From Candidatus Scalindua sp. (lineage in GTDB: Bacteria > Planctomycetota > Brocadiia > Brocadiales > Scalinduaceae): DNA of 64,000 nucleotides. Each line of letters opens with the position of its first letter. The first letter of the stretch is position 1. The stretch spans positions 46,611 to 110,610 of the forward strand of contig JABHIW010000066.1 in the NCBI GenBank assembly GCA_018670825.1, read 5' to 3'. This document shows positions 1 to 64,000 of the stretch, piece after piece. The notes under the pieces were generated by a model. That model did not search any database. It saw nothing but the letters and a program-made list of their open reading frames with translations, and was not told where the DNA came from. The position numbers were made by a program, and so were the translations under genes.

Positions 1-2
1 AA

Positions 3-332
3 GCCTTAAAAGGAAAAGATAATGATTGGTGGGCGGAAGAAGTCAAATTCTTTGAATTTAATAAGTCACGAGCATGGATTGTAACCAGAAGAATCGCCCA
101 TACCGCGCACCACAGAGGACAGCAGACAATGTTGCTTAGAATGCTGGGGCGGGATATTTATAGCACTTATGGCCCTACTGCTGATACAGGTGGATTACAA
201 CCGAATAATGCACTGACAATATATCCCTATTCTGACATAGATACAATGATTAAGGAAGAGGTAGCTAGTGGAAATTCCAAGGCGCCATTACCCGGACCGG
301 GAGAAAAACCCTGCACAGAACGGCCGGAATAA
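3..332 (+). CDS. DinB/YfiT-like family protein, C-terminal part (5' end outside window)
   Basis: Frame open from position 3 (ALKGKDNDWWAEEVKFFEFNKSRAWIVTRRIAHTAHHRGQQTMLLRMLGRDIYSTYGPTADTGG...); HTAHHRGQQ..LLR..G is a DinB-type metal-binding C-terminal motif. Listed ORF start (129) is probably internal. Confidence 0.75.
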   Translation, partial: ALKGKDNDWWAEEVKFFEFNKSRAWIVTRRIAHTAHHRGQQTMLLRMLGRDIYSTYGPTADTGGLQPNNALTIYPYSDIDTMIKEEVASGNSKAPLPGPGEKPCTERPE

Positions 333-348
333 TTTAATTTAATCTCTT

Positions 349-858
349 GTGTTGTGTTGGTTTTTGCCAGTTGTTTTAATTTTCATGATAAAAGATAAAC
401 TATTATCGACAAAGATAACTAAGTCGATACTGTCGTCATCTGTTGTAAGCATTGTCATCTCAATGTGTTTGCTCGTAAACCTTTTTACACCGGGGATAAG
501 CACGGTTGTTAAAGGTAATAACAGTAGTACAGTTTCGAGCGAATATCACACATGCGGATGTATAACTGGAGTGCATAGCTTAAATCTCTGTTGCTGTGGA
601 GATAAAGAAGCAGGCATGCATGAAACGAAATGTTTGCCTGAGAGAGACTCCGGAAACGCATTCACTACTTTCATTCAAAGCCTGGCATGTGCTGGCGTTC
701 CTGGCCAGTTCATTCCAATATCATACAATGTCAGCCTGCCGGAGGATGGTATTCCCTCACCAGTGCTTTCCTTGCTTTATCATATGGAAAGACGGCAAAC
801 CGTCTTTCCAGCTTCCATAAAAATTTCTCTTCCATATAAACCTCCAAGAATTATCTGA
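349..858 (+). CDS. Hypothetical Cys-rich secreted/membrane-anchored protein
   Basis: N-terminal hydrophobic segment(s), then a Cys cluster (HTCGCITGVHSLNLCCCGDKEAGMHETKC); alternative ATG at 388. Confidence 0.5.
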   Translation: MLCWFLPVVLIFMIKDKLLSTKITKSILSSSVVSIVISMCLLVNLFTPGISTVVKGNNSSTVSSEYHTCGCITGVHSLNLCCCGDKEAGMHETKCLPERDSGNAFTTFIQSLACAGVPGQFIPISYNVSLPEDGIPSPVLSLLYHMERRQTVFPASIKISLPYKPPRII

Positions 859-1208
859 CTTCACAATAACACATTTTTTATTTTAAAATTATTGCAATCG
901 CAACTATTCGGGAATTGTACGTAAAGACCGGGAACAGCAACAGTATGTTTACGATGCCACTCTCGTAATATAGACGCAATTTACATGATAATTTTATGTA
1001 TGAATACCGCGTCGAATTCTTTACTTGAGAGTATCTGGCAATCTATCCCTGTCCTAACTTTCATTCCTTCAGGCTTAATGCACGTAAGTCACATAAAGAA
1101 GGTAATGACGCACATTCAAGAAAGGTGATATGTTCCATAATTCTCACCAGACAACGAAGAAAATGTTGTGACACACAATTCAAATAAATTTTATTCTGGA
1201 GGTATATT

Positions 1209-2195
1209 ATGCGAAAACATTCTTACTCGTGTTGGAAAATAATTTTAGTATGTGCCATTCTTACATTTACATTAATAAAAAACATTGAGGCCAATCACGG
1301 CCCTGGATCGGGTGGAGGACCGGTTTCAACGCTACCCGCGCTTACGTCTCGGGCCGGTAGCTTTAATCTTAGCCTCAATACCAGAATGACTGAGCTCGAA
1401 TCAATTTCCACGAGAAGGCTCAGTGATAAGGGATTAAAATCCGGAGCGTTCGATGCCATTGACCGGACAATTTTACATTCAGCCGGCGCAACTTATGGGG
1501 TTACGGATGATTTTGAAATTGGAGTGAGTCTCGGCTGGTTTGAATCAATTAATTTTCGAGAATCAGAGTTGGAAATTGAAGACGGCGAGGCTGAGATTGC
1601 ACTTCTGAAAGCAAACCCTGATGGGCTTACCGATACATGGCTTACAGGAAAATACCGGTTCTTACGCGGGCCAAAGGGGCACTATGCATTTCTCCTGGGG
1701 GTTAAGTTTCCTACCGGCCGTAAAAGTACTCAGAACAATGAAGGTGAACAACTTGAGGCCGTGGAACAACCCGGAAGTGGGTCCTTTGATTATGCGACTG
1801 GAGTCGCCTATTCAAGGTGGCTTACGAAGAATTGGATGCTGCATTCGAGTATCAAGTATACTCTTAAAACAAAGGGGTCGAGAGACTATGAAGTAGGCGA
1901 CCGTATTGATTGGGGTGTTTCCAATACCTATCAGTTAACACCGAAGAATAAATTCCCAAACTTTGCGGCTATTGGTGAGTTCAACCTGAGGCAGCTATTT
2001 CGGGATAAAGTTGATGGAACTGATGTAAGAGACAGTGGAAGTACTACCGTTTTTGTATCTCCCGGCTTTAATGTGGGAATTACTAAAAATTTTGGGATAA
2101 ATACTTCATTTTCTATTCCTATTTATCAAAAAACATTGGGAAGGCAACAGGAAACTAATTATCAAGCGTCTGTTGGTTTTGATTTCCATTTTTAA
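1209..2195 (+). CDS. Outer-membrane transporter-like beta-barrel protein (MetA-pathway/phenol-degradation-like fold)
   Basis: Signal peptide, alternating beta-strand pattern, ends in aromatic residue (GFDFHF); purine-rich RBS upstream. Confidence 0.6.
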   Translation: MRKHSYSCWKIILVCAILTFTLIKNIEANHGPGSGGGPVSTLPALTSRAGSFNLSLNTRMTELESISTRRLSDKGLKSGAFDAIDRTILHSAGATYGVTDDFEIGVSLGWFESINFRESELEIEDGEAEIALLKANPDGLTDTWLTGKYRFLRGPKGHYAFLLGVKFPTGRKSTQNNEGEQLEAVEQPGSGSFDYATGVAYSRWLTKNWMLHSSIKYTLKTKGSRDYEVGDRIDWGVSNTYQLTPKNKFPNFAAIGEFNLRQLFRDKVDGTDVRDSGSTTVFVSPGFNVGITKNFGINTSFSIPIYQKTLGRQQETNYQASVGFDFHF

Positions 2196-2213
2196 GCGAA
2201 AGGAGCACTCAAC

Positions 2214-2480
2214 ATGAAAATTAATTTTATCATATTCTTTTTATTGTTATTTTCAATGATTGGATGTGAAAGCACAAAGCCTCAAACCCTAACTCAAAGT
2301 GGGCAACACATTGCAAAAGACCCGGTCTGTGAGTATTTTGCAGATATGGGTTGTATCGATGTTGCAGTAACGGAAAATACGCCCCAATCAACGTATGAAG
2401 GAAAAACATACTATTTTTGTAGCCAGAGATGCAAAACAGATTTTGACAAAAAACCTTCAAAATATCTTACAATGCGTTGA
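2214..2480 (+). CDS. YHS-domain lipoprotein
   Basis: Lipobox (FSMIGC) then DPVCEYF...YEGKTYYFCSQRCKTDFDKKPSKY, a typical YHS domain. Confidence 0.8.
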   Translation: MKINFIIFFLLLFSMIGCESTKPQTLTQSGQHIAKDPVCEYFADMGCIDVAVTENTPQSTYEGKTYYFCSQRCKTDFDKKPSKYLTMR

Positions 2481-2524
2481 TTCACTGAGGGTAACAGAGT
2501 TTTAGTATATTAATATGCCTGTCA

Positions 2525-2551
2525 TTGCGTAGAGATCAATTCTCTACGCAA
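2525..2551. repeat. Perfect 11-bp inverted repeat (hairpin) downstream of YHS gene
   Basis: TTGCGTAGAGA-TCAAT-TCTCTACGCAA; no U-tract follows. Confidence 0.6.
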
Positions 2552-2765
2552 GCAGGTAGTCTTATGACGTTATATATATCAGGCCATAAGGGGCACATCT
2601 TAATTATTAAGTTAAACCACTTCTCGCTTTTCTCCCTACAATTGAATCACTTACTAAAAACAGGATCCTGTTGTAGATTATTCCTTGACTTTTTTCAGTT
2701 TAACAGTCATTCTGAGAGTTTCTTTTTATTGACAAGGTTGATGAGGAAGAAAAGAACGTCATAAG

Positions 2766-2966
2766 GTGAATTTTTGGCAAAAAGTAGTAAGCAGTAAAAC
2801 TCACAAACAAGAATGTGCTACATGCAAAAAAGGAAGATCCGGAGAAACAATCTGGTGTGATTCCTGTAAAGTCGTCTATACAAATAGATCTAAGATTGAT
2901 TGCAAAGATTATTTTGACAAAGGAACTATTTGTGAGATATATAAAAAAAGAGCAAATGATAAGTGA
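2766..2966 (+). CDS. Small Cys-rich (zinc-ribbon-like) protein
   Basis: 66 aa with CATC..WCDSC..DC..C pattern; C-terminal coding end is duplicated near 11493. Confidence 0.5.
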   Translation: MNFWQKVVSSKTHKQECATCKKGRSGETIWCDSCKVVYTNRSKIDCKDYFDKGTICEIYKKRANDK

Positions 2967-3099
2967 AGCTGGTGATGCGCTCAGTCCCACTGAGTGCATC
3001 ATTCAGTACTAAATCAGCCTAAGCAAGTGGCAAAGGCGTAACGAAAATCATGCCAGCTGGAATCATTGATTCCTACTTTACTCGTTACAAAGTTAACAA

Positions 3100-5082
3100 T
3101 TGGAAAATAACATGAGACAACACACTTCTGAACTTAATGAAAGCAAGGAACAAGTTCAACTTTTGCTTGATTCCACTGGCGAGGCGATATATGGGATCGA
3201 TAGTGATGGAAATTGTACTTTTTCTAATGCTGCATGTCTTCGGATTCTTGGATATAAAGAAGCAAGACAGCTTATAGGGAGAAACATGCACGATTTGATA
3301 CACCACACCAAAAATGACGGCACTCCTTACCCTATTGAGGAATGTTGTATTTACCAGGCTTTCAGAGAAGGTAAAGGCACTCATGTAGACAACGAAGTTT
3401 TATGGAGAGCAGATGGAACCCGTTTTCCGGCGGAATATATGTCATATCCTATTCGTAAGGATAACAAGATAATTGGTGCCGTTGTAACTTTTTCTGACAT
3501 TACTGAACGCAAGAGAAAAGATGAAGAGCTTCTCATGCTTAAAGAAACTCTGGAACAACGTGTGATCGAACGTACGGAGTCATTGCGGGAAAGCGAGGAA
3601 AGATTTCGCAGTTTGGTCGAAAACACTAATGACTGGATTTGGGAAGTCAACGAGCACACTCAGTATATCTACGCCAGCCCTCAAGTATGTGGACTCCTTG
3701 GCTATGAACCTGATGAGATAATCGGAATGACTCCCTTTGATCTAATGACACCGGAGAACCATCAGAGCGTTAGAAAACTATTCACTGAGATTGCCGGACG
3801 GCAGGAGCCGTTCTCCCGGTTGGAGAACTCTAATCTGCACAAGGATGGTCATACCGTAATACTGGAAACCAGTGGCGTTCCCATCTTAGGACCTGATGGC
3901 TCATTCAAGGGATATCGCGGAATTGATCGTGACATCACTGATCGCAAGAAAGCAGAACAAGCACTCATCCAGTCAGAAAAACTAAAATCTATCGGCACAA
4001 TCACTGCCGGAATATCCCACGAGTTTAATAACCTTCTTGCAATTATTTCCGGTAATGTACAGTTGCTGGAGGAAACCTATAAAGGTCATGAAGAATTAAT
4101 GTCTGCACTGCACACAATTAAAAAGGCTTCCGATGATGGAGCTGAAATATCCAGTAAGATGCTTGAATTTACTAAGACAAGTCAAGACACAAAGAAATTT
4201 GTATCTTCTGATATCAGGAAGTTGATAATGCAGTCTCTTGATTTTACAAAACCCAGATGGTCGAATGAAGCACAGATCAGAAACATAAACTACCAGATAG
4301 ACAAGGAAGGTCTGAAGAGTACTTCATCTATAATGTGTAATCCAACAGAAATAAGAGAGGTATTTATAAACATAATAAACAATGCCCTTGATGCAATGCC
4401 TGAAGGCGGTAGACTATCGTTCAGTACATGGAATAGAGAAAATACGGTATTTGCTGGTATCTCCGACACAGGAGAAGGTATGCCTGAGGATGTAAAAAAA
4501 AGAGTATTTGACCCATTCTTTACTACCAAGACTCCACTGGGAACCGGATTGGGCATGAGTATGACTTACGGTATAATGACCAGGCATGGTGGTAAAATAG
4601 AGGTGGAAAGTGAGCTGGGGAAGGGCAGTACCTTTACTCTGCAATTCCCCGCTACTAATAACAGAGCCAGTCTAATAGCGACCCCTGGGCTGGAACAAGA
4701 AACAGATGAAAAAAACCTACTCATCCTGGTGGTAGATGATGAAGTGGATATATGCGCTATTCTGGACAAATATCTTTCAAGAGCTGGCCACAAGGTCAAG
4801 ACCGTTAATAATGGCGCGGATGCTATAGATAAAATAAAGGCTGAAGATTTTGACCTTATATTATGTGACCTGGCCATGCCTGATGTCTTTGGGTATGATG
4901 TAATTAAGTCTGCAAGAGGGTTAGGAAAAAAACCTAAGATAGGTATAATTACCGGTTGGGGAGAAAAGCTGAAGATAACAAACGAGGAAGACATGAAGGT
5001 AGAATTTATTGTAAAGAAGCCATTCGATTTATCAGAGTTAACAAATAAAATAAATGTTGCGTTTGATATTGATAGTAGATGA
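3100..5082 (+). CDS. Hybrid sensor histidine kinase (PAS-PAS-HisKA-HATPase-REC)
   Basis: GISHEFNNLLAI H-box, NNALDAMPEGG N-box, DTGEGM, GTGLGMS, C-terminal ILVVDDE...LCDLAMPD...KKP receiver; ATG at 3112 is a likely start. Confidence 0.9.
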   Translation: MENNMRQHTSELNESKEQVQLLLDSTGEAIYGIDSDGNCTFSNAACLRILGYKEARQLIGRNMHDLIHHTKNDGTPYPIEECCIYQAFREGKGTHVDNEVLWRADGTRFPAEYMSYPIRKDNKIIGAVVTFSDITERKRKDEELLMLKETLEQRVIERTESLRESEERFRSLVENTNDWIWEVNEHTQYIYASPQVCGLLGYEPDEIIGMTPFDLMTPENHQSVRKLFTEIAGRQEPFSRLENSNLHKDGHTVILETSGVPILGPDGSFKGYRGIDRDITDRKKAEQALIQSEKLKSIGTITAGISHEFNNLLAIISGNVQLLEETYKGHEELMSALHTIKKASDDGAEISSKMLEFTKTSQDTKKFVSSDIRKLIMQSLDFTKPRWSNEAQIRNINYQIDKEGLKSTSSIMCNPTEIREVFINIINNALDAMPEGGRLSFSTWNRENTVFAGISDTGEGMPEDVKKRVFDPFFTTKTPLGTGLGMSMTYGIMTRHGGKIEVESELGKGSTFTLQFPATNNRASLIATPGLEQETDEKNLLILVVDDEVDICAILDKYLSRAGHKVKTVNNGADAIDKIKAEDFDLILCDLAMPDVFGYDVIKSARGLGKKPKIGIITGWGEKLKITNEEDMKVEFIVKKPFDLSELTNKINVAFDIDSR

Positions 5083-5967
5083 TAATAAACCGTACTCCAT
5101 TGACATAAATTCATGGTACAATTGTCAGGAATTGACAAATTTGTCTTTCTTTTTTTAATAGTCTATGACCTTGAATTGTAGCATTCCGGGACAGTTCCAA
5201 CCTCTCCATTAGCTTTTCTAACTGCGCGCCGTTGTGCTTTCCTGCTCATTAAATATTTCGATCTGACGTTGAGCTTCTTAAAACAAATTATATACTCACT
5301 GATAAGGCTGAGCACTGTTCTCCCAATTCCAGATACTTCCTTCCAAACCCCGATTATGTGTACAATTTTGATTGCATGTGTTTCCACCCACCCCTTTCTT
5401 TACGTATATGTTTACCAATTGCCTTTGGATGAATAGTGGTAAGTTTGAAATATCGTTACCACTATCTTTTCCTCCTGTAATACCAATATGATAATGTACT
5501 TTTTTGAAACACTTAGCAGTATTCACCGGATGCAAAAAAGTCTATTAAGGTATTTAGAAGGGCATATTCAGGTATTCCCTTATTGCTTTACTACTCAATG
5601 TTTATTATGATACACAGGTATTTAGTGTCCAAAAAAGATACGGACTCACACAGAAGAGAATTGTAGAAAGAATTCTCATCGCAGATACAAGGGTTAATAT
5701 AATATCATGTATGGCAAAACCCTTCTTCTGTCATTGCTTCATCCGAAATTGTGGATACGTAACATCCGACAAACTTATTTTGTTCATAACTGATCACACT
5801 CAAAAAGAACTAAACACCTATCAACCTTTCGTATCAATCTTGTTTATACTGTTTTAACTATCACCATCACGGTAGACTTTACTCAAAACAATACATCCTC
5901 ACCGTCTCATCACCTATAGGTGTTATACTGATAAGTTCTGCATTCTGTATGGTTAAAGATAGATATT

Positions 5968-8900
5968 ATGAAGATAACAAAATTTAAAACGCTAAGATTT
6001 CAAATCAGACTTGTATCAGCATTGTTATTATTTATATTGATTGTATTGTTAGGTATATCAATAAAAAGAGCATTTGATGCAAATAAGCAAACAGAAGAAT
6101 ATCTAATAATAAACAAAATTTCCGGACTCCTGAATGTTGCAACAGGGTGGCAAGCCCTTGAGCGTGGTTACGGCGCTACGATAATTGGAGGCGGTAAGGG
6201 TGATTCTTCTCCATTCTTCCCAAAATTCATTGAAATGACGAAGACAGGAGATTCTGGAGTTTTCCAAATCGAAAAAGAAGCAGAGAAACTATTAGGTGTT
6301 AGAAGCAACAAGACTTTTGAAAAAAAAATAATTAAATGGAGAAAGAGTTATAAGTCTCTCGTATCTGCCCGCCAAAAAATCGCAAGTAATGACATTTCCA
6401 ATGATGAATGGCTGAATATTGCAACCTTTAATATTAGAAGTGAATTTAATCTTCGCAACACTGCCTTTACACCGCTGAAAGCGAACGAAAAAATAATCTA
6501 TTTGAATTATGTCCTGCGTCCCAATATAGCAATATTATGTGAATATGCAGGACTTGAACGCGCCCTTGTCAGTAATACCATTGAATCTGGAACACCTTTA
6601 TCTCATGAAACCATTAATAGAATCAAGCGCTATCGTTCCATAGTAGACCAGTCTCTTGACCAGATACTGGCCCTAAAGGAATCACCATCTACTTCAATCC
6701 GTATGAAACAGGCTATAGATATATTTGAGAAAGAATTCCTGCAATCATATCAGTTTTTAAAAGAAGAAGTTTTTTCCTCTAGCGAGAAACTGGATGAAGA
6801 CATAAAGAGAGTAAAAGAGGATATAGTTAATAGAAATGTAATTTTCCATAATTATTTACATGGAGCAAAAAATGATTTGTTAAATATAAGCAAAAATCAG
6901 GAAGTAATAGCATTCGCCAGATCTATGAGTTTGAGCTCAGAGGAGGATACTAGACTACCTGAACAGCTAAGTGCAGTGGAAAATTTATTTAACAACTTTT
7001 CTCAAGTGAAAAGAGTCTATGGTCAGATTCGCTTTCTGGATAATATCGGATATGAACGTGTACGTGTTGATTTTGACGGTAATGTCACCAACATAATTCG
7101 TGGCGAGAAATTACAGGATAAAAGTGAAAGGTATTATTTCAAAAAGTCCATAAATATGCCGCAAGGAAGCATATATATTTCTCCACTTGATCTTAACGTA
7201 GAGCATGGACGGATTAAACTCCCCTATACGCCTGTCCTGCGTTACACAACACCGGTTTTTGTAGATGGAAAGCGGGCTGGGATTATTGTCTTTAACTTGC
7301 TTGCAGACACTCCCTCTTTTTTGCATAAAATCACAGGGAATGAAGGTGAAACAGACTATATTTTAGCTAATCAAGATGGATTTTATCTCCATCATACAGA
7401 TAAAGTGAAAGAGTGGGGAATGATGGAATTACTCAACAGATCACATCAGAACATAAGGCAAGACTATCCTGATATTGCAGAACTGATTCTTTCCGGTAGC
7501 GAAGGGAGTGTACGTTTGGATTCCGGACAGGTGATTGTTTATAGGTCGTTTTTCTTTGACCCTGGGACTAGCACTGGTAATTTCTGGATTATTGTAAAAC
7601 GAGTCAAAGGTGTGGATTATCCGGTAAGTGCTTCTGTCTGGTTTGATGAAGCAACTAAGGCAATCAATAAAGGATTAGCTATCTCAAATATTGCTGGAGA
7701 AGAGGCAAATGCTATCATGATAAAAATGGAGGCTACTGCAAAAAGAAGTATGCTGATTAGTTACATTATTCTTGGTTTTACCATTTTTGTTTTCATTTAT
7801 TTTACCAGATGGTCAAGAAATCGGGTTTTAAAACCGATACAGAGATTAACCGATGTTTCACAAAGAATAGCTGAAGGTGACCTTTCACATAGAGCTGATG
7901 TTAAGCAGGGAGATGAGATTGGCACCATGGCCAATAATTTTAACATAATGGCAGATGAACTTACGAATGACATCACAATGCGCAAACAAGCGGAAAAACG
8001 TCTTAGTGCTCAGTACTACGTAACAAAAGTATTGGCAGAAGCAGCCAATACTAAAGAGGCTTCATCCAAAATCCTGCAAGCCGTATGTACGGCTCTTGAG
8101 TGGGACCTTGGTGAAATCTGGGAATTTGATCGACAAGACTGTGTATTGCGGTGTTCGGAAATCTGGCATATTCCGTCCATCAAAGTATCTGAGTTCAAAA
8201 AGCTCACAAGACAAACTTCCTTTGCGAAAGGTATTGGTTTGCCCGGACGTGTTTTTGAGAGCGCACAACCTGCCTGGATTGCAGATGTTGTCCAGGATAC
8301 AAATTTTCCAAGAGCGTCAGTAGCAGCGGAGAATGGGTTGCATGGTGCTTTTGGTTTTCCTGTTATTAGCGATAACGAAGTACTTGGAGTAATCAGTTTC
8401 TATAGTCGTGAGATTAGAACACCAGATACAGATTTGCTCAATATGTTGTTATCTATCGGTAGCCAGATCGGACTCTTCATCAAACGCAAGCGGTCTGAGG
8501 AAAAGATTGCAAGTTTTGTCAATATACTGGAAGAAACATTGAATGAAATTTACATATTTGATGCTAAAACCCTTCGATTTCTTGAAGTCAACAAAGGTGC
8601 AAGGCTGAATCTGGGTTATTCTATGGGAGAACTCAGCAACCTCACACCTCTGGATCTCCAGCCAAAATTTACGTTAGAATCATTTCAGAAAATGATTGAA
8701 ACTCTCCAGGTTGGTGAAAAGAGAAAAGTAGATTTTTCGACAATTCATCGAAGAAAAAATGGCTCTTTCTACGATGTCGAGGTGCACCTTCAGCTCTCTT
8801 CTTTTCAATCTGTCCCAGCATTTGTAGCTATCATTCTTGATATTACCGAGCGAAAGAAGATGGAGGCAGCGCTCTTACAATCTGAGAAATTAAAATCAGT

Positions 8901-9987
8901 AGGCTTAGTGGCATCCGGTATATCACATGAGATTAACAACATACTTGCGATTATCATGGGTAGAGCGGAAATACTACAAAGAGGATTTAATGATAGCAAA
9001 TTAAAGGAGGGACTGAGTTCAATCATTAAGGCAGGTGAGAATGGCGCTGAAATAGTTAGTAAAATGCTTACATTTGCAAAGTCAGACGCAAAGACTTCAG
9101 ATTATGTATTTATTGATATAGGTCTTTTAATTTGTCAGTCTATTGATTTCACAGAGCCCAGATGGAAGAATATGGCTCAGTCTAAGGGCATAAACTACCA
9201 AATAGACACAGCAGGAATAGATAAAATACATGAAGTATTTTGTAATTCAACCGAATTGACAGAAGTATTTATTAATATTATAAACAACGCCCTGGATGCG
9301 ATGCCTGAAGGTGGTTGTCTCGCATTTAGCGTAAAGAGTGACAAGAACACAGTGTTTATAAATATCTCTGATACGGGGACAGGTATGTCTGATGACGATA
9401 GGAAGACGATATTTGACCCATTTTTTACAACACGTTTGCCACATGGAACAGGCCTGGGAATGAGTATTGTCTATAGCATTATTAAAAGACATGGCGGTAA
9501 GATAGAAGTGGAAAGCGAAATAGGAAAAGGCACAACATTTAACCTAAGCATTCCAATTCACAAAGAAATGATACAGAACATCGCACCACTATCTGAGCCA
9601 GACTCTGATAGAATAACCAAAAAGCTCCGGATTTTAGTAGTAGATGATGAGAAGGATATATGCAATATTATTGATGACTTTCTTACCGCTGACGGTCACA
9701 TTATTAAGACTGTTAATAGCGGTGCAGAGGCGATAGAACAGATCAGAAAAGAACAATTTGATCTTGTTTTATCAGATCTGGCGATGCCGGATAAAACTGG
9801 TTATGATGTGATAACGGCTCTAAATAAGTTAGAAAAAAGGCCAAAGATTGGTATCATCACTGGCTGGAGTGAAGAGCTTAATTCGTTAGAAAAAGAGACT
9901 ATGAAAGTCGACTTCATTATGAAAAAACCGTTACATTTATCAGAAATTGCAAGGCGCATTAATGATACGTTTACAAAAAACGATTAA
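5968..9987 (+). CDS. Large membrane hybrid sensor kinase (TM sensor-HAMP-GAF-PAS-HisKA-HATPase-REC)
   Basis: N-terminal TM, extracytoplasmic region, second TM, HAMP (RVLKPIQRLTDVSQRIAEGDLSHRA), GAF, PAS, GISHEINNILAI, receiver. Confidence 0.9.
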   Translation: MKITKFKTLRFQIRLVSALLLFILIVLLGISIKRAFDANKQTEEYLIINKISGLLNVATGWQALERGYGATIIGGGKGDSSPFFPKFIEMTKTGDSGVFQIEKEAEKLLGVRSNKTFEKKIIKWRKSYKSLVSARQKIASNDISNDEWLNIATFNIRSEFNLRNTAFTPLKANEKIIYLNYVLRPNIAILCEYAGLERALVSNTIESGTPLSHETINRIKRYRSIVDQSLDQILALKESPSTSIRMKQAIDIFEKEFLQSYQFLKEEVFSSSEKLDEDIKRVKEDIVNRNVIFHNYLHGAKNDLLNISKNQEVIAFARSMSLSSEEDTRLPEQLSAVENLFNNFSQVKRVYGQIRFLDNIGYERVRVDFDGNVTNIIRGEKLQDKSERYYFKKSINMPQGSIYISPLDLNVEHGRIKLPYTPVLRYTTPVFVDGKRAGIIVFNLLADTPSFLHKITGNEGETDYILANQDGFYLHHTDKVKEWGMMELLNRSHQNIRQDYPDIAELILSGSEGSVRLDSGQVIVYRSFFFDPGTSTGNFWIIVKRVKGVDYPVSASVWFDEATKAINKGLAISNIAGEEANAIMIKMEATAKRSMLISYIILGFTIFVFIYFTRWSRNRVLKPIQRLTDVSQRIAEGDLSHRADVKQGDEIGTMANNFNIMADELTNDITMRKQAEKRLSAQYYVTKVLAEAANTKEASSKILQAVCTALEWDLGEIWEFDRQDCVLRCSEIWHIPSIKVSEFKKLTRQTSFAKGIGLPGRVFESAQPAWIADVVQDTNFPRASVAAENGLHGAFGFPVISDNEVLGVISFYSREIRTPDTDLLNMLLSIGSQIGLFIKRKRSEEKIASFVNILEETLNEIYIFDAKTLRFLEVNKGARLNLGYSMGELSNLTPLDLQPKFTLESFQKMIETLQVGEKRKVDFSTIHRRKNGSFYDVEVHLQLSSFQSVPAFVAIILDITERKKMEAALLQSEKLKSVGLVASGISHEINNILAIIMGRAEILQRGFNDSKLKEGLSSIIKAGENGAEIVSKMLTFAKSDAKTSDYVFIDIGLLICQSIDFTEPRWKNMAQSKGINYQIDTAGIDKIHEVFCNSTELTEVFINIINNALDAMPEGGCLAFSVKSDKNTVFINISDTGTGMSDDDRKTIFDPFFTTRLPHGTGLGMSIVYSIIKRHGGKIEVESEIGKGTTFNLSIPIHKEMIQNIAPLSEPDSDRITKKLRILVVDDEKDICNIIDDFLTADGHIIKTVNSGAEAIEQIRKEQFDLVLSDLAMPDKTGYDVITALNKLEKRPKIGIITGWSEELNSLEKETMKVDFIMKKPLHLSEIARRINDTFTKND

Positions 9988-10044
9988 ACAACAGCGTGGT
10001 GCATAAATAATGAATCGAAGTTTTTATAAAAATAGGGAGAAAAA

Positions 10045-11499
10045 ATGAAAATCCTCATAGTAGATGATAATAAAGAAAATCTCTATATATTGGAAACTCT
10101 ATTGAGAGGAAGTGGCTATGATATTACATCAGCATTAAACGGTGCAGATGCAATGGAAATGCTCTGGAATGTTAATGACGTTGACATGATTATTTCAGAT
10201 ATATTAATGCCGGTAATGGACGGATTCCAACTATGTAAAAAGGTAAAGAGTAATGATAATTTCAAACATATTCCTGTCGTATTTTACACGGGAACCTTCA
10301 CAGATAATAAAGATGAGGAGCTTGCCATAAAATTGGGGGTAGACAAGTATATTAGAAAGCCCATTCGTGCAGATAAACTTGAAAGTATTATACAGGAGAT
10401 GTTAAAAAGTATTGACGATGGAACATTAAAGACCAGGGAGTTGTCTTTGGAAGAAGATAAAATGGTGTATACACTTTACAATGAACGTCTGGTTGAAAAA
10501 TTGGAGCATAAGGTTCTTGAGTTAGAAAATGAAACAATCGAACGTAAAGAAGCTGAAGAAAGAACAAAATATCTTGCAACCTTCCCTCAGTTAACTATCA
10601 ACCCTATCTTAGAGATAAATCAATCGGGAGAAATTGTTTTTCATAATAATGCAGCTTCAAATATTCTAGAGAAGTCAGGCCTTAAAGAGAACCTACATAT
10701 ATATGTACCAGAAAACATAAATGAAATCTTCTATGATTTAAAAAGTGGAAAAAAAGCCTCGCTATGTTGCGATGTTAAAATAGGAGATTTAATATTAGAA
10801 GAAAACATACATTATGTATCAACATTTAACGTCTTGCGTATATACACAAGAGACATTACCGAACGCAAACAGTCGGAGCAACAAATTAAACTAGGCATTG
10901 AAAAGCTAAAATTGACCGTTGACGGAGTCATCAATGCACTGACATTGACTGTTGAATATAGAGACCCTTATACGGCTGGTCACCAGCAACGAGTGAGCAA
11001 TCTAGCCTGTGTAATAGCGCGAGAGATAGGGCTGCCAAAGGACCAAGTTGAAGGAATTCGCATCGCAGGAGTTCTCCATGATATAGGGAAGATGCATATA
11101 CCGACTGAGATCCTGAGTAGACCCGGTAAACTTAATGAAAATGAGTTCAACATTGTGAAATCTCATGCTCAGGCAGGTTATGACATACTGAAAGGGTTAG
11201 AATTCCCATGGCCCATTGCTGATATTGTCCATCAGCATCACGAAAAAATAGATGGTTCCGGATATCCTTTTGGCCTGCCAAGCGGTGACATCATTATAGA
11301 AGCGAGGATTTTATGTGTGGCAGATGTTGTAGAGGCTATGGCCTCTCACAGACCCTACCGTCCGTCTCTCAGTATGGACAAAACGCTAAAAGAGATCTCT
11401 GAAAATAAGGGTGTCTGTTATGATAGAGAAGTGGTGGATGCATGTATGAAGGTTATCAAAGAGAAAAAATTTGTGTTTGAGCAACTGAGATCATTTTGA
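10045..11499 (+). CDS. Response regulator with HD-GYP output domain
   Basis: REC (ILIVDDN...ISDILMPVMDG...RKP) and HD-GYP (HDIGKMHIP...HHEKIDGSGYPFGL). Confidence 0.92.
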   Translation: MKILIVDDNKENLYILETLLRGSGYDITSALNGADAMEMLWNVNDVDMIISDILMPVMDGFQLCKKVKSNDNFKHIPVVFYTGTFTDNKDEELAIKLGVDKYIRKPIRADKLESIIQEMLKSIDDGTLKTRELSLEEDKMVYTLYNERLVEKLEHKVLELENETIERKEAEERTKYLATFPQLTINPILEINQSGEIVFHNNAASNILEKSGLKENLHIYVPENINEIFYDLKSGKKASLCCDVKIGDLILEENIHYVSTFNVLRIYTRDITERKQSEQQIKLGIEKLKLTVDGVINALTLTVEYRDPYTAGHQQRVSNLACVIAREIGLPKDQVEGIRIAGVLHDIGKMHIPTEILSRPGKLNENEFNIVKSHAQAGYDILKGLEFPWPIADIVHQHHEKIDGSGYPFGLPSGDIIIEARILCVADVVEAMASHRPYRPSLSMDKTLKEISENKGVCYDREVVDACMKVIKEKKFVFEQLRSF

Positions 11500-11803
11500 C
11501 AAAGGAACGACTTGCGAAACAGGTAAAAAGAGAGTAAATGATAAGTAAAGCTTAAGGGATTTGTATTTAAGAGGTAATATCGAGAATTAATTGATATGAA
11601 AATAAGATGTCGTCTTGGTTTCTTAACTTTACCTTGTGCCCTTACACCTTAGTAATATCTTCAAAACTTTTTATATACAATTGACATCCCATATCTGTTT
11701 TCGTATATTTGCAAATACAATGAGGCTTATAATCAGCCAGAAACAGGTATCTTGATACTGTTAATTTACAAAGGCACATTGTGGTGGAAGAGAGGATTTC
11801 GCT

Positions 11804-12595
11804 ATGTTAAAAAGACTATTAATTATCAATCTGATATCTGTTTTACTGCTTACCGGGTTTGTATCCACTAGCAGTGCTAAGGACATAACTAAACGTTATC
11901 CCGTTAATACTACAATAGTTTCACAAGCCGACCATGAAGAGTTAAAAAAGCTTTTAAATGGTATAACGGAAGACCGTCCTGACTGTAAAAAACTTGCAGA
12001 TAATCCTGTATTCAAGACATATATTAACTCTCTACCCAACAATGAGCATATTAAAGCGTTACATAATATAAGCCGTAGAGAAGCAGAACGCATTATAGAA
12101 AATTGCACATCAGAAGGGATCATTCAATTAATCGCTAATTACAAAGTAAACAAAACTCATCCTGACTATCCTGACATTGTCAATAAACAGATGTTTAAAG
12201 ATTACGTCAACAATCTACCTTTGCAGCAGATAGAACCGGCACTACGTATTATGGAATATGGCACAGCAGAAGAGATCATTCAATTAATCGCTAATTACAA
12301 GTCTCAAAGAGATTACCAGGAATCACATAGGTTAATGATTCAAAATGTGATTGATAACTATAACGTATTTGACAAATCTCATGCTATAAACATACTTCAG
12401 GATTGGATAAATAAAGTGGAAGATAATGCGAAGGTAATGAGTTTGAGTGTTAAAGATTCTCGCTCCTATAGCCATGAAAACTCTCATTTAGTTACTTACA
12501 ATATTACCAGAGGACCAAATAAACAAAAATATATGTATACGTTTAATCCTTATGCTAATGTCTGTCAAAAGGTAGTAGATTGGCATACACCTTAA
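11804..12595 (+). CDS. Exported hypothetical protein with internal repeats
   Basis: Signal peptide; duplicated helical unit ending in EGIIQLIANYK / EEIIQLIANYK. Confidence 0.55.
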   Translation: MLKRLLIINLISVLLLTGFVSTSSAKDITKRYPVNTTIVSQADHEELKKLLNGITEDRPDCKKLADNPVFKTYINSLPNNEHIKALHNISRREAERIIENCTSEGIIQLIANYKVNKTHPDYPDIVNKQMFKDYVNNLPLQQIEPALRIMEYGTAEEIIQLIANYKSQRDYQESHRLMIQNVIDNYNVFDKSHAINILQDWINKVEDNAKVMSLSVKDSRSYSHENSHLVTYNITRGPNKQKYMYTFNPYANVCQKVVDWHTP

Positions 12596-12795
12596 TTACG
12601 AATGGCTTTCAGGAGAGGGGCAACATCTTCCTTAATATTATCTCTTCAAGCCTTTTCATGATAGAAGTCATTGAGAAGAGAGAACCATACCGAAAACCCT
12701 CCCATATCCTCTTCTCCTCTTTCTAATAATTTTGCACTATTTTCTTATATCCCCCCTGCTCTTATTTTTTCCAGAGACTTTAGAAAGAAGCACAT

Positions 12796-12985
12796 CCTTT
12801 CTTAACCATTCTGGAGAAGATTTTCCACGCGAACTTATGGACAGAGGCATTATAGTGAAAGGGAACAGGTGAATGACTTCTTACCACCTGTAGAAATTAT
12901 ATTTATTGATTTTTGATGAATAATGGTTATCGTGGAGAAAAACTCATTAAAGATGAAATTCTAAAATAGAAAGAGAGGAATAAAC
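12796..12985 (+). pseudogene. Decayed remnant of a paralogue of the 12988 and 14378 genes plus duplicated intergenic spacer
   Basis: 'tttcttaaccattc...ccacgcgaacttatggacagaggcattatagtgaaagggaacaggtga' matches fragments of the intact gene at ~13823 and ~14215-14259; the following spacer matches 14260-14377. Confidence 0.75.
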
Positions 12986-12987
12986 AG

Positions 12988-14259
12988 ATGAATCAGACAC
13001 TTATAATTCGATGTATCATAAGTAAAAAATATCAATTAATGTGCATTGTTTTGTCTCTGTTCAGCATACTGTTCCTCACAACTGATTGCCAGAGCCAGCA
13101 AGCAGGAGAAACCGGATATGAAGCACCGGGTATCTTAAGAGCAAGCGAGATACTGCCACCAGAACTCCTTGAAGGAGAACATTATAAAGTAATGGAGGAG
13201 GTTGCTACCTATGACCTTACCAACCATTTCACCATCTCGACTGCTTTTGGACAATTTGAGGTGATTGGTGAGGATATGCTGCAAATACGTATTCAAGAGA
13301 TTCTCGCCATAGTAGCTTTGCAGGAGGTAAAGAAGACGAAAGGCTTCCGCGATGCTGCGGAACAAGCAGCCATGAGCCCACTCAAAGGAGCACGTAATCT
13401 TATTGTCCATCCGGTTGATACCGTTACCGGAATTCCAAGGGGAGTCGGTAGACTTTTTGCGCCAGAAGATGATATGTTTATGGATAATGTTGAGTATAGA
13501 GTAACTGAGGAAATGGCCGGTTTTTTCAAGCTGAAACTACAGCATGCACACATTTTGGGAGTGAACGTATACACAACTAACAAGATACTTCAAAGGGAGC
13601 TGAACGGGGTTACATGGGCAAAATTTGCAAGCGGGATGCGTGTTAAATTTAATATGGAGATATTTAGAAGTATTTACAATGCCGCATTCTTTACGGTTAA
13701 TGATACTGAGTTTACACAAAATATGGACCAGATGATACTTGACAACACACCTGAAAATCTTGCAACACTAAATCGTAAGAAATTGAAGCAGATGGGAACG
13801 AGAGAAGAGATAGTGGAAAAATTTCTTAACCATTCAATTCTTACCCCACGCCATCAAACAGTTATCGTGCACGCCCTTGCGGAAATGAGGCAGGCAAAGA
13901 ACCGGAGATGTTTTATCGAACAGGCTAATTATTCAGCATATGAGGAAGACGCCTTCTTCTTCCAGCGAATTGCCGAAATGATGTTAGACTATCATAAAAA
14001 TGTGGAATCAATAGTAGAGATAATTCCTGCTCGGAGGGCTGTTGTCGGTTATACTGCCCAAAAGTCAATTGTTGCGACGATGCCGATAGATTATGTTTAC
14101 TGGGCAGAACGGGCTGATAAGGGAGTAGATGCTCTCCTACATTTAAAATCACAAGGTCGACTTGTCAAAAGCGTGAAGTTGATTATCACAGGCAGAGTGA
14201 CTCCAAGGGTTAAACGCGAACTTATGGAGAGAGGCATTATAGTAAAAGAGAACAGGTAA
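12988..14259 (+). CDS. Hypothetical exported protein, paralogue family A (copy 1)
   Basis: Signal sequence with Cys; shares PPELLEGE(H/N)Y, LQRELN.V.WA.FA.G, PRH(Q/E)T..VHAL with the 14378 and 41986 proteins. Confidence 0.75.
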   Translation: MNQTLIIRCIISKKYQLMCIVLSLFSILFLTTDCQSQQAGETGYEAPGILRASEILPPELLEGEHYKVMEEVATYDLTNHFTISTAFGQFEVIGEDMLQIRIQEILAIVALQEVKKTKGFRDAAEQAAMSPLKGARNLIVHPVDTVTGIPRGVGRLFAPEDDMFMDNVEYRVTEEMAGFFKLKLQHAHILGVNVYTTNKILQRELNGVTWAKFASGMRVKFNMEIFRSIYNAAFFTVNDTEFTQNMDQMILDNTPENLATLNRKKLKQMGTREEIVEKFLNHSILTPRHQTVIVHALAEMRQAKNRRCFIEQANYSAYEEDAFFFQRIAEMMLDYHKNVESIVEIIPARRAVVGYTAQKSIVATMPIDYVYWAERADKGVDALLHLKSQGRLVKSVKLIITGRVTPRVKRELMERGIIVKENR

Positions 14260-14377
14260 ATGACTTCTTATTACAACCTATAGAAGTTGTATTTATTGAT
14301 TTTGATGAATAATGGTTATACGTTTTGAAAAACGCAGTAAAGATGAAATTCTAAAATAGAAAGAAAGGAATAAACAG

Positions 14378-15748
14378 ATGAACCAGACATTTACAATTCG
14401 ATGTATAATAAGCAAAAGATGTCAATTAATGTGCATTGTTTTGTCTCTGTTTAGTTTGCTTTCCCTCACTACCGGTTGCCTGAGCCAACAGGCAGCAACA
14501 AAAACTACTGATAATTCAAAAAAACAGGCACTTTCTGCTGAAACAGCAGCAGGAACTGTAGGGTACGAAACACCGGAGATTTTAAAGGCAAGTGAGATAT
14601 TACCACCAGAGCTGATCGAAGGTGAGAATTATAATGTAAACGAAGATATTTTGACATACGGTTTTACCAACTACTACACAATTATGTCACCGGTCGGTAT
14701 ATTTGAAGCCGAGGGTGATGACATGTTACGAATCCGGATTCATGAGATTAAGGCTATAGGAGCCTTACATGATATTAAAAAATCAAAGGCCTTCGGCGAA
14801 GCAGCACAAAAGGCTGCTACGAGTTCTGTCAAGGGAGCCTTGAGCCTGATTTCACATCCTGTTAATACGGTATCCGGAGTGCCAAAAGGTATTGGTAAGC
14901 TTTTTTCGAGAGTTAGTGAAATGGCAAAGGGTGCGCGCGGTGACTCGGAGGAAAGCGTGGCAAAAGAGCTGATTGGTTTTTCAGCAGTAAAACGGCAGTA
15001 TGCATACAAAATGGGAGTGGACGTTTACTCATCTAACGAAGTGCTTCAGCGTGAGCTGAATAGTGTATCGTGGGCAGGTTTTGCTGGTGGAGTAGGTATA
15101 TCACTTGCTACGAGGGCCGTTAAAGGCGCTTCGAAATTAGCATACTTCTCAATCAAGGGTACAAAATTTATCTATGGAATGAACAAAATTCTGCTCGACA
15201 ATGCCCCTGAAGATCTCAGACGCATAAACCGTGAAAAGCTGCTTCAAATGGGGATAAAAAATACGGTCATTGAAGAATTTCTGCGCAATCCAAATTTCTC
15301 ACCTCGCCACGAAACTATCCTGGTACACGCTCTGTCAAAAATGGAGGGAGTCAGGAATCGTGATAAATTTATAAGACAGGCGCTCTTCGCAGAGTCTGAG
15401 TTAGATGCATTGGTTTTCCAGCAGATTGCGGAAATGTTGTACGGATACCATACACAAGTTGGACCAATAAGTGAAATTATACCGTTGCGTCGTATAGCGG
15501 TGGGTTATACGGCAGATCAGGCGGTAGTAATAGCGCTTCCGACGGACTATATATACTGGACAGAGCGTACCTCCCTTGGCTTAGGGGCCGTTACTCAATT
15601 ACAATCCACTGAGCGCACGGTCAAGCGAACGGAATTATGGCTAACCGGAAGATTAACTCCGAGAGCCAGGAAAGAAATTGAAGAGACAGGAGTGATCGTT
15701 AATGAACGAATAGGCGAACGCTTAATGCCACCATCAACGCAAGAATAA
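14378..15748 (+). CDS. Hypothetical lipoprotein/exported protein, paralogue family A (copy 2)
   Basis: Tandem paralogue of 12988..14259; lipobox-like LTTGC. Confidence 0.78.
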   Translation: MNQTFTIRCIISKRCQLMCIVLSLFSLLSLTTGCLSQQAATKTTDNSKKQALSAETAAGTVGYETPEILKASEILPPELIEGENYNVNEDILTYGFTNYYTIMSPVGIFEAEGDDMLRIRIHEIKAIGALHDIKKSKAFGEAAQKAATSSVKGALSLISHPVNTVSGVPKGIGKLFSRVSEMAKGARGDSEESVAKELIGFSAVKRQYAYKMGVDVYSSNEVLQRELNSVSWAGFAGGVGISLATRAVKGASKLAYFSIKGTKFIYGMNKILLDNAPEDLRRINREKLLQMGIKNTVIEEFLRNPNFSPRHETILVHALSKMEGVRNRDKFIRQALFAESELDALVFQQIAEMLYGYHTQVGPISEIIPLRRIAVGYTADQAVVIALPTDYIYWTERTSLGLGAVTQLQSTERTVKRTELWLTGRLTPRARKEIEETGVIVNERIGERLMPPSTQE

Positions 15749-15923
15749 ACTATCCATATGTGTGAGTATTTATTTTACAGAGTGTCCTGGCAAAAAAAGG
15801 TTGTCTATTAAGCAAAAAGTAAGATAATGGATTGTACCCCATTCGTTAAGACTTTATCATTTTTTCAAAGAAACAGGCTCTTTTTTCCATTACAATGAAA
15901 AATTATTTTTCTGTTGTTACGAG

Positions 15924-16616
15924 GTGTACATGGTAAAGAAGATTTACAATTCGTTAACTCAGGTCTGCTTCAAGGATAGATTCCTCTTCCTCCTTATCTC
16001 CATATTGTGTTTGTTACTACTCACTCCTATCTTCAAAGGCTTTATCGGAATTCGTATTTTGATGGACGCATTCATCACTGCGATATTGATATTTGGAACC
16101 TACGCTGCTAGCAGGAAAATCTATATTACTATTACCGCTGCATCACTTGCCCTACCGATGCTCGTGTCAATCTGGATAAGCCATTTTGTAGATATCCCTT
16201 TTCTGGTTTTCATGGGAGATTGCTTTGGGATAATATTTTTAGCTTTTCTCGTAATCGTTATACTGTCATTCATATTCGGTGAACTTGAAGTTACCACCAA
16301 TGTTATCTACGCATCAATTGTTGTTTATCTGCTCATCGCCATAATGTGGGCATTCGTATATTCAGTTTTGGAGAGTATCCAACCGGGATCTTTTACCATA
16401 GGAGAAGGTCAAATCGACGTCGGAAGACGACTTTATATTTACTACAGTTTTGTCACTATCACAACATTAGGTTACGGAGATATCACCCCTACAACTGACC
16501 TGGCAAATTCCTTCTCATTTCTTGAAGCGGTCACCGGTCAGCTTTATCTCGCCATACTGATAGCGAGACTGGTCGGTATACAGATCGCTCAATCAATGAA
16601 CAGGAAGGCAGGTTAG
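15924..16616 (+). CDS. Two-pore-type potassium channel family protein (Ion_trans_2)
   Basis: Multiple TM helices and K+ selectivity filter TITTLGYGDITP followed by a final TM. Confidence 0.85.
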   Translation: MYMVKKIYNSLTQVCFKDRFLFLLISILCLLLLTPIFKGFIGIRILMDAFITAILIFGTYAASRKIYITITAASLALPMLVSIWISHFVDIPFLVFMGDCFGIIFLAFLVIVILSFIFGELEVTTNVIYASIVVYLLIAIMWAFVYSVLESIQPGSFTIGEGQIDVGRRLYIYYSFVTITTLGYGDITPTTDLANSFSFLEAVTGQLYLAILIARLVGIQIAQSMNRKAG

Positions 16617-16691
16617 ATAATTATATCATCCCTGTCTAATCTATAATCTATACCAATAATATTTACCACTTCGTACAAATATGTTTCAATA

Positions 16692-17231
16692 CTATTTTAC
16701 CGGCGGAAAATTGCTGAGAACGTTCCTTACTACCTCGTTTATTCTCTCATTCCGTTTTACAGGGTTCGAATAATTGCGTACCTCTCCCTGTGCGATACCT
16801 CTCCAGATTAATTCCCTTGACTGAGCATCAACAAAATCAAGAACAAATGTTCCCTCCTCATACTGATATACATCATATTGTGTGGTTGCCGCGTAGGAAC
16901 CTCCATGCAGCATCGCACGTCCACCATATGAATAGTTCCATGCTCTAACATCCATTTTTTCTTCCTTTGCCACATGCATCGATATCAGAAAATCAGGGCT
17001 ATCGGTCGTCATCTTACAACCTTTGGTTTCTAATTGGGCGTTCACTGCCTTTTGTATTCGTTTTACATTCAAAGTATGAATATTTTCCTGAACAGATACA
17101 GACATCCAGTTAAATGTTTTCAGGTCAGTATAATTAGTTTCCGGATCATAGTCATACTGATATGAAACCGTGGAACATCCAAAAGCTACAACCATCAGGC
17201 TTGAAATAATTAGTAAGCGTATTGACTTCAT
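16692..17231 (-). CDS. DUF4136-like lipoprotein
   Basis: Start set at MKSIRLLIISSLMVVAFGCST (cat at 17229-17231); YDPETNYTDLKTFNW..., ...IWRGIAQGE. Confidence 0.75.
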   Translation of the reverse strand: MKSIRLLIISSLMVVAFGCSTVSYQYDYDPETNYTDLKTFNWMSVSVQENIHTLNVKRIQKAVNAQLETKGCKMTTDSPDFLISMHVAKEEKMDVRAWNYSYGGRAMLHGGSYAATTQYDVYQYEEGTFVLDFVDAQSRELIWRGIAQGEVRNYSNPVKRNERINEVVRNVLSNFPPVK

Positions 17232-17410
17232 AAATGCCTCCCCTGAAAATATAAATATATGAAAGTATAAAATTGATAGTATCGGCATCTGCATTAAAGC
17301 AGACGGCTCCCTGTAGTACACGGTCGAGTACCACTTCGCCAACCCTTGTCATAACCATACAGATAAAACCACTCACTCATGAATGAGCTAAAACCTACCA
17401 TATCTACATT

Positions 17411-19702
17411 TTAGTGGAAAAAATATAGATATATCATAAATAATCCACCAGCATATAAGACGGGATAGCACCACACGAAGTATTTATCGATCTTATGACC
17501 CAAGTCTTTCTTACCGCGTGTCTCCAACCGTTTCAGTCCCACGTTATATGCGACTGTCAAAGCAGTAACCGCAAAGCCGAGGATAAGAAAGGCATCCATG
17601 AAGGTTAAATACCCCAGCCGGGGTAGAGCAGAAGCAATGGTAAAATTGAAGGCAACGAATACCAGGAGATTACCCCCTGAAACGTCTATGCGTTTAGCAT
17701 AGTCCCCCAGAAAGAAGGTAACCCAGGACACCATAACTATCAGAAGCAAGGGAACAATAATGCGGAAAACAAAATAGCTTAGATGGCGTTTTGCTACAAA
17801 ACGAAAAGAATACATAGACTTAAATTCATCAAACTCAAGACTGCTGATCTGTGCTTCAAGGTTGGTAATATACCATTCCACCTCTCCCAGCTTTTGGCCT
17901 ACTTTGGTAAGTTCCGTGTCTACTGTATATACATATAACTCTTGCGCTTCGAGGCAAACGATACGGATAAAGAATTGCTGAGGGTCAAATGGAATCTTGG
18001 CAAAATTAAAATCCGGGGCCTGCAAGGTCACAGCGAATCGCTCAAAATATTTTATTTTTCCGTTAGGAAAAACGTGAAAGACAGCTTCCTGTGAAAAACG
18101 TTTCCCCTGTTGATTATAAAAGATAAAGCGTGGCCACAGTAACCCATTTTCTTTGACAAATTTATCGAATTGGGAAGGCTCGAATACCTTTTTACCGCAC
18201 TTGCAGGTATCCGGGCTGAAGGCAAAGGAGGGGTCTATCCATTCCATAAAAAGGTTTCCCACCACGTTAAAGTTTTGCGCTTTCTGGCTGATACTAGTGA
18301 TCTGGTCCAATTGGATGGCCGTTCGGACCTTAATGGGCTCTCTAACGATAGAACGTCCCCAGGGCCTGGCTTTCCCCTGTAATACCTCGGGCGCATCTAT
18401 TCCGACCAGGAGGCGAAAATCGCCAGTAGTCTCAGTGCTATCTTTACCGACACCTTCCAGATGAAGTACATAGTTGCGATCTCCTTTTTCGAAAGTGTAT
18501 TGTAACTGTGCAGATTTTGTTTCCTCAGAAAAGGTATCAGCCCAGACAACCTTCTTTCCAAAATCACGTAGCTTCAGTGAAGGTTTCAGCTTACCAGAGG
18601 TTGCTTCCACGAAAGCATGGAGGGTCTCCCCAGGATCAAGTTGAACCAGGGGGAAGAAGGTATGGTCCTTTTCAGGTGCAAGGGTGGCGGTGACTTCCTG
18701 CACCCGATGACGAAAATCCACATTTACACTGGCGAACTTGTTGCCTGTTGGAGTAGCCTTACCGGTTAATACATCTGAGGCATTTACGCCTATGGTAAGG
18801 CGGTAGCGCCCGAAGGATCTATTAGCGTCTTGCTCTAGAGTCGATAAGTGGGTCCTCCCACCTATAACCAGTTTGTAGTCGTTGTCAGCCGGAATGGGAA
18901 ATACCAGAGCGGTGTCGTACCCTGTGCCTCCGTCGTCATTCCAGGCAAAGAAAAATTCATCTAAAAGCTCAGAAATGAATGAAGAAATATCCACTTTTGT
19001 CTTCAAGGCTTGACGTCCTCTATCTTCGCCAACTTTTTCAAAGCGCGCGGCATCGAAAGCACCACCTGCTATACCAGTGAACGGGTCCAGGTTACCAGAA
19101 ATCCTTTCCACATAAACATAGAACATCTCCCCCTCTTTGAGATTCGGGAGGTTGTAAACGTGAAATTCATTGCGCTTCAGATATTTTGTAATCACTTGAA
19201 CCTGGCGATCTGCATGTGTACCTTCTCCTGGTTCACCCTGACTCTCCTGAGTTATTTCTCTGGTACCAGTCGTCAACTCGATAGTTGTTTTGTCCGGCCC
19301 AGAAACATCTTTTTTCTCACTATCCTCTGATAATTTTATCTCTTCCTTTTTGGTAGCAGGTGGAAGGGAAAGTTGAATTGTTTCTTTCGGCTCAGAAACA
19401 TCTTTTTCCCCACTATCCTCTGATAATTTTATCTCTTCCTTTTTGGTAGCAGGTGGAAGGGAAAGTTGAATTGTTTCTTTCGGCTCAGAAACATCTTTTT
19501 CCCCACTATCCTCTGATAATTTTATCTCTTCCTTCTTGGTGGCAGGTGGAAGGGAAAGTTGAATTGTTTTCTTGCCGGTTTTATCGTCCCCTTTAGTGAC
19601 CATAGCGAAACTAAAACAGATAGTCCCAATACAGATGAGTGTGATAAACAACTTACGAAACATTAGCATGTTTACGGCTTTTTCTATCCACATGATAATC
19701 AA
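17411..19702 (-). CDS. Multidomain pentameric ligand-gated ion channel (Cys-loop-receptor superfamily, prokaryotic type)
   Basis: ECD: LLWPRFIFYNQQG, FPNGKIKYFERFAVTLQAPDFNFAKIPFDPQQFFIRI; M1 SYFVFRIIVPLLLIVMVSWVTFFLG; M2/M2-M3 FVAFNFTIASALPRLGYLTFMDAFL; C-terminal M4; large N-terminal extension. Confidence 0.88.
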   Translation of the reverse strand: MIIMWIEKAVNMLMFRKLFITLICIGTICFSFAMVTKGDDKTGKKTIQLSLPPATKKEEIKLSEDSGEKDVSEPKETIQLSLPPATKKEEIKLSEDSGEKDVSEPKETIQLSLPPATKKEEIKLSEDSEKKDVSGPDKTTIELTTGTREITQESQGEPGEGTHADRQVQVITKYLKRNEFHVYNLPNLKEGEMFYVYVERISGNLDPFTGIAGGAFDAARFEKVGEDRGRQALKTKVDISSFISELLDEFFFAWNDDGGTGYDTALVFPIPADNDYKLVIGGRTHLSTLEQDANRSFGRYRLTIGVNASDVLTGKATPTGNKFASVNVDFRHRVQEVTATLAPEKDHTFFPLVQLDPGETLHAFVEATSGKLKPSLKLRDFGKKVVWADTFSEETKSAQLQYTFEKGDRNYVLHLEGVGKDSTETTGDFRLLVGIDAPEVLQGKARPWGRSIVREPIKVRTAIQLDQITSISQKAQNFNVVGNLFMEWIDPSFAFSPDTCKCGKKVFEPSQFDKFVKENGLLWPRFIFYNQQGKRFSQEAVFHVFPNGKIKYFERFAVTLQAPDFNFAKIPFDPQQFFIRIVCLEAQELYVYTVDTELTKVGQKLGEVEWYITNLEAQISSLEFDEFKSMYSFRFVAKRHLSYFVFRIIVPLLLIVMVSWVTFFLGDYAKRIDVSGGNLLVFVAFNFTIASALPRLGYLTFMDAFLILGFAVTALTVAYNVGLKRLETRGKKDLGHKIDKYFVWCYPVLYAGGLFMIYLYFFH
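19295..19573 (-). repeat. 3 x 93-bp in-frame tandem repeat (31 aa: K(E/K)TIQLSLPPATKKEEIKLSEDSGEKDVSEP)
   Basis: Read directly; three near-identical copies in the ion-channel gene. Confidence 0.95.
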
Positions 19703-20066
19703 GTCTCCCCCGTCTTATTTTCAAAAATTGAACTATGATTTTACTCATCCACTTACCACCCAGAGCATTTATAGGGATCTTCAAATCTAATATTTATCTC
19801 ACTATCCGGAATCTAGCACAATAGACTCTTATTGTCTAATAATTTAATAGACTGTCTAATATTTGTTAAAAGTATTTTAAGAACCTATGAATTAACAGAA
19901 CCTGGCAAACAATTTGTTCGTTACACAATGCAAGAAGTTGTGCCCTTAAATTACTATTCGAAAAGAAAAACCTCATGCAGAATGTCTCATGATATTTGTT
20001 GTTGAAGAAAGAAGCGGGAGAAGCCGTTTGTGCAGAATCAGTTGTCAGCGTTCTTATTGGAAAATA

Positions 20067-20852
20067 TCAGAAACGGATAGATATACCCGTTCCAATAAAA
20101 TTGTCTGTTTCGCTATCCAGGCCTACACCGGCATTGATGTCCAGTTGAATATCGTCTGTCAACAGATAAGTCACCCCACCATTAATCGTATTTTGTACAC
20201 TACTCGATCCTGGCTCACTTGACCCTCCTGTATGAAGTGGAATGTCGCTATTATATTCCAAATATGTCCCCAGTCGGCTGGTGTGGCAGAAAGAGACGCC
20301 AACAATAGGTTGAATACTGTAATTTCTATCTCCTTTCGTTACGTCAGAATTCGCTAGTACGTTGCCAAATATAGACACATTATTTGATAATGAATAATCC
20401 CAAAGCAAGCCAAGTTGTGGATCAACATGCCCTGAAGTAGAAGGACTACTTCCTACCGGAAAAGATAACAGGCCCAGCGCAGTAAGATTAAATTTATCAT
20501 CTTCAATGATCCTATATTTCCCACCAACAGAAGCATCAGCAACAGATGTTTCCGGATTACTGTCTTCCTGATCGTCAATATTCCAGCCATCCCATAAGAG
20601 ATCAAATTCAATTTTTTTGGTTATGCCTACGCGCAAATTCGAGAGAGGAGTAGTGTGGGTAGAGGTGTCCGTATTATGGTTATTGAATGAATACTGGTAG
20701 CCAAATTCTATATTAAGCCTGCCTGGTTTAACGGTGTATGCACCCGTGCTGAATCCAGGACGATCGGGGACAATTGGATTTGTCTGAGCATCCACAGTGA
20801 CTTGAAAAGCAACAAGTACAAACAGGAAAAACGAAAAATATAAATTTGCCAA
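20067..20852 (-). CDS. Outer-membrane transporter-like protein (MetA-pathway-like)
   Basis: Signal peptide, IVPDRPGFSTGAYTVKPGRLNIEFGYQY..., terminal aromatic (GTGISIRF). Confidence 0.7.
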   Translation of the reverse strand: MANLYFSFFLFVLVAFQVTVDAQTNPIVPDRPGFSTGAYTVKPGRLNIEFGYQYSFNNHNTDTSTHTTPLSNLRVGITKKIEFDLLWDGWNIDDQEDSNPETSVADASVGGKYRIIEDDKFNLTALGLLSFPVGSSPSTSGHVDPQLGLLWDYSLSNNVSIFGNVLANSDVTKGDRNYSIQPIVGVSFCHTSRLGTYLEYNSDIPLHTGGSSEPGSSSVQNTINGGVTYLLTDDIQLDINAGVGLDSETDNFIGTGISIRF

Positions 20853-20936
20853 TGATACACCCCTTATATACTACGAAAAGTTAAGCGGTAATAGCTGGAA
20901 AAATAGCTATTAGATTTTCTATGCCTGTTATTGGCT

Positions 20937-22262
20937 TCAATCTGACTTAGATGTTGATTCGTTTTGAACCCTTTCAATTATCTCCTTTGTCTCTTTTGAG
21001 CGAAAATCCCAAATGAAGAATTTAATATTGTCCATGGCAACCGGTTCTTCCGGGAAAAGTATCACTGCACGACGCCCGTCCGTCCAATACGGATCTCCGA
21101 GGATAATTTCACGGGGTTCTTCAGGCGTGGCAGCGCCAACACCATTAACCATACCCAGCTTAGCCAGGCCCTGTACAGACATGACGTCCATTATCATATA
21201 GTCACGAGCGTCGTCCACTTCCGGGTCAACCGCGTGAGTTGTAAGGCTCCATACACCGGTTGTCATCCGAATACCTATATCGCGGCTTATTTGTCCGATC
21301 CAGACAGATTTGTCCCGGAAGATCCATGGAGCAAGCCAGAGGCGCATATGGTTACGCTCATTAACAGAATCTCGCCCCTTCTGGAGAGCAATATCTTGAG
21401 CCCTGCCGAATACATATTGTGGACTGATCGGGGCGTTGAGGTACATATCTCCCTTAAAGAACGCCTTTGCCATCTTTAACCCGGTAGAAAGCGTGACTGC
21501 TTCTGTTTCGTCCCAACCAGCACGAGCAAGGGCGCCGAATATCAAATCCGGCTTCCCGATAAGGACAAGATTAAGAGGATCACCGTCTTTGGTATCCTTC
21601 TCGTTTCGTGCACAGCATTGAAAATCAGAGAGTTTTGCGCGGAAATTCTCCTCTTTATCGAATTTAATGAAATCCTCCGGTTGATATAGATCATCAAAAT
21701 TTACGCGCATATGGTCTGCCTTAATACCAGGTACGGATATGTAGAAAACAACTGTTCTTACTTGCTTCGGCCCAAACAGGACAACAGGTACTACCTTGGT
21801 GCCCAAACCGAGGTTTGTATAGACAAAACCTGACTTTGTTTCCCCCGGATTGATGAGCATGTCAATGGCCAAATTCCTGTAATCTTCTTCCATATGCTTA
21901 TTTTTGTCAGTATCCGACACCCTGTTAATATATGCCGTTTCCATGGAAGAAAAGTATTTTGGGTCAATCGCCATGACGATAAGGGCAAACGGGGTATCTT
22001 CGTTATTTATTATCTCCAGCCATACGGGCTGGATCCCCTTCTTTGCGAGCGGCCTGCCGAATATCTGTTTGCTCTCTTTGGGTGATAGCACCGATGCCGT
22101 CACCGTCAACTTGCCAACGTTCTTAGTCTGTGAGCGTTGATGAAAATTTACTTTATCAATAGGTATCGGATTATATGTTCCGCAGGCAGAAACCAGGACA
22201 AGCGTCATAACAGCCGTCAGACTTTGTATTATATTTTTTATTTGTACAAACTTCATTGTCAT
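20937..22262 (-). CDS. LssY C-terminal-domain lipoprotein (tandem copy 2)
   Basis: LNLVLIGKPDLIFGALARAGWDE...YVFGRAQDIALQKGRDSVNERNHMRLWLAPW...VWIGQISRDIG; start overlaps the upstream gene stop by 4 nt. Confidence 0.8.
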   Translation of the reverse strand: MTMKFVQIKNIIQSLTAVMTLVLVSACGTYNPIPIDKVNFHQRSQTKNVGKLTVTASVLSPKESKQIFGRPLAKKGIQPVWLEIINNEDTPFALIVMAIDPKYFSSMETAYINRVSDTDKNKHMEEDYRNLAIDMLINPGETKSGFVYTNLGLGTKVVPVVLFGPKQVRTVVFYISVPGIKADHMRVNFDDLYQPEDFIKFDKEENFRAKLSDFQCCARNEKDTKDGDPLNLVLIGKPDLIFGALARAGWDETEAVTLSTGLKMAKAFFKGDMYLNAPISPQYVFGRAQDIALQKGRDSVNERNHMRLWLAPWIFRDKSVWIGQISRDIGIRMTTGVWSLTTHAVDPEVDDARDYMIMDVMSVQGLAKLGMVNGVGAATPEEPREIILGDPYWTDGRRAVILFPEEPVAMDNIKFFIWDFRSKETKEIIERVQNESTSKSD

Positions 22263-23572
22263 TCTTCTCTATCTGTATTTTTCTGTTTCAGATTTTGTAT
22301 TGCAATTTTCACACTTTTGGCAAAATCCCAATTAAAAAAATCAATCTCGTTCATAGCTATCCGATCATCTGAAAAGAGCAGTACTGCACGTTTACCTTCC
22401 GTCCAGTACGGGTTGCCTGACAGTGTTTTACCAGGGTTTTCCGGTGTGCATTTATCAATGCCTTTGACAACCCCAAATTTGTCCAGTCCCTGTACCATCA
22501 TAACGTCCATAAAAAGATAATAATAAGCATTGTCTATATCTGGGTCAATTTTGTTCGCAAAGTTCAATGATTTACTTTTTCGTTTAATGCCAATATCGCG
22601 GCTGATATTACCAATCCATACGCTCTTACCTTTGAATATCCATGGGGCAAGCCAGAGGTTCAGGCGGTTACGATTATGTAAGCTGCCACGCCCTTTATGT
22701 AGTAATATATCCTGTTCACGACCGAAGAGATATTGCGGTGCGGCTGGAACACTTAGCGGCAAATTACCCGAAAAGAATGCCTCTGCCGTTTTGAGCGCGG
22801 TTGAAAACTCGAAAGCTCCGGGCACATCCCAGCCAGCCCTGGCGAGTGTATCATGTATCACATTGCGATTACCAATTAATACAACATTGAGAGGTAAATT
22901 ATCGTTAACATCACTTTCGTCACGCGTACAGCATTGGAAACCGGAAAGCTTTGTGCGAAATGTTTCCTCTTCTTCGTACATAATGAATTGATCCTGCTTA
23001 TAAAGATTGTCAACGTCAATACTTTCATCATCGGCTTTAAAGCCGGCAACTGGGATGTAGAAAACAACTGACCTGACCTGCTGCGGCCCGAACAGGACAA
23101 CAGGAACTACCTTGGTACCGAGATCGAACCGCGCAAATACAAAGCCTGACATTGTACCCCCCGGAGGTATGCGGATATCAATGGCCAGTTTCCTGTAATC
23201 ATCAGCAATTCGCTTGTTTGTGCTTTTGCCGGCTACCCTGTGCATGTATGCCACTTCGGATGCGGAAAAGTATGTTGGATCGAGTGACCGGGAGATGAGG
23301 GCGTATGGTAAATCTTCACCATTTTTTATCTCCAGCCAGACCGGCTGGATTCCCTTCTTTGCCAGAGGCCTGCCGAAGATTTGTTCACTCTCCTTGTGTG
23401 ATAAAACTGCCGCTGTTACCGTTACCCCTCCAATTGTCTTAGTCTGTGAGCGTTGGAGAAAAGGTACATTGTCTATCGAAGTTGGATTGTATGTCTTGCA
23501 GGCAGGAAGCCACACTATCAATAACATCAGCAGTAAAAATACTGCAAGAAATCGAACTTTTTTTGTTATCAT
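22259..23572 (-). CDS. LssY C-terminal-domain lipoprotein (tandem copy 1)
   Basis: Same motifs as 20937..22262; lipobox WLPAC. Confidence 0.8.
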   Translation of the reverse strand: MITKKVRFLAVFLLLMLLIVWLPACKTYNPTSIDNVPFLQRSQTKTIGGVTVTAAVLSHKESEQIFGRPLAKKGIQPVWLEIKNGEDLPYALISRSLDPTYFSASEVAYMHRVAGKSTNKRIADDYRKLAIDIRIPPGGTMSGFVFARFDLGTKVVPVVLFGPQQVRSVVFYIPVAGFKADDESIDVDNLYKQDQFIMYEEEETFRTKLSGFQCCTRDESDVNDNLPLNVVLIGNRNVIHDTLARAGWDVPGAFEFSTALKTAEAFFSGNLPLSVPAAPQYLFGREQDILLHKGRGSLHNRNRLNLWLAPWIFKGKSVWIGNISRDIGIKRKSKSLNFANKIDPDIDNAYYYLFMDVMMVQGLDKFGVVKGIDKCTPENPGKTLSGNPYWTEGKRAVLLFSDDRIAMNEIDFFNWDFAKSVKIAIQNLKQKNTDREE

Positions 23573-23651
23573 TTTAATACCATCCAGGAAATATTTAATT
23601 ACCGTCTATTTGATATTTATACAAGTTAAGCCACTATCGCCAAAACACATA

Positions 23652-24842
23652 TTATTTTGCGATTGTTACAGGAACTATATTTGTAGAAACATCTGTTACC
23701 GCAGTCTGGTAGAGATAGTAGAGATTCGTAAAAACATCATAGTCCCAGGATGTATAGTCAATAGTATATTTATGGCCTTTATAGGGTACATGAAGGAGTT
23801 CAGCCTCTGATTTCTCATCAATCAGAATTGTCATAGTGTTCTTAGGATTTTGAGGTGTCAGCCCGGTACGCGGGTCAGGTTCAACATGAAATTCAGGTGA
23901 ATTTTCAATGCCTTCTGCCAGAAAATCTATGATCCCGTTAAGACTGCGGAGTTTGATACTTCCACAGATTGGAAAATCACCACCCGGATACCCAGGACGG
24001 ATATCTACCAGGATAAAATTCTTTTTTCTCTTGTTAGCTCGTTGATTAAGGGTATGTCGCTCTCTGTCCGTCAGTGTCAGTGGATCATAATTAGTTATCA
24101 CCACACGGCCAGAAAAATGTTTGTAGAGCTTGTATGATCCATCCTCCCCATTCTTTATAACAAAGTATCCTTTCTCAACTGCTTCCGTAATATCGCTGGC
24201 TGAAGGTGCACCAGAAAGTGACGGGCTGACAGCAGTACTGAAAGAAAGGTTACCTACGAAAAGATTTCTGCCTACGTTTAATGATGCCAGATGTAAGACT
24301 ATCCTGCGAAACTCTTTATACTCTTCCACATGGCTTGGCCGATTCAAGACGAACCGTTTAAATGTCCCATCCTCATTCTGAAACTCAATCCCCCGTGCCA
24401 TGAGGCGTATTATCATGTCTATGGCTTCTCCCTGGACTACCAGGAACTCGAACTTGTCTTCTTCCAGTGGAGAAAGAATACGCTGGGTAAATTCATTTCC
24501 CTGCATTGGAATAATTCCGAGAGTAGGATTCTCCGACAAACTCGTACCAAAATTAAGTCCGAAGTTATTGACGGCATTACTATCGGTATTGTTTCCCTCA
24601 AAAATTCTTCCCATAAAACCGGCACTCTTCACGTAATCAAATGTCGCAGCAATTGATGACGTCACAGTAAAATGAATTGGAACGTTTCTATGCCTGCGTG
24701 CAATGTTGATTAACAACATCTCTCTTTCAAGTGTGATGATAGCCTCATCGTAACCGAGTACAGATCTATGGAGCAGTTCAGGGCCAGTGCAACCAGTCAC
24801 AGCAAAGGTTATAACTATTAAGAGCAACGCAAAGATTCGCAT
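23652..24842 (-). CDS. Hypothetical lipoprotein, paralogue family B
   Basis: Lipobox VTGC; YDEAI...E.MLLNIAR.R..VP.HF and GNEFTQRILSPL shared with 27624..28829. Confidence 0.7.
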   Translation of the reverse strand: MRIFALLLIVITFAVTGCTGPELLHRSVLGYDEAIITLEREMLLINIARRHRNVPIHFTVTSSIAATFDYVKSAGFMGRIFEGNNTDSNAVNNFGLNFGTSLSENPTLGIIPMQGNEFTQRILSPLEEDKFEFLVVQGEAIDMIIRLMARGIEFQNEDGTFKRFVLNRPSHVEEYKEFRRIVLHLASLNVGRNLFVGNLSFSTAVSPSLSGAPSASDITEAVEKGYFVIKNGEDGSYKLYKHFSGRVVITNYDPLTLTDRERHTLNQRANKRKKNFILVDIRPGYPGGDFPICGSIKLRSLNGIIDFLAEGIENSPEFHVEPDPRTGLTPQNPKNTMTILIDEKSEAELLHVPYKGHKYTIDYTSWDYDVFTNLYYLYQTAVTDVSTNIVPVTIAK

Positions 24843-24871
24843 GAGAGGTTCCGTTCAGAATTTATAAGTAA

Positions 24872-24900
24872 ATTAGATTCCCATTTGCATGGGAAAGACA
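24872..24900. repeat. Small palindromic intergenic repeat (ATTAGATTCCCA...TGGGAAAGACA)
   Basis: Same 29-nt layout as 63736-63764. Confidence 0.6.
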
Positions 24901-25093
24901 TAGCGGTGCATAGCCACAATCGCCTTTATAAAAAGCAGAAAAGTCGTTGATTTCCATGTTACCTTACCTCATAATACCATGAAAACTGCAATCTTAATAT
25001 AATTAAGAGTATAATCAATAGAATTTTACCGGTTATAAAAAAATGAAATGACTCCTATCATAATATGAGAGTTTTAACAGAAAGGGTAAAAAA

Positions 25094-27562
25094 TTGAAGT
25101 GTTGTTTTTGGAGTAGCATCATATTTATGTTCTTATGCTCAGGTGTTCTTTCTGCTCAGACAATAGAACTACCTAAACCACAAGCAGATATCGAGCAGAA
25201 GGTTTCTGAACCGGAAAAATCGGTTGCAATACCGATTACGAAAATATCAGACCGCGCACAGGAGACCTATATCGTCTTAAATAAAATAGACGCTGATCTT
25301 GAGATCAATACCGAAATTCAAACGATAAATAAACAGTTGCCGTTATTTCTATCGTCCACCAACAGAGAGCGCTCCAGTTGGATTTATCAATCACTTAACA
25401 GCCTTTCCACTCGTAAACTTCAGAAGCTCCATCATGATTGGAACATGCAACTGAATAAACTCGAAACATGGAAAGAACCACTTTTAGAAAGATCTGAAAT
25501 TCTAGAGAAAGATAGCAGGCAAATTGAAGAGATGGTAGAGCTCTGGAAGATTACCGGAGAGTCAGCCGTAACCAGTGAAGCACCAGAAATAATTCAGGAA
25601 CGTACCAAATCGACACTTGACCAAATCAGACAGACAGAAACAAAAATCATAGAACAGATCAGGGTATTGTTAACATTCAAAGATCAAATATCAGAACAAG
25701 AACTTGAAATCACTAAACTGATCGGTCTGATACAAAACGCTGAGGCACATTCACGTACACGGCTCTTTGTGTATAATAGCCCCCCATTATGGAAAGCGAC
25801 TCAAGTAGTAGTGGGTATACCAGGCGTTGGTAGTCAAATTTTTGAATCCTGGACATACTTCCTCAAGATGAATAAAGAATATTTCAATACAGATAGAGGG
25901 CGCTGTGTCCTGCACATAATTATTTTTACTGCGTTCCTGGCAATAATGATATATTTTTCTCTACGTAACAGACGTAAGCGGCTATTTGAAGAGACGGATA
26001 AGGACTTGAAGGCCTCCGCTTTTTTTATCTCATGTCCTTTCTCCACTGCACTTCTGATTTCCGTTTTTTTTGGTGCCATGATACATATCAATAGGCCCAC
26101 TGCATTTGGTGAATTAATAACGCTGTTGGTACTGTTTCCGATTCTAAGATTGGTACCAGGTATTTTTTCATCTGAACTGAAGAAACCCATTTACTTCCTG
26201 ACTGGTCTGTGTTTCCTTAATATTACCGGGTCTATTGTCGGTGATTATATACTGGTACAAAGGTTATTGGTATTTCTTATATCAATCCTGATAATTCCCA
26301 TAGTCGCATGGTGGCTCAGACCAAATAGCCAGATTTATAAGATAAAATCACGCTTAGCGTTTAGACTGACCATAATTTTTAGTTCCTTAGTATTATTTAT
26401 TTCGTTGGTTTCTCTGGTGACAAACCTGATCGGAATTTCTTATCTGGGATATGTATTGACGTATGGAATGATGAATATCCTCTATAATACATTCGGCATA
26501 TATGTAATAGCTTTGGTACTTGAAGGATTTGTTGTGCTGCTTATAAGAAGACGCGGTGCTCAGTCTTTGCATATTGTAAAGAGTTTTTCAAAGAAAATGG
26601 AACGACGTATTATTTTGTTTATTCATCTTTATGCAATTTTTTTCTGGTTACGCATGATTTTCAGCACTTTTGGAGTGTCCCAATACGTATGGGATTGGAT
26701 TTTACAAATTACGGAATATAGTTGGACATTGGGCACGATAGAGATTGCAGTGGGTGCTATTTTCAGTTTTATCATCATCCTGATAATTACTATATTCATG
26801 TCACGTCTGGTACGGACTTTTCTGGAAGTAGAAATATTCACACGTCTTCGACTTCCCAGAGGAGTTCCGGGTGCAATATCAATGTTAGTTCGATACGCAA
26901 TTATTGGAATAGGTTCCTTCCTGGCTATTTCCGCAATCGGCATAGACCTGTCACGGTTCGGTCTCCTGGCAGGAGCGATGGGTGTAGGGCTTGGTTTCGG
27001 CCTGAGAAATATAATAGAAAACTTTGTTTCAGGCTTAATAATTATCTTTGAACGGCCCATCGAACTAAATGATACCGTGGTGGTAGGAGATGTAATAGGC
27101 AATGTATCAAGAATTGGCATACGTTCCAGCACTGTAAAGACGTTCGACGGATCTGAAGTAATCGTTCCTAATGCAAATTTAATCACCAATCAAGTTACCA
27201 ACTGGACTATGTCTGACCGTCAACGAAGAATACAACTGCCGGTGAAAGTAGCATTTGGAAACGACCCGCACAAGGTGTTGGAATTACTGCATAAAGTTGC
27301 CAGGGATCATCCCGGCGTGATGGAGTTTCCTAAACCACAGGCGTTCTTTAACGGATTTGGTGACAACTATCTTGATTTTACACTTTATTATTGGGTATCA
27401 GATAATATACTACAAACCAAGAGTGAGATGGCATTAGGGGTTCATGATACGATAAAAAATGCCGGCATTGATACACCGAGATCAAAGGGAGACTTCAATC
27501 TGAAAATCATCGATACACCTGACAAACTACAAAATAAAGATAAGGGTGATAAGTATAACTAA
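25094..27562 (+). CDS. Mechanosensitive ion channel protein (MscS/MscK type)
   Basis: Signal peptide, coiled-coil periplasmic region, many TMs, then GLLAGAMGVGLGFGLRNIIENFVSGLIIIFERPIELNDTVVVGDVIGNVSRIGIRSSTVKTFDGSEVIVPNANLI. Confidence 0.92.
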   Translation: MKCCFWSSIIFMFLCSGVLSAQTIELPKPQADIEQKVSEPEKSVAIPITKISDRAQETYIVLNKIDADLEINTEIQTINKQLPLFLSSTNRERSSWIYQSLNSLSTRKLQKLHHDWNMQLNKLETWKEPLLERSEILEKDSRQIEEMVELWKITGESAVTSEAPEIIQERTKSTLDQIRQTETKIIEQIRVLLTFKDQISEQELEITKLIGLIQNAEAHSRTRLFVYNSPPLWKATQVVVGIPGVGSQIFESWTYFLKMNKEYFNTDRGRCVLHIIIFTAFLAIMIYFSLRNRRKRLFEETDKDLKASAFFISCPFSTALLISVFFGAMIHINRPTAFGELITLLVLFPILRLVPGIFSSELKKPIYFLTGLCFLNITGSIVGDYILVQRLLVFLISILIIPIVAWWLRPNSQIYKIKSRLAFRLTIIFSSLVLFISLVSLVTNLIGISYLGYVLTYGMMNILYNTFGIYVIALVLEGFVVLLIRRRGAQSLHIVKSFSKKMERRIILFIHLYAIFFWLRMIFSTFGVSQYVWDWILQITEYSWTLGTIEIAVGAIFSFIIILIITIFMSRLVRTFLEVEIFTRLRLPRGVPGAISMLVRYAIIGIGSFLAISAIGIDLSRFGLLAGAMGVGLGFGLRNIIENFVSGLIIIFERPIELNDTVVVGDVIGNVSRIGIRSSTVKTFDGSEVIVPNANLITNQVTNWTMSDRQRRIQLPVKVAFGNDPHKVLELLHKVARDHPGVMEFPKPQAFFNGFGDNYLDFTLYYWVSDNILQTKSEMALGVHDTIKNAGIDTPRSKGDFNLKIIDTPDKLQNKDKGDKYN

Positions 27563-27623
27563 CAAGGGGTTTACAGAATGGGATTACTTCTCGCCACATG
27601 CCCCCGTAAAGAAATACCAAGAA

Positions 27624-28829
27624 TCATTGTGACGTGGGCACGGTAATCATTGGGCCCAATGTCTGTGTCTGTGGAGCCTGCATTTGGAAGAGATAGGTTA
27701 GCAGACTGAAGGCCTGTTTGCTCATGTGGTCTGAGTGGGCAATAGAGAACCAGTGATCATGATGCCACACTGCGACGAAGGCATCTACAGGCCAATCAAC
27801 ACTGGAGTGAATTTTTAACGGAAACAGTAATGCACGAAGTTCCGGGTCAACCGGGGAAATCATCTCTTCGACACGTTTTTCCTCGATGTGTGTGTCCGGA
27901 ATCTCTATACCACGCGAAAGGAATCCCATCAGGGTCAAAAGCGATCTTACCCGCACGGTAATTTCATCAGGTTTGCGGCCTATCAATCTCCCTGTTACAC
28001 GAAAAGAGGAGTGATCAGGACTCAGACCAAGCATACTTTTCAATTCATCGATCAGGGCCCGGGTGTCATCATCCTGAGTTTGTCCAAACACAAAGGAACG
28101 GGTGTTTAGGGTCTCTTTAATATTACTTTGCATTTCAAGGACCCTACGCCTGGACAATTCTATTATCAGCTGTACTACATGATTAAATGTGCGAAGCTCT
28201 TCCAGACTCTCTGCAGAGGGTATAGAACCGAAAGGTATGTTCTCCAGATGGTTCAAACGTTCCAGGCTCATCATCAGCAGTTGGTCCGGCGGCCATCCGG
28301 ATTGCACGAGGGAAAAAACCAATTCATTGGGGATAGGCGTCAGCATTTGTTGTGTGAATTCCTGACCAGCCAGAGGACTGTAGGTAATAGTCGGGCGTTC
28401 AAAGTAAACCATACGGGCTCCTGCATCGAAGAATTTATCCGTAGAATGATCCGTAATCTTGCCAAATGCGGCATTCGCAGTAGCCTCCCCCCCGTAAAAA
28501 TACTGGGTAAGCACTGAACCAACAGCAAGAAACACAGGTACTTCACGATATCGCAGACGCACGAGATTCATTAACATCTGTTCATTAGACGAACGTGCAA
28601 TCGCCTCATTATAGTTGAAGCTGTCTCTTGGTATTTGTCTGGGCCCAAATCTGCCACAGGCAGACAGCAATAGACACAGTATAACTAAAAAACTGACGAC
28701 AAGGGCGTGGTGACATAATCCTGTCCCGGTAGTTGCCCTATTGCAAACTTCACTTGAAACCAATATTACCGGTTTTGGATTTTGGATTTTCTGCATTATT
28801 TTATATTGACTAGTTATTTCTTTAGTCAA
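27624..28829 (-). CDS. Hypothetical lipoprotein, paralogue family B
   Basis: Lipobox LLSAC; FNYNEAIARSSNEQMLMNLVRLRYREVPVFL, GQEFTQQMLTPIP. Confidence 0.7.
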   Translation of the reverse strand: MTKEITSQYKIMQKIQNPKPVILVSSEVCNRATTGTGLCHHALVVSFLVILCLLLSACGRFGPRQIPRDSFNYNEAIARSSNEQMLMNLVRLRYREVPVFLAVGSVLTQYFYGGEATANAAFGKITDHSTDKFFDAGARMVYFERPTITYSPLAGQEFTQQMLTPIPNELVFSLVQSGWPPDQLLMMSLERLNHLENIPFGSIPSAESLEELRTFNHVVQLIIELSRRRVLEMQSNIKETLNTRSFVFGQTQDDDTRALIDELKSMLGLSPDHSSFRVTGRLIGRKPDEITVRVRSLLTLMGFLSRGIEIPDTHIEEKRVEEMISPVDPELRALLFPLKIHSSVDWPVDAFVAVWHHDHWFSIAHSDHMSKQAFSLLTYLFQMQAPQTQTLGPMITVPTSQ

Positions 28830-28884
28830 ACTTGCTTTTTAAATGAATTTGCTGAAGCGGCCTATCTTTTCAAATACTTTTTCT

Positions 28885-29568
28885 TTAATCTTCCTCCCCG
28901 TCGTGCATCTCGTCTAACCAGATCCTCAGCCTCTTTGCCCAGAATTCAAAAGCTCCTTCTACTGCACGCCATTTAGAAAAACCTTCCATTTTCCCACCCG
29001 GTTTCGTATCTATTGCAGCACCGATTCGTTCATTGGTCAAAGAATCAAGTATCTCTACTTCTATTGATGCCTGTCCTACACCGGTATGTTTTCCGGTTAC
29101 TCCTTTTCTTACAGCACTTAAAGCTAAACCTACAGGCATTACTGTCGCAACAGTACCCATGCCGGGTTTGCTTGCAACAACGTCAGTTATTGCGAAGCGA
29201 AGCCGCATTACGTCCGGTCCGGGCTCAGCCACTAATGGGTAAGCTCCCTCTAAATTATCAGTAATGGCCTTGTGGAATGCATTAGACATCTTAGCTAATT
29301 CTTCAGGATGTATACCTTTATAATCCGCATCATCCTCAAAGAATAACACCACATGATTCATCATTATCTTGTTATACACACTAAAGTCGACACCCTCTTT
29401 CATATAGACAAAGTCAGCACCGCCTTTTGGGCCTGACTTAAACTCTGGATAATTTTCCAGAAAGCCGGAATGTCTGACCTGTTTTGTCGTGCAGCCGGTT
29501 GATATTGCAAAAGCGAAACAAATTATTATTACAAAAATAGTCTTTAATGGATGTTTCATGGCTTTCAC
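28885..29568 (-). CDS. DUF3313-like lipoprotein
   Basis: Lipobox ISTGC; SGFLENYPEFKSGPKGGADFVYMKEGVDFSVYNKIMMNHV. Confidence 0.75.
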   Translation of the reverse strand: MKAMKHPLKTIFVIIICFAFAISTGCTTKQVRHSGFLENYPEFKSGPKGGADFVYMKEGVDFSVYNKIMMNHVVLFFEDDADYKGIHPEELAKMSNAFHKAITDNLEGAYPLVAEPGPDVMRLRFAITDVVASKPGMGTVATVMPVGLALSAVRKGVTGKHTGVGQASIEVEILDSLTNERIGAAIDTKPGGKMEGFSKWRAVEGAFEFWAKRLRIWLDEMHDGEED

Positions 29569-29620
29569 CTTTCATTGAAGTGCAGTAAGAAAAGAATGTT
29601 AAAATTAATGTCACAATGAT

Positions 29621-30670
29621 TTACTGTGGATAACACTGTTTACAGGGTACGCCACCGGATTCAAGTGCTTCCTCTGTCGAATCAAATTCCAGTAAATCAC
29701 CGGTGCCTAACTCTGGACAATCAGGCTGGTGATACGTGTTGGAATTATTGGTAGCAAATACAGATTGAGAGATATTTTTAGATGTCTCCTGTTTGTTCTC
29801 AGACCTTTTTTTAATACTATCATCTCTGGCCTGCGTATTGGTTTCTCCAGGTGTCCCAATTGGTACAACAGAATGTTCTTCAATATATATATATGCGTCA
29901 AGGCTGTCATCCGGTATGTCTTGCTTTGTCATGTTTGACGGTGAATCATCCATTTGTTCATCAATGGTAAAAATAATACTCTCTTCTGCCAAACCCTCTG
30001 ATATTCCGGATGCACTCCTGATCCATTGTTTATTCTGCCGGTACAATATAATTTTATCGCTACCCTCGCCGAATATTAAAGTGTGTACAGGAATAGTAAT
30101 CTTTTCTATTATTTCAGGTTTAATATTCTCAACGCTTAAACTCATCTTGTTCCCACCGGCAAAGAACCAGGTATTACCTTCGTCCTCTGAATAAGCAATT
30201 ATTGACATCTTAAATACGCCATCCATTCCTTCAAATACCGTCGCGGGGAAGTTTGGATGAAACAGGAGATACGCATCTTTCAGTTCCTCTTCAATTCCTT
30301 TCGTGGTTATGGGAATTGTTTGTCGTATAACGGAAATATACATATCATCATCAGAAACAATTATCCCGGGTTTGCTGAATTCAACTAAAGAGGGTTTAAG
30401 GGTTATAATGGTAGAGTCAGTAAACTTCTGTACCAACCTTGCGAAGTTTTCCTTGCCTCCTACCTTTTTTATCATATTTGGTGAAACCAGAGAAGCAGCA
30501 CTGACATAATCTCCTGACCTGAACGCTTCTTTATAGGCAGACAATCTTGACTCAAGCTTCTCCATTATTAAATTACCGGGTTGTGCATTTGCAGAGTTGA
30601 AAGTACAAATGTATACCAGTAAAAAGAAAATGATTGTCCGTGATTGTTTTTTAAACATTTTGTTCTTCAT
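29621..30670 (-). CDS. Exported protein with C-terminal Ada-like metal-binding motif
   Basis: Signal peptide ending ANAQPG; C-terminus YHQPDCPELGTGDLLEFDSTEEALESGGVPCKQCYP. Confidence 0.65.
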   Translation of the reverse strand: MKNKMFKKQSRTIIFFLLVYICTFNSANAQPGNLIMEKLESRLSAYKEAFRSGDYVSAASLVSPNMIKKVGGKENFARLVQKFTDSTIITLKPSLVEFSKPGIIVSDDDMYISVIRQTIPITTKGIEEELKDAYLLFHPNFPATVFEGMDGVFKMSIIAYSEDEGNTWFFAGGNKMSLSVENIKPEIIEKITIPVHTLIFGEGSDKIILYRQNKQWIRSASGISEGLAEESIIFTIDEQMDDSPSNMTKQDIPDDSLDAYIYIEEHSVVPIGTPGETNTQARDDSIKKRSENKQETSKNISQSVFATNNSNTYHQPDCPELGTGDLLEFDSTEEALESGGVPCKQCYPQ

Positions 30671-30860
30671 AATTGTTTTTTGCTCGTTCCGTTATTGTGC
30701 ATTAAAAATAGATTCTTATCAAGCGAAATAGTCGATATAAAAGATCACATACTTACGAATTATTATTAAAATTAGTATGAGATAAATATTTGCGAGGGAC
30801 AGTGATTATGGATGTTAGTTTTCAGCAAAAAGCAGACGAGTGACTGTGCCACGTATACGA

Positions 30861-31283
30861 CTATCCGGTTACGTTAAAGACTTTTGATAATCTGGCATTT
30901 CTCTGGATGTGGCGCTTGAGATTTGTGTCGGTCGCTTCGAGTCGATGGGCAAGTGTCTCAAATATTTGTCTCATGAAATTTATGTCATTTGAGAGGTTGA
31001 ATTCAAATGTTTCTTTGTCCATAGTATGAAGCTTACACTTTGTATGAGCTATTGCTGAGGCACTTCGTTTGCTCCCGGTTATTAAAGACATCTCTCCAAA
31101 GAAATCACCTTCGTCAAGTGTTGTTAGAGAGATATCTGTATCTTCGACTTTTTTTACTATATTCACTCTTCCGGAATCAATGATATACATCTCTTTACAA
31201 TCTTCTGCATTCTCTTTAAATATGATATCACCTTCTTTAAAGAGAATTTTTTTCCTTGTATATAACAACCCTTTTATGCCCAT
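30861..31283 (-). CDS. Stand-alone cyclic nucleotide-binding domain protein
   Basis: FKEGDIIFKENAEDCKEMYIIDSGRVNI...LDEGDFFGEMSLITGSKRSASAIA. Confidence 0.85.
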   Translation of the reverse strand: MGIKGLLYTRKKILFKEGDIIFKENAEDCKEMYIIDSGRVNIVKKVEDTDISLTTLDEGDFFGEMSLITGSKRSASAIAHTKCKLHTMDKETFEFNLSNDINFMRQIFETLAHRLEATDTNLKRHIQRNARLSKVFNVTG

Positions 31284-31472
31284 TTTTCGGATTAAACCCT
31301 GAATAGTATAAAAAATGAAATGCTATACTTCCTCTGCATAAGATGCCTTTGGACTTATTTTGTCGTTATTCTATTCGTTTTATTATTGTGAGTCAATATA
31401 GATTTACCGTATCAGTACATCGTAAGCGATCTTATCAGGAGCAGAAGCAGACAAGAGAATCATCAAGTCGTA

Positions 31473-32189
31473 TTAATTGAGACGGCGAACTGGACGGACA
31501 TAACATCTGTCATCAATGTGGAGATAGCGCACGGTACCAAGTTGGAAGGCAACGAGCCACGCAGACTCTGAGCCTGCTAATTTGTCACCAGTCCAAATCT
31601 GTTTCTGTTTACGACTAAAGACATTATCTATGTATAGGGATTTATTCTTGCTACTGAATTCCAAGAGTGACGCTGCTTCATCCACGGTAGGCAGGCGCCA
31701 GTCATTATACCCCGCATATCCCCTGAAGTTCAAGTCCTTTAGCCACTGTTTTGCTTTATTCCACTCTATAAAAGTATCAGAACCAGACTGGTACCACATC
31801 AAGCCTGTTACGTGGTCTACTACAACATTATTTCCATTTATAGACCTGGACTGATAGTTATGGCTTATTGTACTGTAGACACAGCCTCCCCAATCATATT
31901 TACTACGTATATAAATATTTGAAATTGACAGTACCTTAGATACCGTCAAATCTAAATAAGACTGACGTAACTTTACAAGAGGTATTTCGTATATATACTT
32001 AAGACGTTCAATATCACCAATTGCCAATCCTTTTGCTTCAGGGAAATTATTTATCAGGCTGCTCCACGCAGCTTCCTCCATATCTTTTCCGTATTTTAAA
32101 GAAATTATTTTTTCATATTTACGTATAATCTCTTTACGAGTATCCATGCTAATTGACACTTGTTCATTCTTTTCCTGTTTAGTCTTCAA
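31473..32189 (-). CDS. DUF1566 (Lcl C-terminal) domain protein
   Basis: VVDHVTGLMWYQSG...AKQWLKDLNFRGYAGYNDWRLPTVDEAASLLE...CYVRPVRR. Confidence 0.8.
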   Translation of the reverse strand: MKTKQEKNEQVSISMDTRKEIIRKYEKIISLKYGKDMEEAAWSSLINNFPEAKGLAIGDIERLKYIYEIPLVKLRQSYLDLTVSKVLSISNIYIRSKYDWGGCVYSTISHNYQSRSINGNNVVVDHVTGLMWYQSGSDTFIEWNKAKQWLKDLNFRGYAGYNDWRLPTVDEAASLLEFSSKNKSLYIDNVFSRKQKQIWTGDKLAGSESAWLVAFQLGTVRYLHIDDRCYVRPVRRLN

Positions 32190-32222
32190 TCCCTCTATCT
32201 CTACCTCTTCTTATCTCTCTTC

Positions 32223-33383
32223 TTATCTCTCTTCTGCCTCCCTCTTACTCCTCAGTTCCTCTAGTAGATTTACCAGATTCTCTTTTTCATTTGCCATAGC
32301 AAGCATTGTATCCAGGCCATCATATGTATTGGCATTCTTTGTCCCCAACCTGTTTTTAATATCATTTATCTTCTCATCAAGAACTGCAAGCTCGTCTTCC
32401 TTACGTGCTATCTCTTCCAGATCCTTTTTCCTTGAAACTATTGTCTGCCCCTCAAGCTCTTTAAGTCTCTCTTCTGCTGAATGGTTAATGGGTGTTAGTA
32501 GAGACACATCTGAAGGGTTATTTACTATCTCGAATGCAGTTGCACCACTTCGAAATACCGCTTGATAATAGGCGTCACCGAAAACATAGTATAATTCGCC
32601 TCCTATAAGGACAGAATGGGCATATATGGGCAACTTGTTAATGATTGCACCAGTAGGCGGTACTACAACCTGAAAGCCGTTATCTGTTTTTTGATAAAAG
32701 ACACCACCGCTGTTCAGATACTCTTTGTCTCCTTTTTGAACCACGGTATAATTAGTCAGTATAGTCGCTACAACAGCACCGTAAGGAGGAGGCACCACAG
32801 TGTAAGTACCACCGGAAGAGACATAAAATACACCATGCGAATAGTAATAATCCTGATCGCTAATCTTCAACATCATGTGTTGTCCAGGGAGGGTGTCTAC
32901 TGTTGAACCGATATTTACAGAAACAGCAAGAGCGGTGTAATAATCACGCCAATTTTCCTCCCAGTCTCTCCAATTTTCATCAAGCAACACTTGACGTTCC
33001 TTTTTATTTTTCTGAAATTCTTCCTGCCGAATTGACTGGTGGTTTACCATATATTTTTGTGGTAACAATGAAGATTCCTGATGTATATCTCCAGCTTTAA
33101 TTTCTTCACCTGCCTCATGTTTTTGATATTTTCTTTTGTCAGCAATTGCATCAGAGCTTTCTTTTTCAGGAGTTTCGACTAAAAGCGTACTTCTGTCGCA
33201 ATGACGTATACTGCCAACAACAATACCTGCTGCAAATATTTTACCTGCGCCATGTCTACCGAAATTTTTTCCATAGACGTATGGATTATTAATATTCAGT
33301 ATTGCGTTACCTACAAGTATTATTGAGGACAACCGAAAAATAAATGATTTGAAAATTGATCTCTTGGTTAATGTCATATTCAT
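32223..33383 (-). CDS. DUF6515-like protein with C-terminal coiled coil
   Basis: Repeated 'YYYSHGVFYVSSGGTYTVVPPPYGAVV / EYLNSGGVFYQKTDNGFQVVVPPTGAII' pattern then charged coiled coil. Confidence 0.65.
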   Translation of the reverse strand: MNMTLTKRSIFKSFIFRLSSIILVGNAILNINNPYVYGKNFGRHGAGKIFAAGIVVGSIRHCDRSTLLVETPEKESSDAIADKRKYQKHEAGEEIKAGDIHQESSLLPQKYMVNHQSIRQEEFQKNKKERQVLLDENWRDWEENWRDYYTALAVSVNIGSTVDTLPGQHMMLKISDQDYYYSHGVFYVSSGGTYTVVPPPYGAVVATILTNYTVVQKGDKEYLNSGGVFYQKTDNGFQVVVPPTGAIINKLPIYAHSVLIGGELYYVFGDAYYQAVFRSGATAFEIVNNPSDVSLLTPINHSAEERLKELEGQTIVSRKKDLEEIARKEDELAVLDEKINDIKNRLGTKNANTYDGLDTMLAMANEKENLVNLLEELRSKREAEER

Positions 33384-34288
33384 TTCTGCTCTTCTGAATC
33401 AGATTTGTCAAGAATGGTATCTGTTATAGTCATAAACTTTATCTTTTTCAGATTTTTTGTATCTGCTAAATCTATATTGAATAGCGTATCAGGCAGGTGT
33501 GCATCAAGGTCCCATTCTGAAAGTACGGCAGAAAACTGAGGTGATTCGGGTGCGTTCTTGTATGTAATCACGATCTTCCTTGGTACCAACTGTTTACCAT
33601 CTTCAATCCATATTTGCCAGTCTATGTCCTTCTGTACAAACGCCAGGTGGTGACATCTGACTCCCGCAACATTGTGCAGGCCTGCATAAAAACCAAATTC
33701 TGCATTTTCAATCAGTATTTGGTAGGGATCCTCATATACAAGGTCAACTAGGGGAGGGGAGAACCCATACTTCTCCATTAAATGATCCATAGCAGAGTCT
33801 ATATCAGCCGGTACTACCTCAGTGGCATAAACTCCCAGTTTAGCATCCATTAACGTCATGCTCTTCCCATCGTACCAAAATCGTTTATCTCCCAAGTCAC
33901 CATGCCTTTCAGCATAGACCTTGTTCGGACGGTGTACTGCGACATCACTGGAAGCAGTATATTGGATCTTCTGTCTACTGGGTATCACTTCGTCGAATGC
34001 AATGGCTACATGAAAACTGAACTGTCCCGAAGACTTCAGATAGTCTCCCATTGCCTTCAAGAGTTTGTCAGTACGGACGTCGATAATGGGTTTCTCCACA
34101 GTTTTTCCAGGTTGTGCTTCATCTGCACTGGTGATATCATTGGCTACATACCCGAATAGTGTTAAAGCCAGAATGCCGGCATTTATGAACTTAAGATAAC
34201 TCTGTTTTCTTAACACTTTTTTACTCCCTGTATAATAATGTTGTGACATTACAACTCTAATAGAAAATTGTAATAAATAATAAATCAT
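33380..34288 (-). CDS. DUF2092-like periplasmic protein
   Basis: HRPNKVYAERHGDLGDKRFWYDGKSMTLMDAKLGVYATEVVPADIDSAMDHLMEKYG; overlaps downstream gene by 4 nt. Confidence 0.75.
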   Translation of the reverse strand: MIYYLLQFSIRVVMSQHYYTGSKKVLRKQSYLKFINAGILALTLFGYVANDITSADEAQPGKTVEKPIIDVRTDKLLKAMGDYLKSSGQFSFHVAIAFDEVIPSRQKIQYTASSDVAVHRPNKVYAERHGDLGDKRFWYDGKSMTLMDAKLGVYATEVVPADIDSAMDHLMEKYGFSPPLVDLVYEDPYQILIENAEFGFYAGLHNVAGVRCHHLAFVQKDIDWQIWIEDGKQLVPRKIVITYKNAPESPQFSAVLSEWDLDAHLPDTLFNIDLADTKNLKKIKFMTITDTILDKSDSEEQK

Positions 34289-34595
34289 GTAGTAACAGAA
34301 ACTCTAATATTACATTTTGATAACAACATCCTTAGCATTTGTTTCAAATTCCGTAATTATTTGCGCAAAAGCATTGCTCAAACTCTATACAATGCCGTCT
34401 GGTTTGTCTTATTAGAATACGGATAATTCTTTAAAGAGCCAGAAAGTTTGACCCATTTTGTAACACATCCCACTATCATTGTTACGATAAGACTTAATAT
34501 CTCACCAGAAATAAATTATTTTCTTGAACCTGAGGATCTTTAGTTCACTTTGGACACTTCAAACCTGATTGTGGGTTTGCCGCACTACGAATATA

Positions 34596-35651
34596 CTATT
34601 TAATGCCTGATACTTTATATACTCTGAGTGGTTCATGAAATCCCTTTACTACTATAGCGTTCTTTTCTTTTCCTTCCACATGTTCATTAATAAGTGTCCA
34701 GGTGTCATGAGAGATGAGAGTTTCGCCAGGGCTCGCCGCAGATTCCAACCTGCTCGCCGCATTAACAGGATTGCCAATTATTGTATAATCCATTTGATCT
34801 TCACTACCAAAATTCCCTACTGTACAATAACCGGTGAAAATTCCAGCCCTGATTTGAAGCGTTATATCCATTCCATGTTCATCCCATTCCCCAGATAAGT
34901 CATGAACTTGCTTTTGCATTTCTATAGCCATTTTTACACATGAAAGCGCATCTTCTTTTGCACCCTTAGTTGACGGGTCCCCAAAAAATACCATGATGGA
35001 ATCCCCCATATATTTATCCAGAGTTCCATTATATTTCCTGATAATGGACTCCATTCTATCAAAATATTTATTTAGCAATAAGGTTATATCTTCCGGCTCT
35101 AAAAGATCTGTCTTTCTAGAAAAGCCAACAATATCTGAGAAGAAGACGCTAAGCATTTTTCGACTGGATTTAATTATAGCCTCCGTCTTGCCATCCATAA
35201 TTGACTGTGTCACTTCAGATGAAACGTATTTTGATAATTGCGATGAAAGTTGCTGAAGCTTCTTGTTTGCAATCATCAAAGACAGATGTGTTTTTACCCT
35301 GGCCTTAACTTCCGCTACCTCAAAAGGCTTTGTAATATAATCCACTGCACCCAATTCCAGCCCCTTCGTTTTGTTCTCTATCTCACTCATTGCCGTAATA
35401 AAGATTATTGGGATGCTACTTGTCTTTGGTTCGCTCTTGAGTTTGCGACAGACTTCATAACCATCAATGCCCGGCATCATTATATCCAATAAGATCAAGT
35501 CTGGCGGGTCAGTGTTAACAATTTCCAGTGCGCGCTCTCCATCCATTGCAACGCTGACTTCATATTCGCCATGAAGTGCATCTACTAAGATATCGATATT
35601 TGTTTTGGTATCATCCACTACAAGTACCGTACAGTTAGATAATTCTTCCAT
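34596..35651 (-). CDS. Response regulator with class III adenylate/guanylate cyclase output
   Basis: REC (VLVVDDTKTNIDIL...LLDIMMPGIDG...TKPF) plus SVFFSDIVGFS, DKYMGDSIMVFFG, DYTIIGNPVNAASRLE. Confidence 0.92.
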   Translation of the reverse strand: MEELSNCTVLVVDDTKTNIDILVDALHGEYEVSVAMDGERALEIVNTDPPDLILLDIMMPGIDGYEVCRKLKSEPKTSSIPIIFITAMSEIENKTKGLELGAVDYITKPFEVAEVKARVKTHLSLMIANKKLQQLSSQLSKYVSSEVTQSIMDGKTEAIIKSSRKMLSVFFSDIVGFSRKTDLLEPEDITLLLNKYFDRMESIIRKYNGTLDKYMGDSIMVFFGDPSTKGAKEDALSCVKMAIEMQKQVHDLSGEWDEHGMDITLQIRAGIFTGYCTVGNFGSEDQMDYTIIGNPVNAASRLESAASPGETLISHDTWTLINEHVEGKEKNAIVVKGFHEPLRVYKVSGIK

Positions 35652-36027
35652 ACTTATTTTTCCACCAATTTATTTTTTTAAATTAACAGGACGCAGATTG
35701 TCGAGATATACACAGATAATATCTTTTAAATTACTAATCATCACGCTCCCCGGACAAAAAGCGCCGAGGACAAGAAGGCGCAAGGAACGCTAAGAAAAAT
35801 AAAACAAGAGATAATAGTTTTTTACCCTTTGTGCTCTTCCCTGCCTGTCGGCAGACAGGGTAACTTCATGTGAAGAATAAAGTCCAACCACAACTTTCCA
35901 ATCTTATTTTCAGTCATCTTTCTTTTTTATCTTGGCGATCTCTGCGGCTTTGCGTGAGAATATGTCCTTTTCCTCTCGCCAAGGGGCTATTCTTCCAAAT
36001 GCTTTGTTTCTCTGCTCATCTCTTATA

Positions 36028-39000
36028 TTAATTTTTCAATTTACTTATTATTGATTCTAGAATTATTCCTGCTTCTTTAAATTTATATCTTCCAATTAAT
36101 TTAGTTAGTTCTTTTATCTTTTTGACAAGATGATCAGGGTAGGAAAGCCTTGATATCTGCTCTAGCACAGGTTCGCACTTTTTTGGTTTTTGTGTTATTA
36201 TGTGAGGTGCCAGCCCTTCCAACAATTTAACAAGTTTCTCTTGAGATTTCGCTTGAGTATCACTTTCACCCTCTTCCTTATAACTATTTTCTTCAGAATC
36301 CAAAGCTTTTAAAGTAGTGAGTACCTTACTCAGCTCTTTGGAATATTTTTTCAGCTTAATATCGTACTTGTCAGTTTCACGCTTCTTGATTACGGCTTCA
36401 AGGTCACCGGCAATTTTATGTAGCTTACTGATACCAATATTCCCTGCGACACCCTTTACGCTATGGGCATACCTTTCGGCATCTTTTAGGTTGTTGTTTT
36501 CAATCGCTATTTTTATATCATGAAAAGAATTTGAATAGTCGTCCCTGAATTCTATTAACAGTTGTTTATAAAGTTTCATGTTCCCTCCAACCCTTATAAG
36601 GCTGGATTCTACATCAATCCCGGGAAGAGTTGGCAATTGGACATCTTCACTCTGCTTTTCGTCAGTCTGGAAGCTATTCTGCGGAGCATCCTCCTCAGGA
36701 CTCTTTCTGCTTTTGGTTTTTATCCATTTTACTAACGTAGAAAAAAGTTCATTTATGTCAATCGGTTTTGTGATGTAATCGTCCATTCCCGCTTCTATAC
36801 ACTTTTCGCGATCACCCGTCATAGCCAGTGCAGTCATCGCTACTATTGGCAAATTACTAAAACGTGGATTCTCCCTGATACATCCTGTGGCCTCAAGCCC
36901 ACTCATCTCTGGCATCTGCACATCCATTAAAACAAGATCAAACTCTGATCCCTCAACTGCTTTAATTGCCTCTTTACCATTATTTGCTATAGTCACATAT
37001 AAACCAGCCTTCTCCAATAGCTCTGTCGCAACTTGTTGATTGATCTCGTTATCTTCAGCCAGAAGAACTTTAGCCCCCCTGATATTTCCTATTTCACTGA
37101 TTTTTTCAACTCCGTATTTTGTAGACCTTGACTTTCTCCCTCCGTTTTTACCGAAAGCTTCCATAATTGCATCAAAAAGAAGCGAACGGGTTACCGGTTT
37201 TACGAGAAAAACATCAATATCTACACTTTCGGCCTGTTTTCTTATCTCTTCCCTACCGTATGCAGTCACCATTATGATAGTAGGGGTTTGTGGAATACCG
37301 GGATCATTTTGAATCATCTTTGTAGTTTCAATACCATTTATCCTCGGCATCTTCCAGTCCATCATTACGAGTTCATATGTCTCAGTCTCTTTATTATTCA
37401 CATTTCTTTTTAATTCAGTAAGCGCCTCTCCACCTGAGGCAACAGTTGTCACCTGAAATGTAAAAGATTCCAGTGTTGCTTTTAGAATTTCCCGGGAAGC
37501 AGCGTTATCATCAACTACCAAGACTTTCATACCTTTGAGGTCTAATGATAGTTCTAATAATCTCTGTTTCTTTTTTTTCAGTCTTTCAAACAAGACAGTA
37601 AAGATAAAGGTACTTCCTTTGCCCGGTTCACTATCAACCAGGATTTCCCCTCCCATCATTTCTACCAACCGTTTGCAAATTGCTAAACCCAGGCCTGTGC
37701 CTCCGTACCTTCTTGTAGTAGATCCGTCTGCCTGAGAAAAGGATTGAAATAGTTTTCCTATCTGTTCTTCGCTCAAACCGACACCGGTATCTTTAACTGA
37801 GAATTTGAGTTTAACTTTTTCCTCCTCCCTGCTAATCATGTTAACAGAAATTATTATCTCGCCATCTTCAGTAAATTTAATAGCGTTGCTTACCAGGTTA
37901 GAGAGAACCTGCCCAAGCCTTAAGGAGTCTCCAACTAATAAAATGGGGACATCATTTCCCATGGAAAACAGTAACTCCAGCCCTTTTTCTTCTGCTTTTA
38001 GTGTGACGAGATCAGAAAGGCTTTCCAGAACATCTTCCAGGCTAAAATCAACGGCCTCAATACTCATTTTACCCGCTTCAATCTTGGAGAAATCAAGGAT
38101 ATCATTGATGATTCTTAAAAGAGCAAGTGCTGATGATTCAACCTTGTTTACATAATCATTCTGTTTCGGAGTAAGTTCGGTCATTAACGCAAGCTGGCTC
38201 ATTCCGATAATGGCATTCATCGGCGTTCTTATTTCGTGACTCATCCTGGCCAGAAAATCGCTCTTGGCACTGTTCGCATTTTCTGCTTCCTGTTTTGCGA
38301 TTTTAAGTTCCTCTTCAGCCTGCTTGCGTTTTATAAAGAGACCGATCTGGTTACCGATAGCCGTCATCATATCAAGCAGATCATTATCGGGAATTCTTAT
38401 TTCGTGGCTGAAGAAACTGATTGCTCCAAGTACCTCGTTACCACTAAGAATGGGGAAACCAAAGACTCCGTGCAATCCCACTTTCGATGCAATCTCTGCT
38501 CGTGGAAAATTTGAATCATGGACAGCATCCTCAATCCAGACCGGTTGAGCGCTGGATAAAACACGTCCGGGTAAACCAATACCAGGGGAGAAGGTAGTTT
38601 GTCTTGTGATCTTTACGAATGCTGATACATCAATGGATGGAATATGCCAGATTTCCGAACACTTCAACACGCGGTCCTGAGAATCAAATATCCAGATTTC
38701 ACCAAGCGCCCATTCAAGCGCCATGCATATGGCCTGAAGGATTTTGGAAGAAGCCTCTGTAATTGTGGTAGATTCTGCCAATACTTGTGTCACAATATGC
38801 TGAGCTTTAAGACGATTTCCAGCTCTCTTTTGTTCGGTAATGTCTTCTTTAATAGCAATGAAATTGGTAACAACACCCTTGTTATCCCTAACAGGCGAAA
38901 TAAATCCATATTCCCAAAAAAGTTCTCCATTCTTCTTCTTATTACAAAACTCCCCACGCCATTCGTTACCTGACGTAATTGTCTTCCATAGCTCCTCGTA

Positions 39001-40956
39001 TACCTCTGGTGGGGTTTTATCGGATTTTAAGATTCTTGGATTTTCTCCAATAGCTTCTTCTATAGTGTAACCTGTTAATTCGGTAAATCTGGGATTTGCA
39101 TACTCAATATTTCCTTTAACGTCAGTAATTACTACTACTGCGGGGCTTTGTTCAACCGCACTCGACAACTTTATAAGCTCTGCCTCTACACGTTTGCGTC
39201 TCTCAATAGCTAAACAGGAACTGATAGCCAATGCAATGGAGTCTTCTGATTCCTTGAGCCAATCAAGCTGGTTCGACGAAAAACGTTCAAGTGATCCAAG
39301 TTCTAAAGCACCCACAATCTGATCATTATTAATTAAGGGAAAAACAAGTATACTGTTCGGTGCCACCTCTCCAAAACCAAATGTAATTCGTACATATTCA
39401 GGAATACGATCTATTGTGATCGGTTCTCGCTGAGAGACAGCCTGGCCTACCAGACCCGATCCTATTGTAAATGATTCCGGAACATCCTTACCCTCGGGAT
39501 AACCATAACGGCTTACGCGCTGAAGCAAATTGTCAGAATTTAAGATATAAACAGCCCCCAATGGCAAGTTGAGAAAGGTAACAATGGATCTGAGTATATT
39601 ATCTCCTAATTTCGCTATATCCTGTTCACCATGCATACTTACGCTAAGTTTATGTAATCCGGTTTTCAACCTGTTCTGTGCTTCTATTTCCTGATTTGTC
39701 TTTTCAAGCATCACTTGATTTTCTTGTAGATGGTGTTCAATCTGCTCACGTTCTGTCAACTCCTGTTCCAATTCATTTTGCTTTTCTTTTAGTTCTTCTG
39801 TCTTAGCATTAATTTTAGTGCTCATTTTATTAAATGATTCAACCAGCAACCCTATTTCATCGTTAGACCTTTTAGTAATTTTTTGATCATATTGTTCTGT
39901 TTCAGCCATTTCCAGCAATTTACGGTTAAGGATCTTGATCGGAGTAGTTAAACGTCTTGCAAAAATATAACTAACCAGAAGAATCACCCCGGCAAGACTT
40001 CCCATCCCTATAAGTAACAAAAAACAGAATTTATAAACAGGAGCAAGAATTTCATGCTCATCCATTTTTGATATTATTGCCCAATTCAATCCCGGAATGT
40101 CTAAGGGAGCATACGCATTAAATACCGGCACATTACGATAATCTAATAACCACATAGTACCTGTGATCCCCGCAAGTGCTCTTCGAGGTGCTTCACGGTC
40201 TATTTTTCGTTTTAGTGCGGTAGGCTCAATAAAAAACCGTGAGTTTGAACGCATGAAAAGATCATGGCCTGCAAGAACCGTTTCTCCTGTTTTTCCAAGT
40301 CCACTGCGTTCCTGCATGATTTCATCAATGTCTTTCATTGTTATCTGGCTTGCAAGTACACCTAAGACTTTTCCATTATTGTCTTTAACCGGTACGGCAA
40401 AAAAAGCACTGATTTTTTCCTTTGATGGTGCATAAAACTCTATGTCAGAAATTGTTGGTTCAATCAATCCTTTTGTAAACGCCCTTGCAAGAGGAGTATC
40501 TTTGTATTTTCCGGAAACAAGATTAGTATTCAAATCGTCTTCCTTTGTGATAGTTTGGAGGATATTTCCTTTTGTATCTATTACAAAGATGTCGTAATAG
40601 CCCATTTTATCAATAATAACATTGGCTATTTTGTTAAAACGTTGAGCGAACATTTTATTACGTTTTCTCGAATCCATAGAATCTATTCGATTTTCGGCAA
40701 TATGAGAAATCTCTTCCAGATATGTACGAAAAATATCTGCAGCAGCTAATACTTCTGTATTAGATAAACGTTCAAAAAAATAGTCCTCAATCTGCGTCTT
40801 CTTGATATCCCGTATCGAAACAAGATGTTCAAGGGCTCCTTTTACCAGTGATTCCTTAGCAGTGCGGTAACTCCAATAACCGGTTAAACCGGAAGAGAGC
40901 ATCCCAACTATCAAAACGAAAATAAACAGTTTTTTCCAGATTTTAGTCCTAGCCAT
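36028..40956 (-). CDS. Giant hybrid sensor kinase (Cache-HAMP-GAF-PAS-GAF-HisKA-HATPase-REC-REC-Hpt)
   Basis: [55 protein letters not shown]; two receivers; C-terminal Hpt [16 protein letters not shown]. Confidence 0.93.
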
Positions 40957-41087
40957 ATATATAAGTCCTTATAAAGTGAATCTAAACAGAAATGACAGGA
41001 AAGATTCTTAAATTCATATAATCCCGTATTATACTACATCAAGCTGCAGAGCCGCAATCAAGTTTGACGTGTCTAAAGTAAAAAATC

Positions 41088-41114
41088 AAAAAGTTGTTTT
41101 TTACACAACTTTTA
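41088..41114. repeat. Inverted repeat at the core of a nested palindromic intergenic element
   Basis: AAAAGTTGT...ACAACTTTT, flanked by CTAAAGT/ACTTTAG and CGTGTC/GACACG pairs within ~41068-41160. Confidence 0.6.
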
Positions 41115-41328
41115 ATTACTTTAAACTTTTTGCACTTTAGTTCACTTTTTATGACACGAGAAAAACTTTCTAAAAAAAGAAGGTTTTACAGGTTAATAGT
41201 ATATTAATCTCTAAGTTACGCAACATACATTTATGTGGACTATGTCTGAGGTATTTGTTTAAATGAAAGTTGCTCATTCATTAAAGAAAAGTACTATTTT
41301 CCAGTGAAAATAAAGAGTGGGGAACATT

Positions 41329-41454
41329 ATGAAACAAGTTTTTAGATTGTACCTCAGTCGATATCTGGATACAAAAAGCGTAGCATTGTGTTTAGCACTA
41401 ATTATAGGAAGCTCGTTGCTTTTTACGGATTATTGTATGCGGGCAGGTATCTAA
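41329..41454 (+). pseudogene. Truncated 5' copy (RBS plus signal peptide only) of the 41986 paralogue
   Basis: MKQVFRLYLSRYLDTKSVALCLALIIGSSLLFTDYCMRAGI* aligns with MNKDVGLHLSRCVSIKSITMCMVLTICSLLSNTDYCRGQ; leader 'ggggaacattatgaa' shared. Confidence 0.7.
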
Positions 41455-41484
41455 ATTAATCTCCTGGTTGAAAGGACAGATATC

Positions 41485-41895
41485 ATGAAAAAATGCAGAT
41501 TAAGAAGTGTTTTTGTATTCACTCTGGTTTCTCTGTTTTTGAGCGGATGCGCTGTTTGTAAGATAGATCATAGGGCAGAGCCGTTAGCAGCAGCGAAAAT
41601 TAGTATCCAAGCCAAATTGGACGAAGGGAAGACGGTTTCAGAGGCATTAGGCGCTGTGATTACTGCTGCCGGAACAAGTACTTCGGATGCGGTATCTGCT
41701 GCTATAAAGATGGGCTTAGATACTCAAGCAGTGGTGAAAGCAGCAATTACTGCTAGTGGTGATCCTTTGACCGTAGGCAATTCCGCATATAATGCAGGAG
41801 CCAATCTTCATGATATATACATGGCAGGCGGTTCTACAAGCGGTGGATCGACAGGCTTAGGATCTACTCCGGGTAATGTTGAACAGCCTAGATAA
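41485..41895 (+). CDS. Small lipoprotein, Gly/Ser/Thr-rich C-terminus
   Basis: Lipobox FLSGC; RBS upstream. Confidence 0.6.
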   Translation: MKKCRLRSVFVFTLVSLFLSGCAVCKIDHRAEPLAAAKISIQAKLDEGKTVSEALGAVITAAGTSTSDAVSAAIKMGLDTQAVVKAAITASGDPLTVGNSAYNAGANLHDIYMAGGSTSGGSTGLGSTPGNVEQPR

Positions 41896-41985
41896 GCGGC
41901 AACACCTTCCTTTCCGAGAGACAACATAGAAAGATCCGCTGACGAACCATCTAATCCTGATAAAAGATAGAATATAAATAATTAA

Positions 41986-43335
41986 GTGAAAGATAAAAGA
42001 AAGGGGAACATTATGAACAAAGACGTTGGATTGCACTTAAGTCGATGCGTTTCTATTAAAAGTATTACAATGTGCATGGTACTAACTATTTGTAGCTTAC
42101 TGTCTAATACGGATTACTGCAGAGGTCAGGCAACTGACCAGCCGGTAGAATATGAAACACCCGGGGTTTTAGATGCGTATGATATCTTACCACCAAATCT
42201 ACTCGAAGGTAAGAATTTTTGGGTGGACAGAAGGGTAGTATCGTATGGCCTAAACAACCGTTACACAATTTCTTCCCATTTTGGCAAGTTTGAGGCAAAT
42301 GGTGAAGAGATGCTGCGCATACGTGAGCATGAAATCAAGGCTATAGAGTCCTTGAGAGAGATAAAAAAGTCGAAAGCGTTTGGTGATGCAGTCAAAAAAG
42401 CGGTTAAGAGCCCGATCAAAGGAGCTAAGGCCCTGATCACCGATCCTGTTAGCACAGTCAAGGGAGTACCGAAGGGTATAGGAAAGCTCTTTTCACGTAT
42501 TGGTGAGATGACGAAGGGTGGGCGTGGAGATTCGGAAGATAGTTACACAAAGGAGCTTATCGGTTTCTCTGCAACAAAGCGCCAGTATGCAAACAAATTT
42601 GGAGTGGATGTCTATTCCTCAAACGAAGTGCTTCAAAAGGAACTGAACAGTGTTGCGTGGGCAGGATTCGCCGGTGGTGTTGGGGTGAAACTGGCGATGA
42701 TGCCTATTAAGGGCGCCTCCGAAGCAGCATATTACTCAATACAGGCTACGAAATTAACCCATGGCATGAACATGATATTACTCGACAAAGCACCTGAGGA
42801 CCTTCGGCAGATAAATAGAGAAAAGCTGATACAAATGGGAGTGAAAGAGTCTGTTATCTATGAATTCCTGCACCATCCCGCGTACTCGCCTCGTCATGAG
42901 ACGATATTGGTCCATGCACTGGCAGATATGCAAGGGGTAAAGAATCGTGAACAGTTCATTAAAAAAGCCCTCTATGCGGAGTACGAGGAAGAGGCATTTC
43001 TTTACCAACGTATGGCCGAGATGTTGCATGGATACCATACACAGGTAAAACCGATTAAAGAGCTGGTCCCTGTTCGTAAATTCATGGTGGGTTACACATC
43101 TGATCAAACCATTGTTGCTACTTTCCCAATTGATCTTCTCTACTGGATAGAACTCTCTGATCTTGGTTCAGCTGCTTTAGCTAAATTAGATTTAACAGGT
43201 CGTCCTGTAAAGAAAACAGAAATATGGGTTACCGGTTCTCTTACACCCAGAGCAATGCAGGAATTCAACGCCAGAGGCCTGGTAGTTAACGAGCGATCAG
43301 GTGAAGTATTATTGCCACCATCAAAGAACAACTAG
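41986..43335 (+). CDS. Hypothetical exported protein, paralogue family A (copy 3)
   Basis: Closely similar to 14378..15748 (KRQYA.K.GVDVYSSNEVLQ.ELNSV.WAGFAGGVG); likely start at internal ATG 42013 (MNKDVGLHL). Confidence 0.75.
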   Translation: MKDKRKGNIMNKDVGLHLSRCVSIKSITMCMVLTICSLLSNTDYCRGQATDQPVEYETPGVLDAYDILPPNLLEGKNFWVDRRVVSYGLNNRYTISSHFGKFEANGEEMLRIREHEIKAIESLREIKKSKAFGDAVKKAVKSPIKGAKALITDPVSTVKGVPKGIGKLFSRIGEMTKGGRGDSEDSYTKELIGFSATKRQYANKFGVDVYSSNEVLQKELNSVAWAGFAGGVGVKLAMMPIKGASEAAYYSIQATKLTHGMNMILLDKAPEDLRQINREKLIQMGVKESVIYEFLHHPAYSPRHETILVHALADMQGVKNREQFIKKALYAEYEEEAFLYQRMAEMLHGYHTQVKPIKELVPVRKFMVGYTSDQTIVATFPIDLLYWIELSDLGSAALAKLDLTGRPVKKTEIWVTGSLTPRAMQEFNARGLVVNERSGEVLLPPSKNN

Positions 43336-43398
43336 ATTCGTCATTTCTCTAGTCGCTCGAATGATAGGGCGTTTCAATATGTTATTATGATGCAGAAT

Positions 43399-43426
43399 AC
43401 GATCCCTGCCGATCGGCAGGGATCGT
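43399..43426. terminator. Perfect 28-bp palindrome between convergent genes, possible bidirectional terminator
   Basis: ACGATCCCTGCCGATCGGCAGGGATCGT, perfectly self-complementary. Confidence 0.55.
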
Positions 43427-43439
43427 GTCTCGTTTAAAC

Positions 43440-44075
43440 TTAAGGATCAGTCCTGGACATATATCCTTTCATGTCTGTCTCAAATTCTGTCAATATCTGG
43501 TTAAAGGCTGTGTTCCAGCTCTTGATCAGTCCATCTGGTGTGTTGCCTTTAAAAGGTTCTTCTTTGTGGTATTGACTTTGAAAAATGATTTTGGGATTAC
43601 TGTCGGTTTCCTGTAGGAAAAAAAACTGAATTTCCATAACGGCTTTTGGCGCAGCACTCACACGATAATCTCCATAGAGTGCCGTAACTGAACCTTCAAG
43701 GATATAAGTTGAGTCCAAAAGGCTGGATGGATCTAAAACCTGCTTAAAAAGACCGGACCCGGCAAGTCGTTTACGTATCTCTTCTGTAAACATAGATACC
43801 GGTGAAATGAAAAACTCGTTGTAAAAGTCTGACTCGTAACTCAGTTCTTCCAGACGGTAGACAAGCCCCTTGCTTTCATATTGAGGCGAGACACGAAACC
43901 TGCGAACGGTAAGGACTTTTCCGGTATCAGGTGAAGAAATATCTACATCACGGGAAGCATCCAGAATAAAGTAACGCTTCTCAGGATAGCCTTTTTCCAG
44001 ATTGACGCATCCTACCAGGACAGAAAACAGACCAAAGACTCCAATTATTACTATTAATAAGGTTTTCTTCTTCAT
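43440..44075 (-). CDS. ABC-type transport auxiliary lipoprotein (PqiC/MlaC-position component)
   Basis: Lipobox LVGC; EKRYFILDASRD...VLTVRRFRVSPQYESKGLVYR. Confidence 0.75.
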   Translation of the reverse strand: MKKKTLLIVIIGVFGLFSVLVGCVNLEKGYPEKRYFILDASRDVDISSPDTGKVLTVRRFRVSPQYESKGLVYRLEELSYESDFYNEFFISPVSMFTEEIRKRLAGSGLFKQVLDPSSLLDSTYILEGSVTALYGDYRVSAAPKAVMEIQFFFLQETDSNPKIIFQSQYHKEEPFKGNTPDGLIKSWNTAFNQILTEFETDMKGYMSRTDP

Positions 44076-45079
44076 TGTTGTTTACCTCCGGGATATGAGC
44101 GTGCCGGAGGATTTCCAAATAATAAATAAGATGGATATCGCCTGGCATTCTCTGTTAAATCTCGTAGATTTCCTGTTATTGCTCTCACATTTTCTGTGGC
44201 TACTCCTACATTCTGTTCCTCACTGGAAACAAAATAATTAAACTGTCGTAGTGTTCGTTTAAGTTGGGCAAAGATTTCTGGCAGCTCTCCTAAAGCAGCA
44301 AGTGACTCAGTTAGAGGTTTCTCATTCTCTCCGGTAATCCGACGAACAGTAGCCATTGTTGTCGATGCATCTGTCAGGAACGGATCCAGACGTTTATTTG
44401 TTTCCCTTAATTCTGCAAGCAAATTCTCTGTTTGTTCAGTAAGATTAGCGACCTTTACATCGTTAAGTATTTTGTTTACGGAACTCACTATTGTTTCCAG
44501 ACCGTCTGTTACCCCCTTAACATTGATCTCCTCAAGCTTTTCCAGGATTTTTTCCACAGATTCAGTAAATTGTGTAATTGTGCTGGGTGCAGAGGGAATA
44601 TAGTATGAACTGGGTTCCCACAAAAGTTTCACGGGAGGATATTTTTCAGGATCAAGGAAATCCACCTCAAGATAAGCAGCCCCGGTTATCCCCTGCGAGG
44701 CCAGACGAATCCTCATCCCATTAGCAATTGCATTGCTTAAAAATGTTCTTTTCTCTTTCTCGGTCGACTCCATTTTTGGTGTAATGGACACTTTGATAAA
44801 TACGTATTGACCGTAACTAAGATATTCTTTTGAGGACAGATCAAATTTATATTTCTCGTTCACAAAAGCAATCTCCTCCACATTGCCCATCGGAACACCG
44901 CGCATTTTAACGGGGGCGCCAACATCCAGACCCTGCACGGAGCCTTCGATATAGGTTTCAAAAAAGATCTTTTTTTGGAAAAGAGTACCTACTCCTAAAA
45001 CTACGATGGCAATGATCGCGATTATCGTAGCACTAATGACGAATATGCCGATCTTAAAAAAATTAGCCTTTGCACTCAT
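44072..45079 (-). CDS. mlaD: MlaD/MCE-family substrate-binding protein
   Basis: N-terminal TM then FETYIEGSVQGLDVGAPVKMRGVPMGNVEEI (MCE domain). Confidence 0.85.
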   Translation of the reverse strand: MSAKANFFKIGIFVISATIIAIIAIVVLGVGTLFQKKIFFETYIEGSVQGLDVGAPVKMRGVPMGNVEEIAFVNEKYKFDLSSKEYLSYGQYVFIKVSITPKMESTEKEKRTFLSNAIANGMRIRLASQGITGAAYLEVDFLDPEKYPPVKLLWEPSSYYIPSAPSTITQFTESVEKILEKLEEINVKGVTDGLETIVSSVNKILNDVKVANLTEQTENLLAELRETNKRLDPFLTDASTTMATVRRITGENEKPLTESLAALGELPEIFAQLKRTLRQFNYFVSSEEQNVGVATENVRAITGNLRDLTENARRYPSYLLFGNPPARSYPGGKQQ

Positions 45080-45131
45080 AGGCAGTACCCCCCCTTAAAA
45101 CATTAAAGTCGTATCGAACTCAATTATGCTG

Positions 45132-45902
45132 TTAAGAAACATTTGAAGTAACCTCCCGCTTAAAGAACTGACGTACCCATTGGTTATCGCTTTTATCACG
45201 TAAATCCTGCGGCCTGCCATCTGCCACAATCTTCTTGACACGTTTATCAAGCATAATTACCCTGTCAGCTATGCTGTAAATACTGGGAAGTTCATGCGTC
45301 ACTATGACAAACGTAATTTTCAGATTATGGGCCAGGCTAATAATAAGCTGATCCAGTTCAGCAGACGTAATAGGATCCAACCCCGCTGATGGCTCGTCGA
45401 GAAAGAGGATCTGCGGATCAAGGACCATGGCTCTCGCAATAGCCGCACGCTTTTGCATTCCTCCGCTTAGCTCAGACGGCATGTGATTCTCAAAACCTTT
45501 CAGACCTACCAGCTTCAACTTCATCAAAACGATAAGATCCATGGCGGCGGAGTTCAAATTCGTAAACTCCTCCAGGGGAAGGCGAACGTTTTCAAATAGT
45601 GCCATTGACCCGAAAAGAGCACTGCTCTGATACATAACACCAATCTTCCTGAGGATACGAAGACGTTCATCTCCCTCAGCAGATACAATGTCCTGTCCGT
45701 CAATGAGGATCCTGCCCGCAGCGGGACTGTATAAACCAATCATTTGCTTCAACAGAGTACTCTTGCCGCAACCTGAACCGCCCAGGATAACGAAAACTTC
45801 CCCCTTCCGTACCTCAAAAGAGATATTATCGATAACAACGGTATCCTCATACGCAACCGTTAAACTTTCGACATGAATAATTGTTTCCGATTCAGTATTC
45901 AT
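45132..45902 (-). CDS. mlaF: Mla-type ABC transporter ATP-binding protein
   Basis: Walker A GGSGCGKSTLLKQ, signature LSGGMQKRAAIARA, Walker B ILFLDEPSAGLDP. Confidence 0.9.
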   Translation of the reverse strand: MNTESETIIHVESLTVAYEDTVVIDNISFEVRKGEVFVILGGSGCGKSTLLKQMIGLYSPAAGRILIDGQDIVSAEGDERLRILRKIGVMYQSSALFGSMALFENVRLPLEEFTNLNSAAMDLIVLMKLKLVGLKGFENHMPSELSGGMQKRAAIARAMVLDPQILFLDEPSAGLDPITSAELDQLIISLAHNLKITFVIVTHELPSIYSIADRVIMLDKRVKKIVADGRPQDLRDKSDNQWVRQFFKREVTSNVS

Positions 45903-45906
45903 ACAC

Positions 45907-47037
45907 CTAGATCCCTAAATAGAAATAAACGACTGAAAACAGACCATCCGTGAGAATAATCATAATTATGCCGCTTACGACCGCTTTCGTAGTCGAATCA
46001 CCAACCGCACTGGCGCCAGTCCTTGTCCGTAATCCATGTGAACATCCAATTCCAGCCACTATTAAACCAAAAGCAAGAGATTTGAGAAGACCTCCTAAAA
46101 GATCAACGTAGTCCGCCGATTGTATAATCCGATCGATATACGTGTTAAGCGGATAGCCCATAGAGAGCAAGACAACTGATCCTCCCAATATGCCGAAAAG
46201 GTTGGCGAAGATAGTAATAAGCGGCATCATGAAGAGCGTTGCTATCACTCTGGTCAGCACAAGAAACCTGACAGGGTCCAGCCCCATAGTTGTCAGGGCA
46301 TCCACCTCCTCATTCACCTTCATGGTACCCAGCTCGGCAGCAAAAGCAGAACTTGTACGTCCGGCCATAACAATGGCAGTCATAAGAGGGCCCAGTTCTC
46401 TCAGTGTCGATAGCGCTATCAGATCAGCAACGAAGATCTCCGCCCCGAATTGTTTCATAGGTATAGCCGCCTGAAAAGCCATGATCAAACCTATCAGAAA
46501 ACTGATAAGAGCAACAATGGGAAAGGCATTAACACCGGCAGTTTCAGCTATAAGAAATGCATCCTTCCATCGAACCACTGTGGGATTTCTGGCTGCAAGG
46601 TAAAGAGCAGCTACAAGCTCACCCAGAAAGGCGACTTGCGAACGGATATTGTCCCAGACAGAGAATGTTGCTCGACCAACTTCCTCAGTCAGATTGGTTT
46701 TCCTGGATTTTTCCGGACGTGACTCTTCAAACTCAAGCGGGTCAAAAAAATCCAGGAGTTTCTGGTATTCATCACGAAGACCAGAAATCTCTAATTTGCT
46801 ACCCGTCTTTTTCTGGCGTCGTTGAATTTCGACCAATAAACCGATTCCGGTACCATCACAATAATCTATCTCAGAAGTATCTACAACGACCCTTTTTGAT
46901 GATGCCCGTTCAAGAGCATCAATTACTCCCTGCCAGATATTACCAGTGGATGTTGAATCAAGACGGCCACTTATTGTAATAGTAAGTACTCCATCTTTGC
47001 TCACTTCAGTATTTAATGTTACCCTGCTCTCTATCAT
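45907..47037 (-). CDS. mlaE: STAS-MlaE permease fusion
   Basis: N-terminal STAS domain (VVVDTSEIDYCDGTGIGLLVEIQRR) fused to MlaE permease (ALSTLRELGPLMTAIVMAGRTSSAFAAELGTMKVNEEVDAL). Confidence 0.9.
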   Translation of the reverse strand: MIESRVTLNTEVSKDGVLTITISGRLDSTSTGNIWQGVIDALERASSKRVVVDTSEIDYCDGTGIGLLVEIQRRQKKTGSKLEISGLRDEYQKLLDFFDPLEFEESRPEKSRKTNLTEEVGRATFSVWDNIRSQVAFLGELVAALYLAARNPTVVRWKDAFLIAETAGVNAFPIVALISFLIGLIMAFQAAIPMKQFGAEIFVADLIALSTLRELGPLMTAIVMAGRTSSAFAAELGTMKVNEEVDALTTMGLDPVRFLVLTRVIATLFMMPLITIFANLFGILGGSVVLLSMGYPLNTYIDRIIQSADYVDLLGGLLKSLAFGLIVAGIGCSHGLRTRTGASAVGDSTTKAVVSGIIMIILTDGLFSVVYFYLGI

Positions 47038-47040
47038 TTA

Positions 47041-47190
47041 TTTCTTTTTCAATTTACAAATGATTATTGCGGGTTTTGTAATATTGCTTGCTGTTCTTTC
47101 AAGATTATCCAACCTGGAATTTCCGGGTTGTGCCCCTGCAGAACTCAAAATACAAATGTATACCAGTAAAAAGAAAATGATTAACCGGCA
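47041..47190 (-). pseudogene. Signal-peptide-region remnant of a paralogue of the 29621..30670 gene
   Basis: Minus-strand reading RLIIFFLLVYICILSSAGAQPGN matches RTIIFFLLVYICTFNSANAQPGN at nucleotide level; no ATG in frame and a stop after ~50 codons. Confidence 0.75.
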
Positions 47191-47358
47191 ATAGCTCTCT
47201 AAGCATTCCAGCCTTCGTAATGAATTTTCATAAATTAGACTAAAGGGTATCTTATAATGATTTCCAACGTAAAATCAAATGAATTCTAATCGTGTTAAAT
47301 AGCAAGTGTTCTCGATAAAAATGGCTTGTATTTGTGGTAAACAGGTTATATTATAACA

Positions 47359-47607
47359 ATGGCTATGATTAAGAAGAAAAAATATTTAGAGATGCTTGAT
47401 GACCTTCTGGCAACAGAGGATGAGGTGACTGAACATTTCTATAAATACACTACTGACTCACTTAAATATTACAAATGGTTGAGTGAAGACAAAAGAGAAC
47501 AGATAAGTGAAATAACTACGAAATTGAGGAATGATTGTCAAAGACACAAAAACATGGTAGAAAAATTAATAAAACATGTAGAAGAGAGTAAAGAGAATGT
47601 ATTCTAA
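47359..47607 (+). CDS. Small helical protein, possible half-ferritin-like
   Basis: 82 aa, charged helices; overlaps the next ORF. Confidence 0.5.
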   Translation: MAMIKKKKYLEMLDDLLATEDEVTEHFYKYTTDSLKYYKWLSEDKREQISEITTKLRNDCQRHKNMVEKLIKHVEESKENVF

Positions 47608-47794
47608 AGAGGAACTTTCTAAAATCTTCCAAAGGATTTTGAAATTTGAGCAGGAAGCGCAGTCAGCATACGATGATTGCGTAAGTAAAGTTGACGACGA
47701 AAATAGTATCAAAATTCTGCAATCAATCAGTAATGAAGAAAAAGGCCATATTGAACTGGCAAAAAAACTTTTTAAAATAATTGAGGAAGAGTGA
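47597..47794 (+). CDS. Small ferritin/rubrerythrin-like helical protein
   Basis: 65 aa; FEQEAQSAYDDC...SNEEKGHIELAKKLF (E and ExxH arrangement); ATG overlaps upstream gene by 11 nt. Confidence 0.55.
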   Translation: MYSKEELSKIFQRILKFEQEAQSAYDDCVSKVDDENSIKILQSISNEEKGHIELAKKLFKIIEEE

Positions 47795-47827
47795 CTACTC
47801 GTTTAATAACCGATCAAGTAAATGTTG

Positions 47828-49915
47828 CTACCTATTGAATATACGGACCCCCTTCCAATTATTATCTGGAGGTGTTTTTATAAACCCTACACAAGCTTCT
47901 TTCAGGCGTATTACTGACATCTCTTCTTGATAAGGAGGTTCAAGCGTGTCCAAACAATTTATAGCTCCGGAAAAGTCTCTCTTACGATAGAGGCTGAAGG
48001 CCTCTTCATATAGCTCCTTGTAAAGCCTGATATCTTCCGAAACTTGGTCAAACGGCCCAAGCAACTCGAATATTTCTTCTACCTGGACCTTACCCTTTAC
48101 AGCACCACGATCTACATGGCGATACATAAAGGCATTTTTTGTTTGTGAGACTACAGACGAAGTTACAAGAATTTTGGTACCATAATATTTATTCAACCCC
48201 TCCATTCTGCTCGCCAGATTGACTTTGTCACCAAGTACCGTGTAGTTTAGCCTGGAACTTGCTCCAACGTTACCTACGACAGCTTCTCCACTGGCAATAC
48301 CAAAGCGTGTTATAAATTCCTGTTTTCCGGAATCTTTCCATTTTTTGTTCAGTTCATTGAGTTTTTGTATGCAGCTCCATGCCGCCCTTACCGCAGACAT
48401 CGCATGTTTTGGATTGTCGATCGGAGCGCCCCAGAATGCCATAATTGCATCTCCAATGAACTTGTCCACAGTAGTATTCTCGATTCTTAACTCTTCAAGC
48501 ATGATGTTGAAATATTCTTCTAAATGCAATGCCAACTCCATAGGTGGCATATTTTCAGATATCGATGTAAAGCCCTCTATGTCAGTAAACAGTATGGTAA
48601 CGTCTGCTGATTTCCCTCCTATTTTAGCAGCTTCTCCACGATTCAGGAGCTGACGGACAATTTCTATCGGAACGTACCTGGAAAATGCGTCAAGTGCATT
48701 ACGCATCCGCTCGTTGGTTTCTGCCAGATGAAGTATTTCAAGAATAGTAGTCTTAGGATGCTCCTGTGGTTTTACATCGAGGTTGCGTAAAGCCTTTACT
48801 TGTTGGACAAGTCCATCAATCGGTCCTGTATATTTTCTGGAAATGACAAGCGCCATGATTGCTGCAATTATGCAGGAGAAAGCAGTTATTGCCAGAACAA
48901 GCAAAAATTGAAGAGTAACGTTTCCCAGTACATCTGATGCTGGAATCAGTGTGCAGACCCAGGAGGGATTCTCTTCCCTGTTTTTAAGTTGTGAGAACAT
49001 ACACCACCAGGTACTCCCACCTGCAGAAACTTTAAATTTTTCACCATCCGGCCTGCCAGCATTTTGCCAGGAATCAACAGCATAGGTAATCTCTTCTATC
49101 TCCAGTTCCTTAATATCCCTGAGAAGGTATTTCTCGATGCCATCTGCAATTACAAATTTTGGATCTGCAGGCAAGCCTGTTACTTTTCCGTTATCCAGCA
49201 TGACGAATATCTTGCCATTTGGACTGGGTCTGAATGTAACACTGAACGCAGTAAGATCCTTACTTTTCATGTCAAAGGCGAGTACAAAGGATTGTTTATT
49301 CAGTACGAAAATCTGGATAGAAACGGTAATACCAGGTTCTTTTGTCGTCCGGAAAATATATGGTTGCGTCCAGGCTGGAGCAGTTATATCTTTAGAATTT
49401 ATTGCGTTCTTGTACCATGGCCTAACACGGGGATCATATCCAATATCCTGCATATTCTCTTCCAGAAGCTGCAGGTTTTGACTGAACTTCAACCATTTAG
49501 TTTTTTTTGAACCCCACTTTCCAGGGTTCACAATACGATTTTGCCAGATATCTTCATTCTTCAGGAACAGGTAGCCGTTACCTTCCTCATCACCCGTGTT
49601 GATTGAATTGAGATATGGTATCTGCTCCATGATTGGCAGAAAATAACGGTTAAGATTTTCCGTATCATTTACATCAAGCAGACCGGTTTCAAATGATCTT
49701 TTCGTTTGATGTAATGCATTCAGTATGGGTGTGGTAATAGAACTTATTTCTGACCGGGTCCGAACGGTAGCATTATTAAAGTATGAAACAGATATTTGAT
49801 TTGCAAGTTTATAACCTCTAAAGACAGTAGCGGTAAGGAGCAGAGCTGACAGGATCAGAATAAGCAGAAGAAAACTATAAAGCAGACTCCTGCGCATAGT
49901 GATGTTTTTTTTCAT
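47828..49915 (-). CDS. Membrane Cache-sensor class III adenylate/guanylate cyclase
   Basis: Two TMs flanking a Cache-like sensor; VTILFTDIEGFTSISE, DKFIGDAIMAFWGAP, NYTVLGDKVNLASRMEG. Confidence 0.9.
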   Translation of the reverse strand: MKKNITMRRSLLYSFLLLILILSALLLTATVFRGYKLANQISVSYFNNATVRTRSEISSITTPILNALHQTKRSFETGLLDVNDTENLNRYFLPIMEQIPYLNSINTGDEEGNGYLFLKNEDIWQNRIVNPGKWGSKKTKWLKFSQNLQLLEENMQDIGYDPRVRPWYKNAINSKDITAPAWTQPYIFRTTKEPGITVSIQIFVLNKQSFVLAFDMKSKDLTAFSVTFRPSPNGKIFVMLDNGKVTGLPADPKFVIADGIEKYLLRDIKELEIEEITYAVDSWQNAGRPDGEKFKVSAGGSTWWCMFSQLKNREENPSWVCTLIPASDVLGNVTLQFLLVLAITAFSCIIAAIMALVISRKYTGPIDGLVQQVKALRNLDVKPQEHPKTTILEILHLAETNERMRNALDAFSRYVPIEIVRQLLNRGEAAKIGGKSADVTILFTDIEGFTSISENMPPMELALHLEEYFNIMLEELRIENTTVDKFIGDAIMAFWGAPIDNPKHAMSAVRAAWSCIQKLNELNKKWKDSGKQEFITRFGIASGEAVVGNVGASSRLNYTVLGDKVNLASRMEGLNKYYGTKILVTSSVVSQTKNAFMYRHVDRGAVKGKVQVEEIFELLGPFDQVSEDIRLYKELYEEAFSLYRKRDFSGAINCLDTLEPPYQEEMSVIRLKEACVGFIKTPPDNNWKGVRIFNR

Positions 49916-49965
49916 TGTTGACTTTCCGGCATCTCTATAATATCTGCAATGACCAAGGAAACGGA

Positions 49966-52900
49966 TTATTTAATTGGATCAGGAAGAGTTTTCTGTACCG
50001 CCATGCGAACTGGTTTTATCTTAAAGTTCTCGACAAATATTGCATAAAGTGACGGCACGACAATCAATGTTAAAATGGTTGCTACCATTAAACCAAAAAT
50101 CATGAGCCACGCCATGCCTTCCCACAGAGGACCTCCGGCGAGGGCGAGAGGCAGCAGACCTCCAATTGTAGTAAGAGTAGTCATTGCGATAGGAAGCAAA
50201 CGCACCTGGCCTGCCTGTACAAGGCATTCTCGGAATTCCTGTATACTCATTCCCATAATGGGGCCTGAACCGTCGCAATCTTCTATCTTTTCTTTGATAA
50301 GTATATCCGCAAATTCGATGAAAATAATTGCAGTGTTTACGACAATTCCAAAGAGGGCGAGAAGACCAAGCTGCGGCATAAATCCCAGTGCATTGCCAGT
50401 AACATATAAACCAAGGAAAGAACCTATGAGTGCCAGTGGTAGTGTCGTGAGTATGATAACGGGTTTTGCAAACCCATTGTATTGGATAATTAACAGAAGG
50501 ACTATCATCAGGAGCGATATCCCCAGTGAGAGGCTCAACTCACTTTTGGCCTGTTTAGACTCGAAAAGTTCACCACCTGCTTCCCACCAGTAACCTGGTG
50601 GGAGATTAGTTTTCCATTGTTCAAACTCGTCACTCTCTAACAAACCCATTACTATATCATTCGCCCGATAGCCCGGTTCAACCCGTGCCCGCACCTCGAT
50701 TACGCGCTGTAGAAAACGGCGGTCAATCCTTGCGGGTTTCCAACGTGGCTGAATCTCTGCAATTGAGTCGAGTGGTACCTTACCGTATTTACCCTCCACA
50801 TAGGCAGAACGAAGTTCGTTAATGGACCCTCTCTGCTTATGCGGAAGACGGAGGTAAACGGGGACAAGATGATCACCCTCTCTGAAGGTAGTGATATAAT
50901 GGCCTGAGAAATAGGCATTTAGTGTCTGGGCAAGTCCAAGATTGGTTACACCTGCAAGGTTCGCTTTATCCTCATCTACGTCAATGTGCAGCAGGTAAGC
51001 CGATGAACCCCAGGTATCATAGTTGTCCCATGTCCCCGGCTGCTTACGAAGCAGTACATTAAGTCTATCCGCCTGTTCACGCATGACGGTAAGATCTGCA
51101 AATCCTATCCCCAATCTAGGCCCGAATATCCTGATTCCAATAGGTGCGTCTACTGAAGGTCCCATGACCAATTCACGGGGAATGATACGGGCGCCCGTCA
51201 CGGGTCCAATGCCTAGATTTGGGTACCCTTCCCTGGAAACGCGCCGAACTTCTTTTACATAGTCGGAAGTAACGAGACCACTGGTTGTCTTAACTATGAT
51301 CTCAGCATAATTGGGCCTGGCTGATTCCGGGTTCCTTCCCAGATACCAGCGATCGCATCCCTTACCAACGACTGATGTCATACAGGACAGACGCTGACCG
51401 GAATTACCCTCTTTGTCTGTATAAGAACTGAGCTTTCGGATTATCTCTTCCACCTTTTTTGTTACGTCATCTGTCTGCTGAATGTTGGACCCTTCCGGCA
51501 ACCATACCTCCACGGCAAACTGGTCTCTCATATCCTGAGGGAAGAACTCTGACCCAACCGGTAGCATCATTACGATGAATAACAGACCGAATGAAACAGC
51601 GAGAACAACGAACCTTGCCTTGATGCAGATACGTGCAATGTTCGGGTATAAATCGGAAAACCAGCTCTTTTTCTTATCATTAACATGTTCATTTGCAACT
51701 TTGTTATGGCCTTTACCTATTTTCCGTTTAAGCCACTGAGCGAGTTGAATAACAGGTGACATGGACTGGTTGGGATCTTTGGGAGGCCTGATAAACCAGT
51801 AGGCGAGCAAGACACAGAATGTCATTGCCAGTATATAGCTGAAGGCAAGGGTAACCGTAAGAGTTACAGGAAGACTGTAGATGTACTCATATGTTGAGCC
51901 TTGAAGACCGATGAGCATGGGATAAAATGCGGCAATGGTGGTACCGGTGGCGATAAGAATGGGAAATGAGAGCTGATTAGCACCCTTTAGCGCCGCATCG
52001 AAATTTGACATTCCTTCACTCTGTAGTCGTCTGGTCTGGTCACAGATCTGCACTGCGTTATCCACTAACATACCCAAGGCAATGATCATTGCGGCAAGTG
52101 ATATCTGTTCCATCTGCACACCAAAAACGGTGATTATGGCAAGTGATCCGATTATGACGAGAGGAATATTTGCACCCATCACTACAGCTGATCGTAATCC
52201 TACCATCAGATAGACTACTAATACGACAATAACAACTGCACCGACTACATTTGCGATGAAATCACTGATCTTGCGTGTGACAGTTTCCGACTGGTCTGTA
52301 ACATAGGAGACAGCAATGTCCGGAGGAAGGACCTTTTGTTCAATCGATAACTTATGTACTACCTTTTTGGCTTCAGCGCAGACGTCAACAATGTTTGCAC
52401 CTTTCTTCATGGCGAAGGCAACAATGATGCAGGTCTCTGATGTATGAGGATCTCCATAACGGGTAATCACTTGTGGAGGATCTTGATAGGCGCGAACCAC
52501 TTTCAGATCCAGGTCATCAAGGTATACGGGGGCACGGGCTTCCTCTTCACCGATAGTACCAACTATGATGGAGTTTAACTCTCTCGTAGCGTCTATATCA
52601 CCGCTGGGTTTGACCGTAAACCTTCCAACATCGGTATCAATTGTTCCACCCGGCGCAACTACATTACGTCGCGAAACAAGTTCCTCAAGCTGACTGGTAG
52701 TCAGGGACAGTTGGGTCCATGTGCCAAGATCAGTTTCTATGTAGAGTGCCTCTTCCTGTACTCCCGTGCGCACGACCTTGGCAACACCGGTAAGGAGTTT
52801 AACCTCGTCTTTCAACCTCTCTGAAAAAATGTCAAGTTCACGATGCGTGTAACGGTTTTCAGATTTGATTATACCTTCCCCTGGCAGTGGTACCTGGTAA

Positions 52901-53328
52901 AGAGCCATGATCATGATATTTACATCTCCGAAATCATCTATGACTACTGGCTTGATGTCCGGTTCAGGCATGGGAACACGCTTGACTCGTGAACGCACTT
53001 TATCCCACATTTGCTCCACTGCTGCACCAGGGGTAGGCCTGTCCAGTTCTACGTATACTGCAGACCTTCCCATGGAAGTTTCTGAGCGTACCCATCGGAT
53101 ACCATCAAGTGTGTTAACCTCTTCCTCAATAGGTGCGGTAATCAATTCTTCTATTTTTTCAGCGGAAGTACCCGGCCAGTTTGTCAGGACCTGACAGGTA
53201 CGTACCGTATACTCAGGATCTTCACGCCTCGGCATGGTGAGGTAGCTCAATGTGCCCCACAACATCAGCAAGGCTACGAGAGCGATTATGATGGCTTTAT
53301 ACTTTAGTGAGAATGCTGATAGACTCAT
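49966..53328 (-). CDS. RND efflux transporter permease (AcrB/CzcA superfamily)
   Basis: RREDPEYTVRTCQVLTNWPGTSAEKIEELITAPIEE..., 12-TM pattern, PLALAGGPLWEGMAWLMIFGLMVATILTLIVVPSLY. Confidence 0.93.
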   Translation of the reverse strand: MSLSAFSLKYKAIIIALVALLMLWGTLSYLTMPRREDPEYTVRTCQVLTNWPGTSAEKIEELITAPIEEEVNTLDGIRWVRSETSMGRSAVYVELDRPTPGAAVEQMWDKVRSRVKRVPMPEPDIKPVVIDDFGDVNIMIMALYQVPLPGEGIIKSENRYTHRELDIFSERLKDEVKLLTGVAKVVRTGVQEEALYIETDLGTWTQLSLTTSQLEELVSRRNVVAPGGTIDTDVGRFTVKPSGDIDATRELNSIIVGTIGEEEARAPVYLDDLDLKVVRAYQDPPQVITRYGDPHTSETCIIVAFAMKKGANIVDVCAEAKKVVHKLSIEQKVLPPDIAVSYVTDQSETVTRKISDFIANVVGAVVIVVLVVYLMVGLRSAVVMGANIPLVIIGSLAIITVFGVQMEQISLAAMIIALGMLVDNAVQICDQTRRLQSEGMSNFDAALKGANQLSFPILIATGTTIAAFYPMLIGLQGSTYEYIYSLPVTLTVTLAFSYILAMTFCVLLAYWFIRPPKDPNQSMSPVIQLAQWLKRKIGKGHNKVANEHVNDKKKSWFSDLYPNIARICIKARFVVLAVSFGLLFIVMMLPVGSEFFPQDMRDQFAVEVWLPEGSNIQQTDDVTKKVEEIIRKLSSYTDKEGNSGQRLSCMTSVVGKGCDRWYLGRNPESARPNYAEIIVKTTSGLVTSDYVKEVRRVSREGYPNLGIGPVTGARIIPRELVMGPSVDAPIGIRIFGPRLGIGFADLTVMREQADRLNVLLRKQPGTWDNYDTWGSSAYLLHIDVDEDKANLAGVTNLGLAQTLNAYFSGHYITTFREGDHLVPVYLRLPHKQRGSINELRSAYVEGKYGKVPLDSIAEIQPRWKPARIDRRFLQRVIEVRARVEPGYRANDIVMGLLESDEFEQWKTNLPPGYWWEAGGELFESKQAKSELSLSLGISLLMIVLLLIIQYNGFAKPVIILTTLPLALIGSFLGLYVTGNALGFMPQLGLLALFGIVVNTAIIFIEFADILIKEKIEDCDGSGPIMGMSIQEFRECLVQAGQVRLLPIAMTTLTTIGGLLPLALAGGPLWEGMAWLMIFGLMVATILTLIVVPSLYAIFVENFKIKPVRMAVQKTLPDPIK

Positions 53329-54866
53329 GGCTTCAGCTCCGTAATTTTGATTACACGAATGGGTTCATCATGCTGAAGGAAGTGTATATGATCTGTTATC
53401 ACCCGAGACCCTGTGGTCACCAGGTTGGCATCGCCAGGATCAAGAGCTTCAACTCTATATAATTCACCTACATTGCTCAAAATCTTAACTTTGATCTTCT
53501 TCGCCTTACCATCAACTGCCACAAATATTTCACCTGTTTTGTCATTAACCGGTTTGATGGAATTCATCGGAAGATAAAGGCCGGGTTCCGGGGCAGTTTC
53601 TCCCAGTAAGACCCTTACAAGCTGACCAGGACGCATACGCCACTGACTTCTCGCTACCAGGACTTGCTCTCCATCTTTCAAATCAGCAGGAACATCCATG
53701 GCAATCAGAGTTCCGGGAGTAAGTTCGCCTATATTTTCAAGTTCACGCATGAGGTATAGACCCTGAAGGTTCATGCGATACTCTCCGGGAATGACGGCAA
53801 ATTTACGAAGAGTGATGAGGGGTTTATCCGGATCAATATCATCCCCATACCTGTGGTCAGGATCTCCCCAAACATAATAATTACCACCATCACTATGTAG
53901 GGACCTGTTTTCCTCCACAAAGAACGGGCTATCCGCAACGCCCATTTTTAACTGCTGCAGATGTATGTAATCGGTAATACGAGGGTATATAAGGAGTGGA
54001 TCTCCCGGTGGAAGATTTCCAATATGCTGCCTGTTACGCGTTATAATGGAAACCCGAAACGTTCTGGTTTCCGGGTCTGCAACGGTAGATTTTTCATACA
54101 CACTCCCAATTATGGGATTGTCATCTCCCGGAAGAAAGAGGCGTATATTATCACGAATCTTCAGGCCTTCGGCTGTTTTTGCCGAAACAGAAATATCGAC
54201 CTTGATAGGGTCCATCATGACGAGATGTAAAACGGCATTACCTTTTTGTGCATATCCTCCAGCTTCTATATAAACTTCGGATACCTCACCCGGAAAAGGA
54301 GCATGGAGGGTGCATCTATCAAGATCGTAATCCGCCTGCTCAAACTGTGCCTCGCTGGAATCACGGTCTGCAGTAGCACGAATAAAATCCACCTCGGAGA
54401 TCGCCTTCTTATCCCATGCCTGTTTTTTCCTCACATATTCTGCCTCTGCACGTTCCTGCTCTGCCCGGGCAGCCTTCAATCTTATCTGGTTATGACGTTT
54501 ATCAATGCGCGCCATAACATCACCGGGGATATGTACTATACTGTCCTCCTCCCAGCGTCCTTCAAGGTTAGTACCCATTTCCACAATCCATTCGACCCTT
54601 CCACTGACCTCAAATGAAATATCCTGTTCCTTCCATGACATTACCGAACCGGTAAGCAGTAATGGTTTGACTGGATTAATCTCGCTCAATTCTATAGCAT
54701 TAACAGGTCGTGGATTCGGTACGGTGACAATTGCATCCTTTTTTCCGCAACCTGCAAGTATGAAAATACCTGCCAGGATCAGGGGAACAAAAGTGGTTTT
54801 TATGAGAGTTCTTGAAAGATTTTGATTCGGATAGAAAAATATATAAAACTTAATTATGTTGTTCAT
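53325..54866 (-). CDS. RND efflux periplasmic adaptor (membrane fusion) lipoprotein
   Basis: Lipobox ILAGC; GRVEWIVEMGTNLEG...ARIDKRHNQIRLKAARAEQERAEAEY; 4-nt overlap with RND gene. Confidence 0.88.
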   Translation of the reverse strand: MNNIIKFYIFFYPNQNLSRTLIKTTFVPLILAGIFILAGCGKKDAIVTVPNPRPVNAIELSEINPVKPLLLTGSVMSWKEQDISFEVSGRVEWIVEMGTNLEGRWEEDSIVHIPGDVMARIDKRHNQIRLKAARAEQERAEAEYVRKKQAWDKKAISEVDFIRATADRDSSEAQFEQADYDLDRCTLHAPFPGEVSEVYIEAGGYAQKGNAVLHLVMMDPIKVDISVSAKTAEGLKIRDNIRLFLPGDDNPIIGSVYEKSTVADPETRTFRVSIITRNRQHIGNLPPGDPLLIYPRITDYIHLQQLKMGVADSPFFVEENRSLHSDGGNYYVWGDPDHRYGDDIDPDKPLITLRKFAVIPGEYRMNLQGLYLMRELENIGELTPGTLIAMDVPADLKDGEQVLVARSQWRMRPGQLVRVLLGETAPEPGLYLPMNSIKPVNDKTGEIFVAVDGKAKKIKVKILSNVGELYRVEALDPGDANLVTTGSRVITDHIHFLQHDEPIRVIKITELKP

Positions 54867-54914
54867 ATCACCTCTGCTTTTAAAGAATGAATGTTATTTG
54901 TCATGCTGTTGAGA

Positions 54915-56405
54915 CTATTCATGTATCTTAACTCCAGGGTTCCACCCACCGCCTAATGACCGGTATACACTGATAAGATTCTGAATTACCTTCCCTTCGC
55001 TTTCTGCGAATTGATCTTCCTGTTCAAACTGAAAACGTTCCATTTCCTGGACGTTCTGAAAGTCTGTCAGACCGGAAATATATAGTGTCCTAACAAGATC
55101 AGTCGACTTTCTTGCAGCTTTGACTGAACGTTCCAACGCATTCCGACGAACTTCTTCCTGAATATATGAAATCATTGCATTTTCAACATCTTCAAGGGCG
55201 TCGAGTACCGTTTGTTCGTAACGGACCAATGCCTGCTCAGTACGGGCGTCCTCAGCCCTGATTTGATTCCTTACTCTACCACCATCAAAAATATTCCAAC
55301 GAAACGAAGGACCAAAACTGTGCATTCTGCTCTTACTATAGGATAAAACATCGCTAAAATCATTTGCCCCAATTTCAAATGTACCAAATAATGAAAAAGT
55401 CGGATACAGGTCTGCTTTAGCTACACCAATCCGGGCTGTTTGGGCGGCAAGTTCACGTTCAGCCTGGCGGATATCGGGACGTTGTCTCAGAAGTTCTACC
55501 GGTAAGCCTACCGTAATCGACTCAGACGGGTTTGGGATGGATGCCGGTTTTACTAATTCATCATGAAGAGCACTCGGGTGTTCACCAAGCAGTACGCCAA
55601 GACGGTTGATCGTCTGGACCAGTAGCATTTCTAGGGTAGGGAGTGTAGATTCTGTTCTTGCAAGATTTAATTCTGCCTGTTGGACGTCTAGATCAGGAGC
55701 TAACCCTGCATCGAAACGGTCCTTTGTCAGTTGTAGTGATTTACGCTGTGTTTCGATGTTGCCCCTTACGTATTTAATACGATCCTGGAGAGCGCGCGCT
55801 TCAACGTAATTAGTGGAAACATCAGAATACAGCATAACGAGTACATCACGGTAATCTTCCATCGAAGCCTCCAGGCTGGCATCAGCGGATTCAATGGACC
55901 TGTCAATTCTCCCCCAAAAGTCAATCTCCCATGAGCCTTCACCTCCAAATTTGAAGAAATCGTCAGTTCTTGATTTCTGTGTGGTGGGAGGGAGTAGTGT
56001 GTGAGGAGAACGTATTCTCCTTGCGTCACCGGTAGCGTTTAGATCCGGAAATCGTTCGCCGGCCTTAATCCCTCTATTAGCACGAGCTTCTTTAATTCTG
56101 GCGAAGGCCTCTTTTAGTTGAAGATTACCTCGATCTGCTCTTTCAATTAATCTGTTTAACACAGGATCGTTGAACACCATCCACCAAGTCTGCAGATCGG
56201 CCTTCCCATCTGCAAGCCCCTTTGTTATCTCTTGATGCCAGACATCCTGCATATCCAGCCTGGGTTCTGCATAGTCAGGCCCTAGTTTTGGGCCTATGCC
56301 AAAACAACCCTGTAATATGATTAAGACCAATACAGAGAAAGGAATCAATTTCAGCACACAATATTTTTGAAAGTTTCCCATGGATTGTTTCCTGATATTC
56401 GTCAT
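54915..56405 (-). CDS. Outer-membrane efflux lipoprotein (NodT/TolC family)
   Basis: GPDYAEPRLDM, NLQLKEAFARIKEARANRGIKAGERFPDLNATG, LPVELLRQRPDIRQAERELAAQTARIGVAKADLYPTFSLFG. Confidence 0.92.
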   Translation of the reverse strand: MTNIRKQSMGNFQKYCVLKLIPFSVLVLIILQGCFGIGPKLGPDYAEPRLDMQDVWHQEITKGLADGKADLQTWWMVFNDPVLNRLIERADRGNLQLKEAFARIKEARANRGIKAGERFPDLNATGDARRIRSPHTLLPPTTQKSRTDDFFKFGGEGSWEIDFWGRIDRSIESADASLEASMEDYRDVLVMLYSDVSTNYVEARALQDRIKYVRGNIETQRKSLQLTKDRFDAGLAPDLDVQQAELNLARTESTLPTLEMLLVQTINRLGVLLGEHPSALHDELVKPASIPNPSESITVGLPVELLRQRPDIRQAERELAAQTARIGVAKADLYPTFSLFGTFEIGANDFSDVLSYSKSRMHSFGPSFRWNIFDGGRVRNQIRAEDARTEQALVRYEQTVLDALEDVENAMISYIQEEVRRNALERSVKAARKSTDLVRTLYISGLTDFQNVQEMERFQFEQEDQFAESEGKVIQNLISVYRSLGGGWNPGVKIHE

Positions 56406-56631
56406 CCTGCATTCAACAAAATGGTAATTTACCTATTATTAAACGAAAAAAACAGGTGCATTAGTAAACTTATATCCTGATCGTATCACAAATACAGAAT
56501 ATTTAATATTACAAATTTAACCTTTTACGTGATAGAAATCATATAGAAAAGGGCCAGGTATTCAAATGGCAATTAGGAAAAGAATATTAGAAGAAATAAC
56601 AGGATTGGTGTTTGAAAACTAAAGATTCAAT

Positions 56632-56811
56632 CTATAAAACCGAACCGGCATGCTGAACATTGTATTCTCTGCTGAGTAAATGTGCAAGTTCCTGTCTGGC
56701 TTGACCAATTGTCAGAGAGAGTGAATCAGTTAGCAACTTTCTTTGTCGCGCAATGCTTCCATTAATCCACTCCCAGCCCTTAACACTATTATAGAAGCAA
56801 GTATGGAACAT
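56632..56811 (-). CDS. Possible short ORF (59 aa), absent from the supplied track
   Basis: MFHTCFYNSVKGWEWINGSIARQRKLLTDSLSLTIGQARQELAHLLSREYNVQHAGSVL*; no family recognised. Confidence 0.3.
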   Translation of the reverse strand: MFHTCFYNSVKGWEWINGSIARQRKLLTDSLSLTIGQARQELAHLLSREYNVQHAGSVL

Positions 56812-57216
56812 TTAGTGTGATGACTATGTCGGTACTTTTAATTAAGGGATCAAGACAACATTACATAAATAGATACTTTACCGCTTAGGTAGCTATTAAG
56901 GATACACTTGGTACAGATATTCAAGAGACACCTTCTCTTGTATATCTGTATTTTTCGGCTATTTAAATAGTATGAGTAATTTGTCGTAAACCCTTATTTT
57001 TGGCTTGATTTTATATTGTTTTAGACGTACTCTGCACCACTACATAATTCATCAATTGGTATTTGGATAATCTAATGTTAATACAAGATTTTGTTACATT
57101 TGTTTGATACCTCACATTTAAGCGTCAATAAAACGGCATTATTTGATATCTGTACTGACAAAAGTGGTACTACCATGTGCCGCAAATTCATAATTGCTAA
57201 TTAATTAATAAATATT

Positions 57217-59910
57217 ATGAAATTACAAACAAAGCTATTACTAATCATAGTCTTTGCCTTTCTGCTGACATTCTCCCTTCTTGAATATTTTAGTTATCGC
57301 ATCATTAAAAATGACATGATAGATGTTATGCGATATGAAGCCAGGCACATTCGAGGTGTACTTATGGCAACCCGTCGAGTCTATCATCGCCAATTTCTTA
57401 CAAGTGGCATACCCTTGACGGATAAAACACTTGGCTTTTTACCAGCTCATTCATTGAGTCTTATCTCGAAAGATTTCAGAAATTGGACAGATGATGAATT
57501 GTACTTCAATAATGTTTCTGATCTTCCTCGTAACCAAAGAAATACTGCAGACTTGATAGAGAAAGAGGCTATAAGTTATTTTCGAGAAAACCCCACAGAA
57601 AAAGAACGATTTGTTCCCTTCAAATCAGCAGAAGGTAAAGCATTTTACCATTTCTCCGCTCCAATATGGGTGGAAGAATATTGTTTGAAATGCCATGGTA
57701 AAAAGGAAGATGCACCTGAAACCATTCGTAATAGTTATGATACCTCTTTCGATTATGAAGCCGGTGATTTACGGGGCGTTATGAGTATCAAACTACCTGC
57801 TACTCAACTGGGAAAACTTGTACAGGCTAACTTTCTGCAGAATTTGTGGGTACATTTGGCAAGTTTTACCAGTATTTTTTTTCTCATTACCTTTCTGCTG
57901 CATCGTTATGTAAATATTCCGTTAGCAAAAATTACAAAAGGATTGTCATTAGTTGGAGAAGGAAGAACTTATCAACAAATAGAGGGGTTATCAGGAGAGA
58001 TGGCCATAGTTGGAAACACCTTCAACCAGATGTCAGTACGTTTGATAGAAAGAGAGGGTTTGCTTAAAGAGAGCGAAGGAAGATTACGGGCTATAATAGA
58101 TAATACTACAGCTGTTATCTATCTGAAGGATATTAACGGAAAATATATCTTAATTAATCGTCAGTACGAAATGCTTTTTAACATAAGCAAAAAGGACATC
58201 ATTGGTAAAACAGACAGCGATATTTTTCCTAAAGATAAGGCTGATGAGCTTTTAATGAACGATAGACAAGTACTTGATGCCAATGGCCCATTAACTTTTG
58301 AAGAGACAGTACATCACGATAGCAAGTTGCAGACTTATATTAGCTTAAAGTTTCCACTTCTAGACACGGAGAATGTTGCGTACGGGGTATGCAGCATTTC
58401 AACTAACATAACCAAGCGCATAAAAGCAGAAGAGCAGTTACGCAAGTTATCACAAGCTGTCGAATACAGTTCTGCTGCGGTTGTAATAACGGACACCAAA
58501 GGCAACATAGAGTATGCAAATCCAAAGTTTACTCAGCTTACAGGTTATAGCCTTAAAGAAACTATTGGGAAAAATCCACGTATAGTAAAATCAGGTATAA
58601 TACCCCCAGAAGTATACAAAGAGTTGTGGGAGACTATTAAATCCGGTAATGAATGGAACGGAAACCTCTGCAACAGGAAAAAGAATGGAGAACTCTACTG
58701 GGAATCAGCGTCTATTTCACCTGTCAAAGACGATAAAGGTACTATAACGAGTTTCATTGCTATTAAGAATGACATTACCAAACAAAAGATGTTTGAGGAA
58801 AAGATTACAAGTCTTGCTCACATACTTGAAGAGTCATTGAATGAAATTTACGTATTTGATGCCAAAACCCTTCGATTTATTCAGGTCAACAAAGGTGCAC
58901 GGCTGAACCTGGGTTATTCTATGGAAGAGCTCAGTAATCTTACTCCTCTGGATATCAAACCGGAGTTTACGGCTGAGTCATTTTCAAAAATAGTTGAACC
59001 TCTCAGGGTTGTAGAAAAACAAAAGATAGAGTTTAAGACAGTCCATTGCAGAAAGGATGGTTCTTTGTACGATGTAGAGGTCCATCTCCAGCTTTCAACT
59101 TTTCAATCAGTTCCTGTATTTGTAGCTATTATACTTGACGTTACCGAACGAAAAAAAGTTGAAGACAAGTTGGAGCAATATAGACATAATCTTGAATCTC
59201 TTGTTGAAGAAAGGACGAAAGAATTGACAGCTTCCCAGGAGAAACTGAGAGACACGGAGCGTCTGACACTACTGGGCAAGGTATCAGGCAGTATAGCTCA
59301 TGAAATACGAAATCCTCTGGGAGTGATTGACAGTTCTATTTATTGTTTGAAGTTGATTCATGAGAATGTAGATAGTAAAACCTATGTGCACCTGAATAAA
59401 ATATCAAACCAGGTTAATAAATGTACTTCCATTATCAAAAGCTTACAAGATATGTCAAAGATGAAAGAGTCACAAAGAGCGAGAGTGGATATTGCCAAGG
59501 TTGTCGAAGATGGCATGACTTTAGCCAGTGCACCTCAGTCAGTCGAAGTCATTACTAAAGTACCTGAAGGAGAATTCTTTGTGAGTGTGGATGAGAAGCA
59601 GATTCAAATAGTATTCAGAAATCTCTTAACCAATGCAATACAGGCAATGGATAACAGAGGAACTATCTGGATAGATGTTTGTAATGAGAGTGAAAAGTGG
59701 GTCGTGGTTTCGTTTAAGGATTCTGGCCCGGGTATTACTTCTGAAAAGCTGGAAAGTATATTTGAACCGTTCATCGGGACAAAGACAAGTGGATTTGGTT
59801 TTGGACTGACTTTATGTAAAATGATTGTAGAGAGACATGGAGGTGTAATGGAGGCCCAATCAGGAGAGAGAAAAGGTGCGACATTTATAGTTAAACTTAC
59901 TACCTGCTGA
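57217..59910 (+). CDS. Sensor histidine kinase with haem-binding DUF3365/Tll0287-like sensor (DUF3365-HAMP-PAS-PAS-PAS-HisKA-HATPase)
   Basis: Periplasmic FSAPIWVEEYCLKCHGKKEDAP (CxxCH) between two TMs; SGSIAHEIRNPLGVIDSS; GFGFGLTLCK. Confidence 0.88.
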   Translation: MKLQTKLLLIIVFAFLLTFSLLEYFSYRIIKNDMIDVMRYEARHIRGVLMATRRVYHRQFLTSGIPLTDKTLGFLPAHSLSLISKDFRNWTDDELYFNNVSDLPRNQRNTADLIEKEAISYFRENPTEKERFVPFKSAEGKAFYHFSAPIWVEEYCLKCHGKKEDAPETIRNSYDTSFDYEAGDLRGVMSIKLPATQLGKLVQANFLQNLWVHLASFTSIFFLITFLLHRYVNIPLAKITKGLSLVGEGRTYQQIEGLSGEMAIVGNTFNQMSVRLIEREGLLKESEGRLRAIIDNTTAVIYLKDINGKYILINRQYEMLFNISKKDIIGKTDSDIFPKDKADELLMNDRQVLDANGPLTFEETVHHDSKLQTYISLKFPLLDTENVAYGVCSISTNITKRIKAEEQLRKLSQAVEYSSAAVVITDTKGNIEYANPKFTQLTGYSLKETIGKNPRIVKSGIIPPEVYKELWETIKSGNEWNGNLCNRKKNGELYWESASISPVKDDKGTITSFIAIKNDITKQKMFEEKITSLAHILEESLNEIYVFDAKTLRFIQVNKGARLNLGYSMEELSNLTPLDIKPEFTAESFSKIVEPLRVVEKQKIEFKTVHCRKDGSLYDVEVHLQLSTFQSVPVFVAIILDVTERKKVEDKLEQYRHNLESLVEERTKELTASQEKLRDTERLTLLGKVSGSIAHEIRNPLGVIDSSIYCLKLIHENVDSKTYVHLNKISNQVNKCTSIIKSLQDMSKMKESQRARVDIAKVVEDGMTLASAPQSVEVITKVPEGEFFVSVDEKQIQIVFRNLLTNAIQAMDNRGTIWIDVCNESEKWVVVSFKDSGPGITSEKLESIFEPFIGTKTSGFGFGLTLCKMIVERHGGVMEAQSGERKGATFIVKLTTC

Positions 59911-60058
59911 TACTGGATGCTAGGCATTAGAATCAAGCTCTCTTTTACTCCCGGATACCGGGAATTTAATATTTTTATGAAACACTGTTAATATATTGTT
60001 TTGGCTCCGCATTTTTTTTGGTTAGCTACTAGAAACATAATATGAGAGGAAAATAACC

Positions 60059-60793
60059 ATGGTAACAAAAAGAAAAGTTCTTGTCGTTGATGATAATATT
60101 GATTTTTGCGAAAATATTATAGAAATCCTTGAATCAAATGGCTACGAAGCGATAGGGGTCCACGATGGTTTCAAGGCGCTTGAAACTGTTGAAAATAACG
60201 GTATTGACCTGGTATTAATGGATGTCAGAATGCCCACGATGGATGGTGTTGAGACATTCAAGAAACTAAAGGTAATATCTCCGGAAATCCCCGTCATTAT
60301 GATAACGGCACACACGGAAAATGGTCGAATCAGGGAGGCATTACGGAACGGGGCGAGCGGTGCCTTCGAAAAACCATTAGACATTGAAAGGCTTAAGTGT
60401 AGTATGAAAAAAGCCATACCAAATGGTGCTAAAATTATGATAGTTGATGGCAATAAGAAATCAAGTGCAGGCATGATGGATCTTCTGAGTGAAAACAAAT
60501 ATCAGGGGATAGCGGTTTTTGATGGTAATGCAGCGATACAGAAGGCAAGGGAAATCAGTTTTGATATTATCATCATGGATATGAAACTGCCGGATATGAA
60601 TTTCCTGGAAGTGTATAACACCATATGTGATATTAGACCGAAAGCTATCGTAATCATTATTATGGAAAACAGGGAGAAAATGGGTGCTGTCGAACAATCC
60701 TTACAAGATAATGTATATGTCTGTTTAGAGAAACCATTGGATATGGACCATTTGTTACGGGTAATACAGGATGAACTGAAAGGCAGGAATTAG
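60059..60793 (+). CDS. Tandem-receiver response regulator (REC-REC), no output domain
   Basis: VLVVDDNIDF...LMDVRMP...ITAHT...EKP, then IMIVDGNK...IMDMKLPD...EKP. Confidence 0.85.
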   Translation: MVTKRKVLVVDDNIDFCENIIEILESNGYEAIGVHDGFKALETVENNGIDLVLMDVRMPTMDGVETFKKLKVISPEIPVIMITAHTENGRIREALRNGASGAFEKPLDIERLKCSMKKAIPNGAKIMIVDGNKKSSAGMMDLLSENKYQGIAVFDGNAAIQKAREISFDIIIMDMKLPDMNFLEVYNTICDIRPKAIVIIIMENREKMGAVEQSLQDNVYVCLEKPLDMDHLLRVIQDELKGRN

Positions 60794-60862
60794 CGGCGTA
60801 TTATAAGAGGCCAGAATAAGATGGATCTTATTTATTATGATACACAATAGGAGGTTAATAAG

Positions 60863-62755
60863 ATGAGTACACAACCGTGTATACTTGTAGTCGATGATGA
60901 CATTGAACTTTGTGGTAATATCTGTGAGATCATAGAGAAGGGTGGTTACAAAGTTGAGAGTGTTCATAATGGTAAAGAAGCGATTGCATTATCACAAAAA
61001 AACAAATATGACATAATCCTTGTTGATATTGAATTGCCGGATATTACAGGTAATAAGGTCGTAAGGGAGATATCAAAGACCTCCTCATCAACAGAATTTA
61101 TTTATATAACAGGCAATGCTACAGTTGACAGTGCGGTGGAGGCGGTCAAGAATAAGCAGGTAATATCATACGAGACTAAACCAATAGATATCGACCGTTT
61201 CCTGATATTGCTCGGGCAGATTACCAAGCGTAAGAAGACAGAGAAGGCATTGAAACAGAGCGAGCATCGATTCAAAAGGTACTTCGATCTGGGCCTGATT
61301 GGCATGGCGACAACTTCACTGGATAAAAACTGGATTGAGTTTAACGATACGCTTTGCAACATGTTCGGCTATTTGCGCGAAGATTTCGCTAAGCTGACCT
61401 GGACAGAGTTGACCCATCCTGAAGATCTGGAATTTGATATAGCACAGTTCAATCGAGTGCTTACCGGAGAGATAGAAGGCTATTCCATCGAGAAGCGTTT
61501 TATCCACAAGAATGGTAGCATTCTTTACGCGGTGATTTCGGCCAATGTGCTACGCAAAGCTGACGGCGCAGTGGATCACTTTATTGCACTGGTGCACGAC
61601 ATCACCAAACACAAGAAGATGGAAAAGGCGCTCATGCAGTCAGAAAAACTAAAGTCGATCGGTACAATAACTGCTGGAATATCCCATGAGTTTAACAACA
61701 TACTTGCAATCATCTCAGGTAATGTACAATTACTGAAGGAAGACTATGAAGATCATAGGGAATTAACAGAGGCACTTTGTACCATTAAGAGGGCGGTAGA
61801 TGATGGCGCACAAATATCCAGCCAGATGCTTAAATTTACCAAAACTGAGACTGATGCTGGAGGATTAGTATCATCTGATATCAGGGATTTGATAATGCAG
61901 TCTATTGATTTTACGCTACCAAGATGGAGGAATGAGGCGCAGGCAAATGGTATAGACTATCAGATAGACAAGGACGGCATGAAGAGCCTTTCAGCCATAA
62001 TGTGTAACCCCTCAGAATTGAGAGAGGTATTTATAAATATAATAGGCAACGCGCTTGATGCTATGCCTGAAGGTGGCCGCCTTTCGTTCAGCACATGGAG
62101 TGATGACGATACCGTTTTTGTAGGTGTCTCCGATACAGGAGAGGGCATGTCTGAGGAAGTGAAAAAATATATATTTGACCCATTCTTTACCACTAAATCT
62201 CCAGTAGGAACTGGATTGGGCATGAGTATGGCTTACGGTATCATAACCAGGCATAGAGGTAAAATAGAGGTGGATAGTGAGGTGGGAAATGGCACAACAT
62301 TTACTCTGCAATTTCCAGCTACCAATGAAAAAGAGAGTCTAATAGCGACTCCTGATACGGAACAAGAAATAAATGAAAAAAATCTACGCATCCTGGTGGT
62401 AGATGACGAAGAGAGTATACGGAACATACTCAATCAGTTCCTTTCGAGAGCTGGCCACAAGGTCAAGACAGTTGATAATGGTGCTGATGCTATAAAGATA
62501 ATAAAGGGTGAAGATTTTGATCTTGTATTGTGTGATCTTGTCATGTCAAATGTCTCTGGATATGATGTGGTAAAGGTTCTAAACGGGTTGAAAAAGAGGC
62601 CTAAGGTAGGAATAATCACTGGTTGGAATAAGGAGCTTGAACCGGTATCAGGTAATGAGTTAAAAGTAGACTTTTTTCTCAAGAAACCTTTTGAACACTC
62701 AGAGATGGCAAAACAGATAAAAATTGCATTTAGTATGGATGATAAGAAGCTATAA
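60863..62755 (+). CDS. REC-PAS-HisKA-HATPase-REC hybrid kinase
   Basis: N-terminal receiver; PAS; GISHEFNNILAI...; C-terminal receiver; RBS GGAGG upstream. Confidence 0.9.
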   Translation: MSTQPCILVVDDDIELCGNICEIIEKGGYKVESVHNGKEAIALSQKNKYDIILVDIELPDITGNKVVREISKTSSSTEFIYITGNATVDSAVEAVKNKQVISYETKPIDIDRFLILLGQITKRKKTEKALKQSEHRFKRYFDLGLIGMATTSLDKNWIEFNDTLCNMFGYLREDFAKLTWTELTHPEDLEFDIAQFNRVLTGEIEGYSIEKRFIHKNGSILYAVISANVLRKADGAVDHFIALVHDITKHKKMEKALMQSEKLKSIGTITAGISHEFNNILAIISGNVQLLKEDYEDHRELTEALCTIKRAVDDGAQISSQMLKFTKTETDAGGLVSSDIRDLIMQSIDFTLPRWRNEAQANGIDYQIDKDGMKSLSAIMCNPSELREVFINIIGNALDAMPEGGRLSFSTWSDDDTVFVGVSDTGEGMSEEVKKYIFDPFFTTKSPVGTGLGMSMAYGIITRHRGKIEVDSEVGNGTTFTLQFPATNEKESLIATPDTEQEINEKNLRILVVDDEESIRNILNQFLSRAGHKVKTVDNGADAIKIIKGEDFDLVLCDLVMSNVSGYDVVKVLNGLKKRPKVGIITGWNKELEPVSGNELKVDFFLKKPFEHSEMAKQIKIAFSMDDKKL

Positions 62756-62951
62756 TCACATTGCCATCGTAATTAGTGGAACTCTACAAAATCTTAACTG
62801 TCAAGTAAGCAAATCAAAACAGGGAGTAAATCATACTCCCCATTCTAGCCTTAAACCCAAGTAACCGATAACACTTGCAATTAAACCAAAAAACTCTACG
62901 TCTTCTTTACCATGATCTACAAGCGATTGCTCATGGATTTACCTGTTCTTT

Positions 62952-63692
62952 CTATTGATAGTCTTCCAATTTAAAATTAAATGCAATCTTCTTTGTGGTG
63001 GTAAAAGGGATACCTAATCGTTTAGCAGGAATATATTTCGCTCTCTTTAACGCCTTAATGGCCGCTTTATCAAGCGATTCACACCCTGCAGATTTTATTA
63101 TCTCTATGTTACCACACTTACCTTTACTGAGAATTGTTACTTCCAATACCGTTGTCCCTTCATGACCCTGCCGTTTGCAACGGGAAGGATAAGAAGGCTT
63201 AAATACGTTTGTAACCACAGCACCCGTTGTTACACCTTTTACTTTAACATCCGCTATTATCTCTTTGGAATCTTGAGTGGCCGTATTGTTTTTCTGTATT
63301 TGTGGTGGTTTAGTCTTGATTTCTTTTTGGGTTTTAAAGTATTCAGCACTATAGGTTATTTCCTGATTTTTCTGTTCTACTTTTTGTATTATTTTTTGTA
63401 CAATTTCCTCTTCAACCTTAATCTGCTCTTTTTCTATAATTTGTGGTTTTTTTACCGGTTGTGGAGTATCAATTTCCTTCTCTTCTACCTTCTGAACTTC
63501 TTCCTTTATATCTTTAACGGATTTTGTGGAAGCAGTTGATGCTACTGACGGCACAAGGTTCATTTTAAGGCTGGATTCACCCTTTCGGAATATCACTTTC
63601 GACTCAGATGTAACTTCGGGCATCATCATAACTACTGCTGCATGTAGCGATAAAGCTATTGATCCGGCTATTATCAGATTTTTTTTATACAT
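62952..63692 (-). CDS. tonB: TonB family energy transducer
   Basis: N-terminal TM, Lys/Glu/Pro-rich linker, C-terminal FKPSYPSRCKRQGHEGTTVLEVTILSKGKCGNIEIIKSAGCESLDKAAIKALKRAKYIPA. Confidence 0.85.
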   Translation of the reverse strand: MYKKNLIIAGSIALSLHAAVVMMMPEVTSESKVIFRKGESSLKMNLVPSVASTASTKSVKDIKEEVQKVEEKEIDTPQPVKKPQIIEKEQIKVEEEIVQKIIQKVEQKNQEITYSAEYFKTQKEIKTKPPQIQKNNTATQDSKEIIADVKVKGVTTGAVVTNVFKPSYPSRCKRQGHEGTTVLEVTILSKGKCGNIEIIKSAGCESLDKAAIKALKRAKYIPAKRLGIPFTTTKKIAFNFKLEDYQ

Positions 63693-63735
63693 AACTTATT
63701 TTGACGCTATAACCATAAGTAAAATCTAATGAATA

Positions 63736-63764
63736 ATTAGATTCCCACTTTCGTGGGAATGACA
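63736..63764. repeat. Small palindromic intergenic repeat (ATTAGATTCCCACTTTCGTGGGAATGACA)
   Basis: ATTCCCAC-TTTC-GTGGGAAT stem-loop; same layout as 24872-24900. Confidence 0.7.
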
Positions 63765-63768
63765 AATA

Positions 63769-64000
63769 TTATTTGATATTGTTTTCAACGGGTTCCGTTT
63801 CAAAATACACTTCCTTGATATTGTCTCTTCTTAAGGTATCAAGTATGTTTATTACGACTCCGAGGTCAGCTTCTTTATCACCATTAATAAAAATCTTAAC
63901 ACCCTCCTTAATCTCTGTTTTTATTTCTTCAGAAAGGTTTTCGATAAGGACTTCTTCCTTATTAAGAAGTATCCTGTTCTCCTTATCTACGGTAATTGAG
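63769..64000 (-). CDS. exbD: ExbD/TolR biopolymer transport protein, C-terminal part (runs off the window)
   Basis: Minus-strand reading LITVDKENRILLNKEEVLIENLSEEIKTEIKEGVKIFINGDKEADLGVVINILDTLRRDNIKEVYFETEPVENNIK*. Confidence 0.85.
   Translation of the reverse strand, partial: SITVDKENRILLNKEEVLIENLSEEIKTEIKEGVKIFINGDKEADLGVVINILDTLRRDNIKEVYFETEPVENNIK

Follow-up and report, generated by a model that had tools for sequence, protein, structure and literature searches.

Altered calcium ligands at the ECD-TMD interface of a DeCLIC-type pentameric ligand-gated ion channel from an anammox-order bacterium

Results

A channel gene in a three-gene segment

The window, a stretch of 64,000 nucleotides, lies within a 4.45-Mb assembly of 178 contigs. 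On its minus strand, an intact frame of 763 codons (17411-19702) opens with a TTG codon. The likelier start is the ATG at 19693, which is preceded by GGGGGAG about 11 bases ahead and gives a protein of 760 amino acids; its frame, Pfam and phmmer matches, structural model and Foldseek matches identify the gene (17411-19693, minus strand) as a DeCLIC-type pentameric ligand-gated ion channel (pLGIC). Directly upstream is a gene for a Phenol_MetA_deg outer-membrane-type beta-barrel (20067-20852, minus strand), and directly downstream one for a DUF4136 lipoprotein (16692-17231, minus strand), both assigned by Pfam. Barrel, channel and lipoprotein genes, all on the minus strand, make up a segment of about 4.2 kb (16695-20913), delimited by comparison with a second genome of the same genus (G008).

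The original prediction held that the C-terminal half is a pLGIC, and the searches bear this out. Neur_chan_LBD (PF02931) matches above its cut-off (E 1.2e-10, 41.7 bits, cut-off 26), and Neur_chan_memb (PF02932) falls just below its cut-off of 28.1 in hmmscan (E 1.6e-5, 25.8 bits) and passes it in the genome search (28.8 bits). Against PDB sequences, the best phmmer match is DeCLIC (E 1.7e-130, residues 165-762), the channel of a Desulfofustis deltaproteobacterium (PDB 6v4a, 6v4s, 7q3g, 9ev1, 9fth), followed by sTeLIC (2.8e-81, residues 451-762) and then GLIC and ELIC. A Pro-loop Pro and Asp together with a pre-M1 Arg have been described as a trait of Pro-loop receptors (PMC4795631); P571, D573 and R639 are present here and invariant in our alignment.

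For the domain layout we relied on an AlphaFold2 model of the monomer, made with 16 homologues as input and of moderate confidence (mean pLDDT 74). It comprises a signal helix, a disordered linker (residues 32-162, pLDDT < 50), two beta lobes, an extracellular domain (ECD) beta-sandwich and the four transmembrane helices of Pro-loop receptors (M1 641-664, M2 668-690, M3 699-728, M4 732-762). The two outcomes that had been named as speaking against the pLGIC assignment, lack of a match to the transmembrane domain (TMD) and a model lacking the ECD sandwich with its four-helix bundle, did not arise. In a Foldseek search with the model, 20 DeCLIC chains rank top, with a TM-score of about 0.7 by target length, and sTeLIC and GLIC rank below.

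Along the gene, all on the minus strand, the N-terminal hydrophobic helix or signal peptide (residues 4-34, 19601-19693; helix 2-34 in the model) is followed, beyond the linker, by a first jelly-roll lobe, NTD1 (residues 167-313, 18764-19204; phmmer, model and hhalign), and a second, NTD2 (residues 328-446, 18365-18721; model and hhalign). The canonical ECD spans residues 452-640 (17783-18349; Pfam, alignment and model) and includes the Pro-loop P571-F572-D573, and the TMD (residues 641-763, 17414-17782; alignment and model) carries D673 at 2', L680 at 9' and F687 at 16'. NTD1 and NTD2 are homologous by hhalign (99.7%, E 1e-25; ECD and TMD controls 0.2-1.4%), and by this sequence comparison the two lobes are true duplicates. 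The large duplicated periplasmic extension that had been proposed is thus present, although about 450 residues precede the ECD rather than 400.

Two homologous jelly-roll lobes ahead of the ECD, the mark of the DeCLIC type, are supported here by phmmer, model, Foldseek and hhalign together, and the likeness to DeCLIC-type channels pointed out in the original prediction holds. The channel is a full-length homologue of DeCLIC, with which it shares the order NTD1-NTD2-ECD-TMD at 38% identity, as well as the N-terminal Ca2+ ligands, a CxC pair, the Pro-loop and the pore gates. Its two-lobed architecture is already known, having been solved in several DeCLIC structures. sTeLIC, from a Tevnia symbiont (PDB 6fl9), resembles the window channel in ECD and TMD (44% identity over about 310 residues) and in the M2 sequence KRID..GGNLL, but has no N-terminal domain and no CxC, and keeps the EEE motif in loop F. 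The proton-gated GLIC of Gloeobacter shares the ECD-TMD fold at about 23% identity, again without the N-terminal domain. The Ca2+-binding jelly-roll domains of Tk-SP and Clostridium collagenase are structural homologues of the DeCLIC lobes (PMC12664993), but they are accessory domains of proteases; a named Pfam domain was sought in the lobes, and the only match was a weak one to PPC (E 0.045) in 1 of 16 members.

The repeat linker and the CxC pair

The roughly 130 residues between the signal peptide and NTD1 form a low-complexity linker, whose repeats the original prediction did not mention. It carries three tandem copies of TIQLSLPPATKKEEIKLSEDSGEKDVSEPKE, each of 31 residues or 93 bp and 97% identical (19295-19569, minus strand; sequence, alignment and pLDDT < 50 in the model). 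In DeCLIC and the other aligned full-length relatives the repeats are absent, and the lobe almost adjoins the signal peptide. The linker may be a recently expanded, disordered tether in the periplasm.

C500-x-C502 (18197-18205, minus strand; alignment), which had been picked out as a CxC pair in the ECD and a possible metal or redox site, proves to be a signature of the NTD-bearing members: it is found in 26 of the 28 NTD-bearing rows that have the column versus none of the 13 NTD-less rows. In the two exceptions (L023 and L024) both cysteines are missing together, as would be expected if the pair formed a disulphide or bound one metal between them. The DeCLIC literature that we searched does not contain the word cysteine. 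The same two relatives have altered residues at the second N-terminal Ca2+ site (YEGRY and FEGHF).

Distribution and gain of the segment

The channel is the sole member of its kind within its own genome. Searching with the full-length protein, we found no homologue among the 16 further genomes of its family, and a survey of 391 other genomes across the phylum turned up no full-length NTD-bearing form. PF02932 matches in the same genus and family (L002-L004) were set aside: they are weak and lie in short frames, and the full-length search finds nothing there. A first contig scan with the channel protein alone as query gave no match. Profile and pattern searches yielded 30 further NTD-bearing rows, fragments included, and 13 NTD-less rows, mostly sTeLIC-like. 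The NTD-bearing rows are mostly from Chloroflexota, the sampled group in which this architecture is most frequent; the others come from Methanophagales archaea, the cyanobacterium Xenococcus, Nitrospiraceae (Nitrospirota), Chromatiaceae and Desulfofustis, the last being DeCLIC itself (L021).

Two Methanophagales channels (L014 and L017) are full-length DeCLIC-type proteins that share about 41% identity with the window channel and retain the acidic Ca2+ ligands of either site. In one Chloroflexota genome, NTD-bearing pLGIC genes stand in tandem (L090, 371-2329 and 1951-3279). A gene from the same phylum (L055, 229-2178) joins a pLGIC TMD to another N-terminal partner than that of the window channel, namely a periplasmic binding domain of the NMT1_3 family (TAXI-type, E 4e-55). 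Conserved operon partners were sought by all-against-all comparison of flanking genes, and none was widely shared. In 5 of the 27 loci compared, a gene for an MscS-type mechanosensitive channel is found in the vicinity of a pLGIC gene (window 25094-27562; L018 6288-7601, directly upstream of the pLGIC gene; L026 2371-3540; L027; L028 3-2657), possibly by chance, and two of the five are closely related. The window also holds three paralogous secreted or lipoprotein-like genes with an ILPPxLLEGE motif (12988-14259, 14378-15748 and 41986-43335), the first of which has no Pfam family in a scan without weak matches.

The hydrazine synthase alpha domain occurs in 30 of 39 genomes of the host order and in 15 of its 16 genera, which places the host in the anammox order. 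The domain has no match in the window's own assembly, although it was found in 8 of the 10 other genomes of the genus that were searched; we ascribe this to incompleteness of the assembly.

In two genomes of the same genus (G008 and G010) the three-gene segment is absent, and both flanks, a K+ channel gene (window 15924-16616) and an LssY_C pair (20937-23572), are kept at 79-87% protein identity and adjoin each other. About 59 bp stand in place of window 16695-20913 in G008. No homologue of the DUF4136 lipoprotein was found in the 16 other family genomes, and barrel homologues occur in only three of them, at 28-31% identity. Gain of the segment in this lineage is a simpler account than repeated loss. 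The channel lies on a long branch whose placement in the tree does not settle, and we name no donor. Mobile carriage was considered and dropped, as plasmid, phage and viral collections gave no match; direct repeats of at least 8 bp were not found at the segment edges.

Retained and lost calcium ligands

The closed state of DeCLIC is stabilised by Ca2+ bound in two places, the N-terminal lobe and the interface between ECD and TMD. The ion in NTD1 is bound by D76, P77, D123, D124 and Y129, with a looser site at D124, G126 and G128; at the ECD-TMD interface it is bound by E347 and the carbonyls of P434, F436 and L477, with a looser site at E480, Q476 and G478 (PMC12664993). The carboxylates of E347 and E480 lie <3 A from the interface ion, which in the X-ray structure is held by E347 with E479 (PMC9897478). 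We mapped the window channel onto the ligands published in these two papers.

All seven DeCLIC residues of the NTD1 site are identical in the window channel. D206-P207 (19082-19087) correspond to D76-P77 of Site 1, and D256-D257-G-G259-T-G261-Y262 (18917-18937) supply the remainder of Sites 1 and 2 (minus strand, by alignment). The ECD-TMD sites differ. Q476, encoded by CAA (18275-18277), replaces the Ca2+ ligand E347, and V608, encoded by GTG (17879-17881), replaces the loop-F ligand E480 (both minus strand, by alignment); DeCLIC Q476 in turn is K604. The interface site with E347 and E480 that belongs to the DeCLIC type is therefore not present in that form, which weakens the claim of DeCLIC-like Ca2+ gating and leaves family kinship unaffected.

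Both replaced columns are otherwise uniform, with E in 43 of 43 other homologues that have the column at E347 and E or D in 43 of 43 at E480. As to the sample, one search pattern spans loop F but admits both E and V where DeCLIC has E480; the set from Chloroflexota came by profile, and some rows are closely related to one another. Six columns are acidic in all other rows, and exactly the E347 and E480 positions are lost here. Among 21 columns invariant elsewhere, the window channel differs only at E347Q and at the conservative Y518F, so that the change at the interface appears local rather than a general decay. Q476 and V608 are known from a single MAG. That position 21' is not acidic here (A692) was examined as a second oddity and discarded, A, N or T being present in several relatives.

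These data bear on whether the channel could be an acquired gene in decay, without function. Its sporadic presence (only this genome among 17 of the family), the loss of two invariant acids and the recent expansion of the linker repeats would all fit such a gene. However, the open frame is full-length at 763 codons, the other hallmarks (Pro-loop, pre-M1 Arg, 9' Leu and CxC) are all kept, and only 2 of 21 invariant columns are changed, and we consider decay very unlikely.

Discussion

We think it probable that the window gene encodes a DeCLIC-type cation channel in which Ca2+ acts wholly or for the most part by way of the N-terminal domain and Q476 favours the open state. The predicted pentamer would enclose a cation-conducting pore, sit in a membrane that faces the periplasm and be gated at the 9' Leu and 16' Phe. 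In each subunit, a long disordered repeat tether would follow the signal peptide and lead to two stacked jelly-roll lobes and a canonical ECD. Since both gates and the 2' acid are kept, DeCLIC-like cation conduction is to be expected.

On the simplest view, the loss of the acidic ECD-TMD ligands (E347Q and E480V) would affect gating in two ways. First, closure by Ca2+ at the interface may be weak or absent, and the retained N-terminal ligands would then leave Ca2+ to act mainly or solely through the lobes. Second, a neutral Q476 may bias the channel to opening, as would GLIC E35Q or a protonated E347. The Q476 column is that of the GLIC proton sensor E35, which is intact in GLIC itself; the two were matched by a shared motif (KAEtF and KAQnF), with the GLIC fragment verified against PDB. 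In GLIC, E35Q gives higher proton sensitivity and a gain of function, and neutralisation of E35 stabilises the active state (PMC5760087). An open structure of DeCLIC was obtained at pH 5 despite the presence of Ca2+ (title of 9fth), which fits a neutral residue at 347 promoting opening.

Alternatively, Ca2+ may control the channel just as in DeCLIC, through interface binding by E607, E609 and backbone carbonyls, with Q476 as a neutral oxygen ligand. The window channel keeps P563, F565, L605, G606, E607 and E609 (the last two being DeCLIC E479 and E481), and the DeCLIC X-ray structure offers alternative coordination by E479, so that weak binding at the interface could persist. Yet both cryo-EM carboxylate positions are lost jointly, in columns that are acidic in the 43 other homologues, and we regard fully DeCLIC-like control as unlikely.

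We also consider it unlikely that the channel serves chiefly to sense an organic ligand, held either by the lobes of the N-terminal domain or in the orthosteric pocket, with a purely structural role for Ca2+ in the lobes. Jelly-roll domains related to these lobes serve in regulation or binding, two of them holding Ca2+ (PMC12664993), and sTeLIC has been solved with an amine (title of 9ewa), but the DeCLIC literature searched names no agonist besides Ca2+ depletion.

Returning to control by Ca2+ through the N-terminal domain, it is conceivable, and we offer this tentatively, that such control has moved wholly to that domain or has been uncoupled from the pore, and that the neutral residue at the E35/E347 position yields an open-prone pore. 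If true, this would make the channel a natural case in which the two Ca2+ sites of DeCLIC have been separated.

In DeCLIC, a gating role for Ca2+ in the N-terminal domain is hard to part from a role in steadying the domain, because both sites occur together. With its N-terminal ligands kept and its ECD-TMD side-chain ligands lost, the window channel, compared with DeCLIC, could part these roles, and its host extends the DeCLIC-type channels to the anammox order. Rather than in its architecture, the value of the channel lies in a natural change of Ca2+ site and in the distribution mapped around it.
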